Of a DNA stretch of 64,000 bases, positions 1 through 64,000 are shown piece by piece. Source of the stretch: Flexilinea flocculi (GTDB lineage Bacteria > Chloroflexota > Anaerolineae > Anaerolineales > Anaerolineaceae); the NCBI RefSeq assembly GCF_001192795.1, contig NZ_DF968181.1, positions 1,354,974-1,418,973 on the forward strand, read 5' to 3'. The notes beneath the pieces are model-generated. The model saw only the letters and a list, made by a program, of their open reading frames with translations, searched no databases and was not told the origin of the DNA. Position 1 is the first letter of the stretch. Every line of letters begins with the position of its first letter. The position numbers were made by a program, and so were the translations under genes.

Positions 1-1624
1 GGGGTTGTTCCTAAAGGAAATATTTGTTAAGGATGGCATAAAACTACGAGTAAAATTGGATAAAAAAGGATCTTTCTGATACAATTAGTGCACGGAAAAA
101 AGCAAAAAGAACCAAAAAACCTTGCATCAATCAGAAAGAAAAGCCGATGTATCTGCGAAAGAATCAACAGCAAGATTTGTGTAAAACCGCTCAGTGGTAT
201 CAATTCGATCGGAATTTAAATCCGGAAAACCGATGGGTAAGATTAGCAGAAATCATCCCATGGGATAGTTTTGAAAAAGAATATGCCAAACAATTTTCTG
301 AGAAATCCCGGCACACAGCGCATCCGGTAAGAATGGGATTGGGGACGTTGATAATCCAGCGAATGATGGATTTGTCAGATCGGAAAACGATAGAAGCAAT
401 TGTGGAAAGTCCGTACTTACAATACTTTATCGGGTTGGAAAGGTTTGAATTTGAGCTGCCATTCAGTTACAGTATGTTGAGCAAATGGCGAGACAGGATC
501 GATCTGGGGATGATTATGGGACTGATTGAGGAAATCGGACGTCCCGGAGAAAATTCAAATACGGCTGGAAAAAAGAGCGATGATGAGAGAAAAGGTGACA
601 ACAAGGGCGAACTGATAATTGATGCAACTTGCGTACCCTCCGATATACGATATCCGAAAGATACCGATCTATTGAATGAAGGAAGGGAAAAGCAGGAAAA
701 AATCATCGACATCATGTATGCTGGAAGCAGCGAACGGAAAAAGAAACCAAGGACTTATCGAAAAACTGCCCGAAAAAAGTATTTGATGTTTGCAAAGAAC
801 CGGAATCCAAGTCAAAGAGCGATCCGAAATGCAATAAAAGCACAAATCGGCTATGTCAGGAGGAATTTCAAAACTATCGATCAGATGCTGGAAAAAGAGC
901 CGGGTTTAATTGAATTATTGAGTGAGAAACAAAAAAGGGAATTGGAGACAACTCGTCTGGTATATCAACAACAGGAGGAAATGTATCGCGCAAAAAAGCA
1001 TAATGTCGAAAACCGGATTGTCAGCATTTCACAGCCATACATTCGTCCGATTGTCCGGGGAAAAGCAAAAAATAAAACAGAATTCGGAGCAAAGATATCG
1101 ATCAGCGTAATTGATGGGTATTCATATTTGGATCGCGTCCAATTCGATTCCTACAATGAAAGTGAAGACCTTTGGTCACAGATAGAAGCGTATAAACTTC
1201 GCACGGGGCATTATCCGGAAGCTGTTCTGGCAGATCAAATCTATCGAACAAAAGAAAACCGGCGAAAATGTGCTGAATTAGGAATACGACTGAGTGGGCC
1301 AAAACTTGGCAGAAAACAGGTCAATCAGGAGAAAGCGGAAAGAAAAATTGCCCAAATGGATTCCAGAAAACGGAATGCTGTTGAAGGCAAATTTGGTGAA
1401 GGGAAACGGTTCTATGGAATGGATTGTATCAAAGGAAAGACTGAACATACATGCAAGGTCATGATTGCTCTGTATTTTGTAGTTCTGAACTTAGCTAAAA
1501 GGCTAAGAGATTTTTTGTCGCAATTTTTAGATTGGATTTTAATCCTGTGCAAGTTCAATATTTTCATTAATTTTGGAAGAAAAAATGGGGCTATTCCACA
1601 ACTTGCATAATATGGAACAACCCC
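1..1624 (+). mobile_element. IS5/IS1182-type insertion sequence, left end at window edge
   Basis: The first 11 bases, GGGGTTGTTCC, are the exact reverse complement of GGAACAACCCC at 1614-1624. These are the terminal inverted repeats around a single long transposase gene. The left repeat starts at window base 1, so the true left boundary and any target duplication cannot be read. The element looks intact. Its ends are unrelated to those of the small palindromic elements found across the rest of the window, so it is unlikely to mobilise them. Confidence 0.85.
147..1610 (+). CDS. DDE transposase, IS5/IS1182-like
   Basis: This 487-residue transposase would catalyse cut-and-paste movement of the surrounding element. 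The N-terminal third resembles the DNA-binding region of IS5/IS1182 enzymes (HPVRMGLGTLIIQRMMDLSD, then a YSMLSKWRDRI helix). Candidate catalytic acidic residues are D in IIDATCVPSD, D in VLADQIYRTKENR and E in AVEGKFGEGKR, in the order and spacing of a DDE domain. The length is usual for the larger IS5/IS1182-type enzymes and there is no internal stop or frameshift, so it is probably functional. The stop codon is only a few bases from the right inverted repeat. The exact IS family is uncertain. Confidence 0.85.
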   Translation: MYLRKNQQQDLCKTAQWYQFDRNLNPENRWVRLAEIIPWDSFEKEYAKQFSEKSRHTAHPVRMGLGTLIIQRMMDLSDRKTIEAIVESPYLQYFIGLERFEFELPFSYSMLSKWRDRIDLGMIMGLIEEIGRPGENSNTAGKKSDDERKGDNKGELIIDATCVPSDIRYPKDTDLLNEGREKQEKIIDIMYAGSSERKKKPRTYRKTARKKYLMFAKNRNPSQRAIRNAIKAQIGYVRRNFKTIDQMLEKEPGLIELLSEKQKRELETTRLVYQQQEEMYRAKKHNVENRIVSISQPYIRPIVRGKAKNKTEFGAKISISVIDGYSYLDRVQFDSYNESEDLWSQIEAYKLRTGHYPEAVLADQIYRTKENRRKCAELGIRLSGPKLGRKQVNQEKAERKIAQMDSRKRNAVEGKFGEGKRFYGMDCIKGKTEHTCKVMIALYFVVLNLAKRLRDFLSQFLDWILILCKFNIFINFGRKNGAIPQLA

Positions 1625-1711
1625 TATCTAAAGTTCGTGCCCGATTTGCCGAATAGGTGCAAATTAAGTTTCGGGTACAGCAACAAAATTATTAAATAAT
1701 TAAAAATCATC

Positions 1712-1750
1712 GGCAGTTATGGAAGTTGAGTATAAAAATCCATAACTGCC
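1712..1750 (-). terminator. Hairpin, probable terminator of the diguanylate cyclase gene
   Basis: A perfect 12-bp stem (GGCAGTTATGGA and its complement) with a 15-base loop lies between the insertion sequence and the end of the minus-strand cyclase gene. It is followed by short T-runs on both strands (TATTTTTCC on plus, GATGATTTTT on minus). The position after the cyclase stop fits a terminator. The rest of 1625-1792 holds nothing else recognisable. Confidence 0.6.
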
Positions 1751-1792
1751 TATTTTTCCTCAATTGTTGAATTATTAGCGAAAAGGAAAAAA

Positions 1793-2776
1793 TTATAGCG
1801 TTCTGATTTGATTTCTGCCGCTTTCTTTTGCTTTATACAGGAGTCTGTCAGCAACTTCCATCATTTGATCAATTGTTTCACCCTGATACGCAACCAGTCC
1901 TCCGCTGATTGTTATCCGGATGCCAGCTTCGAAAACTGAATTCTGGATGGTAGTGCGAATCCTTTCTGCTACTTCTAATCCACCAGTAAGATCACAGTCT
2001 GGAAATACTACGATAAATTCCTCGCCTCCGAACCTGCCGAAGAAATCTGTGTTTCGAATTATCTTTTGTATAATTTGTGTCATTTGAATCAGGACTTTAT
2101 CTCCAGTAAGATGTCCATAGGTGTCATTCACTTTCTTAAAATGGTCCACATCAATCATAAAAAAGCAGAGATTTGTTTCTGTCCGATTAATTCTCCGAAT
2201 TTCATAATCCAATTTTTCCATTAATGCTTTTCGATTTAGGATTTTTGTCAGATAATCCGTGTTGCTTAATTCTATTAATTGCTGGTTCTGTGTCTCCAAT
2301 AATTCTTCCATAGCTTTCTGTTCTGAAATATCAAATACAATTCCAGTTAAAAGTATGGGTTTCCCATCTTCATCTCTCCTGGTAATTTTTCCCTTGTCGT
2401 AAAACCACTTCCATTGTCCGTCAGTGGTCCTGATCCTGTATGACGTATCATATACAGGTGACTTTCCATATAGATGATTTCTCATGTTATTCATCACACG
2501 ATCGAAATCATCCGGGTGAATTTTATTGGTAAAAAATTCAAATCCAATTTGTTCTGGAATTTCTTCTTTCTGGAATCCTAAAGCGAATATTTTTTGATCG
2601 TTACAAATAACCTGATTGGTTTTTATGTACCAATACCAACTGCCAAGATTTCCTGCCCAAGGAAAATCCAATAACTCTTGACGGTTCTTTTCTTCTTTCA
2701 TTTCTTCCAACAGTATTTGCAGTGTTTGAATTTTTTCAATCAGTTCTTCTTGAGTCTTTGTAGCATGTGTGTCCAT
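1793..2776 (-). CDS. PAS-GGDEF diguanylate cyclase
   Basis: Makes cyclic di-GMP from two GTP. An N-terminal coiled segment (residues about 5-40) leads into one PAS domain with PAC tail (about 45-160; WKWFYDKGKITRRDEDGKP, then GIVFDISEQKAMEE) and a C-terminal GGDEF domain (about 165-327). The active-site signature reads RFGGEEF, the functional GGEEF variant. The allosteric inhibition site RxxD is present as RNTD five residues before it, so product inhibition is expected. Start chosen at ATG 2776, with AAGGAG just upstream, rather than the ATG 15 bases earlier. No signal peptide or membrane segment. It lies close to an HD-GYP protein, so synthesis and breakdown of the messenger are encoded near each other. 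Confidence 0.93.
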   Translation of the reverse strand: MDTHATKTQEELIEKIQTLQILLEEMKEEKNRQELLDFPWAGNLGSWYWYIKTNQVICNDQKIFALGFQKEEIPEQIGFEFFTNKIHPDDFDRVMNNMRNHLYGKSPVYDTSYRIRTTDGQWKWFYDKGKITRRDEDGKPILLTGIVFDISEQKAMEELLETQNQQLIELSNTDYLTKILNRKALMEKLDYEIRRINRTETNLCFFMIDVDHFKKVNDTYGHLTGDKVLIQMTQIIQKIIRNTDFFGRFGGEEFIVVFPDCDLTGGLEVAERIRTTIQNSVFEAGIRITISGGLVAYQGETIDQMMEVADRLLYKAKESGRNQIRTL

Positions 2777-2877
2777 TTTTCTCCTTATCATCCGATGCGA
2801 TTAAGTCAGTCTCTATAGAACTCTTAAGAACAATTCCAGCCTTTAAGTCATTATTTAGGAAACAGAAAAAATTGATC

Positions 2878-2994
2878 CAGCAATTCGAAAAAAATAAATT
2901 TTTGGTGTGAGGTTTTTATGTTTTGCGCAAAACCATTACAACAATCGATTTCCTTTCTCAGTTCGAAAAGTTTTGTTCATATTTCGAATTACTG
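2878..2994 (-). repeat. Palindromic MITE-like element, copy 1
   Basis: Begins CAGCAATTCGAAA and ends CATATTTCGAATTACTG, the family termini. The internal hairpin (around 2904-2945) is decayed. The longer flank lies on the right, giving minus orientation. It lies in the 929-base gap before the hybrid kinase, which holds three copies and no gene. Confidence 0.8.
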
Positions 2995-3094
2995 TTTACA
3001 CATGCTAAAACTCTTTTTATTGATTATCGTTAAGCAAAAGATTTAAGCCAGATTAATAATATACCAGAACCTGACTCCGATAGCAATGAACGAT

Positions 3095-3215
3095 CAGTTC
3101 TTCGAATTATGAACAGCGATTCTTTTTCATCATATGATTTTGCTTTTTGCACAGTACCATAAGATTAATTTATTTTTCTCTTTTAAAAAAAGTTTTACCA
3201 TATTTCGAATTACTG
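3095..3215 (-). repeat. Palindromic MITE-like element, copy 2, with decayed target duplication
   Basis: Left end CAGTTCTTCGAATTATG, right end CATATTTCGAATTACTG, 121 bp. Directly flanked by ATGAACGAT and ATGGACAAT, matching at 7 of 9 positions with both differences being transitions. The internal hairpin is degenerate. Confidence 0.8.
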
Positions 3216-3501
3216 ATGGACAATTTATTTAAGCAATTTGCAGTATGGATTTATTTCCTAAATGAATCGAGAGGACTAATTGTGTATTCATTAAAGTACG
3301 TCGATTCTGACAAGCACAGCTCGTGATATTTATCCTCATATTTCAAACCGCAACAACAACGAATTATCGCCATATTTGAATGCTATGCGAGAAAATGTCG
3401 ATATCAAAAAAAAGGAATATCCGATAAAATTAATCAAATTTCAATTGGTATACTATTTAATAACGTCATAGAATATAAATTTGATCATGATTGACAAAAA
3501 C

Positions 3502-3625
3502 CAACGATTTGAAAATTGGAAAAGAATAAATTGTTATTGTGGCGTTTTTAATCGAAGCGTAATAACGCTACGATAACGTATTTTCTTTCTCTATTCGAAA
3601 CGAAAGTTCATTTTATGAATCGCTG
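3502..3625 (-). repeat. Palindromic MITE-like element, copy 3, with decayed target duplication
   Basis: Ends are CAACGATTTGAAAATTGG and CATTTTATGAATCGCTG, 124 bp. Internal stem 3533-3546 pairs with 3564-3577; its two imperfect pairs are G-T wobbles. Flanks GACAAAAAC and GATAAAAAT match at 7 of 9 positions, again with only transitions. Outside the three copies, 2777-3705 shows no gene or RNA I can recognise. Confidence 0.75.
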
Positions 3626-3705
3626 GATAAAAATCGGTCAAAGATGAAGTCCTCTCTTTATAAATTAATAAAGAATTCTATATTTAAAAGACGTTTACTG
3701 TAAAT

Positions 3706-6417
3706 ATGGAATTGATGTATTATGTGAACCAGAAGATTACCATCGATAAGGATTTCTCTACTATGCCAAACCAACTCTATCCTGTATTAAATATCATATC
3801 TGATTTGGCTTTTGAGTTGTCTGAAAAAGGAATAATTCTGGTATGCTCAGACAAGATACTAAAATTTCTTTTAACGGAAGCTGAAATTCCAATTGGTAAA
3901 CAAATTTTTGATGTTTTCCCCAAAGAATTTTCCGAACATTGTATTTCATCAGTGCAGATTGCATTGAAACAGAATTTATTCCAATCTTTTGATGATCGAT
4001 ATATACAGAAAGAAAAAAAGATTAGTTTTCATGGTTGGGTGATTCCAAATCGATCAGAATCCAGTGGTATATTCTCCCTTTTTGACTGCACAGCTCAGGT
4101 AGAAACAGAAGAAAAATTACAGAAGATTGAAGGAAAAAGCAATAAATTTCAACGAAATTTGGATCAGCGGGCAACTGAACAATTAGATGAATTTATTGAA
4201 TTCTATGAAAATGCGCCAATAGGATATCAATCGATCGATCCTGATGGATATTTCAGGATGATCAATGAGACTGGTTTGAAATGGATTGGTTACACACGCG
4301 ATGAAGTCATCGGAAAGATGAAATTCAGTGATTTACTGGATTCCGCTGGTAAAAAAAAGTTTGAATCATTATTTAAAGAATTCAAGGAAACCGGAATAGC
4401 ACGGAACCATGAATATGAATTGTATCGAAAAGATGGCAGCTCTTTCCCAATTTTGCTTAATAGCAAAGCGATTTATAACAGCCAAGGAGAATATATTCAC
4501 AGTCGATCTACGATCTACGATAATACTGAAAAAAAAGCGGTAGAAGAAGAACTTCGTAAAATGAATCATTTTTACGAAATTGCTTCTCGATTATCAAAAT
4601 CAGGATATTGGTACATTCCACTGGATCGGAGCGATACATATTTTGCATCGGATCCAGTAATTGAGATTCTTGGGGAGGAATTTCGGGAGGATCACTGCTA
4701 TAACCAGGAAAATCAATGGCTGGCGAATGTAAAATTGGGCGATATGAAGATGGGTTTAGAAGCGATGAAAGTTGTCGAGGAAACCATCGCAGGTCTACGA
4801 GACAGTTATGATATTGAGTATATTTATAGACGGCCCCTGGATGGGAAGAAAATTTGGATTCACGAAATTGGAAATATTTTATGTGACTCTGATGGAAATC
4901 GAATTTTTCTCACAGGAGTTTTACAGGATATTACTCAACAGAAAAAGTTAGAAGAAGAACTCAGCGCAGCCAAAGAGGCTGCTGAAGCTGCAAACAGAGC
5001 AAAAAGCATATTTCTGGCAAACATGAGCCATGAGATCCGGACTCCTATGAACGCTATCTTAGGTTTTAGCCAGATTTTGCAGAAAAATCAGCAATTAGAT
5101 GAAAAAAGTCGCTCATATTTGGAAATTATCAATCGTTCCGGCGAGCATTTGTTATCCCTCATTAATGAGGTGTTGGAAATGTCAAAAATTGAAGCCGGAC
5201 ATTTAGACATACACCCTGTACATTTTAATTTGGTTTCACTCCTTCAGAATATACAAAATATGTTTCAACAGAAGATGGATTCTAAGAACCTGTCTCTTGA
5301 GGTGATGATTTACCCTGGAACAGCAGAAATGATCTATTCTGACGAAAAAAAAATTACAGAAATCTTAATCAACCTGTTATCCAATGCGTATAAATTTACA
5401 TCTCTCGGCGGAGTGATTCTTCGATGTCGAACGGAGAAAAATCAAATTGGAAAGAATTCGCATAGTCTTATACTATATATCGATGTGGAAGATACGGGCA
5501 TTGGAATACCGCCTGAAGAAATACCTTTATTGTTTAAACCATTTGAACAAACCAGTCAAGGCAAGCTAACTTCAGGCGGGACAGGTCTGGGATTGGCAAT
5601 CAGTATCAATTACGCAAGAATGATGGGTGGTGATATTACTGTCACCAGTACACAAAATGTGGGGAGTTGTTTTCATGTCAGATTAATCGTTCAGGAAAGT
5701 GAAAAGGAAAGGATCAAAAAGCCCAATAATACAACTGATGGAAATCGAATCTTAAAGCTTAAACCGGGAATCCAAACGAATCGAATTCTTATAGTTGACG
5801 ATAATAAAGAAAATCGTCTTGTCCTAAAGGAGTTTTTAGAATTATCAGGATTTGTGACGAATTGTGCTGAGAACGGGCGAGAAGCAATTCAAGCCGTAAA
5901 AAATCAAAGACCGGATTTGATATTTATGGATTTAAAGATGCCTGGTATCGATGGTTTCGAAACGTCCAGACGTATTTTAGCGTTAAAAGAGGGTAAAGGC
6001 ATCCCAATTATTGCTATGACGGCAACAATCCTCGATTTGGACAGACGTGAAATCAGCGAAGCGGGAATTCTTGATGTTCTTAGTAAACCATTTCAGGAAC
6101 AAGAATTGTTCTCCATGCTGGAAAAAACCTTGGGGCAAATTTTCTCTGACGAAGAAAATGATCATGAACAGAAAACACAGTACTTATTGGACTATAACAA
6201 CTTGTCACAAATCGCTTTGGATGTCATTCCGAAAGAATTAATTAACAATCTGATTTCAGCGACATCGAAAGCCCATTTTGACCAGTTAATCGAATACATC
6301 GATCAAATCAATTTATATTCGCCGAATGTCAGCCAAATGTTGCGAAATATGGCAAGTGAATATCGATATGAAGACATATTAAGAGTATTTAAAGAGGGTA
6401 TCACCCATGAAGATTAA
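3706..6417 (+). CDS. Hybrid sensor histidine kinase (PAS-PAS-PAS-HisKA-HATPase-REC)
   Basis: A 903-residue cytoplasmic sensor kinase with no membrane segment. Three PAS-like regions (about 25-130, 160-280, 290-415) lead to a HisKA dimerisation helix with phospho-acceptor His442 in MSHEIRTPMNAILGF. The ATPase domain has N box LLSNAYKFT, G1 DTGIGIP and G2 GGTGLGLAI. A receiver domain follows, with Asp742 in DLIFMDLKMPG. The last about 90 residues resemble the helical tail common after REC in such hybrids; I see no clear phosphotransfer histidine there. The stop overlaps the start of the next gene by 11 bases, so the two are translated together and the REC-HD-GYP protein is the likely output. 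No strong ribosome site precedes the chosen ATG. Confidence 0.92.
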   Translation: MELMYYVNQKITIDKDFSTMPNQLYPVLNIISDLAFELSEKGIILVCSDKILKFLLTEAEIPIGKQIFDVFPKEFSEHCISSVQIALKQNLFQSFDDRYIQKEKKISFHGWVIPNRSESSGIFSLFDCTAQVETEEKLQKIEGKSNKFQRNLDQRATEQLDEFIEFYENAPIGYQSIDPDGYFRMINETGLKWIGYTRDEVIGKMKFSDLLDSAGKKKFESLFKEFKETGIARNHEYELYRKDGSSFPILLNSKAIYNSQGEYIHSRSTIYDNTEKKAVEEELRKMNHFYEIASRLSKSGYWYIPLDRSDTYFASDPVIEILGEEFREDHCYNQENQWLANVKLGDMKMGLEAMKVVEETIAGLRDSYDIEYIYRRPLDGKKIWIHEIGNILCDSDGNRIFLTGVLQDITQQKKLEEELSAAKEAAEAANRAKSIFLANMSHEIRTPMNAILGFSQILQKNQQLDEKSRSYLEIINRSGEHLLSLINEVLEMSKIEAGHLDIHPVHFNLVSLLQNIQNMFQQKMDSKNLSLEVMIYPGTAEMIYSDEKKITEILINLLSNAYKFTSLGGVILRCRTEKNQIGKNSHSLILYIDVEDTGIGIPPEEIPLLFKPFEQTSQGKLTSGGTGLGLAISINYARMMGGDITVTSTQNVGSCFHVRLIVQESEKERIKKPNNTTDGNRILKLKPGIQTNRILIVDDNKENRLVLKEFLELSGFVTNCAENGREAIQAVKNQRPDLIFMDLKMPGIDGFETSRRILALKEGKGIPIIAMTATILDLDRREISEAGILDVLSKPFQEQELFSMLEKTLGQIFSDEENDHEQKTQYLLDYNNLSQIALDVIPKELINNLISATSKAHFDQLIEYIDQINLYSPNVSQMLRNMASEYRYEDILRVFKEGITHED

Positions 6418-7477
6418 CGCTTCTCTCGTAAATCATGATTCGAACATTCTAATCGTTGATGATACTGTCGAAAATCTCACGCTTTTGGCAAGGATGCTGA
6501 AGGATTGCGGATATATTGCACGACCGGTTCCAAATGGCCGTTTAGCTTTGCAGGCAGCGAGAGGAGAAAAGCCCGATTTGATTTTACTGGATATTACAAT
6601 GCCTGAAATGGATGGGTTCGAAGTCTGCCGACAAATGAAAAAGGATCCAATTTTAAGAGATATCCCAGTTCTTTTTATCAGTGCGTTGACACAAACGATT
6701 GAAAAAGTAAAAGCATTTGAAGCAGGAGGCGTGGACTATATCAGTAAACCGTTTCAATTCGAAGAGGTGAAAGCGCGTGTAGAGACGCATCTGCATTTGC
6801 ACAAATTGCAGCTCAGTTTAGAAGATCAAGTGGAGCGGCAGGTAAAAGAAATTGTAGAACTGCAAATGGGTATGATTTTTGGCTTGGCAAAATTAGCTGA
6901 AGCGCGTGACAGCGACACAGGTCGGCATCTGGAGCGTATACAAATCTTATGCAGAAGATTTTCGGAAGAGCTTAGAAAAAATCCACGATTTGCAGATCAA
7001 ATTGACGATCAATTCTGCGATATGATTTTTCATGCCAGTCCGTTGCATGATATTGGCAAAGTCGCAATTGAAGATTGCATTTTATTAAAACCCGGGGAAC
7101 TGACAGCGGAAGAATTCGAAAAAATGAAGCTGCATACAATTATTGGCGCTTCTACATTGGAGGAAGTTCAAAACCGTTTTCCCAATAATGATTTTCTTAA
7201 CATGGGTATTCAAATTGCACGATGGCATCATGAAAAATGGAATGGTTCGGGATATCCTGACGGATTAATCGGAGAAATGATTCCACTTTGTGCACGGATC
7301 ATGGCAATTGTAGATGTTTATGACGCTGTTCGTTCAAAACGCGTGTATAAAGACCCAATTCCTCATGAGGAAGCTTGTAAAATCATCCTTCGTGAGCGAG
7401 GGACACATTTTGATCCGGCTATTATCGACGTGTTTGTCCAGCTGCAAGACGAGTTGGAACATATTTGGAGAAATTAA
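6407..7477 (+). CDS. Response regulator with HD-GYP c-di-GMP phosphodiesterase domain
   Basis: A 356-residue output protein. N-terminal receiver domain (about 10-130) with phospho-acceptor Asp62 in LILLDITMPEMDG and Lys in YISKPFQFEE. A short coiled linker leads to an HD-GYP domain (about 160-345) with metal-binding HDIGK, then WHHEKWNGSGYPDGL and DVYDAVRSKRVYK. HD-GYP domains hydrolyse cyclic di-GMP to pGpG or GMP. It overlaps the hybrid kinase gene by 11 bases, so phosphorylation by that kinase probably controls phosphodiesterase activity, opposing the GGDEF enzyme at 1793-2776. Confidence 0.94.
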   Translation: MKINASLVNHDSNILIVDDTVENLTLLARMLKDCGYIARPVPNGRLALQAARGEKPDLILLDITMPEMDGFEVCRQMKKDPILRDIPVLFISALTQTIEKVKAFEAGGVDYISKPFQFEEVKARVETHLHLHKLQLSLEDQVERQVKEIVELQMGMIFGLAKLAEARDSDTGRHLERIQILCRRFSEELRKNPRFADQIDDQFCDMIFHASPLHDIGKVAIEDCILLKPGELTAEEFEKMKLHTIIGASTLEEVQNRFPNNDFLNMGIQIARWHHEKWNGSGYPDGLIGEMIPLCARIMAIVDVYDAVRSKRVYKDPIPHEEACKIILRERGTHFDPAIIDVFVQLQDELEHIWRN

Positions 7478-7563
7478 TAGACCGATGAGGCTTTCAGCGA
7501 TTCGAAGAATTTGCCGGTTGTGCGTATCAATTTTCTTTCCGATTATTTCTAATGTGGATGAAA

Positions 7564-7605
7564 AAAAAAAGAGACTGCATCGTAATCGATGCAGTCTCTT
7601 TTTTT
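7564..7605. terminator. Bidirectional intrinsic terminator between convergent units
   Basis: A stem of about 19 bp (core GAGACTGCATCG) with a TAAT loop has an A-run before and a T-run after, so it works in both directions. It separates the plus-strand HD-GYP gene from the end of the minus-strand tctC gene. A family-like left end (CAGCGATTCGAAGAATTTG) starts at 7495 and may be a remnant of the dispersed palindromic element. Confidence 0.92.
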
Positions 7606-7636
7606 CATAATTCAATTTCCCATGGGCAATGGATGA

Positions 7637-8608
7637 TTATCCGCCTAATTCCATCTTGGAGAGCAAATCTGTGAAAAACACGGTTTGATCTGCAACGAAT
7701 TTTGTAAAATCGGCGCTGTTCTTATAACAGACAACCATTCCACGCTGGCTGATGAAATCTTTAAATTCCTGAGAATCTGTTGCTTTTTCAACAGCGGCAC
7801 TTAACTTTTCCATAACATCCGCAGGAGTTCCTTTCGGTACACCTAATCCACCCCAACCGCCAATGACGACATCGAAACCACTTTCTTTCATGGTGGGGAC
7901 ATCCGGCATATTCGGATCGCGTTCTTCTGTCATGATTGCCAGAATCTTCAGTTTTCCGGCTTCGACACCTGAAAGAACTTCACCGGCATTTACAGTCACG
8001 GCATTAATATGTCCACCCATCAGAGCGGTAACAGCCGGCGCAGCGCCATCGAACGGAATGTGGTTAAATTTTGCTCCGGAAACCTGTTCCAGATATGTGG
8101 CAGCAATATGCCAGATAGAACCTGCGCCGGAATTACCAATCGTAACTTCACCTGGATGTGCTAATGCGTAATCAACGAATTCTTTGACGGTATTATACGG
8201 TGCATCCGCAGCAACGGTTAATGCGGAAGGAACGAGTGTGAGTTGTCCAATATAATCAAAATCGTCGGATTTCAGATCAGAAAGTTTTAATGTTTCATGC
8301 ATGACAATTTCAACCGGGATATAGCTGATTGTATAGCCATCGGGTTTTGCAGCACGAACCTCTGACATTCCAACACCACCTGAACCACCGGGTTTGTTTA
8401 CAACAAGGATTGTTTGTCCAAGTGCTTCCTGCATTCCGGTTGCGACAATTCTGGAAGTCATATCGGAAGCCCCTCCTGCGTTGTAGGGGACAACGATCGT
8501 TATCTCATGATCCGGGTAATCTGCAGCAAATACACTGCTGAAACCAGAAAGCACAAGCGTACCGAAAACAACAACTAAAAAGAGAACAAATAACTTACTG
8601 TTTTTCAT
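7637..8608 (-). CDS. TctC-type tricarboxylate transporter substrate-binding protein
   Basis: Extracytoplasmic solute receptor of a tripartite tricarboxylate transporter. A signal peptide covers about residues 1-29 (hydrophobic LFVLFLVVVFGTLVLSG, cleavage near SVFA-ADYP). The mature protein begins with the family motif ITIVVPYNAGGASD and continues with VVNKPGGSGGVG, typical of the Bug/TctC fold. Length 323 is usual. A good Shine-Dalgarno (GGAGAGGA) precedes the ATG. It is the last gene of a dapA-like/tctB/tctA/tctC operon, so its ligand is probably an organic or sugar acid, which I cannot name. Confidence 0.93.
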   Translation of the reverse strand: MKNSKLFVLFLVVVFGTLVLSGFSSVFAADYPDHEITIVVPYNAGGASDMTSRIVATGMQEALGQTILVVNKPGGSGGVGMSEVRAAKPDGYTISYIPVEIVMHETLKLSDLKSDDFDYIGQLTLVPSALTVAADAPYNTVKEFVDYALAHPGEVTIGNSGAGSIWHIAATYLEQVSGAKFNHIPFDGAAPAVTALMGGHINAVTVNAGEVLSGVEAGKLKILAIMTEERDPNMPDVPTMKESGFDVVIGGWGGLGVPKGTPADVMEKLSAAVEKATDSQEFKDFISQRGMVVCYKNSADFTKFVADQTVFFTDLLSKMELGG

Positions 8609-8670
8609 AAAATCCTCTCCATAAAAAAGATTTTGCTTAGCAACAGGCTCAGTTGCCTGTAACTTTTAAT

Positions 8671-10176
8671 TTACTCATCATCCGAAGTTAAGAATCTGGA
8701 CTTCTTATTTGAATATTCTGCAAATAAGCTGACAATCAGGATGATGACGCTGATGATCAGAAGTGTCATACAAATTGGACTGTTATATAAACCTGAAAGT
8801 CCCTTATTAATCTTGATTGATTGCAAAATTGACCGTTCCATCATTTCACTTAGTACAAAGACCAGTGCGATAGGAGCCATCGGAATATCCAATTTTTTGA
8901 GAAGATAACCGATTACACCACAGACCAGCATAATACCGACTTCGAACATACTGTTGCTAACGGTATAAGCACCAAGAATTGCAACGATCAGAACAACCGG
9001 ATAGAGCATTTTGTTTGGAATTTGAGCTACTTTTGCCCAAACATTGGCTAATGGGACATTCATAATGAGCAGAATGATATTTCCGACAAACATACTGGCG
9101 ATTGTGCCCCACACAACAATCGGATTTTCAATAAAAAGGGTTGGTCCAGGTGTGAGTCCATGCAGCATAAAAGCGCCCATCAGTATTGCGATTGTCGGAG
9201 AACAAGGAATGCCCAGCGTGAAGAGCGGGATCATCGCGCCGCCGACATAAGAATTATTGGCAGTTTCAGGCCCAGCTACGCCTTCTGGAATGCCAGTACC
9301 AAATTTTTCTGGATGCTTTGACAACCTTTTTTCCATTGAATAGGAAATTAATGCCGGTATAGCTGAACTGGTTCCGGGGATTAATCCCATAAAGAATCCC
9401 AAAAAACTGCCGCGAATGATGGATCCGACTGTTGGTCCCCATTCCTCTTTTCGTAATTTCGAGGAGGCGACGCTGGATACTTTATTTGTCTGGGAAAGAT
9501 TTTCCATCCCTACCAGAATCTCTGACAGACCAAACAATCCCATACAGATCGTCACGATGCTTAAACCACCAACTAACTGATTCGATCCCAGGGTAAACCG
9601 GACAGCTCCGGATACTGTATCCATCCCCACTAATGCAAGCAATAGTCCGATAAAGATTGAAACCAGCCCGCGGATCATCGATTTTCCCATCAAACCGACA
9701 ACCATACACATACCGAAGACAAGCAGCGCGAACATTTCGGATGGTCCGAATTTCAGCGCCCAGTCAGCGAGCGGCGGAGCCAGCAGAACCAATCCAAATA
9801 TTGAAAGGATACCGCCGACAAAAGATCCATAAGCAGCGACTTTCAATGCGACGCCGGCTCTCCCCTGTTTTGCAAGCGGGTAACCGTCCAGGCAGGTGAC
9901 AACGGAAGCGGCTTCTCCCGGTGTGTTTATTAAGACCGATGTGATCGTTCCACCATACATGCCACCATAATAAATACCGCAAAGCATAATAATGGCTGAT
10001 ACCGGGGACATGCCGTATGTGAGCGGAATCAGTAATGCGGTGGCTTCTGTTGGACCGATTCCAGGAAGGACACCTACGAGCATCCCAACGGCGCAACCAA
10101 TGAAACAATAGAGAATATTCATCGGCGAAATTGCAACTGCCAAACCTTGCATTAGACTTCCAAGCGATTCAATCAT
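8671..10176 (-). CDS. tctA: TctA-type large membrane subunit of tripartite tricarboxylate transporter
   Basis: The 501-residue permease subunit, with about twelve membrane segments. The N-terminal signature [20 protein letters not shown] and the second [16 protein letters not shown] mark the inverted-repeat halves of the TctA family. It uses an ion gradient to import the substrate delivered by the periplasmic receptor. AAAGGAGACAG precedes the ATG. It sits 12 bases downstream of tctB and upstream of tctC, the full three-component set. Confidence 0.95.
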
Positions 10177-10188
10177 TTTCTGTCTCCT

Positions 10189-10677
10189 TTAAAATCCCCA
10201 TGCATTTACTGGCAAAGGAACGGAAAATGCTTTCTTAAAGATAAGAAAACAGATTACGGTTATCAGAATGGCATAAATTATGGATTTGGACAACGTGTAT
10301 TGTTTGATAAAGATACTAAAAAGCATCAAACTTCCGGCAATAACAAAACCTGTATAAGGAGCAATCACAATAAATAGCACAATCGACGCAACCACGAGGA
10401 GTACATTTCCGATTCCCTTAGCTCCGGGGAAGGCGTCTTCAAAGCTGAACTTTTCTCTTGTAACCGATGAAATCAGGTACAGGATACCTGTAATAACAGC
10501 TAAGATTGATACCCATCTGGGAAAGAACCCCGGTCCAATTCCAAATTTCGTATGGTATGGGTAGTCAAATGATGTGATCAAAAAATACAGGGAAAACAGA
10601 ATAAACAGAATACTGAAAAAAAACGCTGCATTTTGCTTTTTTAGCCAGGACGTGAATCTTGTTATTTGTTTTTCCAT
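10189..10677 (-). CDS. tctB: TctB-type small membrane subunit
   Basis: A 162-residue protein with four predicted membrane helices, beginning near FFFSILFILFSLYFLITSF. The length and the FPRWVSILAVITGILYL segment after GFGIGPGFF-like residues match the poorly conserved TctB family. It lies between the DapA-like gene and tctA, on the same strand and tightly spaced to tctA, completing the transporter. Confidence 0.85.
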   Translation of the reverse strand: MEKQITRFTSWLKKQNAAFFFSILFILFSLYFLITSFDYPYHTKFGIGPGFFPRWVSILAVITGILYLISSVTREKFSFEDAFPGAKGIGNVLLVVASIVLFIVIAPYTGFVIAGSLMLFSIFIKQYTLSKSIIYAILITVICFLIFKKAFSVPLPVNAWGF

Positions 10678-10737
10678 ATGACCATCCTTTCTTTCCTTGA
10701 TAATTTATTTACATATGGTTCATACGATTTTCGATGA

Positions 10738-11640
10738 TCAAAACACGTTTTCTTCTTTTAGAAATGCTTCAAGCTTGGTTTTTAGAGCAGGTAATTGACT
10801 GGACTCAAGATCCAGCAAAGGTTTTCGCATATGACCTCCGCGAATACCGCGCATCGTGAGCAGATTCTTGAAAATCGACATGTCTCCGCCATATTGAAGG
10901 AATTCACAATGTTTGGAAGCGATAAATTGCTCTTTTCGCGCTTCATCATATTTTCCTTCCGTAAAGTATCGGTAAACGTTCACAAAAGCTTCCGGCATCG
11001 GGCCAGAACATCCTGAAACGGTTCCATCCGCACCCATCATCAAGCAAGGGAAGAATAAATCATCAGCGCCGACAACTACAGAAAAATTACCGTTTCTGAC
11101 AGTCAGATACTGAATAATTCTACGAACATCCCGATAACTGTACTTCACACCGATTACTTGCGGGCATGCTTCCGCAATTTTATTCATCAAATCCACAGAG
11201 ACATCATTAGTTGAACATTGTGGGATTACATATACATAGACCGGAAAATCATTTGGAAGAGCTGCACAAATATCCACATAATACTGAAGAATTGCTCGGT
11301 CATTTGCTCCAAAATAAGATGGTGTTACAACACCGACGCCATCGGCTCCAATCGAATGCGCATGCTGACAGAGCCGGATTGTATCCGTCAAATTCATTGC
11401 ACCGCAATGGATAAAGACGGTCACTCTTCCTGCTGCTTTCCTGACAACGGTTTCTGCTGTTTTTTCACGTTCTTCAACTGACATCAAATACATTTCACCG
11501 GTGGTTCCGCAGGGATACAGACAATTCACACCTTTTTTTATCAAAAATTCTGTTTGTTGTTCCAGCGCTTCAATGTCAACCTGGTCATTTTCATCAAAAG
11601 GAGTGGTCATTGCTGTAATAACACCAAATAATTTTTTCAT
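10738..11640 (-). CDS. DapA/NAL-family aldolase or dehydratase
   Basis: A 300-residue class I aldolase-type TIM barrel. It has the family entry motif AMTTPFDENDQVD, the carboxylate-binding loop PCGTTGEMYLMS (GTTGE), a Tyr in VYVYVIPQ at the position of the catalytic tyrosine, and the Schiff-base Lys in VIGVKYS. Family members cleave or dehydrate 2-keto sugar acids or make dihydrodipicolinate. Next to a Tct carboxylate transporter and an IclR regulator, a catabolic role on an imported sugar acid is more likely than lysine synthesis. Start set at ATG 11640 (AGAGGATAGC upstream), which discards a 38-residue unrelated extension. Confidence 0.9.
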   Translation of the reverse strand: MKKLFGVITAMTTPFDENDQVDIEALEQQTEFLIKKGVNCLYPCGTTGEMYLMSVEEREKTAETVVRKAAGRVTVFIHCGAMNLTDTIRLCQHAHSIGADGVGVVTPSYFGANDRAILQYYVDICAALPNDFPVYVYVIPQCSTNDVSVDLMNKIAEACPQVIGVKYSYRDVRRIIQYLTVRNGNFSVVVGADDLFFPCLMMGADGTVSGCSGPMPEAFVNVYRYFTEGKYDEARKEQFIASKHCEFLQYGGDMSIFKNLLTMRGIRGGHMRKPLLDLESSQLPALKTKLEAFLKEENVF

Positions 11641-11676
11641 GCTATCCTCTAAAATTTGTTTTGGATAATAGCGCAA

Positions 11677-11698
11677 CTTGTTCAGTAATACTGAATAT
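11677..11698. promoter_or_regulatory. Palindromic operator 1, probable IclR-family site
   Basis: Contains TTCAGTAATACTGAA, a perfect 7-1-7 palindrome, within a 22-base block that recurs 175 bases away. It lies 37 bases upstream of the dapA-like start codon. Palindromes of about 15 bp are usual for IclR-family regulators, and such a gene lies just across the gap. Confidence 0.65.
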
Positions 11699-11763
11699 AG
11701 TTCGTTATTTGTGAATTCGAGTTTTATATTACTGCGAATTAAAAATTCCGTCAATTATTACAA

Positions 11764-11798
11764 TTGACACTGATAAAACATGATATTGATACTATAAT
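11764..11798 (+). promoter_or_regulatory. Candidate promoter of the IclR regulator gene
   Basis: TTGACA at 11764-11769 is followed by TATAAT at 11793-11798. The distance is long for that exact pair, but TGATAC at 11787 gives a 17-base spacing. The second operator lies just downstream, which would allow autoregulation. Confidence 0.4.
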
Positions 11799-11851
11799 GG
11801 GAAAAAATAATGTTCAATTATGATTGGTGTCACTTCGATAAATTCTGAATC

Positions 11852-11873
11852 TTGTTCAACAATGCTGAATATG
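11852..11873. promoter_or_regulatory. Palindromic operator 2, probable IclR-family site
   Basis: TTCAACAATGCTGAA, a 7-1-7 palindrome with one imperfect pair, is flanked by the same CTTG and TAT bases as operator 1. It lies 80 bases before the IclR start codon. Two like sites between divergent genes suggest that one regulator controls both transcripts. Confidence 0.6.
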
Positions 11874-11952
11874 ATAAGATGAAATCCATTGATCGAATAA
11901 AAAAAATCCAGAACCTCAAATTTCAAGAATTCATTTATAATGAGGCAAATCT

Positions 11953-12759
11953 ATGAATCAAAAACGTACAGAAAAAAATGAGAATGCAGTTGGATCGGTT
12001 CTAAAAGCAATACAAATATTGGATTGTTTTACTCCGGATCATCCCAATCTGAGTCTCTCTCAAATCAGCAAAAATCTGGACATTCCAAAGAGTACCGCAT
12101 TGAATCTGATTCAAACACTTGAATCGCAAGGTTTTCTGCTACGGATGAAAAGCGGCAATGATTACCAGTTGGGATATAAGAATATGGAGCTTGGGTATCG
12201 GGCAACAACCAGTTTGTCCATATTACCATATGCAATTCCAATTATGGAGGAAGTGCAGGAAAAAACTGGTGAGATTATTTATTTGACGACGCATATCAAC
12301 GGTCGAGTTTTTTATTTACAATGTGCTTATCCGAGCAGGCCGAAGGTTTCATATTCTGTTCGAGGGAAAATGCTGCCAATGCATTGTACAGGCTGTGGAA
12401 AAGCCATGCTTACCTATCTTAGTCATGAATTCGTCCAAAATGTAATTGATAAACACGGACTTCGTGCCGTCACTCCCAACACCATTACAGATCCTGACCG
12501 ACTTTTCGAAGAACTTGAAATCACGCGCCAGCGCGGTTATGCCAGAGATTTTGAAGAAGAGACAATAGGAGTCCGGTGTGTTGGCGTTGCAATTCGAAAT
12601 ACAAAAGGACAGGCAGTTGGAGCACTCAGCCTTTCGGGATCTGTTCTGACAATGACCGATGAAAATGCGGATAAATTTGCAAACCTGTTGTCGAACGCCT
12701 GTAATCTTTTATCGCAACAGGCTAACTTATTCCCTGCCAGCCAGATGGATCAAGTTTGA
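11953..12759 (+). CDS. IclR-family transcriptional regulator
   Basis: A 268-residue regulator. The N-terminal winged helix (about 12-75) contains LSLSQISKNLDIPKSTALNLIQTLESQGF. The C-terminal effector domain (about 90-260) has the family residues MLPMHCTGCGKAMLTYL and RGYARDFEEETIGVRCVGVAI, which bind small organic acids. It is divergent from the dapA-tctBAC operon with matching palindromes in between, so it most likely controls that operon and itself. Length is normal. Confidence 0.93.
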   Translation: MNQKRTEKNENAVGSVLKAIQILDCFTPDHPNLSLSQISKNLDIPKSTALNLIQTLESQGFLLRMKSGNDYQLGYKNMELGYRATTSLSILPYAIPIMEEVQEKTGEIIYLTTHINGRVFYLQCAYPSRPKVSYSVRGKMLPMHCTGCGKAMLTYLSHEFVQNVIDKHGLRAVTPNTITDPDRLFEELEITRQRGYARDFEEETIGVRCVGVAIRNTKGQAVGALSLSGSVLTMTDENADKFANLLSNACNLLSQQANLFPASQMDQV

Positions 12760-12886
12760 AATTCATTGAATTGTTTTTGTAAGGAATTGATAAATACTTT
12801 TCAGGAATCATTTAGAATGATATTGTAAGGCGATTAAAGAACTGTATCAGTAATAAAAATTCAAAAAAGAATGTGCTAAGGGAAAA

Positions 12887-13081
12887 ATGAGCAATTTACG
12901 AATCCAAAAAGGATCACTTACTGTTGTTAAGACATTTCGATTTCCAGATCATTTATGCAGCAAATTGGAAAAAATCTCTAAGAAAAATGCAATTTCTATG
13001 AATAATTTAGTCGTTCAATGTTTGAATTTTGCTATGGAGAACCTCACATTGGATGAAAACGAAATAGCGAAACCACATTGA
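12887..13081 (+). CDS. Small ribbon-helix-helix-like protein
   Basis: A 64-residue protein with an Arc/CopG-like pattern: a beta strand (TVVKTFRFP) followed by two helices (DHLCSKLEKISKKNA and SMNNLVVQCLNFAMENL). AAGGG lies at a suitable distance before the ATG. Such proteins bind DNA as dimers and are often antitoxins, but I see no partner toxin gene on either side. The gaps 12760-12886 and 13082-13262 hold nothing else I can recognise. Function unknown. Confidence 0.6.
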   Translation: MSNLRIQKGSLTVVKTFRFPDHLCSKLEKISKKNAISMNNLVVQCLNFAMENLTLDENEIAKPH

Positions 13082-13262
13082 GTGGTAGCTTGGGGACAAA
13101 GACTTGTAGATTCGGGTTTTCGTGATATTTTTTTGGCAACAAATCCTGCAGGAAGGATTTTCCCCAGAATTACAATAGCGTAAACAAAGATTCAACTCAA
13201 AATTGGAACAATCAGATTTTTGTTTCTGATCATTCTAGGAAAAAAACGAAATACAAATCAGC

Positions 13263-13384
13263 TAACAATTCGAAATATAAATTTATTTTTTGAATAGAGA
13301 AAGAAAAATTATTGTTCCTATGATTTTGCATAAAGCCTAAAACCATAGGAACAATAATGATTTTTTTCATATTTCGAATTACTG
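13263..13384 (+). repeat. Palindromic MITE-like element, copy 4, at the end of leuB
   Basis: Left end TAACAATTCGAAATATA, right end CATATTTCGAATTACTG, 122 bp. The internal 20-bp stem 13308-13327/13339-13358 has one A-C mismatch. The right end stops one base short of the leuB stop codon. Read on the minus strand, the stem is followed by ATTTTTCTTTC, so it may terminate the branched-chain amino acid operon. Confidence 0.9.
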
Positions 13385-13385
13385 G

Positions 13386-14450
13386 TTATTCGTGTATTCG
13401 TCTAATGATCTCTTCTGTCATCATCTCAGTGGAGAGTGAACCGCCCATGTCCGCTGTTCGGCAGCCGTCGGCAATTGTCCGGTTTACTGCCTGTTCAATC
13501 ATTAAAGCTTCTTTTTCCATTTGCAATGAAAATCTTAACATCAAGGCTGCGCTCAGAATCATACCGATCGGATTGGCTATTCCTTTCCCCGCAATATCCG
13601 GTGCTGATCCATGAATCGGCTCATAAAGCCCTGGCTTTCCGTTCCCTAAAGAAGCTGATGGGAGCATGCCCATTGATCCGGTCAGCACCGATGCTTCGTC
13701 TGTCAAAATATCTCCAAACATATTTTCTGTGACGATTACATCAAAAGAGGATGGCGATGTAACCAATCGCATGGATGCCGTGTCAACCAACATGTGCTCC
13801 AGAATAACATCCGGAAAATCACGCGATACTTCCATAGCCACTTTTCGCCACAAACGGGACGATTCAAGAACATTTGCTTTATCAACCGACGTGACTTTTT
13901 TCCTGCGATTTCGGGCAAGCTCGAATGACATTTTTACAATCCGGCGAATTTCCTCTTCCGAATAGATCAACGTATCGACAGCGTGTTCCTGACCATTGAT
14001 GATCGAGCGGCCTTTGGGTTCCCCAAAATAAAGCCCGCCTGTCAATTCACGAACGACCAGCATATCGACACCAGACAATTTTTCTTCTTTCAATGGTGAG
14101 GCAGCCATGAGGGCAGGATGAACTTTGACCGGTCTAAGATTCGCATAGACCTTGAGGCCTTTGCGTAAAGCCAGCAGTCCCTGTTCCGGACGGATGTTTG
14201 AATCCGGATTGTCCCATTTAGGCCCGCCAACGGCACCCAGTAAAACCGCATCGGATTGCCGACATGCATTCAGCACCTCTTCGGTCAGAGCAGTGCCGTT
14301 TGCATCAATCGAACAACCTCCGATCAGTTCTTTTGAAAAATGGAATCTGTTATCAGTAAACTTTTCAATTATTTGAAGAATTTGGACTGCCTTTTCGATG
14401 ACTTCTGGTCCGATTCCATCCCCGGGAAGTAATGTAATTTGAAAATCCAT
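13386..14450 (-). CDS. leuB: 3-isopropylmalate dehydrogenase
   Basis: Oxidative decarboxylation of 3-isopropylmalate to 2-ketoisocaproate using NAD, the third leucine step; it also acts on 3-methylmalate in the citramalate route to isoleucine. 354 residues, normal length. Visible motifs: LLPGDGIGPEV at the start, GAVGGPKWD, RPEQGLLALRK, RELTGGLYFGEPKGR (isopropylmalate-specific), DKANVLESSRLWRK, and ENMFGDILTDEAS with EPIHGSAPDIAGKG near the end. Last gene of the operon. A palindromic element lies between it and cimA, and another directly abuts its stop codon. Confidence 0.97.
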   Translation of the reverse strand: MDFQITLLPGDGIGPEVIEKAVQILQIIEKFTDNRFHFSKELIGGCSIDANGTALTEEVLNACRQSDAVLLGAVGGPKWDNPDSNIRPEQGLLALRKGLKVYANLRPVKVHPALMAASPLKEEKLSGVDMLVVRELTGGLYFGEPKGRSIINGQEHAVDTLIYSEEEIRRIVKMSFELARNRRKKVTSVDKANVLESSRLWRKVAMEVSRDFPDVILEHMLVDTASMRLVTSPSSFDVIVTENMFGDILTDEASVLTGSMGMLPSASLGNGKPGLYEPIHGSAPDIAGKGIANPIGMILSAALMLRFSLQMEKEALMIEQAVNRTIADGCRTADMGGSLSTEMMTEEIIRRIHE

Positions 14451-14469
14451 TCGTAATCCTTTATTTGTT

Positions 14470-14593
14470 CATCAATGCATAATTTGATAAAGCTTTTTGA
14501 GAAAAAAGAGAAAACTTGCTGTCGTGTTGTTCTTGCGCTCCGCGATAAAAACAACACGACAACAAATAAACCTTCTCATTTTTCGAATTGCTG
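14470..14593 (+). repeat. Palindromic MITE-like element, copy 5, with target duplication
   Basis: Spans 124 bp. Flanked by TTATTTGTT (14461-14469) and TTATCTGTT (14594-14602), 8 of 9 identical. Right end CATTTTTCGAATTGCTG; the left end is diverged (CATCAATGCATAATTTG). Stem 14516-14531 pairs with 14550-14565 with one mismatch, around a loop containing GCGCTCCGCG. Inserted between cimA and leuB. Confidence 0.88.
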
Positions 14594-14649
14594 TTATCTG
14601 TTTTGAATTATGAAATCACAAAGAAAACCGAAACGAAAAACCGGCATTT

Positions 14650-16209
14650 TTATGATGATGCGACCAGGCCGAGACCATATTCAATAGCGTCGGCCAGAGC
14701 AAGCCAGCTTGCTTCAATGATATTGGCGCTTGCACCCACGGTACTCCAATGGTGTGAACCATTTTGCGTGTCGATTAAAACCCGTGTTACAGCCTGTGTT
14801 CCCAAATTTCCATCCAAAATTCGAACTTTATAATCTGTAAGGTGAAATTGGCTGATGATCGGAAAATGTGAAATCAGCGCTTTTCGGAGGGCAATATCTA
14901 ACGCGTGAACCGGTCCATCCCCTTCTCCTGCTGTGTAAAGCACTTCCTCGTCAATTTTTACTTTTACCATCGCTTCCGCAATGACTCCGCGCAGTTGCCG
15001 CCGCTGGACATTGACTGAAAAATCAAGCAATTCAAAAGGCGGTTTGTAATCCTTTTTCTGTCGTTTTACCAATAACAGAGCGGAAGCCTCTGCCGCTTCA
15101 AAGGAGAATCCCTGTGATTCCAATTTTTTAATGTGGTTGAGTGCATTGGATACCTCATCACTTTGGCTGATGTCCAATCCATATTCTTCCGCCTTGCTGA
15201 GAATATTGCCTTTTCCGGATAATTCTGATAAAACGACGGACATCTGGTTTCCGACTAAAACTGGATCGATGTGTTGGTAGGATTGCGGATTGCGGCGCAT
15301 TGCAGCGACATGGACACCTCCCTTATGAACAAAAGCAGAATGGCCAACGTAGGGTAGATGTTCATCAGGCGCAAGGTTTGCCAACTCAGAAACGAAGTGA
15401 GAAATTTCGGTTAACTCCTTCATTTTTTCCGAATCAAGCACCGAATAACCCATTTTCAGTTGCAAATCAGGGATGACAGAACAAAGGTTGGCGTTACCGC
15501 ATCGTTCTCCATAACCATTAATCGTTCCTTGTACTTGCGAACATCCGGCATGAACGGCCGCTAATGAATTGGCAACAGCACAATCACTATCGTTATGTGC
15601 GTGGATTCCAAGCGGAATTTGAATAACAGCGCTGACTTCTTCGATTATTTTACCGACTTCAAAAGGAAGCAGCCCACCGTTAGTGTCGCATAGCACTACC
15701 CGTTCAGCTCCTCCACGGACAGCTGCTTTTAGCGTTTCCAGCGCATACTGCGGATCATCTTTGTATCCGTCAAAAAAGTGTTCTGCATCATAAATAACTC
15801 TACGATTTTTTGAGCGCAGACAGGAGACACTTTGTTCAATGATCCGCAGATTCTCCGGAAGTGTTGTTCTGAGAACCTCCAAAACATGCAGTTTCCATGA
15901 TTTGCCAAAGATAGTGCACACAGGAGTTTCCGAATCAAGCAGTGCTTTAATATTCACATCATCTTCCGGATTTCCGGATGCCCGACAAGTAGAACCGAAA
16001 GCAGCAATACTGGCATTTTTCCAGGTGATGTTTTTCGCTTGTCGAAAGAATTCAACATCTTTTGGGTTGGATCCCGGCCACCCGCCTTCAATAAAGGAAA
16101 CACCCAAATCATCCAATTTCTTTGCAATTGTGATTTTGTCATTGCAGGAGAGCGAGATGTCTTTCCGTTGCGTACCGTCTCGTAATGTTGTATCGTAGAT
16201 TTGGATCAT
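14650..16209 (-). CDS. cimA: (R)-citramalate synthase
   Basis: Condenses acetyl-CoA with pyruvate to citramalate, opening a threonine-independent route to 2-ketobutyrate and isoleucine. 519 residues. An N-terminal HMGL-like TIM barrel begins IQIYDTTLRDGTQRKDISLS. The GGWPGSNPKD stretch, DAEHFFDGYKDDPQYA and VLCDTNGGLLPFEV match the citramalate synthase subgroup rather than LeuA. Metal-binding HAHNDSDCAVANS is present. The C-terminal region (about 390-519) is the LeuA-type allosteric dimer domain. A true LeuA is encoded in the same operon, supporting a distinct role for this copy; leuB, leuC and leuD products would process both intermediates. Confidence 0.93.
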   Translation of the reverse strand: MIQIYDTTLRDGTQRKDISLSCNDKITIAKKLDDLGVSFIEGGWPGSNPKDVEFFRQAKNITWKNASIAAFGSTCRASGNPEDDVNIKALLDSETPVCTIFGKSWKLHVLEVLRTTLPENLRIIEQSVSCLRSKNRRVIYDAEHFFDGYKDDPQYALETLKAAVRGGAERVVLCDTNGGLLPFEVGKIIEEVSAVIQIPLGIHAHNDSDCAVANSLAAVHAGCSQVQGTINGYGERCGNANLCSVIPDLQLKMGYSVLDSEKMKELTEISHFVSELANLAPDEHLPYVGHSAFVHKGGVHVAAMRRNPQSYQHIDPVLVGNQMSVVLSELSGKGNILSKAEEYGLDISQSDEVSNALNHIKKLESQGFSFEAAEASALLLVKRQKKDYKPPFELLDFSVNVQRRQLRGVIAEAMVKVKIDEEVLYTAGEGDGPVHALDIALRKALISHFPIISQFHLTDYKVRILDGNLGTQAVTRVLIDTQNGSHHWSTVGASANIIEASWLALADAIEYGLGLVASS

Positions 16210-16280
16210 GTGTAAATCCTTTTTTTTATGAATATAAGTTTCATTTTCTGATGAATCACCGAGTAATTTCTTCTCTGAAT

Positions 16281-16871
16281 TTATTTTTGTTTTTGTGATT
16301 CATACTCAATGATTTTGTCTAAAAACGTTAAGAGATAACCAAGTTCATCCACTCCATTAATCAGACAGGATTTTGAAAATGAGTCGACATGGAACTGTAT
16401 CGATGATTGATCCGGAAAGATCAATACCTGTTTCTCTAAATCGATCGTCCATTCCGCGGATGGGTTTTGATTTAAACAATTTTTTATCCGGTTGTGAACT
16501 TCCGGATCGACCTGAACAGGAAGCAAACCGTTTTTAAGAGCATTATTTCGAAAAATGTCGCCAAAAGATTCAGCAATAATGACTTGAAAACCGAAATCGG
16601 TTAATGCCCATGGCGCGTGTTCTCGTGACGAACCGCAGCCAAAATTCTGACCTGCAAATAGGATTTTGAGACCGATGATTTCGGGTTTGTTCAGCAAAAA
16701 GTCCGATTGCGGATTCCCTGCTTTGTCATAACGCCAATCTGCAAATAAATGATTCCCGAGCCCTTTTTTATCCGTAACTTTCAAAAAGCGAGCTGGAATG
16801 ATCTGATCTGTATCAATATTATCCAAGGGCAAAGCAGCAATCTTTGAGGTGATTTTTATCAATGGTTCCAT
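16281..16871 (-). CDS. leuD: 3-isopropylmalate dehydratase small subunit
   Basis: Swivelling domain of isopropylmalate isomerase, forming a heterodimer with LeuC. 196 residues. Motifs: PLDNIDTDQIIPARFLK, then FAGQNFGCGSSREHAPWAL, which contacts substrate, and AESFGDIFRNNALKNGLLPV. Length and start are typical. It begins 12 bases after leuC. The citramalate route would use the same enzyme. Confidence 0.97.
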   Translation of the reverse strand: MEPLIKITSKIAALPLDNIDTDQIIPARFLKVTDKKGLGNHLFADWRYDKAGNPQSDFLLNKPEIIGLKILFAGQNFGCGSSREHAPWALTDFGFQVIIAESFGDIFRNNALKNGLLPVQVDPEVHNRIKNCLNQNPSAEWTIDLEKQVLIFPDQSSIQFHVDSFSKSCLINGVDELGYLLTFLDKIIEYESQKQK

Positions 16872-16883
16872 CGCAGTGCTCCT

Positions 16884-18329
16884 TTATGCTTCCATGTACA
16901 TGCGAACATCAGTAACACAACCGGCAATTGCTGATGCTGCAGCAGTTAATGGGCTGGCTAAAAAGGTTCGTCCGCCTTTGCCCTGTCGACCTTCAAAATT
17001 TCGGTTGCTGGTACTGACTGCATATTGACCAGTCTCAATCTGATCACCGTTCATCGCAATACACATACTGCAGCCAGGTTCCCGCCACTCAGCTCCGGCG
17101 TTGATAAATACCTGATCAAGACCTTCTGCTTCAGCTTCCCGTTTCACTTGCTGTGAGCCTGGTACGACAAGGACTCGAACACCATCGGCAATTTTTCGAT
17201 TGCGAAGGATACTTGCTGCTGCTCTTAAATCCGAAATTCTTCCATTGGTACAACTTCCGATAAACACCGCATCGATCGGGTGTCCTGAGATTTTTTCTCC
17301 TGCATTCAATCCCATGTATTCCAGCGATTTCTTCAGTGCATTTTTTTGATTGATGTCGACAGAATCATCTGGATCAGGAATTCTTCCGGTAACAGGGATT
17401 CCCATTCCAGGGTTCGTTCCAAAAGTAATCATGGGCTCCAAATCCGAAATATCTACTGTGACGGAACGGTCAAAAACAGCTCCATCATCGCTGGAAAGGT
17501 TTCTCCAGTTTTGCATAGCTTTTTCCCATTGTTCTCCTTTTGGAGTATATGGCTTGCCGGCAAGATATGAAAATGTGGTCTCGTCAGGAGCAATCATTCC
17601 GGCGCGGGCTCCGGCTTCGATCGACATATTGCAGATAGTCATCCGTTCTTCCATAGATAAATCGCGAATGACCGATCCTCGGTATTCAATAACGTAACCG
17701 GTTCCACCATTGACTCCGATCCGATTCATTAATGAAAGAATGATATCTTTTGCTGTTACTCCCGGATTTCGTTTCCCTTCAATCCGGACTTCAAAGGTTC
17801 GCGGTTTATACTGAAGCAGACACTGAGTTGCCAGGACATGTTCTACTTCGCTTGTGCCAATGCCAAATGCCAAAGCACCGAAAGCACCATGTGTGGATGT
17901 ATGGCTGTCTCCGCAGACGATGGTCATCCCGGGATGTGTGAATCCAAGTTCGGGACCGACCACATGGACAATTCCGTTCTGATGGTCTTCATGCCCAAAA
18001 GCTTTAATTCCAAATTGACGCGCATTATCTTCTAATTGGGCAATTTGTTTTCGACACAAGGCATCCGCAAATTCTAATCTGCCATTTTTTGAAGATCTGG
18101 TGGGAATGGCGTGATCTACCGTTGCGACTGTCCGATCTGGCCTTCGTACAACCAATCCCCGATCGCGCAAACCGGAGAAAGCCTGTGGTGAAGTGACTTC
18201 ATGGATCAGATGCAGATCGATATACAAAATATCTGGAACCTGTGATTGATTGCTGCCATCTGATGCGTTGACCAGATGGTCATTCCAAATTTTTTCAAAT
18301 AGTGTCTGTTTTTTCGAGTCGTTTGTCAT
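16884..18329 (-). CDS. leuC: 3-isopropylmalate dehydratase large subunit
   Basis: Aconitase-family 4Fe-4S subunit that isomerises 2- to 3-isopropylmalate with LeuD. 481 residues. Visible: [12 protein letters not shown] start, [53 protein letters not shown], and cluster ligands Cys in FIGSCTNGR and in [10 protein letters not shown]. This is the bacterial single-chain LeuC length. The start lies 4 bases after the leuA stop, indicating coupled translation. Confidence 0.98.
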
Positions 18330-18333
18330 TTTT

Positions 18334-19995
18334 TTATTTCGCTATTCCGGTTAAATCCTTTTGGGATTGGATCGGTTGGGAAAAAACCTGTTCCTGATTT
18401 GCAGTTGGAGAGAAGGATGACTCATTTGCTGTCAGCATTTTATTAATGGCAGATAAATACGCTTTCGCACTGGCAACAATAATATCCGTGTCAGCGCCAT
18501 ATCCGCCAAAAGAACGAAGCGGTACAGATTCGGTTTGTGCATTTAATTTGATCGGAAGATCGCTTTTTTCAATTCGTACGCTGACTTCTCCCTGAGCATC
18601 AATCCCTTCTGTAATTGCGTGAATGATAAATTCTCTCAGGATACTGTTGGTTTGAATAATACAATCAATTGCCTTGAAAGCGGCATCCACAGGGCCTGTG
18701 CCGATGGCTGCTTTGACATATTTCTCCCCATTTGGCCCTATCAGCCGGACTGTAGCAGTAGGCAGCCCCATCGTGCCGCACGCAACCTGGAGCCCATCCA
18801 ATGTATATACAATGGCCGGCTGGTAGATTTCATCGGAAACAAGCGCTTCCAGGTCGGCATCCGTGACATTTTTTTTCTTATCTGCCAATAGTTTGAATCG
18901 CTCAAAGAGCTTATTCATGGCTTCTTCATCCAAGGCATATCCTAACGAAATCATTCGATCTTTGAGCGCATGTCTGCCAGAATGTTTGCCAAGGACAAGA
19001 CTCGTCTGGGATACGCCGACTGTCTCAGGGCGCATAATTTCATATGTCTGTTCATTTTTCAGCATTCCATCCTGATGAATTCCCGATTCATGGGCAAAGG
19101 CATTTGCCCCGACAATTGCTTTGTTTGGCTGAACGGAGATTCCAGTATAGTTGCTGACCAGTTTGCTTGCTCTTGTAATCTGCGTCGTATCAATATGCGT
19201 CGATAAGCCTAAGATCTGCCGTCTTGTCTGCAGCGCCATTACTACTTCTTCCAATGCGGTATTACCTGCTCTTTCACCAATACCGTTAATGGTTACTTCA
19301 GCCTGTCGTGCACCAGCTCGGATACCGGCAAGTGTATTTGCAGTTGCCAGACCCAGATCGTTATGACAGTGAACCGAGACGATACATCGATCAATACCAG
19401 GTGTGTGTTCAATGATCCCTTTGATCAGTGCTCCAAATTCATCAGGCAGCGTATACCCGACTGTATCAGGAATATTCAGCGTTGTTGCACCGGCGCGGAT
19501 GGCAACATCGAGCACCTGATAAAGAAATTCCGGATCGCTTCGGCCGGCATCTTCCGGACTGAACTCGATATCTGAGCAAAGACTGCGCGCATAGGAAACC
19601 ATATCAGCCACTCTGCCTAAAACTTCGGAACGTTCCATTTTTAATTTATATTTCATATGAATATCCGAAGTAGCCAGGAAAGTATGAATTCTTGGATGAG
19701 CGGCATCCTGAACAGCCTCCCATGCTTTATCAATATCGCGCTGCACGGCTCTTGCCAGCCCGCAGATGATCGGACAATTTTTATCGGCAGAGGATGAGCC
19801 GATCTCCTGTGCGATGCGACGGACGGCTTCCAAATCATCCGGAGAAGCAGCTGGAAAACCGGCTTCTAACACGTCGACTCCCATTCTGGCAAGAATTCTT
19901 GCTACTTCCAATTTTTCAGGAGTGGTCATGGTTGCGCCGGGCGATTGTTCTCCGTCTCTGAGTGTTGTATCAAATATTCGGACGATGTTATCCAT
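18334..19995 (-). CDS. leuA: 2-isopropylmalate synthase
   Basis: First committed leucine step: acetyl-CoA plus 2-ketoisovalerate to 2-isopropylmalate. 553 residues. The catalytic TIM barrel starts [19 protein letters not shown], with [16 protein letters not shown] for the metal and NGIGERAGN. The C-terminal regulatory domain (about 390-520) contains [15 protein letters not shown] and [20 protein letters not shown], the leucine-feedback fold. The first 8 bases overlap ilvC. The final 30 residues extend beyond the usual end and are low complexity. Confidence 0.98.
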
Positions 19996-21052
19996 GACCT
20001 GATTTTCCCCAATTTTCAGGCCTTAACGAGCGAACCATTGCGCCAGCCTGCCACATTTCAGAATTTCGCATTTCTGTTAATTCTGCATTCAATTTACTTT
20101 GATAATCCGGTGCGCTGTTGGCTTCGAGAACGATTCGAGTTTCTTCTCCCGAACTCACGCTGTTATACAGATTTTCGAAAACCGGTTCAACTGCTTTTCT
20201 GAATTCGTGTCTCCAATCCAGGGCTCCCCGTTGAGCAGTAGTTGAACAATTTGCGTACATCCAATCCATACCATTTTGACTGACCAGTCGAATCAGGCTT
20301 TGGGTTAACTCTTCGACCGTTTCATTAAAAGCTTCGCTTGGTGAATGACCATGTGATCGAAGTGTTTTATATTGTGCTTCCATAACGCCGGCAAGCGCTC
20401 CCATTAAAATTCCGCGTTCACCTGTCAGATCGCTGAAAACTTCATTCTTGAAAGTTGTCGGGAAAAGATATCCGGAACCGACTGCAATTCCAAGTGCCAA
20501 AGTCCTTTCAACGGCTTTTCCGGTATAGTCCTGATAAACCGCATAGCTGCTGTTAATGCCGCTTCCGTCCAGAAAATTTTTACGAACACTGGTACCTGAT
20601 CCTTTTGGCGCGACTAGAATCACATCTACAAAATCGGGGGGGACAACTCCGGTTTGATCTGAATAGACTACTGCAAACCCATGAGAAAAATATAATGCTT
20701 TCCCAGGTTTCAAGTGTTTTTTGATTTGCGGCCAGGTAATTTTTTGAGCGGCATCAGAAACCAGAAACTGGAGAATCGTTCCTCGTTCCGCGGCTTCTTC
20801 AAGGGAAAACAATGTTTCTCCGGGTTTCCATCCATCGCGCAATGCTTTCTCCCAGGATGGAGAGTTTTCCCGTTGTCCGACGATCACGTGGATACCGTTT
20901 TCTTTCATGTTAAGTGCCTGAGCTGGTCCTTGAACCCCATATCCAAGCACCGCAACTACTTCATTTTTAAGTACTTCTCTTGCATGATCGAGTGTAAACT
21001 CATCTCTGGTAACGACTTCTTCTTCAACTCCGCCAAAATTTATTCTTGCCAT
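19988..21052 (-). CDS. ilvC: Ketol-acid reductoisomerase (NADP)
   Basis: Isomerises and reduces acetolactate or acetohydroxybutyrate to the dihydroxy acids of valine and isoleucine synthesis. 354 residues; start at ATG 21052 (MARINFGG), where AAGGAG lies upstream, discarding a 38-residue extension. The Rossmann motif is [17 protein letters not shown]. Metal-site residues include E in [12 protein letters not shown], and HGFAV and KGSGTSVR are present. [10 protein letters not shown] is the cofactor loop. The 300-base gap before it carries a copy of the palindromic element. Confidence 0.97.
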
Positions 21053-21079
21053 AATAATTTCTCCTTGTGTTTTATTTGT

Positions 21080-21201
21080 CAGTAATTCGAAATATTGACT
21101 TGCTATTCGAATCAATCGGGAAAAATTAGTTGTTGGGATGTTTTTGCGCTTTGAGCAAAGCATCATAACAACACAGAATCCTCCTTATATTTCGAATTGC
21201 T
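21080..21201 (+). repeat. Palindromic MITE-like element, copy 6, with target duplication
   Basis: Begins CAGTAATTCGAAATATTG and ends TATTTCGAATTGCTG, 122 bp. TTATTTGT occurs immediately before (21072-21079) and immediately after (21202-21209). The stem arms around 21129-21147 and 21155-21172 pair imperfectly around GCGCTTTGAGC. It sits inside the operon between ilvN and ilvC, 27 bases before the ilvC start. The remaining 21202-21351 holds no gene. Confidence 0.92.
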
Positions 21202-21351
21202 GTTATTTGTTTTTTTACAACGAAAAAGACGATGGGACGATTCAGATCAAAACATTTTTATTCCGAGTTCGTTCCCAGACGAATTTTTTAAAATACTTTC
21301 TACAGGTTGCTTTTTCTGGTGCCAGGCAATGTAAAAAGGACGAATTCGAAT

Positions 21352-21897
21352 TTATGAAGCAAATTTGAATTCAACGGGCATTTGAAAACCTTGGGATTCA
21401 AAATAATTATTGAATATCGTTTCTGCTCCCCTTTCCATTGCTACGATGCCGGTTCTGACCATTTCGATAATTCCATAAGGACGCAATACATCAACGAAGC
21501 TGTTCACTTTTTCCTCATCACCGGTAATCTCGATAATTAAAGAATTATTTGCCACATCCACAATGTGGGCGCGGAAAACATCTGCCAGTTTCATGATTTC
21601 TGATCGATTTTCTGAAGTGGTATTGACCTTGACCATCACTAAATCTCTGGTAACACGAGGTTTGTAAGTGATGTCCTCAACCTGAATGACATTGATCAAT
21701 TTATACATATACGGAATGATCCGATTGACTTCGGTTTTATCGCTATCGACAACGATTGTGATCCTTGAAATTCCAGGCTGATTGGTCTGACCAACAGCGA
21801 GCGATTCAATATTGAACGTTCGTCTGCGAAATACTGAAACAACGCGGTTCAGAACTCCCGGTTTATCTTCTACTAATGCAACGAATGTGTGGCGCAT
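21352..21897 (-). CDS. ilvN: Acetolactate synthase small (regulatory) subunit
   Basis: Regulatory subunit that confers valine feedback and activates IlvB. 181 residues. The N-terminal ACT domain begins TFVALVEDKPGVLNRVVSVFRRRTFNIESLAVG; a second ACT-like C-terminal domain contains ITGDEEKVNSFVDVLRPYGIIEMVRTG. GGAGGAAAT precedes the ATG, 21 bases after ilvB. The symbol ilvH would be equally valid. Confidence 0.96.
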   Translation of the reverse strand: MRHTFVALVEDKPGVLNRVVSVFRRRTFNIESLAVGQTNQPGISRITIVVDSDKTEVNRIIPYMYKLINVIQVEDITYKPRVTRDLVMVKVNTTSENRSEIMKLADVFRAHIVDVANNSLIIEITGDEEKVNSFVDVLRPYGIIEMVRTGIVAMERGAETIFNNYFESQGFQMPVEFKFAS

Positions 21898-21918
21898 ATT
21901 TCCTCCTTTTTATATTCT

Positions 21919-23619
21919 TTATTTAAGATCAGCTTGTGATACTGGACGTCGTATCATCGTATCAATGGCCGCATTGCTCGGAACCATCGGATAGACGCAA
22001 TCTTCTTTTTCTACACGGAAATCGATGATGACTGTTTCCGGAAGGCTCTGCGCTTTTCGAACTGCAGCTTCGACTTCCTCTCTTTTTGTAACGCGAATAC
22101 CAGTCAGGCCATGTGCTTCAGCAATCTTGGCAAAATCGGGACTAATAATGGGTGTAGAGGTATAGCGGTTCTCATAGAAAAACTCCTGCCATTGCCGTAC
22201 CATCCCGAGGTAACCGTTATTAATGATGGCGATGTTGATTTTGATACCTTCCTGGACGATGGTGGAAAGCTCTGATTGTGTCATTTGAAATCCGCCATCT
22301 CCTGCTATGATCCAAACTTCTTTTTCCGGTCTGGCGAATTTCGCTCCAATTGCTGCGGGAAGTCCAAATCCCATCGTTCCTAATCCTCCAGAAGTGATTG
22401 CTGTGTAGGGTTGATTATGGCGATAATATTGCGCTGTCCACATCTGGTTCTGTCCGACATCTGATACAACCAACGCTTCCCCGTTCGTGCAGCGCCAGAT
22501 ATCATGAATGACATGAGCGGCGTGCAGATGTCCGTTATCCTGCATGTTCTTGATATCACGGATGGCAGCCTCTTGTTTCCAGGATCCAATTTGCGAAAGC
22601 CATTCTGGATGTTCGGCAGGTTCAATTTGCGGTAACAGCCTTCCTAAAATTTCTTTTAGATCTCCGACCAATCCAAGATCGACCGTCACATTTTTATTAA
22701 TTTCTGAAGGGTCAATATCGATATGTATCTTTTTTGCTTTTGGAGCAAATGTACTAATTTTTCCGGTTACACGATCAGAAAATCTCATACCGAATGCCAG
22801 CAGCAAATCGGAATTTTGAATAGTCTGGTTAACCCATGCCTCTCCATGCATACCCATCATTCCCAGATACAGTGGATGATCTGCCGGGAAACTTCCCAGT
22901 CCCAGGAGTGTACTTGCTACCGGCGACTGTGTTTGCGTTGCAAATTCAAATACTTCAGCCATTGCACCGCTGTTCAGAACACCCTGACCGACCAAAATGA
23001 CTGGCTGCTTTGCAGCATGAATCATTTGTACTGCATAGGCAAGATCGTTGGAGCTGGGACTCAAATCCGGACGATAACCCGGCAAGTGTACGGTCATCTC
23101 TTCATATTCCCATTCAATGATCTCTTGCTGGGCATCTTTTGTAATGTCAATTAAAACCGGACCTGGGCGACCGGAACCGGCGATATAAAAAGCCTCATGG
23201 ACAACGGAAGGAATTTCATGAACATCAGTGATCAGATAATTGTGTTTTGTGATTGGAAGTGTGATTCCAGTTACGTCAGTTTCCTGAAAGGCATCATAAC
23301 CGATTAGCGGGCTGGCAACCTGTCCTGTGATACAGACGACCGGTGAAGAATCCATCAATGCTGTGACGATTCCAGTGATCAAATTGGTCGCTCCAGGACC
23401 TGAAGTTGCCAACGCAACCCCAACTCTGCCGGAAGCACGTGCATATCCGTCAGCCATGTGAACGGCGCCTTGTTCATGGCGAACGAGTACATGGTGAATG
23501 GTGCTTGAATCCAGCGCATCGTAAATCGGAAGCGTAGCTCCGCCGGGATATCCAAAAACTACTTCAACGCCTTCACGTTCCAGACACTCCCATAGGATTT
23601 GTGCACCTGAATATTTCAT
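21919..23619 (-). CDS. ilvB: Acetolactate synthase large (catalytic) subunit
   Basis: Thiamine-diphosphate and FAD enzyme making acetolactate or acetohydroxybutyrate. 566 residues from ATG 23619, placed after the GGAGGAAAAG ribosome site that lies inside the longer TTG-start reading. Motifs: VFGYPGGATLPIYDAL, the catalytic Glu in LVRHEQGAVHMADGYARASGRVG, GPGATNLITGI, and thiamine-binding AGDGGFQM with the following NNGYLGMVRQWQEFFYENR. Second gene of the operon. Confidence 0.98.
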   Translation of the reverse strand: MKYSGAQILWECLEREGVEVVFGYPGGATLPIYDALDSSTIHHVLVRHEQGAVHMADGYARASGRVGVALATSGPGATNLITGIVTALMDSSPVVCITGQVASPLIGYDAFQETDVTGITLPITKHNYLITDVHEIPSVVHEAFYIAGSGRPGPVLIDITKDAQQEIIEWEYEEMTVHLPGYRPDLSPSSNDLAYAVQMIHAAKQPVILVGQGVLNSGAMAEVFEFATQTQSPVASTLLGLGSFPADHPLYLGMMGMHGEAWVNQTIQNSDLLLAFGMRFSDRVTGKISTFAPKAKKIHIDIDPSEINKNVTVDLGLVGDLKEILGRLLPQIEPAEHPEWLSQIGSWKQEAAIRDIKNMQDNGHLHAAHVIHDIWRCTNGEALVVSDVGQNQMWTAQYYRHNQPYTAITSGGLGTMGFGLPAAIGAKFARPEKEVWIIAGDGGFQMTQSELSTIVQEGIKINIAIINNGYLGMVRQWQEFFYENRYTSTPIISPDFAKIAEAHGLTGIRVTKREEVEAAVRKAQSLPETVIIDFRVEKEDCVYPMVPSNAAIDTMIRRPVSQADLK

Positions 23620-23658
23620 CTTTTCCTCCAAATTTCATTCCCTGTTATTTCGATTGAA

Positions 23659-25326
23659 CTACGATAGCAATACTGCGCCAGAATCAGCGCTGGTGACCAT
23701 TTTGGAATAACGTCTTAACCAACGGCTTTGAACATTTGATTCGAATTCAGGCAGACTGTCCAACCTATTCTGAATTGTTTCTTTTGATAGCAGAACGTTC
23801 AGACTACGATGATCCAGATCGATTTCAATCATGTCACCTGGTTCAAGGGCGGCAATAGGTCCTCGAGCAGCTGCTTCCGGAGAAATATGGCCGATACAAG
23901 CGCCACGAGTACCGCCGGAGAATCGTCCATCTGTAATTAATGCGACCTTGTCGCCTAATCCCATCCCCATGATGGCACTTGTCGGGCTCAGCATTTCTTG
24001 CATGCCGGGGCCGCCTTTGGGACCTTCGTATCGGATCACAACTACATCTCCACTTTTCACGTCACCACGCATAATTCCTTTTGATGCTTCTTCTTCTGAT
24101 TCAAAGATTCTGGCAGGACCAATAAACTTCATCATATCCGGACTGACACCGGCAGTCTTGATCACAGCGCCGTCAGGGCATAGATTCCCAAAAAGAATGG
24201 CGAGACCACCTTTTTGTGAATAAGCTTGTTCATAGGTATGAATGACTTCTTGATCTCGAATTGAAACGTTTGAAATGGATTCTCTTAAAGTTGTTCCGCT
24301 GACAGTCAGACGATCAAGGTGCAACCCACAATGATGTCGATCAATTTCGTTGAGAATTGCAGGGACACCGCCGGCGCGATGGACATCGTCCATATGCCAT
24401 TTTCCAGAAGGACTGATTTTGCACAAGTGGGGTACTCGGTCGGCGACGTCGTTAATTCGTTGAAGCGGGTAATCAATTTCTGCTTCATTGGCGATTGCCA
24501 GCGTATGAAGGACTGTATTTGTCGATCCTCCCATTGCCATATCCAGAGCGAAAGCATCATCCAGCGCATCCTGAGTTACGATTTTTCGCGGTGTGATATC
24601 TTTTTCGATCAATTGCAGTATTAAGGACGCTGCACGATCTGCTAATGTATTGCGTTCATCCGAAAGCGCTAAGGCGGTCCCGTTGAAAGGAAGCGCTATG
24701 CCTAACACTTCCATCAGACAATTCATCGAGTTTGCTGTAAACATTCCCGAACAGGATCCACAAGAAGGACAGGCATAGTCTTCCAATGTCTTCAAACGGG
24801 CAGCATCGATCTTTCCGCTTTGATATGCGCCCAATCCTTCAAAAACCGAAATCAAGTCCAATGCTTCACCCTCTGGAGTTTTACCGGTTTTCATTGGACC
24901 ACCGGAAACAAAAATGGTCGGAATGTTCAATCGCATCGCAGCCATAATCATCCCCGGTACAATCTTGTCGCAATTTGGGATACATATCATTCCGTCAAAT
25001 TGATGGGCTTCAATCATGGTTTCAACACAGTCTGCAATTAATTCACGGGATGGAAGAGAGTATTTCATCCCTTTATGCCCCATGGCGATTCCGTCATCAA
25101 CTCCGATTGTGTTGAACTCAAAGGGAACACCACCTGCTGCTCGAACTGCATTTTTTATTCGGCTGCCAAATTTTTGCAGATGAACATGACCTGGAATGAT
25201 ATCGATATAGGAATTGACGATAGCGATAAACGGTTTTTTCATATCCTCATCGGTTACTCCTGTTGCTTTTAGCAGAGCGCGATGCGGTGCGTGTTCAATA
25301 CCTTTTTTGATTTTATCTGAGCGCAT
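23659..25326 (-). CDS. ilvD: Dihydroxy-acid dehydratase
   Basis: Fe-S enzyme that dehydrates the dihydroxy acids to 2-ketoisovalerate and 2-keto-3-methylvalerate. 555 residues. Start at ATG 25326, preceded by GGAGGAG, not the GTG-like extension into the leader terminator. Motifs: [36 protein letters not shown] with a cluster Cys, [28 protein letters not shown] and [11 protein letters not shown]. First structural gene of the operon, behind an attenuator. Confidence 0.98.
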
Positions 25327-25352
25327 TAATTCTCCTCCGGTGAGAAAAAAAT

Positions 25353-25388
25353 ATAAAAAAAAGACCACCCTTTTTTGATTGGGTGGTC
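25353..25388 (-). terminator. Attenuator terminator of the branched-chain amino acid operon
   Basis: On the minus strand GACCACCC and GGGTGGTC form an 8-bp stem with a 10-base loop, followed at once by eight T residues. It ends about 27 bases before the ilvD start and follows a leader peptide rich in Ile and Leu. A second small hairpin inside the leader ORF (25460-25479; GGCTCTC paired with GAGAGCC) would fit a ribosome-pause structure. I could not assign the anti-terminator pairing by eye. Confidence 0.88.
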
Positions 25389-25427
25389 CTGGTTACGTTT
25401 GTCAGTCGTCTTTGGTGTATTGTTATT

Positions 25428-25520
25428 TCACCGTTCCTTTTCCATTCCAATCAAAAGTAGGCTCTCAAGAAGGAGAGCCAAAATAATGATGATAATGGAA
25501 AGAGAATAATTAATAAACAT
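25428..25520 (-). CDS. Ile/Leu-rich leader peptide of the ilv-leu operon
   Basis: A 30-codon ORF, ATG at 25520 to TGA at 25428, lies just upstream of the attenuator terminator. It has five consecutive Ile codons (ATT ATC ATC ATT ATT), then LALLLESLLLI; 15 of 30 residues are Ile or Leu and none is Val. This is the expected design of a leader that stalls when charged Ile or Leu tRNA is scarce, favouring read-through into ilvD. The ribosome site is weak (no clear GGAG). The rest of 25521-25971 carries only a shortened palindromic element. Promoter not assigned with confidence. Confidence 0.85.
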   Translation of the reverse strand: MFINYSLSIIIIILALLLESLLLIGMEKER

Positions 25521-25782
25521 TGTTTTTATTTGTTTTCTATGATGAACTTCGTTTTAAATTATCAATTTATGAAAAATTATCAAACATTCGAAAGAATGTG
25601 TCATTTATATCATCTCTTGCATTTCTGTCAATGGTTTTAAAGAAAAAAATTGAAAATCATGACAGTCTATCTATGTGACATGAGAAATTTAAAATTGGAA
25701 TTCGTTCCTGCGATTCTACGTAGTGCACAAGAATATTTTTTTTCAAAAGAGTGCTCCAAAAAATGGATTACTGTCGAATTAG

Positions 25783-25842
25783 CAGTTCTTCGAAATATCG
25801 ACTTGTAATGCAAATCAGTCCTCCTGACAATTCGAATTGTTG
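25783..25842. repeat. Shortened palindromic element, copy 7 (hairpin lost)
   Basis: Starts CAGTTCTTCGAAATATCGACTTG and ends CAATTCGAATTGTTG, only 60 bp. It lacks the internal hairpin and has no visible flanking duplication. A deletion derivative of the family. Confidence 0.6.
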
Positions 25843-25971
25843 GCATCTGTTTCACGTTAACAGTTTTTTCGCGTAAAATTAAAGCCTATTTGTATATCAA
25901 TGATATTTTCCTTATCAACAGAAACAGACAATTTCGTGTTTCATAAACAACAATAATTTCGGAGTAAAAAA

Positions 25972-26958
25972 ATGGCAAGGTTAATTTGTGCAGGTATGGC
26001 AGTTGTGGATATTCCGTTAAAACCGGTTGACAGGAGTATTTTTGATGTGGATGGATTTGAATTAGAAAAAACTGTCATGAATTCCGGAGGAGATGCTTTT
26101 AACACTGCAATTAATTTGGCAAAACTCGGTATGAATCAGGAAATGAAGTATGTCGGTATGGTTGGAGATGACATTTTCGGCAGCTTTATTCTTAAAGTTG
26201 CCCAGGAAAAAGGGCTCAATACATCGGGAATTGGAACGACTCAGAAGGCAAGTACAGCAACAAGCTTTATATTGATTGAAAGTTCGGGTGAACGTCATTT
26301 TATTTTCACAAGCGGCGCCAGCAGGGTGATTGATGAGAATTTTGTCATTTCACATTTGGATTCAGATACGGAGTTTTTGCATATTGGAAGCCTGATGACG
26401 CATCCGAAGCTTGAATTTGATCATCTTGAGCGGCTGTTCCGCTATGCACGCGATCACAACATCAAGACAAGTTTTGACGTGACACATGACTCAGAAGGGC
26501 TATGGTTAAAACGGATAGAAAAAGGATTACCGTATACCGATACATTTTTTGCGAGTTATGAGGAAGCCGTTTCCTTATCCGGCGGTTTGAAAAATCCGGA
26601 TGAAATGAGCAGATTTTTTCACCAATTTGGAATAAAGAATTTTGTCTTAAAATTGGGTAAGGACGGTTGTTATGCAACCGATTATCATAATGTCTATCAA
26701 GTCGAAACGTTTACGGAATGTCCGGTGGTTGATACGACAGGTGCCGGAGATGCGTTTGTTTCAGGATATTTATTTGGGATTTTGAAGGGTTTTTCAATGG
26801 AAGAATGTTGTTTACTTGGAAATGGAAATGGTTCATTAAGTGTCGGAGCTATTGGAGCAACGACTTCAACAGGGACTGCCGAGCAATTGAAACAATTCTT
26901 TATCGATCATGGCACAAAAAATCTTAAGGATCCGAACTCTTTTTTGAAAAAGTTTTAG
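25972..26958 (+). CDS. PfkB-family carbohydrate kinase
   Basis: A 328-residue ribokinase-fold sugar kinase, probably cytoplasmic. Early glycine motif NSGGDAFNTAINLAKLG (PfkB signature 1) and the C-terminal anion hole and catalytic base in VVDTTGAGDAFVSGYLFG. ATP-site residues KLGKDGCYAT precede it. The substrate cannot be told from sequence alone; 2-keto-3-deoxygluconate, fructose, ribose or a nucleoside are all possible. A GH1 glucosidase follows on the same strand, suggesting carbohydrate use. The stop codon is immediately followed by half of a palindromic element, which may have reshaped the C-terminus. Confidence 0.9.
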   Translation: MARLICAGMAVVDIPLKPVDRSIFDVDGFELEKTVMNSGGDAFNTAINLAKLGMNQEMKYVGMVGDDIFGSFILKVAQEKGLNTSGIGTTQKASTATSFILIESSGERHFIFTSGASRVIDENFVISHLDSDTEFLHIGSLMTHPKLEFDHLERLFRYARDHNIKTSFDVTHDSEGLWLKRIEKGLPYTDTFFASYEEAVSLSGGLKNPDEMSRFFHQFGIKNFVLKLGKDGCYATDYHNVYQVETFTECPVVDTTGAGDAFVSGYLFGILKGFSMEECCLLGNGNGSLSVGAIGATTSTGTAEQLKQFFIDHGTKNLKDPNSFLKKF

Positions 26959-26959
26959 C

Positions 26960-27000
26960 ATTACAACAATAAAGAATCTTTCTCATATTTCAAATTGCTG
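26960..27000 (+). repeat. Right half of a palindromic element, copy 8
   Basis: About 41 bases matching the right arm of the hairpin and the right terminus (CATATTTCAAATTGCTG). It begins directly after the PfkB stop codon; the left half is absent. Confidence 0.7.
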
Positions 27001-27085
27001 TTTTTAATATATAAAAAAACAGCGCTTTACCCGTTGTTCTACTCTTTCCGCTAAATCATACGAAACCTATAAAAGGACCAACCAA

Positions 27086-28447
27086 ATGACTCAATATTTT
27101 TTTCCAAAAGGATTCCGCTGGGGTGCATCTACATCTGCTTATCAAATTGAAGGCGCTTGGAACGAAGATGGGAAAGGAGAATCTATTTGGGATCGTTTCA
27201 CACATTTGCCTGGAAATATACTGGATGGTTCCAGCGGTGATATCGCTTGTGATCATTACCATCGCTATCAAGATGATATCCATTTGATGAAAGAGCTTCA
27301 TCTGGATGTCTATAGTTTCACAATCTCCTGGACAAGAATTATTCCGGAAGGTCGCGGCAGGGTTAATCAAAAAGGGCTCGATTTTTATCGGAGATTGACA
27401 GATTCCCTGTTGGAAGCTGGAATTACTCCCTTTTCAACGCTTTATCATTGGGATTTGCCGCAAACGCTGCAGGATGAAGGAGGATGGCAGGTCCGGTCAA
27501 CTGTTGATGCGTTTGTTGAATATGCCGATGTGGTGAGCCGTGCCTTAGCCGATCGTGTGAAACATTGGGCTACACTCAATGAACCGTGGTGCGCCAGTTT
27601 TCTCAGTTACGCAATCGGTGAACAGGCACCCGGAATGAGAGATATGAAAGCTGCGGTCAAAGCTTCTCATCATTTACTGCTTGCCCATGGGTTATCCGTT
27701 CCGGTTATTCGTAGTAATAGTCCCCAATGCGAAGCCGGCATTATTCTGAATTTCTCACCAAGTGAACCGGCGTCACTAAGTAATGCGGATTATCAGGCGG
27801 CAAGAAAGTATGACGGATACTTTAATCGCTGGTTTTTAGATCCTCTTTTTGGAAGGTTGTATCCAGCTGATAAGACTGCAGAATATTCTGAAGCCGGCTA
27901 TCTTCCTCAAGATTTGATAAAGCCGGGCGATATGGAAAAAATTGCCGCTCCGATCGATTTTTTAGGCGTTAATTACTATAACCGAAGTGTGCATCGTGCT
28001 GAGATTCCCGAGGATCAAAATTTGCCGCAGACAAATTTTGTCGCTCCTGAATCTGAATGGACAGATATGGGCTGGGAAGTTTTTCCCCAGGCTTTATATA
28101 GGCTCTTATGCAGACTTTACTTTGAGTATCAGATACCGAAACTGTATATCAATGAGAATGGTGCGGCTTATTCCGATTCACCCGATAAGTCCGGATCTGT
28201 GAAGGATGTCCGGCGGATTCAATTTCTTCGAGATCATCTGATTCAGGTTCACCGTGCAATTCAGGCTGGTGTTCCCTTGGCGGGGTATCTTACATGGTCT
28301 TTCATGGATAATTTTGAATGGGCAAATGGTTATACCAAACGATTTGGATTAGTTTGGGTAGATTATGAAACACAAAAAAGAATTTTCAAGGATAGCGCAT
28401 TTTGGTATCGAAAAGTGATATTGGATAATGGTTTTACAACGGATTAG
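27086..28447 (+). CDS. GH1 beta-glucosidase
   Basis: A 453-residue glycoside hydrolase family 1 enzyme that releases glucose (or galactose, or 6-phospho-sugars in some members) from beta-linked oligosaccharides. The N-terminal signature FPKGFRWGASTSAYQIEGAW is followed by the acid/base Glu in WATLNEPWC and the nucleophile Glu in LYINENGAAY. NYYNRS and the C-terminal WSFMDNFEWANGYTKRFGL with LVWVDYETQKR are typical. No signal peptide, so intracellular. Downstream is the relic of a GH10 xylanase gene. Confidence 0.96.
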   Translation: MTQYFFPKGFRWGASTSAYQIEGAWNEDGKGESIWDRFTHLPGNILDGSSGDIACDHYHRYQDDIHLMKELHLDVYSFTISWTRIIPEGRGRVNQKGLDFYRRLTDSLLEAGITPFSTLYHWDLPQTLQDEGGWQVRSTVDAFVEYADVVSRALADRVKHWATLNEPWCASFLSYAIGEQAPGMRDMKAAVKASHHLLLAHGLSVPVIRSNSPQCEAGIILNFSPSEPASLSNADYQAARKYDGYFNRWFLDPLFGRLYPADKTAEYSEAGYLPQDLIKPGDMEKIAAPIDFLGVNYYNRSVHRAEIPEDQNLPQTNFVAPESEWTDMGWEVFPQALYRLLCRLYFEYQIPKLYINENGAAYSDSPDKSGSVKDVRRIQFLRDHLIQVHRAIQAGVPLAGYLTWSFMDNFEWANGYTKRFGLVWVDYETQKRIFKDSAFWYRKVILDNGFTTD

Positions 28448-28511
28448 GATTCGATACCATTTTCCTCTGCATCAGTAAAGATTCGATTGTTGGCGTGAAT
28501 ATTGTTAATAA

Positions 28512-28826
28512 TCAATCATTAAGGCGCTAAAAGCTCGTTATAGAAACTGGTTTTGTTATCGTGAAAAAATCGCATTGCAAAGTCAATTGTATGCGGATAT
28601 GATGCAAGCTTGTATTGAATCCGGTGTCTGTATCGCTTTTTTAACCTGGGGTGTGAGCGATTCAATGAGTTGGATTTCTGCCAAGATCAGGAATAACGTA
28701 TATGATATTCCTATTAAAGATGCTGCGCCTTTGTTATTTGACGCAGCCTATCAGCCGAAGCCGGCTTATTTTTCTGTCCAGAAAGTTTTGCTCAATGCGC
28801 TCAATTCGATGGAGGAAAAAAAGTAG
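28512..28826 (+). pseudogene. Remnant of a GH10 endo-xylanase, C-terminal part only
   Basis: The open frame from 28512 to the stop at 28826 encodes the end of a family 10 xylanase: LYADMMQACIESGVC, then FLTWGVSDSMSWI (the WGVSD strand of GH10) and APLLFDAAYQPKPAYF, the family C-terminal signature. The upstream barrel and both catalytic Glu residues are missing, and the frame is closed just before 28512. The only initiator is a TTG at 28575, with no ribosome site. It points to past plant-polymer degradation capacity lost at this locus. Confidence 0.82.
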
Positions 28827-28829
28827 CGA

Positions 28830-29387
28830 TTATTTCCAATCAATCCAGATTGGTTCAGTATTGGATGGAATCAAATCATAAGCTTGCTCCATTGGAATAT
28901 CCTTAATTTTGCATAGAATCAACGCAATAGCCAGACCGTGTGAAATGATCAGAACAGCGCCATCCGGATATTTCGATGCAATTTCTTCAATAGCTGTAAT
29001 CACACGTGTACTGACTTCTGAAAGGGTTTCACCGCCGGGAGGACGGACATTATGCGGATTCGTCTCCCTTTGCTGCCAAATTTCGTTGTATTTTAATTTA
29101 ATATCATCCAGATGCTGCCCTTCCCATACGCCTTGATTAATTTCACGTAAACGGGAATCCAACTGGACAGGAATCTGAAAATAATCGGATATAATACTGG
29201 CGGTTTCAGATGCCCGTAATAAATCGCTGCTAAAAATGGCGTCAATCTGGCGGTTCTGTAATTGTGGAATCAGCGATTTCGCTTGTATCTTTCCGGTTCC
29301 ATTCAATGGAATATCACTCTGTCCGGTATAACGTCCCTGAACGTTCCAATTAGTCTGTCCATGACGTATCAGGCATAAATGGGTCAT
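28830..29387 (-). CDS. Histidine phosphatase, probable glucosyl-3-phosphoglycerate phosphatase
   Basis: A 185-residue phosphoglycerate-mutase-like phosphatase. The phospho-His motif LIRHGQTNWNVQGRYTGQSD starts the protein; the second catalytic His is in VLIISHGLAIALIL. Its start overlaps the end of the GpgS-like gene by 4 bases (ATGA), the third such overlap in a four-gene unit. In actinobacteria a phosphatase of this fold removes the phosphate from glucosyl-3-phosphoglycerate, so by context that is the likely substrate. A general phosphoserine or cobalamin-type phosphatase cannot be excluded from sequence alone. Confidence 0.8.
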   Translation of the reverse strand: MTHLCLIRHGQTNWNVQGRYTGQSDIPLNGTGKIQAKSLIPQLQNRQIDAIFSSDLLRASETASIISDYFQIPVQLDSRLREINQGVWEGQHLDDIKLKYNEIWQQRETNPHNVRPPGGETLSEVSTRVITAIEEIASKYPDGAVLIISHGLAIALILCKIKDIPMEQAYDLIPSNTEPIWIDWK

Positions 29388-31183
29388 TTTTTCAACTTCT
29401 CGTAATATTCTTTAATCGTTATCATAGGAGGCCGTTCCAATTCCGCTATTTCAACAACGTCAAGGAAGTTACCATCTTTACTCGAATGAATCAGCTTCAT
29501 CGTTTTATTAACATCTTCAATGATGGATCGTTCATACCGTGGTTCGAGTTTTTTCAATACCGCTTGAATGATAGCAAACGACATTTTACTCAATGCTTCC
29601 AATTCTTGATTATGATGAACGCGTTCCAGCAGATTCACTTGTGCAATCGCGTTTAACCCTCTTTGTTCGAAAACGTCGATTAATAAACCGATCTCGACAC
29701 CATATCCGGAAAAGAATACCGATTTTTCCAAAGTCTCTCGGCGTCCGGCGTATTCACCGGACAAAGGTTGGATAATTCCTGAAAGTTCCGGGTAAAACAG
29801 GTTAATTAATGGTCTGGCAGTCAGTTCCGTTACCCTGCCGCCTCCCTCTGTTTGCAATCTCCTTCCAACTTTTAACGGGCGACGATAAAAACCTTTAACA
29901 AATTGGACATGTTCATTTAAAAGGAGCGGCCCTATAATTCCGTATACAAAGCGCGGATGTATATTCACAATATCCGTGTCAATCCATGCAATTATGTCCC
30001 CTTTTGTTACGAACAGGCTTTTCCAAAGAGCATCTCCCTTGCCAATTCTTGCACCCTGTTCAGGTAAAATTTCCTGATGAATATATACAGGAACTCCCAG
30101 CGATTCTGCTATCTGGCGGGTGTTATCTGTCGAATTCGAATCGATCAATACGATTTCATCCAACAATGGCAAATCATTCATTAATGTTTTTTTAATGGTG
30201 GAAATGACTTTCCCTACCGTTTCCTCCTCATTTAATGCTGGAAGCGCCAAACTGATCGTGGTTCCGCTTTTTTCTTTAAGATCCATCAATTGACGAAAAT
30301 CCTCGAATTCATCTGCGTGATAGGTATTTTCTGCAAACCACTTATCAACCAAAATCGAAATAGCTTTTGATCCGGAACTTTCGTCCATATTTGATTCCGC
30401 AGTCGTTTTTTTGGTTTTCACGATCATAATGGTGGCTTTTGATTCATGCAGCAATTTTTCTGCAACTGGTCCAATTTTTGATCCTGTCATGCTGGTATTT
30501 GCAGTTACGCCTAAAACAACAAAATTGTACTTATTCGATTCTTCTAAAAGGGTCTGGACATAATCCGGTGTCACGATGGAGCGGAAATTAACTTCTGGCA
30601 GTTGTTGAAGGATGTGTTTATACCCTTTAAATGGGGCTTCATTTTCCCTGCTTGCATCTTTTTCGGAAAAAGACAAATGGACAACGTCTAATTGAGCCGG
30701 TTTCAAATATAGACCAACTCTCAATGAAAGTTCCGCATGCGGACCGCCACGAACTGGAATAAGCATGCGATCAAATTCGATTTTTTCAGATCCGCGAATT
30801 AGGGCGACGTCGCATATAGAATTTGAGATCAGTTCAGAAGCTGAAATGTTGCAGGCAATATGGTTGTCATTGATTTCTGTCAAAAACAAGTCCGGTTTTT
30901 CTGCAAGGATGACTTTTTGGAGGTCAATCCAGGGAGTATCTGAAACAATTACATTTGATTTATAGCGGATTGCCGGCCCTTCGCTGATTGCCAACAAACG
31001 TTTGCGTAATTCTCTGGCAGTCAATGCTCCTGCGCTGATTGATTCACCTTCTGATATTGCAACAACGCCGACAAGAATCACTTCTTCAGCAATCTCTTTT
31101 GCGATAGTAAGCGACGCATTGCCTGTCGTACCGGTACAGATGGGTACCAGTACAGATTTTATTTTTGGCAGAGTTTTTTTCAT
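29384..31183 (-). CDS. USP-glucosyl-3-phosphoglycerate synthase fusion
   Basis: A 599-residue two-part protein. The N-terminal half (about 1-265) carries two universal-stress-like segments (SVLVPICTGTTGNASL at the start; RMLIPVRGGPHAELSLRVGLYL and FVVLGVTANTSMTGSKIGPVAEKLL in the second). The C-terminal half (about 285-599) is a GT81-type glycosyltransferase with WFAENTYHADEFEDF, ISLALPALNEEETVGKVI, DSNSTDNT, the DTDIVNIHPRF metal motif and EYAGRRETLEKSVFFSGYGVEIGLL. This matches GpgS, which transfers glucose from NDP-glucose to 3-phosphoglycerate. It overlaps both neighbours by 4 bases. The stress-domain fusion is unusual and might sense nucleotide state. Confidence 0.88.
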   Translation of the reverse strand: MKKTLPKIKSVLVPICTGTTGNASLTIAKEIAEEVILVGVVAISEGESISAGALTARELRKRLLAISEGPAIRYKSNVIVSDTPWIDLQKVILAEKPDLFLTEINDNHIACNISASELISNSICDVALIRGSEKIEFDRMLIPVRGGPHAELSLRVGLYLKPAQLDVVHLSFSEKDASRENEAPFKGYKHILQQLPEVNFRSIVTPDYVQTLLEESNKYNFVVLGVTANTSMTGSKIGPVAEKLLHESKATIMIVKTKKTTAESNMDESSGSKAISILVDKWFAENTYHADEFEDFRQLMDLKEKSGTTISLALPALNEEETVGKVISTIKKTLMNDLPLLDEIVLIDSNSTDNTRQIAESLGVPVYIHQEILPEQGARIGKGDALWKSLFVTKGDIIAWIDTDIVNIHPRFVYGIIGPLLLNEHVQFVKGFYRRPLKVGRRLQTEGGGRVTELTARPLINLFYPELSGIIQPLSGEYAGRRETLEKSVFFSGYGVEIGLLIDVFEQRGLNAIAQVNLLERVHHNQELEALSKMSFAIIQAVLKKLEPRYERSIIEDVNKTMKLIHSSKDGNFLDVVEIAELERPPMITIKEYYEKLKK

Positions 31184-32406
31184 AACACAACTTTCTTTAG
31201 CAGAGGTTCCATAATTTTTTGGTAGATTGAATCCCAGGTGTAGATTCTTTTTACTCTTCGTGACCAGCGCAATGTTGCTTCTTGATTTAATCGCTGATCA
31301 ATGAGAGCTGCAATGGCGGATGGTTCATCGTGAACGTTGAAATAAGTGACATCCTCTTTGCCTAATTCCCGAAGAACAGGAATATCAGAACAAAAGACAG
31401 GTAGAGAACTGAACGCAGCCTCAATTAATGGAATTCCGAACCCTTCTTCAAAACTCGGAAACAGGAGTAAATCAGAAAGACGATAAAAATCAGTTATTAC
31501 AGAGTCAGGAATGTAGGAGTTTGTGATTTCCGCAAGAAAATGAACAATCCCTTGTAAATGTAAATCATTACGCAGCGTCAATAATTTCTGCTTATATGTT
31601 GCATTTTGAGGGTTGTGAGGTCCTTCCGGACCGGTTATGACAAGCATCGTTTTCGAATATATTTTTTGAAGTTCTGAGATAATATAAAGCGCTTGTTCGA
31701 TATTTTTTCTGGGAGTTAATCGGGCAGGCAAAAGGACTAACGGATCTGCTTCGTATAATTTCAGTTCTTCGATTAATTGTTTTGTCTGTTTTTCAATTTT
31801 TAGAAATGATTCCATATTCACGCCGTTAGGAACGACATAAATTTGTTCAACTGGGATCTTCAGCAACTGACTTAACTCATTTCGTCTGGTTTCAGAAACC
31901 ACGACATGAGACGCCCACGACCATTGATCACGCAGCAAATCCCAGGGATACCCTTCATGCAGATCATTGTGGCTGCGGGATGCAGACCAGGATAAATCAT
32001 GGTGCCAAAGGATTAAATGAGGAAATCCTGGTGTCTGATTCATATCGTAGAGTGCAGCCGTCAAGGGAAGATTCTTGTTTAATGTAGCTATGTTATGAGC
32101 AATAATAATATCGAAGTTCTTAAAACAGATAGCAAGCTGCTTTTTTAACCAATCTCTTTGTTTGTCAAAATCTGCGGTGTATAAACCCTGGTCAAGCTGT
32201 TTCTTGATTTCCATGACCTCAGAATTTCGTGAGTCGAGCTGTGGGATTATCCTGACAGCAATATTCGGATGAAATGGTTTCCCACGTCCGGCAAAAATGG
32301 TCACTTGATGGCCGGCATTTGTCATAAGAAGTGCATGTTGAGCCATGACGCTTTCCACACCACCAATTATGGGAGGCGACGAATAATGAATCAGCGCGAT
32401 TCTCAT
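31180..32406 (-). CDS. GT4 glycosyltransferase in glucosylglycerate operon
   Basis: A 408-residue retaining GT-B glycosyltransferase. The N-terminal domain opens RIALIHYSSPPIIGGVESV (glycine loop). The C-terminal donor domain has VVPNGVN, LLPARLTPRKNIEQAL and the E-x7-E motif FEEGFGIPLIEAA. Start at ATG 32406, overlapping the upstream stop in an ATGA. Coupling to a GpgS-like gene suggests it extends glucosyl-(3-phospho)glycerate with a second sugar, as in mannosylglucosylglycerate synthesis. That acceptor is inference, not read from the sequence. Confidence 0.85.
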   Translation of the reverse strand: MRIALIHYSSPPIIGGVESVMAQHALLMTNAGHQVTIFAGRGKPFHPNIAVRIIPQLDSRNSEVMEIKKQLDQGLYTADFDKQRDWLKKQLAICFKNFDIIIAHNIATLNKNLPLTAALYDMNQTPGFPHLILWHHDLSWSASRSHNDLHEGYPWDLLRDQWSWASHVVVSETRRNELSQLLKIPVEQIYVVPNGVNMESFLKIEKQTKQLIEELKLYEADPLVLLPARLTPRKNIEQALYIISELQKIYSKTMLVITGPEGPHNPQNATYKQKLLTLRNDLHLQGIVHFLAEITNSYIPDSVITDFYRLSDLLLFPSFEEGFGIPLIEAAFSSLPVFCSDIPVLRELGKEDVTYFNVHDEPSAIAALIDQRLNQEATLRWSRRVKRIYTWDSIYQKIMEPLLKKVVL

Positions 32407-33728
32407 AATCTTTCTCCATAACAACCGCTCAATAACAGCCTTAATCGATTTTCAAGCATAGTAAAGGAGTAATAGCGTTGTGCAAGCTGATAATTGAATT
32501 CTGATCGTTGTTGAGCCTCTTCCGGATGAAGCAACTGCTTTCGAACTTGATCAAGTGTCTCTTCACTGATAAAACCATCAAATTCTATAACCTGAAAACC
32601 TTTTGGTTTGATATCCGTTTCATATATTGAATAATTGTTAACAACTAACGGGCGTTTATAGTATATTGCTTCCAGAAAGGCATTGCCAAAACCTTCAATT
32701 GCTGAAGGATAGGTCACCAGATCTGCGAATGGGTAGATATCTTCCAAGGTATAAATCTTTCTGCCATCAGTTGTAAATCCTCGCTGATTACTGATGATGT
32801 CCGAGACAAAATTGACTGTGACTCCCAATAAAGAGGCAAATTCATGAATTCGTTTTTCATAAGCCGTTCCTTCATCACCCGCTGCATGCGAAATTACCAA
32901 CTCTGCCGGCAGGTTCAGACGGCGTGTCAATTCAATTGCATGTTCAATTCCTTTACGTTGAATGATTCTGGTCGGCTGAAGAATCAAAAACTGACCGGGA
33001 CCAAGTCCTAAATCTGAGCGAACAGATTTCGTATAATCATCCTGCGGGAGCGGCGGCTTATCAAAATCCATTACATTTGGAATCACCATCGATGAAACAC
33101 CAACTTTCGATGCTAACTGTCGAGCCTGAATGGTATTGAGGACAACATGTTGAATGGACGGCAGATCAGGAGGAAATGCGGTTGAAAGGTAATCTTGAAC
33201 AGAATTATTGATGAATCGCTGCCTTTCCCAATAGAAATCATGATGATGAGCAATGACAGGAAAACCCGTTTCGGCAATAAATTCGGTGATTGCCAATCCA
33301 AGCGGAATATTGACAGGAATTGTGATGGCATTCTCTATGATTAATACTTCTAAATGGAATTTAAATGCAAATTGATAAAGATGTTCTTTGAAATAATTTT
33401 TTAGATCTTGGATTTTTTTTGAAGTCTTGGAAGATCGGATATATATTGAAAAATAATCTTGATACAACGTTTCAAATTCCGGATGTAACTTTCTGGATTG
33501 GTGCAGTTTTCCCCATTCTCCATTGAAAACTGTCTGCGTAATGGCATCAATTTCAGGATGCCGATAAAATGCTTCCGGAACAATATAACTTTGATCCTGC
33601 GGGCGATCACATTCTCCGCAAAAATAGAAACATTGATATCCCATACGTTGCAATACGGAAGCCCATTTCGCAGTTTCCAGGGAAACTCCGTCGTTCCCCG
33701 CAAATCGGGTAGATATGAAACCAATCAA
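32403..33728 (-). CDS. GT4-like glycosyltransferase, first gene of glucosylglycerate operon
   Basis: A 441-residue GT-B enzyme beginning IGFISTRFAGNDGVSLETAKW, a loop typical of GT4 proteins. The C-terminal half has LQPTRIIQRKGIEHAIEL (donor-binding Arg and Lys) and YPSAIEGFGNAFLEAIYYKRPLV as the acidic motif. It ends in an ATGA overlap with the next GT4 gene. Its only distant resemblance to that neighbour suggests a separate acceptor or donor. Product unknown; it belongs to the same compatible-solute or oligosaccharide pathway by operon membership. Confidence 0.8.
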   Translation of the reverse strand: MIGFISTRFAGNDGVSLETAKWASVLQRMGYQCFYFCGECDRPQDQSYIVPEAFYRHPEIDAITQTVFNGEWGKLHQSRKLHPEFETLYQDYFSIYIRSSKTSKKIQDLKNYFKEHLYQFAFKFHLEVLIIENAITIPVNIPLGLAITEFIAETGFPVIAHHHDFYWERQRFINNSVQDYLSTAFPPDLPSIQHVVLNTIQARQLASKVGVSSMVIPNVMDFDKPPLPQDDYTKSVRSDLGLGPGQFLILQPTRIIQRKGIEHAIELTRRLNLPAELVISHAAGDEGTAYEKRIHEFASLLGVTVNFVSDIISNQRGFTTDGRKIYTLEDIYPFADLVTYPSAIEGFGNAFLEAIYYKRPLVVNNYSIYETDIKPKGFQVIEFDGFISEETLDQVRKQLLHPEEAQQRSEFNYQLAQRYYSFTMLENRLRLLLSGCYGERL

Positions 33729-33873
33729 TCGTGAGTGTGTCAGTTTAATTCTCCTTTTTAACGAGCTATCTCATTTCCCTAATATTCATTAAATAATTAA
33801 TATAATCCATGGAATCGCTGCAGAAAAATTAAAGGGGAGAAGACTCTATTGATAATACAGTACAATAAAATTT

Positions 33874-35544
33874 ATGGATATTAATATTTATACCATATTA
33901 TTAACACGGTTATATGGTGATGTCATTGCAAAAGAAGCCATTATCCGTCTGATTGATATTATTGAAAGGCATCAAAATAAAATTGCTGATCGTCTTTTTT
34001 CGTTTGATTTATCGAGGGACGTCTGTAATCCTGTGCTTTTGATAACCTATCCGGATCAAGTTCAGACTTTCAATCAGCCGCACTTAAAGACGTTGAGCGC
34101 TTTTTGCAAGAAGCACTTTCAGAACATCGTCAGCGGGATCCACATATTGCCTTTTTTCCTGTGGTCTTCAGATGATGGATTTTCAGTTATGAATTATCGA
34201 AAAGTGGATCCATCCTATGGCAACTGGGACGATATTGAGGCAATCGGAACGTCATTTGATCTGATGATCGATAGCGTATTGAACCATGCGTCTGCACAGG
34301 GGGACTGGTTTCAGGCTTTTATTCAGAATGAAGTACCCTATAACAATTATTTTGTGACGATCGAGGGGAATCCCGATCTTTCAAAAGTAGTTCGCCCAAG
34401 GACTTCTCCTTTGCTGACTACAGTTCAAACCCGATCCGGATTAAAAAAGGTCTGGACAACTTTTGGATCAGATCAGGTGGATTTGGATTATAAAAATCCA
34501 GAAGTATTGCTTGAAATGATCGATATAATCCTTCTTTATATCAGTCATGGCGCTCGATATCTACGTTTAGATGCGATTGCTTATTTATGGAAAGAAATCG
34601 GTACATCCTGTATTCATTTACCGCAGACACATACCGTCGTCCAACTATTGCGTTCTATTTTGAATGATGTCGCACCGGAAGTTAAAATCATCACAGAAAC
34701 CAACGTGCCGCATCATGAGAACATTTCTTATTTTGGAAACGGAACGAATGAAGCCCATCTGGTCTACAATTTTGCATTACCTCCATTCGTTTTGCACACA
34801 TTATTGACTGGTGATGCGACTGCGCTTTCTGAATGGGCTGCCAACCTTGAATTACCATCACGGGAAACCACTTTTTTTAATTTTCTTGCTTCTCATGATG
34901 GAATCGGATTGAATCCGGTTCGAGGGATTCTGAGCGCTAAGGAAATTGATCAACTGGTGAAACGAATTTTAGACCACGGCGGTTTAATTTCTTATAAAAC
35001 AATGGCAGATGGTACTCAAAGCCCATATGAAATGAATATCAGTTATTTTGACGCAGTTTCAAATCCTAACACGGATGAGCCGTTATCATTAAAAGTAGAT
35101 CGGTTTATGGCTGCTTATTCGATTGCGCTTTCATTAAAGGGAATCCCCGGTATCTATTTTCACAGTATTGTCGGTTCCCGAAGCTGGCTCGCAGGTCCGC
35201 AAAAGACCGGACAGAATCGATCGATAAACCGCCAAAAATTTGATCGCGATGCTTTATCATCAGCATTATCCAATCCGGATACGCTTCAGGCGCAGGTGTA
35301 CCGTCGATTTCAGCGATTGCTTTCTCAATATCGAAACGCTCCCGCATTCCATCCATATGGAAATCAAAAGATAATTCAGGCTGGAAAAGAAATTTTTTGT
35401 GTGCTGAGAAGTTCATGCAATGGAAAAGATTCAATCCTCTGTCTGCAAAATGTGACAAGTGCATGTCAAAGCTATCAAAATATTCTTTTACAGCCTTATC
35501 AAACTGTTTGGATCGATCATCCGGATCCTTCGATATTGATTTGA
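33874..35544 (+). CDS. GH13_18 phosphorylase, probable glucosylglycerate phosphorylase
   Basis: A 556-residue sucrose-phosphorylase-type enzyme. Catalytic residues by position: nucleophile Asp233 in YLRLDAIAYLW, acid/base Glu275 in KIITETNVPH, and Asp342 in LASHDGIGLNPVRG. HILPFFLWSSDDGFSVMNYRKVDPSYGNW is the subfamily signature. GH13_18 members phosphorolyse sucrose, sucrose-6-phosphate, glucosylglycerol or glucosylglycerate. The divergent GpgS operon across a 145-base gap makes glucosylglycerate the likeliest substrate, giving glucose-1-phosphate and glycerate. The locus would then hold both synthesis and recycling of the same solute. The shared gap 33729-33873 must carry both promoters; I assign none. 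Confidence 0.87.
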   Translation: MDINIYTILLTRLYGDVIAKEAIIRLIDIIERHQNKIADRLFSFDLSRDVCNPVLLITYPDQVQTFNQPHLKTLSAFCKKHFQNIVSGIHILPFFLWSSDDGFSVMNYRKVDPSYGNWDDIEAIGTSFDLMIDSVLNHASAQGDWFQAFIQNEVPYNNYFVTIEGNPDLSKVVRPRTSPLLTTVQTRSGLKKVWTTFGSDQVDLDYKNPEVLLEMIDIILLYISHGARYLRLDAIAYLWKEIGTSCIHLPQTHTVVQLLRSILNDVAPEVKIITETNVPHHENISYFGNGTNEAHLVYNFALPPFVLHTLLTGDATALSEWAANLELPSRETTFFNFLASHDGIGLNPVRGILSAKEIDQLVKRILDHGGLISYKTMADGTQSPYEMNISYFDAVSNPNTDEPLSLKVDRFMAAYSIALSLKGIPGIYFHSIVGSRSWLAGPQKTGQNRSINRQKFDRDALSSALSNPDTLQAQVYRRFQRLLSQYRNAPAFHPYGNQKIIQAGKEIFCVLRSSCNGKDSILCLQNVTSACQSYQNILLQPYQTVWIDHPDPSILI

Positions 35545-35545
35545 T

Positions 35546-35587
35546 AAACCACAACAAAAATACTCCCTTTCATAATTTGAATCACTG
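35546..35587 (+). repeat. Right half of a palindromic element, copy 9
   Basis: About 42 bases ending CATAATTTGAATCACTG. It starts just after the phosphorylase stop codon, the same arrangement as at 26960-27000. Confidence 0.6.
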
Positions 35588-35648
35588 GAGATGCCATGGA
35601 TACAAGTAGAATTCTTGGATATTAATAATGATTGGGATAATTTTCTTT

Positions 35649-36686
35649 TTATTGCAGCGAATCGTCAGAAGAACAACCGCAGGATTGGCGAATAATCAGT
35701 TCTGAGGGGATGATGGAGTGATTCACGTTCATATTCGGATTTTGTTTCATCATAAAGAGCAAGTCAATCGCTGTCTGAGCAATTTTGATTAAAGGCTGCC
35801 TGATTGTAGTAATTTTTACCGGAGTGACTTCCATCCAGTCAACCGTATCGTAACCGATGATCGCAATTTCTTCCGGGATTTTGTAATGGTAATGCATAGC
35901 CGCTTTATACACTCCCAGTGTGATGGATTGACTGATGCAGAAAATTGCGTCAATTTTTTGTTTCTCGATCAATTGATGGGCGATTTCAAAGGCATCTGTT
36001 CCCATATAATCGGTTTCTTTGACTAATTCCGGATAATAGAGATTGTTTTCTTTTAATGCATCTTCGTATCCACGGATGCGGTCGATTGTGTTCGATCCAT
36101 ATTTGGGCAATGCGATCAAAGCGATCCGTTTTCTGCCATGATCAATCAGATGGTTTACGGCTCCTTTGCTGATCTCATAATTATTGGTTGTGACACTTGC
36201 GATTTCCAATGGCGTCGGAAGCGTTCTTTCGATGCATACGATAGGAATGTCCGTTTCTTTTTTTACGAAATACAGATGGTCATAGTTTTTTGATAGAACA
36301 GGACAAATGATCAGACCATCCACTCGTTTTGAAATCAGGTTATTTACCGCATTGATTTCGATTTGGTCATTTTCTTCCGTGGAGATTATTAACGTATCCA
36401 TATGCTGTTCCGAGGCTGCCTTTTGGACAGTTCGGACCATTGCGGGTGTGACCGGGCTGGTAATATTCGTCAGAATCAGACCGATGGTATTTGTTGCATT
36501 ACTTTTTAGGCTGCGGGCAATAAAATTTGGAGCGTAATTCAATTGCGCAATGGCATTCAATACTTTTTCTCGGAGTTCTGGTGCCACATATTTATCTTTA
36601 TTATTCATCACAACCGATACTGTGGAAACAGAAACGCCAGCCAGTTTGGCAACATCGACTATCGTAGAATTTCGACTTGTACCCAT
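35649..36686 (-). CDS. LacI-family transcriptional repressor
   Basis: A 345-residue regulator. The N-terminal helix-turn-helix with hinge reads TIVDVAKLAGVSVSTVSVVMNN and LNYAPNFIARSLKS; a periplasmic-binding-like effector domain (about 65-340) begins TIGLILTNITSPV. Start at ATG 36686 with AAAGGAAATC upstream. The longer reading adds 23 residues, the first half encoded by the inserted palindromic element, so it is not the native start. It is convergent with the phosphorylase and divergent from an aldo/keto reductase and a Gfo/Idh oxidoreductase, either of which it may control. Sugar ligand unknown. Confidence 0.92.
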   Translation of the reverse strand: MGTSRNSTIVDVAKLAGVSVSTVSVVMNNKDKYVAPELREKVLNAIAQLNYAPNFIARSLKSNATNTIGLILTNITSPVTPAMVRTVQKAASEQHMDTLIISTEENDQIEINAVNNLISKRVDGLIICPVLSKNYDHLYFVKKETDIPIVCIERTLPTPLEIASVTTNNYEISKGAVNHLIDHGRKRIALIALPKYGSNTIDRIRGYEDALKENNLYYPELVKETDYMGTDAFEIAHQLIEKQKIDAIFCISQSITLGVYKAAMHYHYKIPEEIAIIGYDTVDWMEVTPVKITTIRQPLIKIAQTAIDLLFMMKQNPNMNVNHSIIPSELIIRQSCGCSSDDSLQ

Positions 36687-36715
36687 AGTGATTTCCTTTA
36701 ATGGCTCTGCTTTCC

Positions 36716-36839
36716 CAGCAATTCGAAATATGGATTGATTTTTCGAATCAATCAAGAAAATTTGTTGTTCTTATGGTTTTTGTTCAAAGATAAAAACCAT
36801 AAGAACAACAAAGAATACTTTTCATATTTCGAATTACTG
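36716..36839 (+). repeat. Palindromic MITE-like element, copy 10, with perfect 9-bp target duplication
   Basis: The best-preserved copy: 124 bp, left end CAGCAATTCGAAATATGG, right end CATATTTCGAATTACTG. CTGCTTTCC occurs directly before (36707-36715) and directly after (36840-36848). A 21-bp perfect stem, 36761-36781 with 36792-36812, encloses the loop GTTCAAAGAT. It lies 29 bases upstream of the LacI start, in that gene's leader or promoter. Confidence 0.96.
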
Positions 36840-37124
36840 CTGCTTTCCACTTTCGTTTCAGATTGCTACCGAACAGGTTTTTATGCCATGTTTCTTGCTG
36901 AAAGATCCATAAGGTTCGAATAAAATATATCATTGTTAGTGAATGGTATTATATCTTGCAAAAAGATTTGTTTACCATGTCAATTATCATGAAAAATCTG
37001 ACTGCATAGATATGAAAAACCATCATTATCAAGTTAAAATCTTTTTGTCCAAAAATTGATTCCAATTCTTTTCCGATTTCGATTTTCCCCCCTTAAGAAA
37101 AATTGATTTGCTATGGTTGAATGG

Positions 37125-37149
37125 AACAATTTTCAACGGGAAAATTGTT
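37125..37149. promoter_or_regulatory. Perfect 10-5-10 palindrome upstream of the aldo/keto reductase gene
   Basis: AACAATTTTC and GAAAATTGTT are exact complements separated by AACGG. It lies about 165 bases before the reductase start with no T-run, so an operator is more likely than a terminator. The neighbouring LacI protein is a candidate ligand. Apart from this and two looser CAATTATCA-containing stretches (near 36980 and 37206), the gap 36849-37313 shows nothing. Confidence 0.4.
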
Positions 37150-37313
37150 TGATGATCCAGGGAAAACTTATTTAGCAGGTTTCAACTCTGTCATGATTTT
37201 TGTATGACAATTATCACATTGACCTTTTTTCGAATCTAAAATACTATTAATTTTATTCAGCGAAACGTTTTTCTATTCAATTATATCAGAATTGGATTTT
37301 TCAAGGATTAAAA

Positions 37314-38309
37314 ATGAAATATTCAAAATTTGCAGATGATGATTTTAAAGTATCAAAAATTTGTCTCGGAACAATGAATTTTGCGGATCGATGCGACTAT
37401 AAAACTTCTGAGGAGATTGTCCGACTTGCCTGGGAACTCGGGATAAATTTTATCGATACAGCCGCGATGTATTCCAATGGAGAAGCTGAGCGGTATCTGG
37501 GAAAAGCAATGAAGGCGCTTCCACGTGAAAAGATTTTTTTGGTAACCAAAGTCGTAAAAGGAATTGATCGAGATAGTATTCTTTCCGGAATTGATGAGAG
37601 CCTGGAAAGACTTCAGACGGATTACGTGGATTTGTACTTGATTCATTGGCCAGTGGCGGGTATGGATCTTGTTGAGATGATGGAAAGTCTGAATCAAGTT
37701 GTTCATAGCGGAAAAGCGCGAAATATCGGTGTGTGCAATTTTCCGGCGTATTTACTGGCAGCCGGCAACCGAATTGCTCAGGAAAGAGGATTGAAGAAAC
37801 TGAATTGCAACCAGGTAGCATATAACTTAATTGAACGGGGAGTTGAGGTTGAAATTCTGCCACAGGCTATTTTGGAAAAAATTGCAATTATGGCTTATCG
37901 ACCGCTTGCAATCGGACTATTGACCGGTAAATTTTCACAGGGGATGAAAATGGATCCGGCGACTCGCGGTGCCACGGATGCTCGTGTCATCACCTGGCTT
38001 TCTGATTATGGAAAAAGTGTCGATCGATTTGTCCATTTTGCTGAGAAGAAAGGTGTCAAACCGGCGCAATTGGCTGCCGCATGGGTATGTCATTCCCCTG
38101 CAATTACAGCTCCGATTATTGGCGTCAGCTCGACAAGGCAGTTGTTATCATCGGTAGAAGCGATCAATGTCGAATTATCCGATGAAGACTACAATTCCGT
38201 AACAGAAATATTTCCAACAGAGGTTTGGGAAGAAAGTTTGCAGTTATTCCCAGGTCTGAAATTTAATTTTCCAAGACTGCGAAGAAATCTTTTTTTGCAT
38301 AAAGCTTAA
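37314..38309 (+). CDS. Aldo/keto reductase
   Basis: A 331-residue NAD(P)H-dependent TIM-barrel oxidoreductase. The catalytic tetrad is visible: Asp in INFIDTAAMY, the Tyr of that AMYSNGEAERYLGKAM stretch, Lys in FLVTKVV and His in YLIHWPV. Cofactor contacts are near PIIGVSSTRQLLSSVEA. It begins MKYSKFADDDFKVSKICLGTM, usual for the family. It is followed 32 bases later by a Gfo/Idh/MocA oxidoreductase, so the pair probably works on a sugar or inositol derivative. Substrate unknown. Confidence 0.92.
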   Translation: MKYSKFADDDFKVSKICLGTMNFADRCDYKTSEEIVRLAWELGINFIDTAAMYSNGEAERYLGKAMKALPREKIFLVTKVVKGIDRDSILSGIDESLERLQTDYVDLYLIHWPVAGMDLVEMMESLNQVVHSGKARNIGVCNFPAYLLAAGNRIAQERGLKKLNCNQVAYNLIERGVEVEILPQAILEKIAIMAYRPLAIGLLTGKFSQGMKMDPATRGATDARVITWLSDYGKSVDRFVHFAEKKGVKPAQLAAAWVCHSPAITAPIIGVSSTRQLLSSVEAINVELSDEDYNSVTEIFPTEVWEESLQLFPGLKFNFPRLRRNLFLHKA

Positions 38310-38341
38310 TATTTATCGGCGGATTCCAGGGAATACCACAG

Positions 38342-39484
38342 ATGGAGAAAATTCGGACAGCAATCATTGGATGCGGAAAAGTAGGCGCAACCCATGCGCT
38401 CGCATATTCAACTTTAGAAAATTCTCAATTTTCAGCGGTCTGCGGATCCAAGCTTGAGAAAACGATCGCGTTCAGCAAGGCATATGGTGTACCGGCTTAT
38501 ACCGATATCGGAAAAATGATTGCCGAAAACGATATTCAGGCAGTATCTATCTGCGCTCCCCATCCATTGCATGCGGAACTTGTCCGCCAGGCAGCGAGCG
38601 CCGGGGCACACGTTTTATGTGAAAAACCTCTTGCTGTCACTCTACAAGATTGCGATTTGGCAATTCATGCCTGCGAAAAAGCAGGTGTAAAACTGAGCGT
38701 AATCAGTCAGCGCAGATATTATCCGGCTGTCGTTCGAATGGCAGATGCGGTTCATTCCGGAAAAGTTGGCAGACCGATCATCGGTACAATGACCGTATTA
38801 GGATGGCGAAGTCCGGAATATTATTTGTTGGATCCATGGCGTGGAAAATGGAAAACGGAAGGCGGCGGTGTTATGGTAAATCAGACTGTTCATCAGCTTG
38901 ATTTGCTGCAATGGATGATGGGTCCGATCGCTGAAGTGTTTGGTTATTGGGATAATTTCAATCATCCTTCTGTCGAAATTGAGGATACTGCAGCCGCAGT
39001 AATTCGTTTTCGAAATGGCGCAATTGGTCAATTTCTTGTGTCCAATTCTCAGAAACCTGGATTCTATGGAAAAATCCATGTGCATGGTGAAAGCGGCGCA
39101 TCCGTTGGTGTTCAAGTAGATGGCGGGACTCCCTATATCTCTGGAGTATCTTCAGCGGTCGATCCGTCTTTTAATGATATTTGGACAATTCCCGGTGAGG
39201 AAGCGAATTTGGAAATTTGGCAGAAACAAGATCGGGAGATGGCCAAAACCATCGATCCGATGAATTACTATCATCAACTGCAAATAAAGGATTTTCTGGA
39301 TTCGATCCTTCAGGATACTGAACCGCCGATTAACGGGTATGAAGGCAGGAAAACAGTCGAATTGTTTACCGCTGTTTATCGATCGCAAAGGGATGGAAAG
39401 CCGGTCAGCTTTCCGCTTCCTATCGAAGAAGATGAATCTTTTGACGGCAGATATTCCTATTTGCCATATTCAAAACGAAAATAG
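38342..39484 (+). CDS. Gfo/Idh/MocA-family oxidoreductase
   Basis: A 380-residue NAD(P)-dependent sugar oxidoreductase. Rossmann motif IIGCGKVGATHALAY near the N-terminus, then the family signature HVLCEKPLAVTLQDC with catalytic Lys. The C-terminal beta-sheet domain contains GGGVMVNQTVHQLDLLQWMMG, with the likely catalytic His. Length normal. Likely co-transcribed with the preceding aldo/keto reductase. Substrate not predictable. Confidence 0.92.
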   Translation: MEKIRTAIIGCGKVGATHALAYSTLENSQFSAVCGSKLEKTIAFSKAYGVPAYTDIGKMIAENDIQAVSICAPHPLHAELVRQAASAGAHVLCEKPLAVTLQDCDLAIHACEKAGVKLSVISQRRYYPAVVRMADAVHSGKVGRPIIGTMTVLGWRSPEYYLLDPWRGKWKTEGGGVMVNQTVHQLDLLQWMMGPIAEVFGYWDNFNHPSVEIEDTAAAVIRFRNGAIGQFLVSNSQKPGFYGKIHVHGESGASVGVQVDGGTPYISGVSSAVDPSFNDIWTIPGEEANLEIWQKQDREMAKTIDPMNYYHQLQIKDFLDSILQDTEPPINGYEGRKTVELFTAVYRSQRDGKPVSFPLPIEEDESFDGRYSYLPYSKRK

Positions 39485-39519
39485 CGTAACGATCCGTTTT
39501 CTATATATCAATAAGCATG

Positions 39520-39808
39520 TTTGTAATTCGAATTGCTGGATCAAGACAGCAATTCGAATAAATACTCGACAATTTTACTGAGAAAAAAACTTATTGATTT
39601 TGTTGTTTTTGTAAACGAAACACGAAAACAACAAATATTTTCGATTGGTTCGAAAGATTGATTAATATATTGAAATGATGCTATAAATTATGAATTGTTG
39701 ATTATCAATAGTTATAAATTCTTGAGAGAATCGATTAATTGATTATATTTATTCCCGTTTTGCACAAATAAAATTGATCGATAATCTCTCCTGTATTTTA
39801 AATTACTG
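39520..39808 (+). repeat. Composite of palindromic elements, copy 11
   Basis: A right terminus (TTTGTAATTCGAATTGCTG, ending 39538) is followed after 8 bases by a left terminus (CAGCAATTCGAATAAA, from 39547). The hairpin 39598-39608/39625-39635 follows (TTTGTTGTTTT and complement). A right terminus (TTTTAAATTACTG) ends at 39808, farther away than usual, so about 140 extra bases are included. No gene in the 39485-39908 gap. Confidence 0.65.
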
Positions 39809-39908
39809 ATCATCAATTGATTTATTTCTTCTGAGCGCTATAATGATTCTAAATTCATGTTGGTATTTAATGAATCCATGCAAATCCTTGATGAACCAGG
39901 GGGAATAA

Positions 39909-40607
39909 TTGAAAATTCCGTTGATTTTCTTTCTGATGATTGCCGGATATCTGCTCGGATCGATTCCTGCCGCTTACGTTGTCGGAAGAATTGTTAAGAA
40001 AATCGATCTACGGCAATACGGCAGTGGTACTGTCAGCAGCTCCATGGTATGGGAACATGTCGGGCATTGGGCAGTAATTCCAGTTGCGTTATTTGATGTT
40101 TTTAAAGCGTCAGTTCCGGTTTGGTTGGCAATCCATTTTAATCTCGGGGAAATTGTTGCGCTGATGATTGGTATTTGTGTCGTTGCTGGACATAATTGGC
40201 CGATTTTCTTGAAATTTCAGGGTGGAAGAGGATTGAGCCCGATGATCGGAATACTGCTGGTCCTTTTTCCACCTGGAGTAGTATGGCTATTATGTTTTTT
40301 GCTTCTTGGAAGACTATATGAACCACCGATTATGGCATTGCTTGGATTAATTACTTTGCCAATTTTGGTAATCCTGATGAAAGGATCAAAAGTAATCTAT
40401 TTTGCGGCAGGATTATTTTTGCTGATTACATTAATGAAGCGATTGGAAGCAAATCAACGTGCTCTCCCATCAACAATAAAACAAAAATGGAGTGTGCTGC
40501 TGTTGCGATTATTATATGACCGGGATATTAAAGATCATCAGGCATGGATTCACAGGAAACCTGAAAATCAAGCGAACTCAGCTTCTTCAAATCCAGGTGA
40601 TTCATGA
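39909..40607 (+). CDS. PlsY-like acyl-phosphate glycerol-3-phosphate acyltransferase
   Basis: A 232-residue integral membrane protein, five to six helices. It matches PlsY in all three blocks: GYLLGSIPAAYVVGRIV, then DLRQYGSGTVSSSM in place of the usual GSGNxGATN phosphate loop, and GHNWPIFLKFQGGRGLSPM (usual GHxxPVFLxFKGGKG). The enzyme adds the first fatty acid to glycerol-3-phosphate. The altered second block raises the possibility of a paralogue. Starts at TTG with AGGGGGAA upstream. Hydrophilic tail after residue 195. It faces a phospholipid-type phosphotransferase gene. Confidence 0.82.
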   Translation: MKIPLIFFLMIAGYLLGSIPAAYVVGRIVKKIDLRQYGSGTVSSSMVWEHVGHWAVIPVALFDVFKASVPVWLAIHFNLGEIVALMIGICVVAGHNWPIFLKFQGGRGLSPMIGILLVLFPPGVVWLLCFLLLGRLYEPPIMALLGLITLPILVILMKGSKVIYFAAGLFLLITLMKRLEANQRALPSTIKQKWSVLLLRLLYDRDIKDHQAWIHRKPENQANSASSNPGDS

Positions 40608-40618
40608 GATCAGGCATT

Positions 40619-41305
40619 TCATTGAAGTTTTTCTGAATCTTTTCTTTCAAGTATGCGAGCAGTCTTTAAAGAAGAACATACGAATGTGACAAAAAACGTA
40701 ATCGATAACAATATAATTAATATGTCAAAAAAAGTAATCGATCTGTAAAACGGAAGCGCCACATTAATCTGAAAAGTTCCGAAAATATAGATTAATATAC
40801 ATATCATAATTCCAAAAACGCGAACTTCAGTGGGACCTATTTTGCCGTAAGAGATCTTAAACACACCTTCAATGTATGTAATCAGGTAAGTATAAATTGA
40901 CATTAATAAATAGCCGATGACTCCAAGAAGCGCGATTTCCAGGGATACATAGGGTGATAAACCCAGTCCTGTATATATTAAAAAGATACTGATCGAATCG
41001 ATGATATGATCGATGAAAAAGCCATAATTCGGCCTTTCGATCTTCCGATATCTGGCAAGCGTTCCATCCAGACTGTCCCCAAACCAGTTGATAATGAATC
41101 CTGCACACGCCAACCAGGCATAGGCAGGGTGAAATGTTGTTAATCCGAAACCGGCAAAGACACATAGCGATCCCAGAAATCCAATGGTTGTGAGATGGTC
41201 AGAGTTAATCCAGTAAGGCATGTGTTTTGCAAACCATTGCAATGCTGGTCGTTCGAATGGCCCTAAAATCGTTTCATTGATACGAACTTGTTGTTTATTT
41301 CCCAT
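40619..41305 (-). CDS. CDP-alcohol phosphatidyltransferase family protein
   Basis: A 228-residue membrane protein that joins a CDP-activated lipid or alcohol to an acceptor alcohol. The hallmark motif D-G-x2-A-R-x8-G-x3-D-x3-D reads DSLDGTLARYRKIERPNYGFFIDHIID, with all catalytic Asp present. About six membrane helices. Start placed at ATG 41305 (MGNKQQVRINETIL); the longer reading adds 37 unlikely residues. It converges with the PlsY-like gene 11 bases away. Acceptor unknown. Confidence 0.88.
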   Translation of the reverse strand: MGNKQQVRINETILGPFERPALQWFAKHMPYWINSDHLTTIGFLGSLCVFAGFGLTTFHPAYAWLACAGFIINWFGDSLDGTLARYRKIERPNYGFFIDHIIDSISIFLIYTGLGLSPYVSLEIALLGVIGYLLMSIYTYLITYIEGVFKISYGKIGPTEVRVFGIMICILIYIFGTFQINVALPFYRSITFFDILIILLSITFFVTFVCSSLKTARILERKDSEKLQ

Positions 41306-41437
41306 ATTCTCTGTTTGTTTTAACCTCAGAAAAATTGTTTTTTGCTTATGAGAAAAGTAAAAAATTTCGATTATCAATATATCTATTCTCAAATTATAAC
41401 ATTCGAAAACGTTCATTTTCAGTAATCAACAATTCCT

Positions 41438-41486
41438 CTTAAAAATCGAATCGCTGCTCAGGAATCAGTCAGCAATTCGAAAAGCT
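41438..41486. repeat. Tail-to-head pair of palindromic-element termini, copy 12
   Basis: AAAAATCGAATCGCTG ends at 41456 and CAGCAATTCGAAAAGC begins at 41470, 13 bases apart. This mirrors the arrangement at 39538-39547. No complete element is seen. Confidence 0.5.
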
Positions 41487-41641
41487 TGGTTATATTATGA
41501 ATCATTAAGTAAACAGAAAAGCTGAATATTTATAATTATTCAATTTGAAAGTAATGATATTCATAAATATATAGAATAATAAACAACACTGATGATTGTC
41601 ACTATATTTCAGAAAAAACTCATAACACATAACTGAATCAT

Positions 41642-41670
41642 TTGTTAAATAGAGACAAAGATGGTATGAT
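41642..41670 (+). promoter_or_regulatory. Candidate sigma-70-type promoter of cstA
   Basis: TTGTTA, 17 bases, then TATGAT. This would give a leader of about 170 bases before the cstA start codon. Confidence 0.5.
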
Positions 41671-41783
41671 TGTGCTGACTAGGGATAAATCAATTATTTT
41701 TTTATTCAACGCGCATATTTTCTTCCTTAACATCATTGTTTTTAAGGAGAATATTTGGCGTATCCCGGAATCTTTTTTTAAGA

Positions 41784-41806
41784 ATCATGTTATCGGATAA
41801 CGTGAT
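41784..41806. promoter_or_regulatory. Inverted repeat in the cstA leader
   Basis: ATCATGTTAT and ATAACGTGAT pair around CGG with one G-T wobble. It lies 43 bases before the cstA start and downstream of the candidate promoter, so it could be a repressor site or an RNA hairpin. Confidence 0.4.
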
Positions 41807-41848
41807 TTATTTTTATCAGCAGTACTAATCGTATTAGGAGGTCTGCAA

Positions 41849-43576
41849 ATGAATGTACTTTTTATTTTATTAGCAATGGCGGTACTTCTTTACATTGCTT
41901 ATCGTACGTATGGTAGCTTCTTATCCAATAAAGTCTTCAAGCTCGATGACAAGAATGTGACCCCTGCTGTAGAATTTGAAGATGGATTGGATTATGAACC
42001 TACCGATGCAAGTTTATTATTAGGCCAGCAATTTTCAGCAATTGCAGCAGCCGGTCCTGTAACTGGTCCTATCATTGCGGGTATTGCATTTGGTTGGGTT
42101 CCTGCATTGCTCTGGATCCTTTTTGGTTCCATATTTATTGGTGGTGTTCATGACATGGGCGCCTTGGTTGCATCGATCCGCAACAAAGGCAAATCTATTA
42201 CAGAAACCGTCAGAACCCACATCGGAAAAAGTGCTTGGATTTTATTTAATCTGTTCATTTTCATTGCATTAGTACTGATCATCGTTGCCTTCACTGATAT
42301 TACAACATCCGCATTCGTTAATACAGTGACAATGGAAAATGGTGAAGTAGTTGGCGGTGGCGCGATTGCGACCTCTTCCGTGCTTTATCTGTGTCTGCCA
42401 ATGATCATGGGCTTATTGATGAGATATACAAAACTTAATCTGACCTGGGCGACCATTATTTTCCTCCCGTTGGTCGGAGTGGCAATCTGGGCTGGTAAGT
42501 ACATCCCGATTAATATGCCTACCATCGGTAGCCTTGATCCGAAAGATATCTGGAATATCATCATCATCGTTTACTGTATTATTGCCAATATTATTCCAGT
42601 CTGGCTTTTATTACAACCGCGCGGACATTTAGGCGGTTATTTCCTGTATGCTGCGATCCTCGTTGCATTTATTGGTATTATTATTGGCGGTTTCAAAGTT
42701 CAATATCCTGCGTTCACCGGCGCTTCTGCTTTCGGCGGAAACAACCCGATGTTCCCGATGTTGTTCATCACAGTTGCATGCGGAGCCTGTTCCGGTTTCC
42801 ACGCGCTTGTCAGCTCTGGTACAACTTCCAAACAGCTTAAGAAAGAAACCGATGCAAAGGTGATCGGTTATGGCGCGATGCTTCTGGAAGGCCTTGTGGC
42901 TGTGATTGCTTTAATCACTGTCATGATTGTTACAAAAGGCGATGAACTGCTGGGCAAATCTCCGAACTTCGTTTACTCTGTCGGTATCGGTTCCTTTATG
43001 GAAAAATTCGGCATCAGCAAAGCATTCGGTATTTCCTTCGGTTTGATGGCATATACAACTTTCGTATACGATACATTGGATGTCTGCACACGCTTAGGCC
43101 GTTTCATTATCCAGGAATTAACCGGACTAAAAGGCTGGCTGGGTAAAGTGATTGGTACGATCATTATTGGTGGTGTACCGATTATTCTGATGACTATCAA
43201 CCTGACGGATACAGCCGGTAATCCGGTTTCTGCATGGAGTATTTTCTGGAAGACGTTTGGCGCTTCCAACCAGTTGTTAGCTGCCCTGGCACTAATTGGC
43301 ATCACTGTCTGGCTGAAGAATACTGCTTCTTTCAAGAAAGCCTATCTGCTCACCTTCATTCCTGCGATCTTCATGTTTATCATGAGCACATGGGCGCTCC
43401 TTCGCATGTTCTTCGTGAATATGAAAACCGCTGACGGCACATTTGGCTTCCCCGCTGGACCAAATATCATTCTTCCGATCTTGTGCTTCATTTATGCACT
43501 TCTTGCTATCTGGATGATGTTTGAAACTGCTAAATCAGTAACAAAGCCAGTAGAGACAGTAAAAGCAAAAGCATAA
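41849..43576 (+). CDS. CstA-family carbon starvation / pyruvate transporter
   Basis: A 575-residue multi-spanning membrane protein, about 16 helices. CstA features: LLGQQFSAIAAAGPVTGPIIAGIAFGW at the first conserved loop, then FGSIFIGGVHDMGALVASIRNKGKSI and CGACSGFHALVSSGTTSKQL. It is shorter than the E. coli protein, as is common for anaerobes. Known members import pyruvate or peptides under carbon limitation. A strong AGGAGG precedes the ATG. Monocistronic, with a promoter, a long leader and its own terminator. Confidence 0.93.
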   Translation: MNVLFILLAMAVLLYIAYRTYGSFLSNKVFKLDDKNVTPAVEFEDGLDYEPTDASLLLGQQFSAIAAAGPVTGPIIAGIAFGWVPALLWILFGSIFIGGVHDMGALVASIRNKGKSITETVRTHIGKSAWILFNLFIFIALVLIIVAFTDITTSAFVNTVTMENGEVVGGGAIATSSVLYLCLPMIMGLLMRYTKLNLTWATIIFLPLVGVAIWAGKYIPINMPTIGSLDPKDIWNIIIIVYCIIANIIPVWLLLQPRGHLGGYFLYAAILVAFIGIIIGGFKVQYPAFTGASAFGGNNPMFPMLFITVACGACSGFHALVSSGTTSKQLKKETDAKVIGYGAMLLEGLVAVIALITVMIVTKGDELLGKSPNFVYSVGIGSFMEKFGISKAFGISFGLMAYTTFVYDTLDVCTRLGRFIIQELTGLKGWLGKVIGTIIIGGVPIILMTINLTDTAGNPVSAWSIFWKTFGASNQLLAALALIGITVWLKNTASFKKAYLLTFIPAIFMFIMSTWALLRMFFVNMKTADGTFGFPAGPNIILPILCFIYALLAIWMMFETAKSVTKPVETVKAKA

Positions 43577-43597
43577 TTTCACAAATTTTGTAATAAA

Positions 43598-43630
43598 AAA
43601 TAGAAGTCCTTAACAGACTTCTATTTTTTT
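43598..43630 (+). terminator. Intrinsic terminator of cstA
   Basis: An 11-bp perfect stem (AAATAGAAGTC with GACTTCTATTT), 7-base loop, T-run. A lone family right terminus (GCCGAATTACTG, ending 43682) lies downstream; the rest of the gap to 43850 shows nothing. Confidence 0.92.
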
Positions 43631-43850
43631 ATTTAATTCAATCAAAAGATGCAAATAATTCTTAATCTATGCCGAATTACTGATACATTTCTTTATTCAT
43701 TGCATAAATATTTGTACAATGGTAATAGATTGGCATCCTGGTCAACACGAAAGCTCCATGATGGATAATCGAAAATTTCGGATGGCTGAAGATGCAAACT
43801 TATATTCCATGAGATTCCAAAAAGAGTGATTCAACGGAACAGGAGAAGAG

Positions 43851-44345
43851 ATGAAAAAAACACTGATTATCTACGATTCGTACTTTGGCAACACGAAAAA
43901 GATTGCAGAAACGGTTGAAGGAAGATTAAAAGGCATATTGGATCCTTCACTGATGCAAATTAATGAATTTTCAATGAATATGCTTAATGATATCCAAATT
44001 CTGATCGCAGGTTCGCCGACACGCGGTTTCAAACCGACTGAAGCATACTTGAATCTCTTTAAGAAAATACCTGAACATGCATTAGCAGGGATTCAAATTG
44101 CGGTATTTGATACACGAATTGATCCGGCCGATATTCATTCAATCATTTTCCGCTTTATCGTGCAAAGAGGCGGCTATGCTGCGCCAAAAATTGTTAAAGA
44201 ACTTACAAATAAAGGCGGTCAATTAATTCTTCCACCAGAGGGCTTTTTTGTGGAGAAAAGCGAAGGACCTCTTAAAGGCGGTGAAGAAACCCGTGCAGCA
44301 GCGTGGAGTGAAAAGATTATTTCACTTATAGAAGCGAAAAAATAG
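43851..44345 (+). CDS. Flavodoxin-family protein
   Basis: A 164-residue FMN-binding electron carrier fold. The N-terminal phosphate-binding loop is IIYDSYFGNTKKIAE; SPTRGFKPTEAYLNLFKK and AVFDTRIDPADIHS give the two isoalloxazine loops. It lacks a signal peptide. Likely an electron donor or NAD(P)H-quinone-type oxidoreductase subunit; the partner is unknown and it is not in an operon. A ribosome site (AGGAGAAG) precedes the ATG. Confidence 0.88.
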   Translation: MKKTLIIYDSYFGNTKKIAETVEGRLKGILDPSLMQINEFSMNMLNDIQILIAGSPTRGFKPTEAYLNLFKKIPEHALAGIQIAVFDTRIDPADIHSIIFRFIVQRGGYAAPKIVKELTNKGGQLILPPEGFFVEKSEGPLKGGEETRAAAWSEKIISLIEAKK

Positions 44346-44416
44346 GAGAGATCACGGATACAAAATATGAGGGGGATTTTTAATCGAATGACGAGTCTGT
44401 ATTTCGAATTAAAGGA

Positions 44417-44538
44417 CCGTGATACGATATTGAGATTTATCATACGAATCACTCGAGAAAAATTGATGCAGTACTGTTTTTACTTTTTGCGTAAAAACAG
44501 TACTGCATCAGAGATACTTTTCTAAGTTAGAATAGCTG
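44417..44538 (+). repeat. Palindromic MITE-like element, copy 13, with divergent perfect stem
   Basis: A perfect 17-bp stem, GATGCAGTACTGTTTTT at 44465-44481 with its complement at 44493-44509. Its sequence differs from most other copies yet pairs fully. The spacer TACGAATCACTCGAGAAAA matches that of copy 10. The left end is diverged; the right end is AATAGCTG. Confidence 0.8.
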
Positions 44539-44642
44539 AATTACAGTATAAGAAACTGAAGAATACTCTCGGCTGAGATATAATTACGCCTAAGAGAAAA
44601 ACTTTTTTTTCTTCCCATATTTTTTAATTAGAGAAGTTGAAC

Positions 44643-45761
44643 ATGGATAAAAAAATCGTTGTTGCCGGACATGTTTGTGTTGATTTGACACCAGTTTTTG
44701 ACCACGCACCTGTTGAACAATTGACTGATATATTGGTACCTGGGAAGTTAATTCATATGAACGGAATTACATTCGCAGGAGGCGGTGTCGTGACAAATAC
44801 CGGGCTTGCTTTGAAGAAACTGGGCGCAAATGTAGCATTAATGGGCAAAATTGGCTATGATGCATTAGGTGATATTCTACTCAGTATTTTTAATCAATAT
44901 AATGCCGGTAAGCATATGCTGCGTGTGCCTGGATCAACAACATCCTATACAGTCGCAATTGCTGTTCCGGGGATTGACAGAATATTTCTGCATGATCCTG
45001 CTGCAAACGATACTTTTGGCTATGAAGATCTGAATTTCGAGGAAATTGCAGATGCTTCTATTTTTCACTTTGGATATCCGGCCATCATGCGCAAAATGTA
45101 TGAGCATAATGGCGAGGAATTGATCCGAATCTTTAAGCGTGTTCATTCAATGGGTGTTGCCACTTCTTTAGATATGGTGGCTATCGATCCATCATCAGAA
45201 GCGGCAAAAGTTGATTGGACTGCGATTATCCAAAAAGTAATTCCATATGTTGATTTTTTTGTTCCCAGTGTTGAAGAACTTTGTTTTATGATTGATCGTC
45301 CACGTTATGAACAATGGGAAAAACGAGCGGCAGGTAAAGAAATTACATCAACAATCAACTTAGAGGAAATCAGACCTTTAGCCGAAAAATTGATGGCATG
45401 GGGAGCGAAAGTGGTTCTGATCAAATGCGGAAAACCCGGATTATTTTTGAAGACGGCTGAATTGGAGAAAATACTTCAAATCCAGGGCATGTTGATGGAT
45501 CATCCGGCGGATTGGGCGAATCTTGACGTCTTTGAAAAAAGTTATGTCCCAGAAAAAGTCCTTTCCGGAACAGGCGCTGGTGACACTTGTATCGCTGCAT
45601 TCTTATTGGCGATCTTAAGGGGATATTCCTGGAAACGCTGTCTGCAATTTGCTGCTGGTACTGGCGCTTCCTGTGTAGAAGCATATGATTCATTAAGCGG
45701 ATTACGATCTTTTGAAACGTTGTCACAAAAAATTGATGCAGGATGGAAAAAAGTTGAATAG
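44643..45761 (+). CDS. PfkB-family carbohydrate kinase
   Basis: A 372-residue ribokinase-fold kinase. It opens VVAGHVCVDLTPVFD with substrate loop FAGGGVVTNTGLALKKLGANV; the catalytic GTGAGDTCIAAFLLAILRG lies near the C-terminus and KVVLIKCGKPGLFL forms part of the ATP site. Start taken as ATG 44643, six bases after GAGAAG, rather than the TTG six bases earlier. An insert of about 30 residues (YEQWEKRAAGKEITSTINLEE) is not usual for the family. Substrate unknown; distinct from the kinase at 25972-26958. Confidence 0.88.
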   Translation: MDKKIVVAGHVCVDLTPVFDHAPVEQLTDILVPGKLIHMNGITFAGGGVVTNTGLALKKLGANVALMGKIGYDALGDILLSIFNQYNAGKHMLRVPGSTTSYTVAIAVPGIDRIFLHDPAANDTFGYEDLNFEEIADASIFHFGYPAIMRKMYEHNGEELIRIFKRVHSMGVATSLDMVAIDPSSEAAKVDWTAIIQKVIPYVDFFVPSVEELCFMIDRPRYEQWEKRAAGKEITSTINLEEIRPLAEKLMAWGAKVVLIKCGKPGLFLKTAELEKILQIQGMLMDHPADWANLDVFEKSYVPEKVLSGTGAGDTCIAAFLLAILRGYSWKRCLQFAAGTGASCVEAYDSLSGLRSFETLSQKIDAGWKKVE

Positions 45762-45831
45762 ATCTTATGATCTGATTTTGTTAAGAAGAAATGAGAAAAT
45801 ATTGACGAAAACATTGGAGGATCGTTTCAAA

Positions 45832-46029
45832 TTAATATTTATTTCGCGATCGAATGAACAAAATAGAAGTCATAATGGAACTGATGCTCAACGCTAAAAT
45901 CATGATCTTCGTCGTATCATCTTCCATAAAACCCATCTTTTGATTAAATCGGTCAATTACGAAAAAGACAAGCAGCATTCCTGAAAGGATGATACTGATA
46001 TGCGGGATGATTCTTTCAATAAATTTCAT
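45832..46029 (-). CDS. Small two-helix membrane protein
   Basis: A 65-residue protein with two hydrophobic segments (HISIILSGMLLVFFVI and IMILALSISSIMTSILF) separated by an acidic loop. No family recognised. The ribosome site is weak. A shortened palindromic element ends one base before its ATG, so its expression signals may come from that element. Plausible but unproven as a gene. Confidence 0.5.
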   Translation of the reverse strand: MKFIERIIPHISIILSGMLLVFFVIDRFNQKMGFMEDDTTKIMILALSISSIMTSILFIRSRNKY

Positions 46030-46030
46030 A

Positions 46031-46086
46031 CAGTGATTCCAAATTTCTCTATTCTTAAAATAGATTTAACGGACTTCGAATTGCTG
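46031..46086. repeat. Shortened palindromic element, copy 14, with target duplication
   Basis: 56 bp, CAGTGATTCCAAATTTC to GACTTCGAATTGCTG, hairpin lost. Flanked by AATTTCATA (46022-46030) and AATTTCGTA (46087-46095), 8 of 9 identical with one transition. This shows it was inserted as a full element and later shrank. Confidence 0.82.
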
Positions 46087-46111
46087 AATTTCGTATTGAC
46101 TCGATTTCTTT

Positions 46112-47047
46112 CTATTCCGATATGTAGATGATATCCGTTGTTTCTCTGCCACCTGCAAATGGTTTGTTCACGATTTTATCCAGAAATGTCATCACGCTGG
46201 TTTTCCCACCATCCAGATTATAGGCGAGTTTACAACCAAGTGACTCAAAAAGTTTTGAAAGTTCAGTCATTGTCATACCTGTAGAATATCCTGCCTGTCT
46301 TCCGTCAACAACGATAAAACAATAATGACCAGGTTCAAAATACCCTATAGCGGTGCGCGGATTTTTTTGGTTGATTCGTGTATTGAAAGATTCCATGGCT
46401 TTTCCCTCATTCAAAAGTGAGGGTCCAAAATTCCAGGCTTGATAGGCACCATTTTTTATCAATCGTTCTCCATCAAATTGATCTTCTGAAACGATTTCCA
46501 TCGTTCCATTAGTAAATAAAACCAGAACGTCGCCATCAGCCGAGTCTCTGAAAAGAACACCATTCCGGATGACAGCGCTCCGATTTTTTCCTAAACCGTA
46601 ATTGTCACCATTGATCGCTGCGATTGCATGATGGCTTTTTGCGATATTAATAGTCTGATCTCTGACCGATTTTCCATATGTATTTTCTGCAAAAGCAGAT
46701 CGCAGATTATGGATGTCCCTTAAAAAAAATTCTTCGAGATAATACGTGATACCGTCTTGTTGAACTATAGTCAGTTGCACACGCAGTTTTTCCGAAATGT
46801 ATAAATCCTTTGTTTGATAGGTTTTACCATTTGAAAAAAAGGAGGCAAATTTGTCACCTAAATCCCCGTTAACTTTTGATGTAACCGTTGGTTGAGAAAC
46901 AATTTTTTTATAACGAATCGGGATTACATGATGAAATAACGCAAAAATGCATAAAAAAAATCCGATGAAAAACAAATCGATCAGTAAAATATTTGTGAAT
47001 GATATTCGCTTTATTTTATGTTGTTTGCGGGGATTCTGTTCATTCAT
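46112..47047 (-). CDS. Phosphodiester glycosidase (NAGPA-like) family membrane protein
   Basis: A 311-residue protein anchored by one N-terminal helix (ILLIDLFFIGFFLCIFALF). The outside portion (about 60-311) has the NAGPA fold motifs HAIAAINGDNYGLGKNRSAVIRNG, then NPRTAIGYFEPGHYCFIVVDGRQ and AYNLDGGKTSVM (usual NLDGGGSSTM). Members cleave sugar phosphodiesters, such as uncapping GlcNAc or modifying cell-wall polymers. Substrate unknown. Monocistronic. Confidence 0.85.
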   Translation of the reverse strand: MNEQNPRKQHKIKRISFTNILLIDLFFIGFFLCIFALFHHVIPIRYKKIVSQPTVTSKVNGDLGDKFASFFSNGKTYQTKDLYISEKLRVQLTIVQQDGITYYLEEFFLRDIHNLRSAFAENTYGKSVRDQTINIAKSHHAIAAINGDNYGLGKNRSAVIRNGVLFRDSADGDVLVLFTNGTMEIVSEDQFDGERLIKNGAYQAWNFGPSLLNEGKAMESFNTRINQKNPRTAIGYFEPGHYCFIVVDGRQAGYSTGMTMTELSKLFESLGCKLAYNLDGGKTSVMTFLDKIVNKPFAGGRETTDIIYISE

Positions 47048-47140
47048 CGGATTGTATCAATGTTATTGCTGTTTATTGGATTGTTGTTTGTCTGTTCATG
47101 AAAAATCTGTTGCATATGGAAAGTCACAGAGAATCAATCA

Positions 47141-47719
47141 CTACTGGGCTTCTCCTGCCAAACCAATTTGATCAGCGATTTCTCTCATCCCGAGGATTGT
47201 TTCCTCTATGACTTCATCCAGTGGTAGCCCAAGGCGGTCTGCTCCATTTTGAATGAGTTCTCTGTCAACATTTGCTGCAAATGCCGGGGATTTGAATTTT
47301 TTCTTTACCGATTTCGTTTCAAGATCCATCACACTTTTTGAGGGGCGCATAATGGCCGCGGCATAAATCAATCCAGTCAGTTCATCAATCGTATATAAGA
47401 CTTTTTCTGCATTGGTAACCGGTTCCAAATCAGAACATAATCCGTATCCGTGACTAGCCACTGCATGAATAAATTCTTCATCAAATCCATTATCCCTCAG
47501 CAGTTCACGTACTTTTGTACAATGTTGTTCCGGATACTGTTCAAAATCTAAATCATGAAGCAGTCCGATAATTCCCCATTCATTTTCATCCTCTTGATAT
47601 TTTCTGGCAAAATGGCGCATAACCCCTTCTACGGTTAATACATGACGTCGAAGGGATTCACTTTGTATATAGCTGCATAATAAATTCCAGGCTTCTTCTC
47701 TGGTGGGAAGATGATTCAT
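47141..47719 (-). CDS. HD-domain hydrolase
   Basis: A 192-residue HD-superfamily phosphohydrolase. Metal-binding residues: His in HVLTVEGVMRHFARKY, HD in IGLLHDLDFEQYPEQH and His in AVASHGYGL. Such stand-alone proteins hydrolyse nucleotides or phosphate esters; the substrate is not predictable. ATG preceded by AAAGGATAC. Not obviously co-transcribed with its neighbours. Confidence 0.88.
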   Translation of the reverse strand: MNHLPTREEAWNLLCSYIQSESLRRHVLTVEGVMRHFARKYQEDENEWGIIGLLHDLDFEQYPEQHCTKVRELLRDNGFDEEFIHAVASHGYGLCSDLEPVTNAEKVLYTIDELTGLIYAAAIMRPSKSVMDLETKSVKKKFKSPAFAANVDRELIQNGADRLGLPLDEVIEETILGMREIADQIGLAGEAQ

Positions 47720-47760
47720 AGATTGTATCCTTTCTATGGAATAGTTTTTCTCTAATTATA

Positions 47761-47840
47761 CAGTTATTCGAAATATTGACTTGCTATTCGGCTAATGAGC
47801 TGTAATCTATATTTCAAATGACTCATATTTCAAATCGCTG
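47761..47840. repeat. Shortened palindromic element, copy 15
   Basis: CAGTTATTCGAAATATTGACTTGC at the left, with two successive right-type ends (TATATTTCAAATGACT, then CATATTTCAAATCGCTG). 80 bp, no hairpin, no flanking duplication seen. Confidence 0.65.
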
Positions 47841-47910
47841 TTTTTTTATTCAAAAAATGGAATGTTATAATTTTTGAGCATTCTAATCGAAAAGAGATCA
47901 TAATTTTAAA

Positions 47911-48519
47911 ATGGAAAACAACACAGAAGTGCAATTTTTAAGAAGCAGATTTAAAACAGGTTGCTTGTTATTCTGGATTTATTTAAAAAGCATGGCTTTT
48001 GCCTTTACAGGAGGAATGGCAGCTATTCCTCTGATTCAATTTGATCTTGTAAAAAAATATAAAATGATAACTGAAGATGAGTTTGTTCAGATAATTGCCT
48101 TGAGTCATGCACTTCCTGGAATTATCGGGCTGAATAACAGTATCATCACGGGTCATAAAATTGCGGGTGTTTTTGGCGCATTAATGTGCGCGATGGGTAC
48201 GATTTTACCTGCTTTCACATCCATGTTGTTGGTAGCAATGCTTTTTCAGAAGCTGCCGCAATCTAAGATCGTCAAAGGTGCAATTCTAGGTATTCGGGCA
48301 ATATCAGTTGCTGTGATCTTTGATGTTGCGGTAAGGATCGTCATACGTTATAAAAAGAGCGCTTTCGGATTGGCTGTCATTCTGACTGCATTCGCGATTC
48401 CATTGTTAACAGGCGTCAGTTCATTCTATGCCATATTATTTTCCGGATTCATCGGAATTATGTACGTCACTGTTCATAAACAGCCAAATGTACAGGTTGA
48501 TTCAAAGAAAGAAGACTGA
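47911..48519 (+). CDS. Chromate transporter (CHR) family, N-terminal-type half
   Basis: A 202-residue membrane protein, about six helices. CHR signature in MAFAFTGGMAAIPLIQFDLVKKYKMITEDEFVQIIAL and SHALPGIIGLNNSIITGHKIAG. With the next gene it forms a two-subunit transporter corresponding to the two halves of ChrA. Such pairs export chromate in some bacteria, but many have unknown anion substrates. Five bases separate the two genes. Confidence 0.9.
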   Translation: MENNTEVQFLRSRFKTGCLLFWIYLKSMAFAFTGGMAAIPLIQFDLVKKYKMITEDEFVQIIALSHALPGIIGLNNSIITGHKIAGVFGALMCAMGTILPAFTSMLLVAMLFQKLPQSKIVKGAILGIRAISVAVIFDVAVRIVIRYKKSAFGLAVILTAFAIPLLTGVSSFYAILFSGFIGIMYVTVHKQPNVQVDSKKED

Positions 48520-48524
48520 TTATC

Positions 48525-49097
48525 ATGGATCGAATCATTACTTTATTCCTGATGTTTTTCAAAATTGGACTGACATCTTTTGGCGGCGGGTATGGGATGA
48601 TGTCTATGATTATGGATGAAGGACACAGGCTGGTTGGATTGACCAAGGCAGAATTTGCTGATATGACTGCTTTGGACCTGGTCAGTTCAGGTCCAGTTGC
48701 TGTAAATGGTGCAACGTATGTCGGTTACATCAAAGGTGGATTTTGGGGTGCATTGTTTGCAACGATCGGTTGTGTTTTACCATCGGTGATCATCTGCACT
48801 ATGGTAATCATTTTCCTGAGCAATTTTAACCAAAGCAAAATTGTTAAAGGATTATTTGTCGGGATTACACCGGCTTGCGGAGGACTTCTGCTCTATACAA
48901 CCGTATCTTTATCAAAGTCCGTTTTCTTTAATGCTGATTCCTTAACTGAAGTCATACATGCTCCGATTACGACTATGATGGTTAGTATGGCAGCAATTAC
49001 TGGCGCTGCGATCGTCGCAGACCTGAAATTTAAGATTAATCCGGCGTACCTGACACTCGCAGGAGCGTTATTAGGTATGCTGTTTCTTTCAAAATGA
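48525..49097 (+). CDS. Chromate transporter (CHR) family, C-terminal-type half
   Basis: A 190-residue partner with the same fold in opposite membrane topology: FKIGLTSFGGGYGMMSMIMDEG, ALDLVSSGPVAVNGATYVGYIKGGFWGALFATIGCVLPS. It is preceded closely by the other half and followed by a strong terminator, giving a two-gene unit. Confidence 0.9.
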   Translation: MDRIITLFLMFFKIGLTSFGGGYGMMSMIMDEGHRLVGLTKAEFADMTALDLVSSGPVAVNGATYVGYIKGGFWGALFATIGCVLPSVIICTMVIIFLSNFNQSKIVKGLFVGITPACGGLLLYTTVSLSKSVFFNADSLTEVIHAPITTMMVSMAAITGAAIVADLKFKINPAYLTLAGALLGMLFLSK

Positions 49098-49146
49098 GAA
49101 GAATTTCAATTCAATCTTCTAAAAATTAGGATGATTGAATAGTTTT

Positions 49147-49192
49147 AAAAAGGTCAGCGTGGCACAATCTATTATGCCACGCTGACCTTTTT
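49147..49192. terminator. Bidirectional intrinsic terminator
   Basis: An 18-bp perfect stem (AAAAAGGTCAGCGTGGCA and complement), 10-base loop, A-run before and T-run after. Ends both the chromate transporter pair and the ccm operon. Confidence 0.95.
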
Positions 49193-49197
49193 GTGTA

Positions 49198-49362
49198 TTA
49201 TTGCTGATGTCGGGCAATACTGTTATGACAAAGTTGTTCATTTTTCTGCCGAATGATTTTTTTCCAGCGGACAACTAAAGAAGTGATATACCCGAGAATA
49301 CCTGCACCAAAGAGAATATACCCAGCAATCATGTAATTGAGCGTATCCGGAATTTCATTCAT
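49198..49362 (-). CDS. ccmD: CcmD-like small heme-export protein
   Basis: A 54-residue protein with one membrane helix (LNYMIAGYILFGAGILGYITSLVVRW) followed by a basic stretch, the CcmD pattern. Start at ATG 49362, overlapping the end of ccmC by 8 bases; the longer reading starting inside ccmC is unlikely. CcmD links CcmE to the CcmABC heme transporter. Last gene of the operon, before the terminator. Confidence 0.8.
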   Translation of the reverse strand: MNEIPDTLNYMIAGYILFGAGILGYITSLVVRWKKIIRQKNEQLCHNSIARHQQ

Positions 49363-50059
49363 CTTCATACTCCATTTCATATTTTTCAGCTTCTGTCTCT
49401 TCTTTAATTTTCGCATAGAGGAATCGATGCTGCATAAGCGCCAGATAAAGAACTGTGAAAGAAAAAATCGATATGATCATCATTAAAATCATTGGTGGCG
49501 TCATGCCCATCCCCTGGCTGGTATTTCCAATCAGAACCGGATGGATGGAGCGATATCCCCTGATCGAAAAAAAAGTTAACGGGACACTGATACATCCAAT
49601 GATGCAATAGAGCGCCAGGATTCGCCCTTTTTTGTCAGGATTATCCAGCGATTGTCGAAGAAATTGATACCCTGCATAAATAAATGCCATGATTGTTGTT
49701 GTTGTCAAGCGCGGATCCCATGTCCACCACGTATTCCAGGCCGGTTTTGCCCAGATTGATCCACTGATGACCGCAATGATTGTAAAATAAAGTCCAATTT
49801 CAACGGCGGATTCTGCGATAAGATCATAGACTGAATTCTTTCTGATCAAATACATAAATGATGCTGCTGCTGCAACGATAAAGCTGAGCATACCGATCCA
49901 GGCGTGGGCGACATGAAAATAGAAAATTTTTTGAACGTATCCCATCGTCATTTCAATCGGTGTAAAAAACATTACAAGAATAAAGGAGACCAAAATACAT
50001 ATTGCGGCAAATACATCAAGAATAATATATTTTTTTGGTATGGTTATCTGCATTTTCAT
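49355..50059 (-). CDS. ccmC: CcmC heme-handling protein
   Basis: A 234-residue, six-helix membrane protein that presents heme to CcmE. The tryptophan-rich WWTWDPRLTTT motif (usual WGxWWxWDxRLT) and two candidate axial His residues (FYFHVAHAWIG and SIHPVLIG) are present. The start shares one base with the ccmB stop. Ends in an overlap with ccmD. Confidence 0.95.
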   Translation of the reverse strand: MKMQITIPKKYIILDVFAAICILVSFILVMFFTPIEMTMGYVQKIFYFHVAHAWIGMLSFIVAAAASFMYLIRKNSVYDLIAESAVEIGLYFTIIAVISGSIWAKPAWNTWWTWDPRLTTTTIMAFIYAGYQFLRQSLDNPDKKGRILALYCIIGCISVPLTFFSIRGYRSIHPVLIGNTSQGMGMTPPMILMMIISIFSFTVLYLALMQHRFLYAKIKEETEAEKYEMEYEDE

Positions 50060-50733
50060 TAATCCTTTATGAGTGAATCAAAACTGATGATACCGATTGT
50101 TGTGAAAATGATATTAAAAATGATCAGTTGCGAAATCCATGTCGAGGCTGAATTCAGCGTTTCTCCCGTAAATACTGTCTGAGTAACTTTTACAACCGCA
50201 ACGATCAAAGGGATGATTACCGGGAAAAATAGAACCGGTAGCAGAATATCTCGCATTCGAGTTTGAATTGTCATGGTGGATATAATCACTCCCAATGAAG
50301 CATATCCCCAGCATCCTAATGCCGCGATCCAGAGAAGATTCGCAGAATATAAGGATACATTATAGAGGACACTGTACAGTGGGAAAAGGATCAGCGTCAT
50401 TCCATACATACCAAAAAAACAGGTAATGGTTTTGGCGAGATACACAGCGGTCAGGGGTATTGGCGCAGAAAGAAGAGATTGCAGCATATCATTTTCTTCT
50501 TCCAGACTCATGATTTGATTCAAACAAAGTTGTCCTGATATGACACTGATGATCCAAATCAGACCTGCAGCGCCGCTGTTCCTTGCTTTAATGTCAGTAT
50601 CTAACACAAAGTTGAGAATAAATAATATTGATAACGCGAAAAAGAACATGACCAAAAAAATTTCTCTGGTATGTCGTTCAATCGTGAAATCTTTACGAAT
50701 TAATGCATGCAGCGTAATGATGAATTTTTTCAT
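50059..50733 (-). CDS. ccmB: CcmB heme exporter membrane subunit
   Basis: A 224-residue permease of the CcmABCD complex, six helices. The region FLVMFFFALSILFILNFVLD with LIWIISVISGQLCLNQIMSLEEENDMLQSLL is characteristic of CcmB, as is PVLFFPVIIPLIVA near the end. It overlaps ccmA by an ATGA. Confidence 0.92.
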   Translation of the reverse strand: MKKFIITLHALIRKDFTIERHTREIFLVMFFFALSILFILNFVLDTDIKARNSGAAGLIWIISVISGQLCLNQIMSLEEENDMLQSLLSAPIPLTAVYLAKTITCFFGMYGMTLILFPLYSVLYNVSLYSANLLWIAALGCWGYASLGVIISTMTIQTRMRDILLPVLFFPVIIPLIVAVVKVTQTVFTGETLNSASTWISQLIIFNIIFTTIGIISFDSLIKD

Positions 50734-51413
50734 TCAGCATCACCTGTAATCAAGCCTTTTTCTAATTTGATATATTTTGTGGCAAGTGCTTTCATGGAAT
50801 TTGGATCATGTGTGGTTAATAATACGGCTTTCTTCTGGCTTTTCATCTCAAGTATGACCTCAATAAGGATTTTTGTCCCTTTTTCATCCAAACCAGTGAA
50901 AGGTTCGTCCATTAACAGAAGTATCGGCTCATGAATCAATGCACGACAGATCGCTATGCGCTGTTGCATTCCTCTTGAGTAGGATCGAATCGGATCATTT
51001 TTTCGCAGGCTTAGGCCAAAACGGTCCAGAAGTGTATTTATTTTTTCTTCTTCATGGTTAATACCGTATAACCGGGAAAAAAACTGTAAATTTTCAAGCG
51101 CTGACAGATCGCTGTAAAGCATGGTTTGATGACAGATTAATCCAATTTTATTTCTGGATTTCTCTGATGTGAAAAGATCCTCTCCGCATACTATCAGACT
51201 TTCTGAATAATCCGGTTTCATCGTTCCAGATAGAATTCGGATTAATGTACTTTTTCCGACACCATTTTCTCCAATCAATACAATGCAATCGCCTTGCCGT
51301 ATCTGGATATCCACTGATTTTAAAACCTGCATACGACCAAATTTCTTCCTGATATTTTTTGCAGCAAGAACGGGTTCTTCAAATGTATCCTGAAGAATTG
51401 TGGTATTGATCAA
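50730..51413 (-). CDS. ccmA: CcmA heme exporter ATP-binding subunit
   Basis: A 227-residue ABC ATPase that drives release of holo-CcmE from CcmC. Walker A GENGVGKSTLIR, signature SYSRGMQQRIAICRAL, Walker B LLLMDEPFTGLD, switch His in LLTTHDPNS. Starts at TTG; its first bases overlap the stop of a 34-codon ORF (TTGA), so translation is probably coupled to it. Confidence 0.95.
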   Translation of the reverse strand: MINTTILQDTFEEPVLAAKNIRKKFGRMQVLKSVDIQIRQGDCIVLIGENGVGKSTLIRILSGTMKPDYSESLIVCGEDLFTSEKSRNKIGLICHQTMLYSDLSALENLQFFSRLYGINHEEEKINTLLDRFGLSLRKNDPIRSYSRGMQQRIAICRALIHEPILLLMDEPFTGLDEKGTKILIEVILEMKSQKKAVLLTTHDPNSMKALATKYIKLEKGLITGDAE

Positions 51414-51514
51414 TCTTTCTTCTCCATATCATTGAGAAATGGCCAGATCAGGAAGAACGCTGTGAACAAAGCCAGAAAAATCCAGATGACTAACGAATAA
51501 AGTGAAGATTCCAT
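51410..51514 (-). CDS. 34-residue single-helix membrane protein in the ccm operon
   Basis: ATG at 51514 preceded by GGAGACC, stop TGA at 51410 overlapping the ccmA TTG start. It encodes one hydrophobic helix (LVIWIFLALFTAFFLIWPF) followed by NDMEKKD. The good ribosome site and stop/start overlap argue for a real gene. It resembles no small Ccm component I know; the position suggests a part of the heme exporter or a translational coupler for ccmA. Confidence 0.65.
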   Translation of the reverse strand: MESSLYSLVIWIFLALFTAFFLIWPFLNDMEKKD

Positions 51515-51533
51515 TGGTCTCCTGCTTTCATAT

Positions 51534-52028
51534 TTAAGATAGATATGACAGAATAACCCGATAATTATCGCAAATCTGTTCAAATGAAATGCGGCAATTC
51601 GCAGGACTTGGTGAAAAAAGCGATAAAGCTTTGCGCATAGTTAAAGGAAAACAGTATCGCTGATAGAGTTCATAGGCTTTCTTGCCTGTTGTGAAAATCG
51701 CCCGAATATCTGCTTCTGATAGAATGTATTCTATCGGATTTGGAATTGGATTCCTGATACTCTGATCGCTGGCGCCCGCAATTTCACAGGATGCCAAAAC
51801 ATCCCATAGTGCAATTTGATGATGAATTAAAAAATCTCTCTTTTCTTCTGTTGTCTGAGGAATTTCCGTTGCGAATATTTCAGCCAAAACGTGCCAGAAT
51901 CGATTCCGTGGATGTCCATAGAAGAATCCAATTTCTCGAGATTTTGGTGAGGGAATTGAGCCGAGTATTAATACTTTCGAATCTTTTGTAAAAACCGGCG
52001 GAATTGAATGATTGACGGTTTGCAGCAT
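51534..52028 (-). CDS. DNA-deoxyinosine (hypoxanthine) glycosylase, UDG superfamily
   Basis: A 164-residue uracil-DNA-glycosylase-fold protein. The opening LILGSIPSPKSREIGFFYGHPRNRFWHVLAEIF is typical of the family 6 deoxyinosine glycosylases; LWDVLASCEIAGASDQSIRNPIPN and PSPANCRISF follow. It would remove hypoxanthine arising from adenine deamination. Unusually it is embedded between ccmF and ccmA, 7 bases after the former. No functional link to cytochrome assembly is evident. Confidence 0.87.
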   Translation of the reverse strand: MLQTVNHSIPPVFTKDSKVLILGSIPSPKSREIGFFYGHPRNRFWHVLAEIFATEIPQTTEEKRDFLIHHQIALWDVLASCEIAGASDQSIRNPIPNPIEYILSEADIRAIFTTGKKAYELYQRYCFPLTMRKALSLFSPSPANCRISFEQICDNYRVILSYLS

Positions 52029-52035
52029 ATCTTTA

Positions 52036-54057
52036 TTATTTTTTCTGTTTCATTGAACCCAGCCACAGGAACACGCCGCCAATACATACGATAATTCCTC
52101 CAATCCATAGCCAATTGATCCACGGGTTCAGAAAAATTGTAAATTTTCTTTCTTCTTCAGAATCGATTGAATCTGCATTCATGATGATATATAAATCACC
52201 GGAGAGTGAAGAAAGTATTCCCGGTACTGTCGTATCCTGATTATAGGACGTATAATACTTGCGCTGCGGTTTGATTAATCCAAGGACGTGATTTCCTGAT
52301 TCAACTTGAATTTCCGCTTCAAGCGTTTCCCCTTCTTCAGTATCAAATTGTCTGATTTGTTGGAGTGTCAGCGTGTAATGCGCAAAATCTGTCTTTTCTC
52401 CGGACGTCAGTATGATCTGTTGTTCTTTTTGCAGAAATTCAATCCCGATGATACCAAAAGCCATGAAGATAATTCCCATATGAATCAGGTGGCTGAGAAG
52501 AAAGCGGGAATTTCTCAAAGAAGAGCGGGATAAGTCATTTTTTTCCTTATGGAAAGTGGAAATGATGAATGAAATGAATTCATAGAAAATGATCAGAATA
52601 GAGATTCCAAGAAGCCAGAGAATACAGAGTAATCGGATATTTTGGATTTGATGAGATATAGAATAGACAAATACTCCGGCAGCAGCGACAATACCGAATA
52701 AGATCAGTAGCATCCAACGTTTTCGGCTGATGGATTTACCCCAGGAAGTCAGAGGTACAAATCCCATGAAGAGAATTAATAGTCCGAAAAGCGGACCTGT
52801 CGCATGGATGTAATAGTCGGCGCCTACTGTAATTTCGGTATTTGAAAAGATTTTTGACATATTTGGGAGCAATATTCCCCAAAGGCATAAGAAGGAAATG
52901 CCAATTAACAGGATGATTTCAATTGTAAAAAAGCTCTCTCTGGTCAGAACCGACTGAATTCCGGACAATCGAGCTTTTTCAGGATTGGTTCTGATTTGAT
53001 TTTTACGAAGAATAAGGATAAAAACTGTCAGAAGGATTCCTGCGATGAGGTATGCGGTTAAATACTTGGACAGTGCACTGATCGAAAATGAATGAACTGA
53101 AGAAACGAGCCCTGAGCGGGTGACAAACATAGCAAATACAACTGAAACATAAACTACGAAATTTAAGATGGAAGCCCAGATGCGAAAACCTCCTGTTCTG
53201 GAGAAACCAATGGCTGCATGAAGATACGCTGTCGAAAGCAGAAATGGAATCAGGGCAGCAACTTCAACAGAATCCCAGCCCCAATATCCTCCCCATCCCA
53301 ACACATCATAAGCCCAGCGAGATCCAAGGATTAAACCGGCTGCGAGAAAAATCCAGCCAAATATTACCCAGGATCGGCTTTTCTTAATCCAGGTAGAATC
53401 AGATGGAGATGTAATCAGAGAACTGAATTCGATGGCTGCAGGAAATATCGAACATATGAAGCCCAGATATAATGCCGGGGGATGAAGTATCATTCCATAA
53501 TGTCTCAACAAAGGATTCATTCCAAGACCATCTTGAGGAACATACGGTATACAATTCCTCAACGGAAAAATTGATAACAGAATCTCTCCTGAAGTATTGG
53601 AATGCCAATATCGTTGAAACGGATTGTCAATCCAGAGATGAAGAGCGATGGAAAAGGCAAGGTTGAATAAGAGAAATAAGGCAGCAAATGGAAAAAGGGG
53701 TTCTTTTTCCGGTTTGTTTTTTTGTGCCCAGAGAAAAAGGAAAATTGAAAAAACCCAAGACCAAAATAACAAGGATCCGGATTGTTTTCCCCATAATGCA
53801 GCGATTTTTAGAAAAAATGGCTGCGAATTACTGATGGTCTGGTAGACAAAATCAACCTGATAGTTATTGGTAATTATCAGCGTAATTAATGCAATAATTG
53901 AAAGACTAAGCAACGGAAAAATGATCAGACAGGATTGTCGTCCGCAGCGCAACCAGTTCGGCGAGTGGAAAGCAATACCGAAGAGCAGCGCAACAATTCC
54001 GAAGATCGCGGAAAAAAAAGCAAAAAACATGGATGCAAATCCGAGTGTTATCAACAT
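52036..54057 (-). CDS. ccmF: CcmF cytochrome c heme lyase subunit
   Basis: A 673-residue membrane protein, about 15 helices, that attaches heme to apocytochrome c. The WWD-type loop reads VLGWGGYWGWDSVEVAALIPFLLSTAYLHA; conserved His-bearing segments include LRHYGMILHPPALYLGF and FVTRSGLVSSVHSFS. SGSLLFWSWVF near the N-terminus is typical. Two bases follow the ccmE stop. No ccmH or ccmI is present, so this protein may be the whole ligase. Confidence 0.95.
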   Translation of the reverse strand: MLITLGFASMFFAFFSAIFGIVALLFGIAFHSPNWLRCGRQSCLIIFPLLSLSIIALITLIITNNYQVDFVYQTISNSQPFFLKIAALWGKQSGSLLFWSWVFSIFLFLWAQKNKPEKEPLFPFAALFLLFNLAFSIALHLWIDNPFQRYWHSNTSGEILLSIFPLRNCIPYVPQDGLGMNPLLRHYGMILHPPALYLGFICSIFPAAIEFSSLITSPSDSTWIKKSRSWVIFGWIFLAAGLILGSRWAYDVLGWGGYWGWDSVEVAALIPFLLSTAYLHAAIGFSRTGGFRIWASILNFVVYVSVVFAMFVTRSGLVSSVHSFSISALSKYLTAYLIAGILLTVFILILRKNQIRTNPEKARLSGIQSVLTRESFFTIEIILLIGISFLCLWGILLPNMSKIFSNTEITVGADYYIHATGPLFGLLILFMGFVPLTSWGKSISRKRWMLLILFGIVAAAGVFVYSISHQIQNIRLLCILWLLGISILIIFYEFISFIISTFHKEKNDLSRSSLRNSRFLLSHLIHMGIIFMAFGIIGIEFLQKEQQIILTSGEKTDFAHYTLTLQQIRQFDTEEGETLEAEIQVESGNHVLGLIKPQRKYYTSYNQDTTVPGILSSLSGDLYIIMNADSIDSEEERKFTIFLNPWINWLWIGGIIVCIGGVFLWLGSMKQKK

Positions 54058-54059
54058 TT

Positions 54060-54551
54060 CTACTTCCCCGCATTTTCATATTTAGACGGGCATTTCAGTA
54101 ACAATTCTTCTGCCTCAAATACCTGATCTGAAATCAGTCTTCCAGTCATTATTGCCTGGGTTTTATCTTTCAACATATCGGGTTTGATCCCGTGATAAAT
54201 GACGTGAATTCGATCCGATTTTGGATTATTTACTGCATCTTGAACGGCTTTTTCCATCCCACCTTGTTGTTCAATTGCTTCATGATCTGACGAAATATTT
54301 ACAGCAGTAAATTCCACGATTGAATTTTCTGCATCCGCGGTTATTGAATCACCAATAACGACACCGGCAACGCGAACATTTTTTTCCTGATAGGAACTCG
54401 AATTTTTTAATAATTCTTCAATTGTGATGAAGTATTGAAGGCTGCCTAAGGTTGATGATACCAGCAGGTAAATCAGCGCAATTCCAATGACAACGCATCC
54501 AATGATGACTTTCCAATTTGTTTTCTTGATGTGATGAACCTTTTCATTCAT
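54060..54551 (-). CDS. ccmE: CcmE heme chaperone, CxxxY variant
   Basis: A 163-residue membrane-anchored beta-barrel heme carrier: helix at about 13-33 (VIIGCVVIGIALIYLLVSS), then NVRVAGVVIGDSI and VIYHGIKPDMLKDKTQAIMTGRL. In place of the classical HxxxY heme-attachment motif the C-terminus has Cys154-P-S-K-Tyr158. Such CxxxY forms are known from archaea, Desulfovibrio and some other bacteria that lack CcmH. First gene of the operon. Confidence 0.93.
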   Translation of the reverse strand: MNEKVHHIKKTNWKVIIGCVVIGIALIYLLVSSTLGSLQYFITIEELLKNSSSYQEKNVRVAGVVIGDSITADAENSIVEFTAVNISSDHEAIEQQGGMEKAVQDAVNNPKSDRIHVIYHGIKPDMLKDKTQAIMTGRLISDQVFEAEELLLKCPSKYENAGK

Positions 54552-54649
54552 AGTATTCTCAATTCTTAATTTGACAGGAAACCTGAACCTGAATGAATTC
54601 TTGTGTTATTTTATCAGTTAAATGGGAAAGTTAGGAGTTTTACAACATT

Positions 54650-54774
54650 TTAAAATTCGAAATATGGAGAGCATGTAGTGTCGTTGTGATATTTTTTACG
54701 CTTTGCATAGAAACATCACACGCGCATAATCTCATTTTTTTTCTCAAAAGGCTTTTTAAAATCATAAATTATTG
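54650..54774 (-). repeat. Palindromic MITE-like element, copy 16
   Basis: Left end AAAATTCGAAATATGG, right end CATAAATTATTG, 125 bp. The stem around 54679-54725 (TGTGAT with ATCACA core, loop TACGCTTTGCATA) is imperfect. It lies between the divergent ccmE and cold-shock genes. Confidence 0.7.
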
Positions 54775-54836
54775 CTTTGTATATCAAATTACGATGAATA
54801 TTTTTCCCTTGACGCAAAAAAACAGGAGTGATAAAA

Positions 54837-54887
54837 ATGATACCGTTGAAATTGATTGCAATCTTTTTTATTGCAGACTGGATTTGA
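54837..54887 (+). CDS. Possible 16-codon upstream ORF in the cold-shock gene leader
   Basis: AGGAG at 54824 is eight bases before an ATG that opens MIPLKLIAIFFIADWI and stops at 54887, 54 bases before csp. TTGACG-17-TAAAAA (54809-54837) overlaps it and could instead be the promoter; both cannot be right, as the promoter would remove the ribosome site. Confidence 0.35.
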   Translation: MIPLKLIAIFFIADWI

Positions 54888-54941
54888 TATCATGGTTTTT
54901 GATTTCAACACAAGAAATCTTTTTGAATTATTGGAGTTAGA

Positions 54942-55157
54942 ATGGGCGAACGTTATATTGGTACTGTTAAATGGTTTAATGCAACAAAGGGTTATGGCTT
55001 TATTGGACGGGGCGAAAATGATCCGGATGTTTTTGTTCACTTTTCCGTTATTGATATGGACGGATATAAGAGACTGAATGAAGGACAAAAAGTTGAGTTT
55101 TCTATTGAACAAGGTCCACGCGGGTTACAAGCAACTGAAGTGAAACTGATCTCTTAA
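54942..55157 (+). CDS. Cold-shock domain protein
   Basis: A 71-residue single OB-fold nucleic-acid chaperone. RNP1 KGYGFIGR and RNP2 DVFVHFS, within [16 protein letters not shown], are present; the C-terminus [21 protein letters not shown] is standard. GGAG lies before the ATG. The long leader is typical of cold-shock genes. Followed by its own terminator. Confidence 0.96.
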
Positions 55158-55179
55158 TACAATACCTGACTCAAAATAA

Positions 55180-55220
55180 AAAACAGACTCCGATTATTAT
55201 CATTTCGGAGTCTGTTTTTC
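55180..55220 (+). terminator. Intrinsic terminator of the cold-shock gene
   Basis: A 15-bp perfect stem (AAAAACAGACTCCGA with complement), 11-base loop, closing T-run. The following 55221-55385 holds a blurred hairpin (around 55250-55297) that may be a decayed palindromic element, and no gene. Confidence 0.93.
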
Positions 55221-55385
55221 TATTACAACGAACGATGAGCAGAATACTACTTTGTTGTGCTGTTTTTTACTTCGAGCAAAGCGATACTGTACGATGTATT
55301 CTTTTTTTATTTTGCCAAAGTCAGGAAAAGAATCAATCGATCAAGAAAAAATCTGCAATTTTTCTAAACAGATGGTTATGAATCA

Positions 55386-56072
55386 TTAAATATCGAAATT
55401 CGGATAGTCGGGTATGTTGGTTTCTCGTTTAATAAAATAACCAATGATTCTGATGTATTCTCCTATGACATCCTTCCACCCTTTTGTGGAAGTCCACCAG
55501 AAAAATGGGTGATATTCATCTTTAGACGAGCCATAATATTGCAGATCGATACCAGTATTTCCGAAGGAATCACTGAATATTATTTTTACACGTCTTGTAT
55601 GCCAGGTATCCGTGACGATAATAGCAGATTTTGCGTGCAGCACAAACATTTCTTCAATGATACCCGTCGCTTCCTGCCCTGTGTTTTTTGCGACGAATTC
55701 AGCAAAGTGCAGCGCTCCTTCCGGTACGCCATATTCTTTTAAAAGATCCACCTGATGATATGTATAAGGAATATTGTATTCTCCAAAGTTATTTCCTGTG
55801 TTCGTCAGAATAATGTTTTCAGAATAACCTGCCGAATATAACTCTGCTGCGGTCTTCAATCGGCTTGAATCGTTGCCGCTTAAAACAACTATCGCATCAG
55901 CATGTTCTAATTCCATTTCTACTGTTAGAAAATTACCGATGAATCCCAGAATAAAAAAAATTCCCATACTAATCAACACTAACAAGATGAAGATCATCCT
56001 GAGCCGGAGGATGGTATTTGCCAGATGCAAGGCAGCTTCATGTTTGGGATTTGTTTTATTATTTTCTGTCAT
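55386..56072 (-). CDS. DUF218 (YdcF/ElyC-like) membrane protein
   Basis: A 228-residue protein with one N-terminal helix (MIFILLVLISMGIFFILGFIG) and an outward DUF218 domain: ADAIVVLSGNDSSRLKTAAELYSAGYSENIILTNTG, then EFVAKNTGQEATGI and IIVTDTWHTRRVKIIF. Family members act in envelope polysaccharide or vancomycin-related steps, but the reaction is unclear. Monocistronic. Confidence 0.87.
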   Translation of the reverse strand: MTENNKTNPKHEAALHLANTILRLRMIFILLVLISMGIFFILGFIGNFLTVEMELEHADAIVVLSGNDSSRLKTAAELYSAGYSENIILTNTGNNFGEYNIPYTYHQVDLLKEYGVPEGALHFAEFVAKNTGQEATGIIEEMFVLHAKSAIIVTDTWHTRRVKIIFSDSFGNTGIDLQYYGSSKDEYHPFFWWTSTKGWKDVIGEYIRIIGYFIKRETNIPDYPNFDI

Positions 56073-56115
56073 CTATATATGATAATAACATATTCAACGG
56101 CAATGCGGGTTTCCA

Positions 56116-56238
56116 GCAGCGTTTTGAAATATGAAAAAAATTCATCGTTGTTCTTATGGCTTTGTGCAAAGCGCAAAACCATAAGAACAATAAATTTTCT
56201 TTCTCTATTCAAAAAGGAAATCCATATTTCAAATTGCT
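56116..56238 (-). repeat. Palindromic MITE-like element, copy 17
   Basis: CAGCGTTTTGAAATATG to CATATTTCAAATTGCTG, 123 bp. A 17-bp stem 56147-56163/56173-56189 with one C-A mismatch has the same stem type as copies 4 and 10 but inverted orientation. Flanks GGTTTCCAG and AATTTTCGG match at 5 of 9, the rest transitions, which is not convincing alone. Confidence 0.9.
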
Positions 56239-56269
56239 GAATTTTCGGAATCAACAATTTGATACATGA

Positions 56270-57430
56270 TTAGCGATTCTTTCTGATCGCGTCAGCCATC
56301 CTTTCCAGCGCTTCTGAAAGTATACTTCTGGGTGTTCCGAAATTTAAACGGACATAGTCTTCATATCCTTTCCCAAAAGCAGCGCCATCATTGAGACCTA
56401 CTTTGGCTTCCCTTTCAAAGAATTTCTGCGGGCTGCCTTCGATTCCAAGTTTTGAGCAGTCCAACCATGCCAGATAAGTCCCTTGGATGTGATTCAACTC
56501 AATTTCCGGTATTTCACGAGAAATAAAATTAACCAAGAAATCTCGATTTGATTCCAGGTAGAGATTCAATTGTTTCAGCCAATCATCACATTCTGCATAT
56601 GCGGCATAACCGGCTTCTTGTGCGATAAAGGTGACTTCATTGCAGAATCCTCGTATGGATTTCTGAAATTTTTCTCGTATTTCCGGATTTGGAATAATCG
56701 CTGCAGAACAGGCCAGACCGGGAATATTATAGGTCTTAGAAGGTGCAATAAATGTGATGGTTCGATTTGAAAAATCAGGATTTAAGGATGCAATCGGAGT
56801 ATGTCGATAATTCCGGAAAATCAGATCGCTGTGAATTTCATCGGAACAAATACTGACACCTTTTTGAGAGCAGATTTCACCTAAACGCGTCAATTCTTTC
56901 GGAGTAAAGACTCTGCCCACCGGATTATGTGGATTACAAAGGATAAATAGTTTCGTGGTTTTATCGATCTTCTTTTCAAAATCATCAAAATCAATTTGAT
57001 ATGTTTTTTCCTTTTTGTTGTACCATAGCGGATTTTCAAAATGATTTAAATGGTTATTGACTGGAGCCTGGAAGAAGGGAGGATAAACCGGAGTCTGGAA
57101 AATGACACTGTCTCCAGGATTACACATGGATCGACAAGCAAAATTAAATCCCGAAACAATTCCTGGAACGAGGATAATAGAATCCCGTTCGATGTTCCAT
57201 TGATACTTTTCTTTCATCCGCTTTTGAATGATTTCAATGAGTTCGGTTTTATTGATTGAATAACCAAAAATCGGATGCTCCAAACGTTTTTTTATTTGTT
57301 CAATTATTGGTGGCGCTACTGCAAAATCCATATCTGCTACCCATAACGGTAAAACGTCTTTTGGATATATTTCCCATTTCAAGGCGTTTGTGCCCTGTCG
57401 ATCTATGATTTTGTCAAAATCATATTGCAT
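56270..57430 (-). CDS. PatB/MalY-type aminotransferase, probable cystathionine beta-lyase
   Basis: A 386-residue PLP fold type I enzyme. The N-terminal PLWVADMDFAVAPPI and NPHNPVGRVFT are characteristic of the PatB/MalY group; SDEIHSDLIF carries the PLP-binding Asp and APSKTYNIPGL the Schiff-base Lys. The C-terminal LNFGTPRSIL holds the carboxylate Arg. Known members cleave cystathionine or cysteine and some moonlight as regulators. Monocistronic. Confidence 0.9.
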   Translation of the reverse strand: MQYDFDKIIDRQGTNALKWEIYPKDVLPLWVADMDFAVAPPIIEQIKKRLEHPIFGYSINKTELIEIIQKRMKEKYQWNIERDSIILVPGIVSGFNFACRSMCNPGDSVIFQTPVYPPFFQAPVNNHLNHFENPLWYNKKEKTYQIDFDDFEKKIDKTTKLFILCNPHNPVGRVFTPKELTRLGEICSQKGVSICSDEIHSDLIFRNYRHTPIASLNPDFSNRTITFIAPSKTYNIPGLACSAAIIPNPEIREKFQKSIRGFCNEVTFIAQEAGYAAYAECDDWLKQLNLYLESNRDFLVNFISREIPEIELNHIQGTYLAWLDCSKLGIEGSPQKFFEREAKVGLNDGAAFGKGYEDYVRLNFGTPRSILSEALERMADAIRKNR

Positions 57431-57522
57431 ATAAAAACTCCCCCATTTCGATATTTGATCATTTTCTTTTTTTCAGATCATAGACAGTGCTCTGTAAAAA
57501 ACACGACTTTCTGGCAAAGAGC

Positions 57523-57661
57523 CAGCGATTCGAAATTTTAAATGCGATTTGATACATTCAGAAAACTTTATTCTCAATGTTCTTTTGAGCTCAACACTCG
57601 AAAAACATAACAATTCGTTTTCTTTTATATTCACAAACTCTTTTCAAATTTCGAATTATTG
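57523..57661 (-). repeat. Palindromic MITE-like element, copy 18, decayed
   Basis: CAGCGATTCGAAATTTT at the left, CAAATTTCGAATTATTG at the right, 139 bp. The stem is largely lost (ATGTT and AACAT cores). No flanking duplication. Confidence 0.7.
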
Positions 57662-57707
57662 AATCCTGTTTTCTGGAGCTGCTTCAGTCTGAATCAAAGA
57701 AGATCCT

Positions 57708-58439
57708 TTATGATTTTACTGCATATGAGTAGAATGTCGGGACGAAAAAGATTTCATCGTGTTTTAATGGATCTGTTGTAATGCCGGGTTCGGTTCTTTT
57801 TAGATCGATTCTGCATTGAGATTTTTCTTCTGAGATAAATTGACTTTGATCATCCAGGTTTCGCTCAATTCCATGAATTCCAATGATGGGATTGTGGATT
57901 CCAGCCTGAAGCATCCAATGCAACAGCTTTCTGCCTGCAGCGGGATCAATGCCTGCTTTCGATAGAGCTTCTGTCTGTTCCTTGCCATCTGCCTGTTCCG
58001 TTTCCGGAAAATCGATTCGACCATCATAATCCGGTTCCGCAGTAACAGCGATAATCCCCTGCGGTTTACAGCAACGGAACATTTCATTCAATACATTAAC
58101 CGGATCAGGAAGCCAGAGCAGTAAATAATGGCAGAGGACCAAATCAAATGAATCTGATTTCATAGGAATAGAATTTCCATCGCCGCATATCCATAGCCCT
58201 TTTCGAATTTTTTCTGCAAAAACCAACGCGGAAAAATCAATATCCACTCCCCAAAAAGAGAAATTGGAGGAAGCCAATCGATTTATTTGTCTGAGAAATG
58301 CACCAGTTCCAGACCCGATTTCTAAGACTTTCCATGGAGGAGGTGTTTTTAATCCGCGGAGTAAACGCCGCTGAAAATTTTCTGTCCACACAGCCTGTAG
58401 TTCATATCGGTGATTGATTGTCTCATAATCCATTTCCAT
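57708..58439 (-). CDS. Class I SAM-dependent methyltransferase
   Basis: A 243-residue Rossmann methyltransferase. Motif I WKVLEIGSGTGAFLRQI binds SAM; the acidic loop WGVDIDFSALVFA, SFDLVLCHYLLLWLPDP and the following LNEMFRCCKPQGIIAV are standard. Substrate unknown. It lies downstream of the radical SAM gene on the same strand, but a palindromic element and 229 bases separate them, so membership in that pathway is uncertain. Confidence 0.88.
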   Translation of the reverse strand: MEMDYETINHRYELQAVWTENFQRRLLRGLKTPPPWKVLEIGSGTGAFLRQINRLASSNFSFWGVDIDFSALVFAEKIRKGLWICGDGNSIPMKSDSFDLVLCHYLLLWLPDPVNVLNEMFRCCKPQGIIAVTAEPDYDGRIDFPETEQADGKEQTEALSKAGIDPAAGRKLLHWMLQAGIHNPIIGIHGIERNLDDQSQFISEEKSQCRIDLKRTEPGITTDPLKHDEIFFVPTFYSYAVKS

Positions 58440-58510
58440 ATCGCATTTATTGCCTGTTACTCACAGTTATTGGATGAAATAAGAATAGTTAAAGTTTTTC
58501 GGTATTTTAT

Positions 58511-58633
58511 AAGCTATTCGAGACATGGGAAGGATTTTCTTCAGTTATGCAACTTTTAAACAAAGCTCAAAAGTTGCACAACTAAAAATTTCCGTTCTTT
58601 ATTCGAAAAGTCAATCCAAATTTCAATTTGTTG
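58511..58633 (-). repeat. Palindromic MITE-like element, copy 19
   Basis: AAGCTATTCGAGACATGG to CAAATTTCAATTTGTTG, 123 bp. A 15-bp stem, AGTTATGCAACTTTT (58543-58557) with 58569-58583, has one mismatch; the stem sequence differs from other copies but is still paired. Located after the radical SAM gene. Confidence 0.85.
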
Positions 58634-58668
58634 GCCAGGATTGAAAACGATTGAGAAGGAATGTCCAA

Positions 58669-60036
58669 CTAAAAATCGGCAGGTATGGATCGTTGTGGTT
58701 TTACTGGTGGTTTGAAATCTTTTGCCAGAGGACAGCCGCCACCGCAGATTTCCAGTAAATCGCATTTCTTGCAGTCTTCAGCAATGAATTTTCGATTTCG
58801 GATGTCCTGACACAAAGGCGCATTCCAGATTTTTTCCCAGGGATCTGTCAGTATATTTCCAATTGTCTCATACCAGGATTGACATGGAATGACGGATCCG
58901 TCGGGTTCGATACACATGCTGTATCGAGCAGCCGAACAACCTTTTACACCAAGATCATAATCAAGCGGATTGAAATAACAATACTCTGTTGGCGTGTACC
59001 AGGTTAGATATTGTTGATTTTCTATACATGTTTTTTCTGCAATTTTCAGCAACGGCGGCAATTCGGATTCATCCAATCCGGTGTCGACTTCCTTCCCGGA
59101 TCCTGAATAGATCAGGGCGTTCATCCCAACATTTTGAACGCCTAATTCAGCCAGAAAACGCAGCAAACTGACAATTTTTTCCGGAGTAGCGTTTGATCTT
59201 AACAACGTGGTATTGGTCATGATGAACATGCTGGTACGAACTGCATTTTGAATTCCAGCTACTGTTTCTTCCCAGGACCCTTTATTCCCCACCATTGCAT
59301 CATGGATCTCAGCAGAATCCGATTCCAATGTAATCTGGATATGGTCTAATTTCCGATTTTCGAGTTCTTTTACAAACGAATTGTCTTTCAAAGTTCGCCC
59401 GTTGGTGTTAAGACCGGTTACCAGACCCAGGTTTTCAGCTTCTGTCAGCAGATCGAATAAACCCGGGAAAAGAGTCGGTTCTCCCCCTGTGAATACGACA
59501 TGAGGAATTCCTGCTTTTGCGATTTTCCGGAGGATTTTTTTCCATGATTCAACCGATACTGTTTTTCCGGTTCTCTGCTTTTCATTGTAACAATGACCGC
59601 ATTCATTATTGCATCCGTAGGTCAATGCAAGATCCATCCTGTATGGTGCGGAAGGGACTTTAGAAAATGGCATGGTGCTGCTGATTCCGCTCTGACATAA
59701 ATCGCAAACATCGCTTTTCCCATCCAGTAAATCGCGGATTTGCGGAGCAAAAACCTTGAAATCCGCTGAGACCCGTTCAAAGTCTTTTGGATAAATTTTC
59801 TTGAAAATCTGATGGATTTCCTTTTCCGTCTTATTATTCATCAGAGCCCAGGACATTAAGCCGGCGCTGGAATTTAAATAGAAAGTCTGGTTGGCATTTA
59901 CCCAGAGAATTCCAGTACCATCATCATCAATCCGCAAATGGATTCTGCTGATAATCTTGTCCCCATCTTTAATTTTTTTCTCAAATAATCCTTTATGAAA
60001 GGTATCACCAAAAAGTGGCAAGGATAACTTTTTCAT
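58669..60036 (-). CDS. RRE-radical SAM-SPASM maturase
   Basis: A 455-residue enzyme. Residues about 30-105 look like a PqqD-type recognition domain (ILWVNANQTFYLNSSAGL, then KTEKEIHQIFKK and DFKVFAPQIRDLL). The radical SAM core carries the CxxxCxxC cluster at Cys142, 146, 149 (GCNNECGHC) and FTGGEPTLFPG. The SPASM region contains GCSAARYSMCIEPDGSVIPC and the terminal CKKCDLLEICGGGCP. This architecture is that of enzymes that cross-link Cys or other residues in peptides. Start ATG 60036, five bases after a gene whose product ends in an alternating Ala-Cys tail, the obvious candidate substrate. Confidence 0.88.
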   Translation of the reverse strand: MKKLSLPLFGDTFHKGLFEKKIKDGDKIISRIHLRIDDDGTGILWVNANQTFYLNSSAGLMSWALMNNKTEKEIHQIFKKIYPKDFERVSADFKVFAPQIRDLLDGKSDVCDLCQSGISSTMPFSKVPSAPYRMDLALTYGCNNECGHCYNEKQRTGKTVSVESWKKILRKIAKAGIPHVVFTGGEPTLFPGLFDLLTEAENLGLVTGLNTNGRTLKDNSFVKELENRKLDHIQITLESDSAEIHDAMVGNKGSWEETVAGIQNAVRTSMFIMTNTTLLRSNATPEKIVSLLRFLAELGVQNVGMNALIYSGSGKEVDTGLDESELPPLLKIAEKTCIENQQYLTWYTPTEYCYFNPLDYDLGVKGCSAARYSMCIEPDGSVIPCQSWYETIGNILTDPWEKIWNAPLCQDIRNRKFIAEDCKKCDLLEICGGGCPLAKDFKPPVKPQRSIPADF

Positions 60037-60041
60037 AGGAT

Positions 60042-61811
60042 TTACCGTCCTCCTCCGCCGCCAGCACAAGCGCATCCAGCACAAGCGCAGGCGCAGGCGC
60101 AGCTATGTCCTCCACCACCTCGTCCTGACCAACTACTGCGTGAAGAACTGCCGGATGGTGCACTGATCGGATTTGTTTTTCCAGTCACCTGGTTCGTAAA
60201 GCCTTTGATGCTTCCGACGGTTCCAACCCCAAAGTTTCTGACCGAATCGGTAATGGATCGTGCGAATTCAGATCCAGGAAGCGTTGGTGTCGACCGGCTG
60301 GTTGAAGTGGAAGGAACGTTGGTCGGACCACTTGCAGGCGCAGAGCTAACTGGGCCGGTTGTCGGATGATAAACAGGCCCCATACGCCACCACCAGGTCG
60401 GAACGTAGACTGGTCCGTCGCCAAATATATCTTTTGTCTTTCCTTCAACGTTTTCGTCCAAAATTGCCCAGCCAAATATTTCATCCAATTTTTCACCCTT
60501 CAATTCCGGCGAATCAGCATCTTGAACTTGTTGCCATGCTTTTTCGATAATGCTTCGATAATACGCTTTGGTTTCATCCAGACTGTATCCTTTCATTTTT
60601 TCCGTGACAGAAAGGATTAAGTCAGTAATTGTCTTCGTCATCTTCGCTTTTTTGTTTTTATCCTCAGATTCATTCATCGCTTCAATGAATCCTGATTCAT
60701 ACTCATATAACTTTTCCGGGAGCGGGTTTTCCACTTTGATTACGAGTGGATTCTGGCTGGTGACCGCAATTGCTCCTTTTTTGCTCAAAGAAAAGATGAT
60801 CATGGAGATGATTTTGTCCATCTTTTCCTCTAATAAAACCGCTGCTTCGACTGCTGTTAAACCTCTTTTAATGCCTTGCCCTTCGGCTTTAATGGCTGGC
60901 GGCAGATAACTGCCGGCTAAGCCTTTCATGTTCTTCGCTTTTTTGATGATTGCAAAGAATGACAGGAAAACAATTGAAATGGGGACAACACAAACCGCGA
61001 TCGAAAGGATTGTGTCAAAAAAGTTGTTTCCTCCTGATGAAGATGGACTACTTGAATAACTTTTCGGATCGCTGATCTGATCTTGTGAAGTTAATATACG
61101 CTTCGGAAACATAGCTCCAAAGATATACTCTGATCTGCTGTTTGCTTGCGTTGAATGCCATTCGTATACAACATTTCCATTATCATTAAACCAGGTTTCC
61201 GGTTCAGATGCTCCATCCCAATTTTGGGGTGGAAAGTAGACTGGATCATTTTCTGTCATTCCGGTTGGCAGCACCAACCTGACTGTTAAGTCAGTGTTCC
61301 CTCTGGTAAAATCCGGCGAAAAATAATTCGGTTGAAAGTTGAAACTAATATAATCTTCCTCTTTTGAATTATCCTCGACGTAATAGAGAGTTTTTCCAAT
61401 CTGCATCGCTTCGACATAAATATCTGCCCGTTTTCCTTTAGGAATTGGATTCCGTGTATTATCGATCGTAATGCCATATGGAATACCGGTTTCTTGATAA
61501 TCTGTCCTTGAAATGTAACGAGAGGGCACGGGGTTTCCGTCGATCGATGCTGTGACATTTGTTAAATCGAACTGATTGTTCGGCAGCGCAATGTCAATAT
61601 AATCAACGCCTCTTCCCTGGTTTTCGATTGTGAATTCATAAGAAACGGAAGCTTTACCGTCAGAGTCAATTGCATAAATTACGAAATTCTCAGGAATAGA
61701 AAATCGATAATCCTCGGCAGATACATTGACAGGCGTCATCTGAATCCATAGAATCATTGCCAGAAAAAGCACGAGGATTTTAATTCCGAGAAAACTCTTC
61801 TTCTTAAACAT
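60042..61811 (-). CDS. DUF2207-like membrane protein with Ala-Cys repeat C-terminus
   Basis: A 589-residue protein. Signal peptide or anchor at 7-31 (LGIKILVLFLAMILWIQM), an outside beta-rich domain (about 33-245), a membrane helix near 265-290 (ILSIAVCVVPISIVFLSFFAII), then a cytoplasmic part with LPPAIKAEGQGIKRGLTAVEA and MIIFSLSKKGAIAV, resembling DUF2207 proteins. A Ser/Pro/Thr/Gly linker leads to HSCACACACAGCACAG: Cys571, 573, 575, 577, 580 and 582, capped by GGGGGR. Start ATG 61811 chosen for its GGAGAG site. Followed by the radical SAM gene; the tail looks like a built-in substrate peptide facing the cytoplasm. Confidence 0.85.
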   Translation of the reverse strand: MFKKKSFLGIKILVLFLAMILWIQMTPVNVSAEDYRFSIPENFVIYAIDSDGKASVSYEFTIENQGRGVDYIDIALPNNQFDLTNVTASIDGNPVPSRYISRTDYQETGIPYGITIDNTRNPIPKGKRADIYVEAMQIGKTLYYVEDNSKEEDYISFNFQPNYFSPDFTRGNTDLTVRLVLPTGMTENDPVYFPPQNWDGASEPETWFNDNGNVVYEWHSTQANSRSEYIFGAMFPKRILTSQDQISDPKSYSSSPSSSGGNNFFDTILSIAVCVVPISIVFLSFFAIIKKAKNMKGLAGSYLPPAIKAEGQGIKRGLTAVEAAVLLEEKMDKIISMIIFSLSKKGAIAVTSQNPLVIKVENPLPEKLYEYESGFIEAMNESEDKNKKAKMTKTITDLILSVTEKMKGYSLDETKAYYRSIIEKAWQQVQDADSPELKGEKLDEIFGWAILDENVEGKTKDIFGDGPVYVPTWWWRMGPVYHPTTGPVSSAPASGPTNVPSTSTSRSTPTLPGSEFARSITDSVRNFGVGTVGSIKGFTNQVTGKTNPISAPSGSSSRSSWSGRGGGGHSCACACACAGCACAGGGGGR

Positions 61812-61837
61812 TTTTACTCTCCGATTTTCAGAAAAAA

Positions 61838-62188
61838 TTACCATTTTGGTTCTTCTGTTACTGAATAAGAAGCTCCACAATAGGGGCAGATGACAGTCGG
61901 CGTGCCATTGACGATTTTAAAATCGGCTGGATTGATCGCGCCGCCGCATTGCCTGCAATTCTGATTCGTCATTTTTACTTCACCAGGAAGATCCACTTGA
62001 TAGGTAACATGTTTTTCTCCGGATTTTTTACTGCGATTGGTGACTGCCAGAATGGCAATTCCGATAATGATCATGATGATACCAATGATTAATGCGCTTC
62101 CATCAAACGGTTGACCGAATGCGCCCCAGATGAAAAGTACTCCAAAAAACAAACTGATAACGGCAAGGATATAAGCAATAATTTTCAT
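61838..62188 (-). CDS. Two-helix membrane protein with C-terminal zinc ribbon
   Basis: A 116-residue protein. Two hydrophobic helices (IIAYILAVISLFFGVLFIWGAF and ALIIGIIMIIIGIAILAV), a basic linker, then a zinc ribbon CRQCGGAINP and CPYCGASYSV. Function unknown. It overlaps the preceding zinc-ribbon gene by 4 bases (ATGA) and lies 26 bases before the Ala-Cys protein gene, so it belongs to the same operon. Confidence 0.8.
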   Translation of the reverse strand: MKIIAYILAVISLFFGVLFIWGAFGQPFDGSALIIGIIMIIIGIAILAVTNRSKKSGEKHVTYQVDLPGEVKMTNQNCRQCGGAINPADFKIVNGTPTVICPYCGASYSVTEEPKW

Positions 62189-63279
62189 TTTTTCTCCAAA
62201 CTGACAATATTTCCAATCCCGTTGACTTCAATTGCATAGACATCATCAAGGTTAAATGTTTGATATTCATCAATCGTTGCCGGATTGTACACGTAATTTT
62301 TTCCTGTATCATCCTGGAATGATACTGTATAAGATACCTGCTCAGCCCCCTTTTTTTGGTTGGATCCAAGACTTAACAATGGCATCCTTGGATTGCTGTC
62401 TTGTCCAGTCGCAGTTTTTACACTGATAACACCCCAATCAAGATATGTGTACGTGCATTTGTCATCATATATGATATAAAAACAATCCTGTACTTTTTCG
62501 CTGTATCCATTTCCACGATCAACCAGATATGGTTGACCGCATTCTTCCACAGACCCGGGGACATAACTTTCGGATTTTTCTCGGATCTCTTTTGAGCAAT
62601 TCTCAATCGTGCTATTCGATGGGATTTCATCATACCAGTCTTCTGCTGTCTTATTGACCAGACCGAGAATTTCAATCTGTGTCTTCCATTCTGTATTTGT
62701 TACCACAGCGGTTGTCTGATCTGTCTTCAGGAATGCAAAATAAATAGCAGCAAAGCCCAATATCAGCAGAATGATTCCGGCAATCAGACAGCCGCCGGAA
62801 CCGAGGAATCCTTTTCTTCCGCTTTGTCCTGTTGCTGTCGGGACATTATTCGAAGGGGGTACGTATGAGGTTTTTAAAGGAGAGCCACAGGAAGTGCAAG
62901 CCAGTAGATTCATTGGATTTTCTGTGCCGCAAACTTCGCAGCGGATTGTATCCGTAACAGGCGCTTCCTGGGCTGCAAATTTATCTCCTGCTTCTCTTGC
63001 CTTGCCCTCGGAAAGCGCCGCACCGCAATTGCTGCAAGTTTTCGCATTTCCCGGATTACGATTTCCACAATATGCACAATATATATCCGGGCCAGCTTTT
63101 GCCTCTTCAATTGCTTTTAGATCCTGAATAAGTTCTTCTTTGATCGGGACCTCAAATTTTACGTCATTGGGCATAGATGCGCCGCAATTTTTACATGAGC
63201 GGCGAGCTCCCGGATTTTTTGTGCCACAATTAGGACAAGTCCAAACCATCTGTACATAACCGATTGATTTTTGTGCCAT
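62185..63279 (-). CDS. Triple zinc-ribbon membrane protein
   Basis: A 364-residue protein. Three zinc ribbons in the first 130 residues (CPNCGTKN with CKNCGAS; CAYCGNRN with CSNCGAA; CEVCGTEN with CTSCGSP), then one membrane helix (CLIAGIILLILGFAAIYFAFL) and a 190-residue outside domain containing several Cys and aromatic residues. No enzyme family recognised. Start ATG 63279 after AAAGGAAAT. First gene of the operon that ends with the radical SAM enzyme; it may act as an adaptor for the cytoplasmic Cys-rich tail. Confidence 0.8.
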   Translation of the reverse strand: MAQKSIGYVQMVWTCPNCGTKNPGARRSCKNCGASMPNDVKFEVPIKEELIQDLKAIEEAKAGPDIYCAYCGNRNPGNAKTCSNCGAALSEGKAREAGDKFAAQEAPVTDTIRCEVCGTENPMNLLACTSCGSPLKTSYVPPSNNVPTATGQSGRKGFLGSGGCLIAGIILLILGFAAIYFAFLKTDQTTAVVTNTEWKTQIEILGLVNKTAEDWYDEIPSNSTIENCSKEIREKSESYVPGSVEECGQPYLVDRGNGYSEKVQDCFYIIYDDKCTYTYLDWGVISVKTATGQDSNPRMPLLSLGSNQKKGAEQVSYTVSFQDDTGKNYVYNPATIDEYQTFNLDDVYAIEVNGIGNIVSLEKK

Positions 63280-63385
63280 TTCATTTCCTTTGTTGAAAAA
63301 CCTCACTGGAGGAAAATTCAGAATAATTTCGATTGACTCTCATTATCTATTATATAATGAAAATAATGGCCGACATTTCGAATCC

Positions 63386-63508
63386 AGCAATTCGAAATAT
63401 GAGGAGGAATAATTAATGTTGTATTGTTGTTACGCTTCGCGCAATAACAATACAACATCAGAACCGCTCTTTTTTCTTAAAAGGCTTTTCCAAATTTCGA
63501 ATCTCTGA
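63386..63508 (-). repeat. Palindromic MITE-like element, copy 20
   Basis: CAGCAATTCGAAATATG to CAAATTTCGAATCTCTG, 123 bp. A perfect 13-bp stem, ATGTTGTATTGTT (63417-63429) with 63447-63459, has loop TTACGCTTCGCGCAA. A partial right end (CATTTCGAATC) abuts its left end. It sits between the divergent zinc-ribbon operon and ligA. Confidence 0.9.
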
Positions 63509-63651
63509 ATGATTCATTGTGAAATACTTTTTCTTATTATTCATAAAACCAGTCGAAATTTTAAGAAACAGGCGATTTTTTTCAATAGACACAACTCCCT
63601 TCAGGATCGTGTTCACAAAATTCAAGAGTCAATGATTAATACGAGAAAAAT

Positions 63652-64000
63652 ATGGAAGAGGATTCATTAAAAACAAAGTACGTTGAATTAATTCGGGAAA
63701 TCAATCAACATAATTATCAATATCATGTACTGGATCAACCGATCATCAGTGATGGAGAATTTGACAGATTACTACAGGAACTCCGAAGGATTGAAGAAGC
63801 CCATCCCGATTGGATCAGCAGCGAATCACCGACACAACGAGTCGGAAGTTTTGTGTTGGAAAAATTTGGTAAAGTCACACATGCTGCACCGGTTTTAAGT
63901 CTGGCGAATGCATTTTCGGAAGCCGATGTGAAATCCTGGCTTGACCGGATTACCAAACTGGATGAAAGAATAAAATACGCGGATTTTGTACTTGAGCCAA
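63652..64000 (+). CDS. ligA: NAD-dependent DNA ligase, N-terminal part, cut by window end
   Basis: Reading from ATG 63652 gives 116 residues up to the window edge. They match the LigA Ia and early adenylation domains: HNYQYHVLDQPIISDGEFDRL, EEAHPDWISSESPTQRVG and APVLSLANAFSEADVKSWLDR. The enzyme seals nicks using NAD. Because the frame is open at the edge it could be missed by ORF callers. Plus strand, divergent from the zinc-ribbon operon. Confidence 0.93.
   Translation, partial: MEEDSLKTKYVELIREINQHNYQYHVLDQPIISDGEFDRLLQELRRIEEAHPDWISSESPTQRVGSFVLEKFGKVTHAAPVLSLANAFSEADVKSWLDRITKLDERIKYADFVLEP

Follow-up and report, generated by a model that had tools for sequence, protein, structure and literature searches.

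A conserved Cys-Ala tail on a membrane protein encoded beside an RRE-radical SAM/SPASM enzyme in Flexilinea flocculi: a candidate protein-tail modification system

Radical SAM/SPASM maturases of the SuiB, SkfB and CteB type act on short leader peptides, and SuiB carries a PqqD-like (RRE) domain. In the His-Xaa-Ser system (HxsA/HxsC), a short-period repeat protein is paired with radical SAM enzymes. The closest precedent for the locus described here is provided by membrane proteins of the TIGR04222 family whose C-terminal segments are rich in Cys and which have been proposed as MNIO substrates (PMC12452194). A further point of comparison is given by the DUF2207 membrane proteins, such as SMU.243 of Streptococcus mutans, a family called one of unknown function (PMC10457818).

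Layout of the locus and its encoded proteins

The window, i.e., the whole 64,000-nucleotide stretch of Flexilinea flocculi DNA that was analyzed, contains four minus-strand genes with intergenic gaps of -4, 26 and 5 bases, exactly as reported in an earlier note made from the sequence. The conserved neighbourhood extends past the boundary set there and reaches a methyltransferase gene, separated from the enzyme gene by a 229-base gap. The features, in window coordinates, are as follows:

57708..58439, minus strand: SAM-dependent methyltransferase (Methyltransf_11), 243 aa; PF08241 at 65.2 bits, cut-off 21.2
58669..60036, minus strand: RRE-radical SAM/SPASM enzyme, 455 aa, presumed to modify the tail; PF04055, PF13186 and Foldseek
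59725..59991, minus strand: RRE-like (PqqD-like) winged helix of the enzyme, residues 16-104; AF2 model, PqqD in 26/32 members
59590..59613, minus strand: radical SAM motif CxxxCxxC of the enzyme, Cys142/146/149; invariant in 32/32
58732..58980, minus strand: SPASM region of the enzyme, Cys353-Cys435, with CX2CX5CX3C at 422-435; invariant Cys, PF13186
60042..61811, minus strand: 589-aa membrane protein, presumed substrate, with a distant DUF2207/TIGR04222-like scaffold; hydropathy, profile match to the type-2 family
61104..61703, minus strand: presumed extracytoplasmic beta-rich domain of the 589-aa protein, residues 37-236; AF2 model, low-identity fold matches
60945..61001, minus strand: transmembrane segment of the 589-aa protein, residues 271-289; hydropathy, basic residues on the C-terminal side
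60162..60281, minus strand: pre-tail segment of the 589-aa protein, residues 511-550, candidate recognition element; invariant residues, kinase fusion L093
60045..60101, minus strand: Cys-Ala tail, residues 571-589, CACACACAGCACAGGGGGR; near-invariant in 29 aligned proteins, third positions saturated
61838..62188, minus strand: 116-aa protein with two hydrophobic segments and C-terminal zinc-ribbon-like Cys pairs; in 29/30 type-1 loci
62185..63279, minus strand: 364-aa zinc-ribbon membrane protein, apparently lineage-specific and not core; PF13240, PF12773

Scans for promoters (14 vs 13.5 expected from shuffling) and terminators (4 vs 5.4) remained at or below chance.

The description of the enzyme as a radical SAM/SPASM protein with a PqqD-like N-terminus is borne out. 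Both Pfam domains exceed their cut-offs (Radical_SAM 87.0 bits vs 29.5, SPASM 43.5 bits vs 21.5), and the cluster Cys motifs are invariant in all 32 aligned enzymes. At its N-terminus the window's own enzyme gives no match to the PqqD model (PF05402), which is matched by 26 of the 32 aligned members at E<=0.01; in the AF2 model, residues 16-104 form strands 16-24, 27-36, 42-46 and 50-54, followed by helices 56-66, 71-81 and 86-104. The best Foldseek match of the enzyme model is SuiB, then SkfB and PqqE, and 5why (CteB), which is associated with sactipeptide thioether formation, also ranks high; an anaerobic sulfatase-maturating enzyme is present among the matches. None of the 25 NCBIfam families listed reaches its own cut-off with this enzyme, the HxsC equivalog scoring 73.4 against a required 267.9.

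Hydropathy places the hydrophobic segments of the 589-aa protein only at residues 7-25 and 271-289, the latter being its single internal one and followed by basic residues. Lys and Arg are commoner after than before the first internal segment in 21 of the 28 aligned proteins having one; the topology is not certain, because exactly one such segment is seen in only 12 of 29 proteins. The scaffold is conserved along its full length, and the pre-tail segment follows the consensus LPG..FA...FT......TNP, with P512, G513, A517, F538, T539, T546 and P548 invariant. Since the 589-aa protein has no Pfam or NCBIfam match at E<=1, its family was reached via relatives: it matches the type-2 family introduced below at a profile probability of 99.9 (E 1.4e-34), and the type-2 member L066 reaches DUF2207 (PF09972; 31.0 bits, cut-off 24.4), for which the 589-aa protein itself falls below detection. 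The TIGR04222 model finds no match in the 589-aa protein or its genome; its match to the type-2 scaffold is weak (E<=0.01 for 11 of 12 members; L066 38.3 bits, cut-off 43). Foldseek matches of the 589-aa model, e.g., M1 aminopeptidases and an oligosaccharyltransferase subunit, were set aside as a guide to function, being uninformative at about 10% identity.

Conservation of the tail and its pairing with the enzyme

The C-terminus of the 589-aa protein is (CA)4-G-(CA)2-GGGGGR, in full GGGGHSCACACACAGCACAGGGGGR, with Cys at 571, 573, 575, 577, 580 and 582. The six Cys alternating with Ala between 571 and 582 are therefore found where they had been described, with one interruption at Gly579. In an alignment of the window's protein with 28 homologues (31-86% identity), the final 17 positions hardly change (amino-acid diversity 0.016 vs 0.527 in the body), and third codon positions vary alike in tail and body (0.588 vs 0.608); this saturation rules out DNA-level slippage as the origin of the repeat. 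At the DNA level, 39 of the 298 genomes of the class contain the tail pattern, with 44 occurrences in all compared with one for its reversed control, hence the tail is not due to chance; all 44 fall inside stretches matching the 589-aa protein, as judged by comparing coordinates by eye. The original observation is right and beyond chance. A scan of genome contigs with the 589-aa protein gave three loci, and the search across genomes gave far more.

Co-occurrence of the tail with the radical SAM gene elsewhere had been set in advance as the test that could overturn the earlier claim, and an orthologue of the enzyme (type 1) is present in 39 of the 39 genomes with this tail. In 32 of the 298 genomes a different tail, (CHSA)n, is found on a homologous scaffold (type 2), and a divergent version of the enzyme accompanies it in 32 of 32, with the type-2 enzymes chosen by an ad hoc criterion set after the tails had been seen. 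Tail type thus switches together with enzyme type; the sole genome with cross-pairs is G276, where both systems are present, and 70 of the 72 genomes with a scaffold match bear one of the two tails. Four genera (g1, g5, g7 and g8) include genomes that possess the tail together with the enzyme (E<1e-90) as well as genomes that lack both. The enzyme gene lies directly downstream of the substrate gene in 26 of 30 type-1 loci. The type-1 tail was not found in 4 of 43 enzyme-1 genomes (G005, G006, G128 and G157, with completeness of 85, 93, 93 and 68%), nor the type-2 tail in 2 of 34 enzyme-2 genomes (G024, G225). Contig ends cut some loci of enzyme-bearing genomes without a matching tail, and enzyme and substrate are on separate contigs in G100 and G173. 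Among 400 genomes drawn from the phylum, the CHSA pattern appears in 3 and its reversed control at 3 places in 1. The pre-tail sequence is not common to type-1 and type-2 proteins.

Collectively, these data support the view that enzyme and tail belong together, although co-occurrence alone would be expected for any functional partner, whether substrate or not. In the genomes examined, the near-frozen tail is present only where the enzyme occurs, a pattern suggesting that modification by the cell is directed at a full-size membrane protein, on its tail, and not at a small peptide.

The two zinc-ribbon membrane proteins put forward earlier as partners fare differently. The 116-aa protein, with hydrophobic segments at 3-21 and 32-50, has its gene upstream of that for the substrate in 29 of 30 type-1 loci, and 7 of 8 type-2 loci have a similar protein close to the enzyme; the 116-aa protein matches no Pfam model at cut-off, and its zinc ribbon is assigned from Cys pairs. 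The 364-aa protein was rejected as a core part, being found, among these type-1 loci, most of which have flanks of about 1.5 kb, only in the window's locus and in Flexilinea locus L031. Around the enzyme, its paralogue or the substrate, the neighbourhoods retrieved contain methyltransferase relatives in 28 of 37 genomes, counting that of the window, and a radical-SAM paralogue without CxxxCxxC occurs in 22 relatives' loci. The earlier note mentions neither the methyltransferase nor this paralogue, nor the type-2 tail and enzyme, nor the tail-bearing kinase described below. Other recurring type-1 neighbours, i.e., a phosphatase-like protein, a PAS protein and a DNA ligase, are not constant. MNIO (PF05114) has no match in G000 or G276 and was ruled out as the tail's enzyme for G000; the single one in G307 is on a different contig.

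Proposed mechanism and alternative readings

The preferred reading, to which we assign a probability of about 0.7, is a dedicated protein-tail modification system, whose chemical and physiological parts we infer as follows. A signal peptide would export the 589-aa protein and leave its beta-rich domain outside; the C-terminal half with its Cys-Ala tail, separated from that domain by one transmembrane helix, would be cytosolic. The cytosolic enzyme may use its RRE to bind the conserved helical pre-tail segment and, most likely, modifies the tail there. Because the presumed target is, as proposed earlier, a large membrane protein (589 aa, with membrane segments) and not a short peptide, modification in place is the simplest reading. 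By analogy with the enzyme class, the products are probably Cys-based thioethers of the sactionine or ranthipeptide type. The tail would stay on the protein, making dedicated leader removal or export unneeded. The two-TM zinc-ribbon protein would serve as membrane partner, and the methyltransferase may add a further step or act together with the enzyme. Once modified, the tail could conceivably be the cytosolic element through which a surface sensor responds to stress, redox state or metals.

The strongest alternative competes with the thioether chemistry only, not with tail modification as such: the tail would be altered by oxidation of its Cys, on the pattern of anaerobic sulfatase maturation, or at some other residue, the methyltransferase adding methyl groups. 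The sulfatase-maturating enzyme among the fold matches and the frequent methyltransferase linkage are in keeping with this alternative, which is the less probable one, though to be taken seriously; the best fold matches, however, are the peptide maturases SuiB and SkfB, with 5why also high, and the tail is without CxPxR, the sulfatase-type motif.

That the tail is an unmodified metal-binding (metallothionein-like) segment or a disulfide switch, with the enzyme acting elsewhere on the protein or on the 116-aa partner, appears unlikely. The evenly spaced Cys of type 1 and the Cys-His repeats of type 2 do resemble metal ligands, and the loci often include a zinc-ribbon-like membrane protein, but the switch of tail type along with enzyme type speaks against such a role. 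So does a Ser/Thr kinase (kinase/AAA) fusion (L093), which resembles the 589-aa protein only from residue 448 on, carries pre-tail and tail, and is encoded upstream of the enzyme. A further point against it is a weakly related protein whose Gly/Ser tail lacks Cys and whose genome is outside the 133 with an enzyme match at E<=1e-15.

A true RiPP, in which cleavage would free the tail as a small product, is very improbable. The combination of RRE, radical SAM/SPASM and methyltransferase resembles a RiPP cluster, an S26 signal-peptidase gene of one family lies near 5 of 26 type-1 loci (L111 and 4 more), and 5 of 8 type-2 loci have close by a protein that contains an InhA-like MAM domain; but the substrate is full-size and membrane-bound, with a scaffold conserved throughout, its tail is predicted to face the cytosol, and all-against-all comparison of the 26 type-1 loci (matches in at least 3 other loci, thus genes common to at least 4, with a Pfam scan of 8 recurring proteins) revealed no constant protease or exporter.

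Significance and comparison with known systems

Under the preferred reading, radical SAM/SPASM chemistry would act on a full-size membrane protein, at its tail. The system would offer two natural substrate/enzyme pairs with simple repeats, one of almost only C, A and G and the other mainly of C, H, S and A, with the paralogue lacking the cluster motif and the methyltransferase as likely partners; the recognition-plus-tail module seems portable. Somewhat short of an even chance is given to the broader proposal of a Chloroflexota class of membrane-anchored tails stapled in place, in which one scaffold superfamily bears at least two repeat tails, (CA)n and (CHSA)n, served by separate RRE-radical SAM enzymes, and the module can be transferred to different proteins, a Ser/Thr kinase being one example. 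If this broader proposal is true, such tails, taken together with the TIGR04222/MNIO proteins, would represent protein modification of a general kind and not a route to natural products. The wide DUF2207-type family, called one of unknown function (PMC10457818), would gain a testable biochemical handle.

Among the literature matches listed, with subscription journals mostly outside the scope, the strings CHSACHSAC and ACACACAGGGR had 0 occurrences, and no paper on DUF2207 together with radical SAM was found; a wider search for such a tail/enzyme pairing gave none among the matches listed. The listed matches to CACACACAG look like DNA, judging by their titles.

In common with the SuiB, SkfB and CteB-type maturases, the present enzyme has the domain order RRE-radical SAM-SPASM and the fold, whereas its presumed substrate is a 589-aa membrane protein. 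Likewise, RRE-dependent radical SAM RiPP systems share the RRE domain and the radical SAM and SPASM domains with cluster Cys, and differ from this locus, where that protein takes the place of a short leader/core precursor. Unlike in the His-Xaa-Ser system, the repeat here is Cys-based, and the HxsC score is 73.4 vs 267.9. With the DUF2207 proteins, the scaffold superfamily is shared by way of type 2 (L066), although the 589-aa protein itself lies below PF09972 detection. The likeness to the TIGR04222/MNIO pairs comprises a membrane protein, a low-complexity Cys-bearing C-terminus and an adjoining RiPP-type enzyme. In contrast to those pairs, the enzyme is here a radical SAM/SPASM protein with an RRE-like domain and not an MNIO, the tail is predicted to be cytosolic rather than periplasmic, and it is a strict CA or CHSA repeat; if the broader proposal is true, one membrane scaffold superfamily would be paired with two unrelated Cys-modifying chemistries.

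The cassette and its Cys-Ala tail

The window spans positions 1354974-1418973 of contig 3 of the 3.5-Mb genome, and its reading bore out both the tail sequence and the positions of four genes claimed by the earlier note.

57708-58439, minus strand, linked methyltransferase
58669-60036, minus strand, 455-aa RRE-radical SAM/SPASM enzyme (P0001)
60042-61811, minus strand, 589-aa membrane protein and presumed substrate, ending in the Cys-Ala (CA) tail (P0002)
61838-62188, minus strand, 116-aa protein
62185-63279, minus strand, 364-aa zinc-ribbon membrane protein
63652-64000, plus strand, gene start facing away from the cassette, reading like NAD-dependent DNA ligase

A DNA ligase gene also stands beside the cassette in L031 (a Flexilinea MAG), with relatives in L032, L033 and L095. 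Of the three named loci found, L031 is the nearest relative: its membrane protein shares 86% identity with P0002 over residues 22-552.

In an alignment of P0002 with 28 homologues of 31-86% identity to it, the mean amino-acid difference is 0.016 in the last 17 codons vs 0.527 in 459 gap-free body columns, and 0.126 in the most conserved 17-column body window; the mean third-position difference is 0.588 in the last 17 codons vs 0.608 in the body. By these codon measures, the CA (type-1) tail is under strong selection as a peptide. The window's tail is a slight variant, common to L031, with GG in place of one CA unit; it carries six Cys, as do two others among the 29 proteins, the rest having seven or eight. 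Among 43 distinct ORF ends with the type-1 motif, 42 end in GGGR (one of these GGGGGR) and one runs into N.

Hydropathy places two hydrophobic segments in P0002, at 7-25 (signal peptide) and 271-289, and no others; Lys and Arg number 0 over the 15 residues leading up to the second segment and 4 over the 15 that follow it. This pattern suggests that the beta-rich domain (37-236) lies outside and the C-terminal half, with its tail, inside. Counted by simple hydropathy in the 29 aligned proteins, segments beyond residue 60 number exactly one in 12 proteins, two to four in 16 and zero in 1, a variation that keeps the topology at the level of a prediction. The extra segments mostly adjoin the main one, fall at about 295-328 or, in seven proteins, coincide with the tail itself; Lys and Arg are commoner after the first segment than before it in 21 of the 28 proteins having one. 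In the structure model, confidence is low for the P0002 tail, which comes out disordered.

The 32 aligned members of the enzyme family carry, without exception, the domains and motifs of radical SAM and SPASM, and 26 match PqqD. The P0001 structure model (pLDDT 77.9, pTM 0.81) matches SuiB best, followed by SkfB, PqqE, BlsE, 5why (sactipeptide thioether formation) and the anaerobic sulfatase-maturating enzyme; PqqE and SkfB rank first by sequence profile. P0001 falls below the cut-off for all of the 25 NCBIfam families listed.

Co-occurrence of tails and enzymes

The CA pattern is found in 39 of 298 class genomes (44 places; reversed control, 1 place), and P0001 matches at E <1e-90 in 43, which include all 39 tail genomes. 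The enzyme occurs without a type-1 tail in G005, G006, G128 and G157, lying on a short contig or contig end in the last three. Fisher values for this co-occurrence ignore ancestry. Genera g1, g5, g7 and g8 contain some genomes with both tail and enzyme and others with neither by these criteria, which argues that shared ancestry alone is insufficient to explain the pairing; neither a tail nor a P0001 match <1e-90 was found in G253, in G111 and G179, in G130 and G223, or in G192.

The enzyme lies immediately downstream of the substrate in 26 of the 30 type-1 loci compared (L001-L027, L031-L033). It is absent from that position in L022-L025, in L024 because the contig ends there, and is instead on another contig in the corresponding genomes (G048, G100, G012 and G173).

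Distant scaffold homologues end in a 54-letter sequence with the (CHSA)n repeat or in close variants of it (17 distinct ends read). This type-2 pattern is present in 32 of the 298 class genomes (reversed control, 0), all 32 of which encode a divergent form of the enzyme, with 31-37% identity to P0001 over the stretch that matches best. The type-2 enzyme group, picked by our own criterion after the tails had been seen (P0001 matches reaching residue 422 or beyond, E 1.7e-64 to 2.0e-30), comprises 34 genomes, G024 and G225 being without a tail match. Within the class draw, the two tails and the two enzymes come together in G276 alone. Profile comparison finds the two scaffold types (probability 99.9, E 1.4e-34) and the two enzyme types (E 1.3e-86) homologous. 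With each tail type accompanied by its own enzyme type, a change of tail sequence goes with a change of enzyme. TIGR04222 is matched by 11 of 12 type-2 members, below or near its cut-off, and L066, one scanned type-2 member, exceeds that of DUF2207.

P0002 scaffold matches occur in 72 genomes, 70 of which carry one of the two tails. One exception, G024, has its P0002-like gene cut by a contig end. The other, G296, is not one of the 133 genomes matched by P0001 at E<=1e-15 and has a weak P0002 relative (27.6% identity over residues 440-589, E 1.3e-8, low-complexity filtering off):

L137:86-1474, plus strand, weak scaffold relative whose tail is a Gly/Ser run without Cys

Of the 345 genomes outside the class in the phylum draws of 400, a single one, G307, shows a tail of either type; it carries both systems and, on a third contig (L142), an MNIO gene. 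The reversed CHSA control matched in 1 of the 400 genomes (G578, 3 places). Since G307 is listed with 8% contamination, a foreign origin is possible.

L136:4049-5794, minus strand, G307 tail system
L141:5624-7321, plus strand, G307 tail system

Neighbouring genes and variant tail proteins

The 116-aa protein, with two hydrophobic segments, two Cys pairs and the ending ...EEPKW, precedes the substrate gene in 29 of the 30 type-1 loci, the exception being the short locus L017; seven of the eight type-2 loci have a 163-aa protein of similar plan close to the enzyme. Methyltransferase relatives occur in the fetched neighbourhoods of 28 of 37 genomes (the window's among them) and in L031-L033. They are absent from the fetched stretches, some of which end with the contig, of G164, G061, G276, G072, G229, G239, G254, G234 and G128. 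In L086, L090 and L091 the methyltransferase is still there with no substrate beside the enzyme, and in G285 it adjoins an enzyme paralogue on another contig.

Such a paralogue is found in nineteen loci and a more distant one in three, with CxxxCxxC in 0/22; in the window's genome, no further match to P0001 reaches E<=1e-15. G192 keeps a CxxxCxxC-less paralogue, with tail, P0002 match and enzyme match <1e-90 all not found. Recurring genes in family f2 encode a signal peptidase S26, a phosphatase-like protein and a 346-aa protein without a Pfam match. A small PAS-like protein occurs in four loci (related ORFs in L094 and L113). Relatives of the coiled-coil-like protein are present in 8/8 type-2 loci compared (256 aa in L131), and those of the MAM-domain protein in 5/8.

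L094:1371-2525, minus strand, radical-SAM paralogue without CxxxCxxC
L101:2598-3743, minus strand, the same
L098:3570-4916, plus strand, the same
L081:4903-6192, plus strand, the same
L102:6417-6785, plus strand, small PAS-like protein near enzyme or paralogue
L110:5423-5764, minus strand, the same
L129:11595-12758, plus strand, coiled-coil-like protein, about 390 aa, adjoining the type-2 enzyme
L129:13512-15527, plus strand, protein with InhA-like MAM domain near the type-2 cassette

A protein of 1139 aa in G048, combining protein-kinase and AAA domains, is similar to P0002 only from residue 448 on (40% identity); the shared region includes the LPG...TNPPP segment and the CA tail, and the enzyme comes next. 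This fusion may be an assembly chimaera. The presence of both pre-tail segment and tail on it makes the pre-tail segment (P0002 residues 511-550) the best candidate for enzyme recognition.

L093:990-4409, plus strand, Ser/Thr kinase-AAA_16 protein encoded upstream of the enzyme, with a pre-tail-like segment and CA tail at its C-terminus
L097:2442-5078, minus strand, G263 protein with P0002-type ectodomain and kinase-like start (kinase read from sequence), without Cys tail
L081:6301-8064 and 8080-10053, plus strand, two different tail-bearing proteins in tandem

The C-terminal domain of the L097 protein presumably resembles formylglycine-generating enzymes. Tandems of different tail-bearing proteins also occur in L082 and L085, and the L081 cluster includes a Ser/Thr kinase gene.

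Proposed mechanism and known systems

Most likely, the RRE would hold the pre-tail helix while the enzyme modifies the tail Cys one after another, in place and in the cytosol. Because of the enzyme class, Cys-based thioethers are the leading guess for the chemistry; the acceptor in the type-1 repeat would then need to be a carbon of Ala, Gly or Cys. PMC10457818 reports that the S. mutans DUF2207 protein influences biofilm formation as well as tolerance of acid and oxidative stress. Taking this into account together with the kinase-like start in L097, the kinase gene in L081 and the PAS-like proteins near four cassettes, it is reasonable, if weakly inferred, that the tail protein is a stress- or redox-linked sensor.

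Judged from search listings, the tail-radical SAM pairing was not found in the open-licence literature; the nearest published idea found is the MNIO/TIGR04222 pairing, put forward as a proposal in excerpts of PMC12452194.
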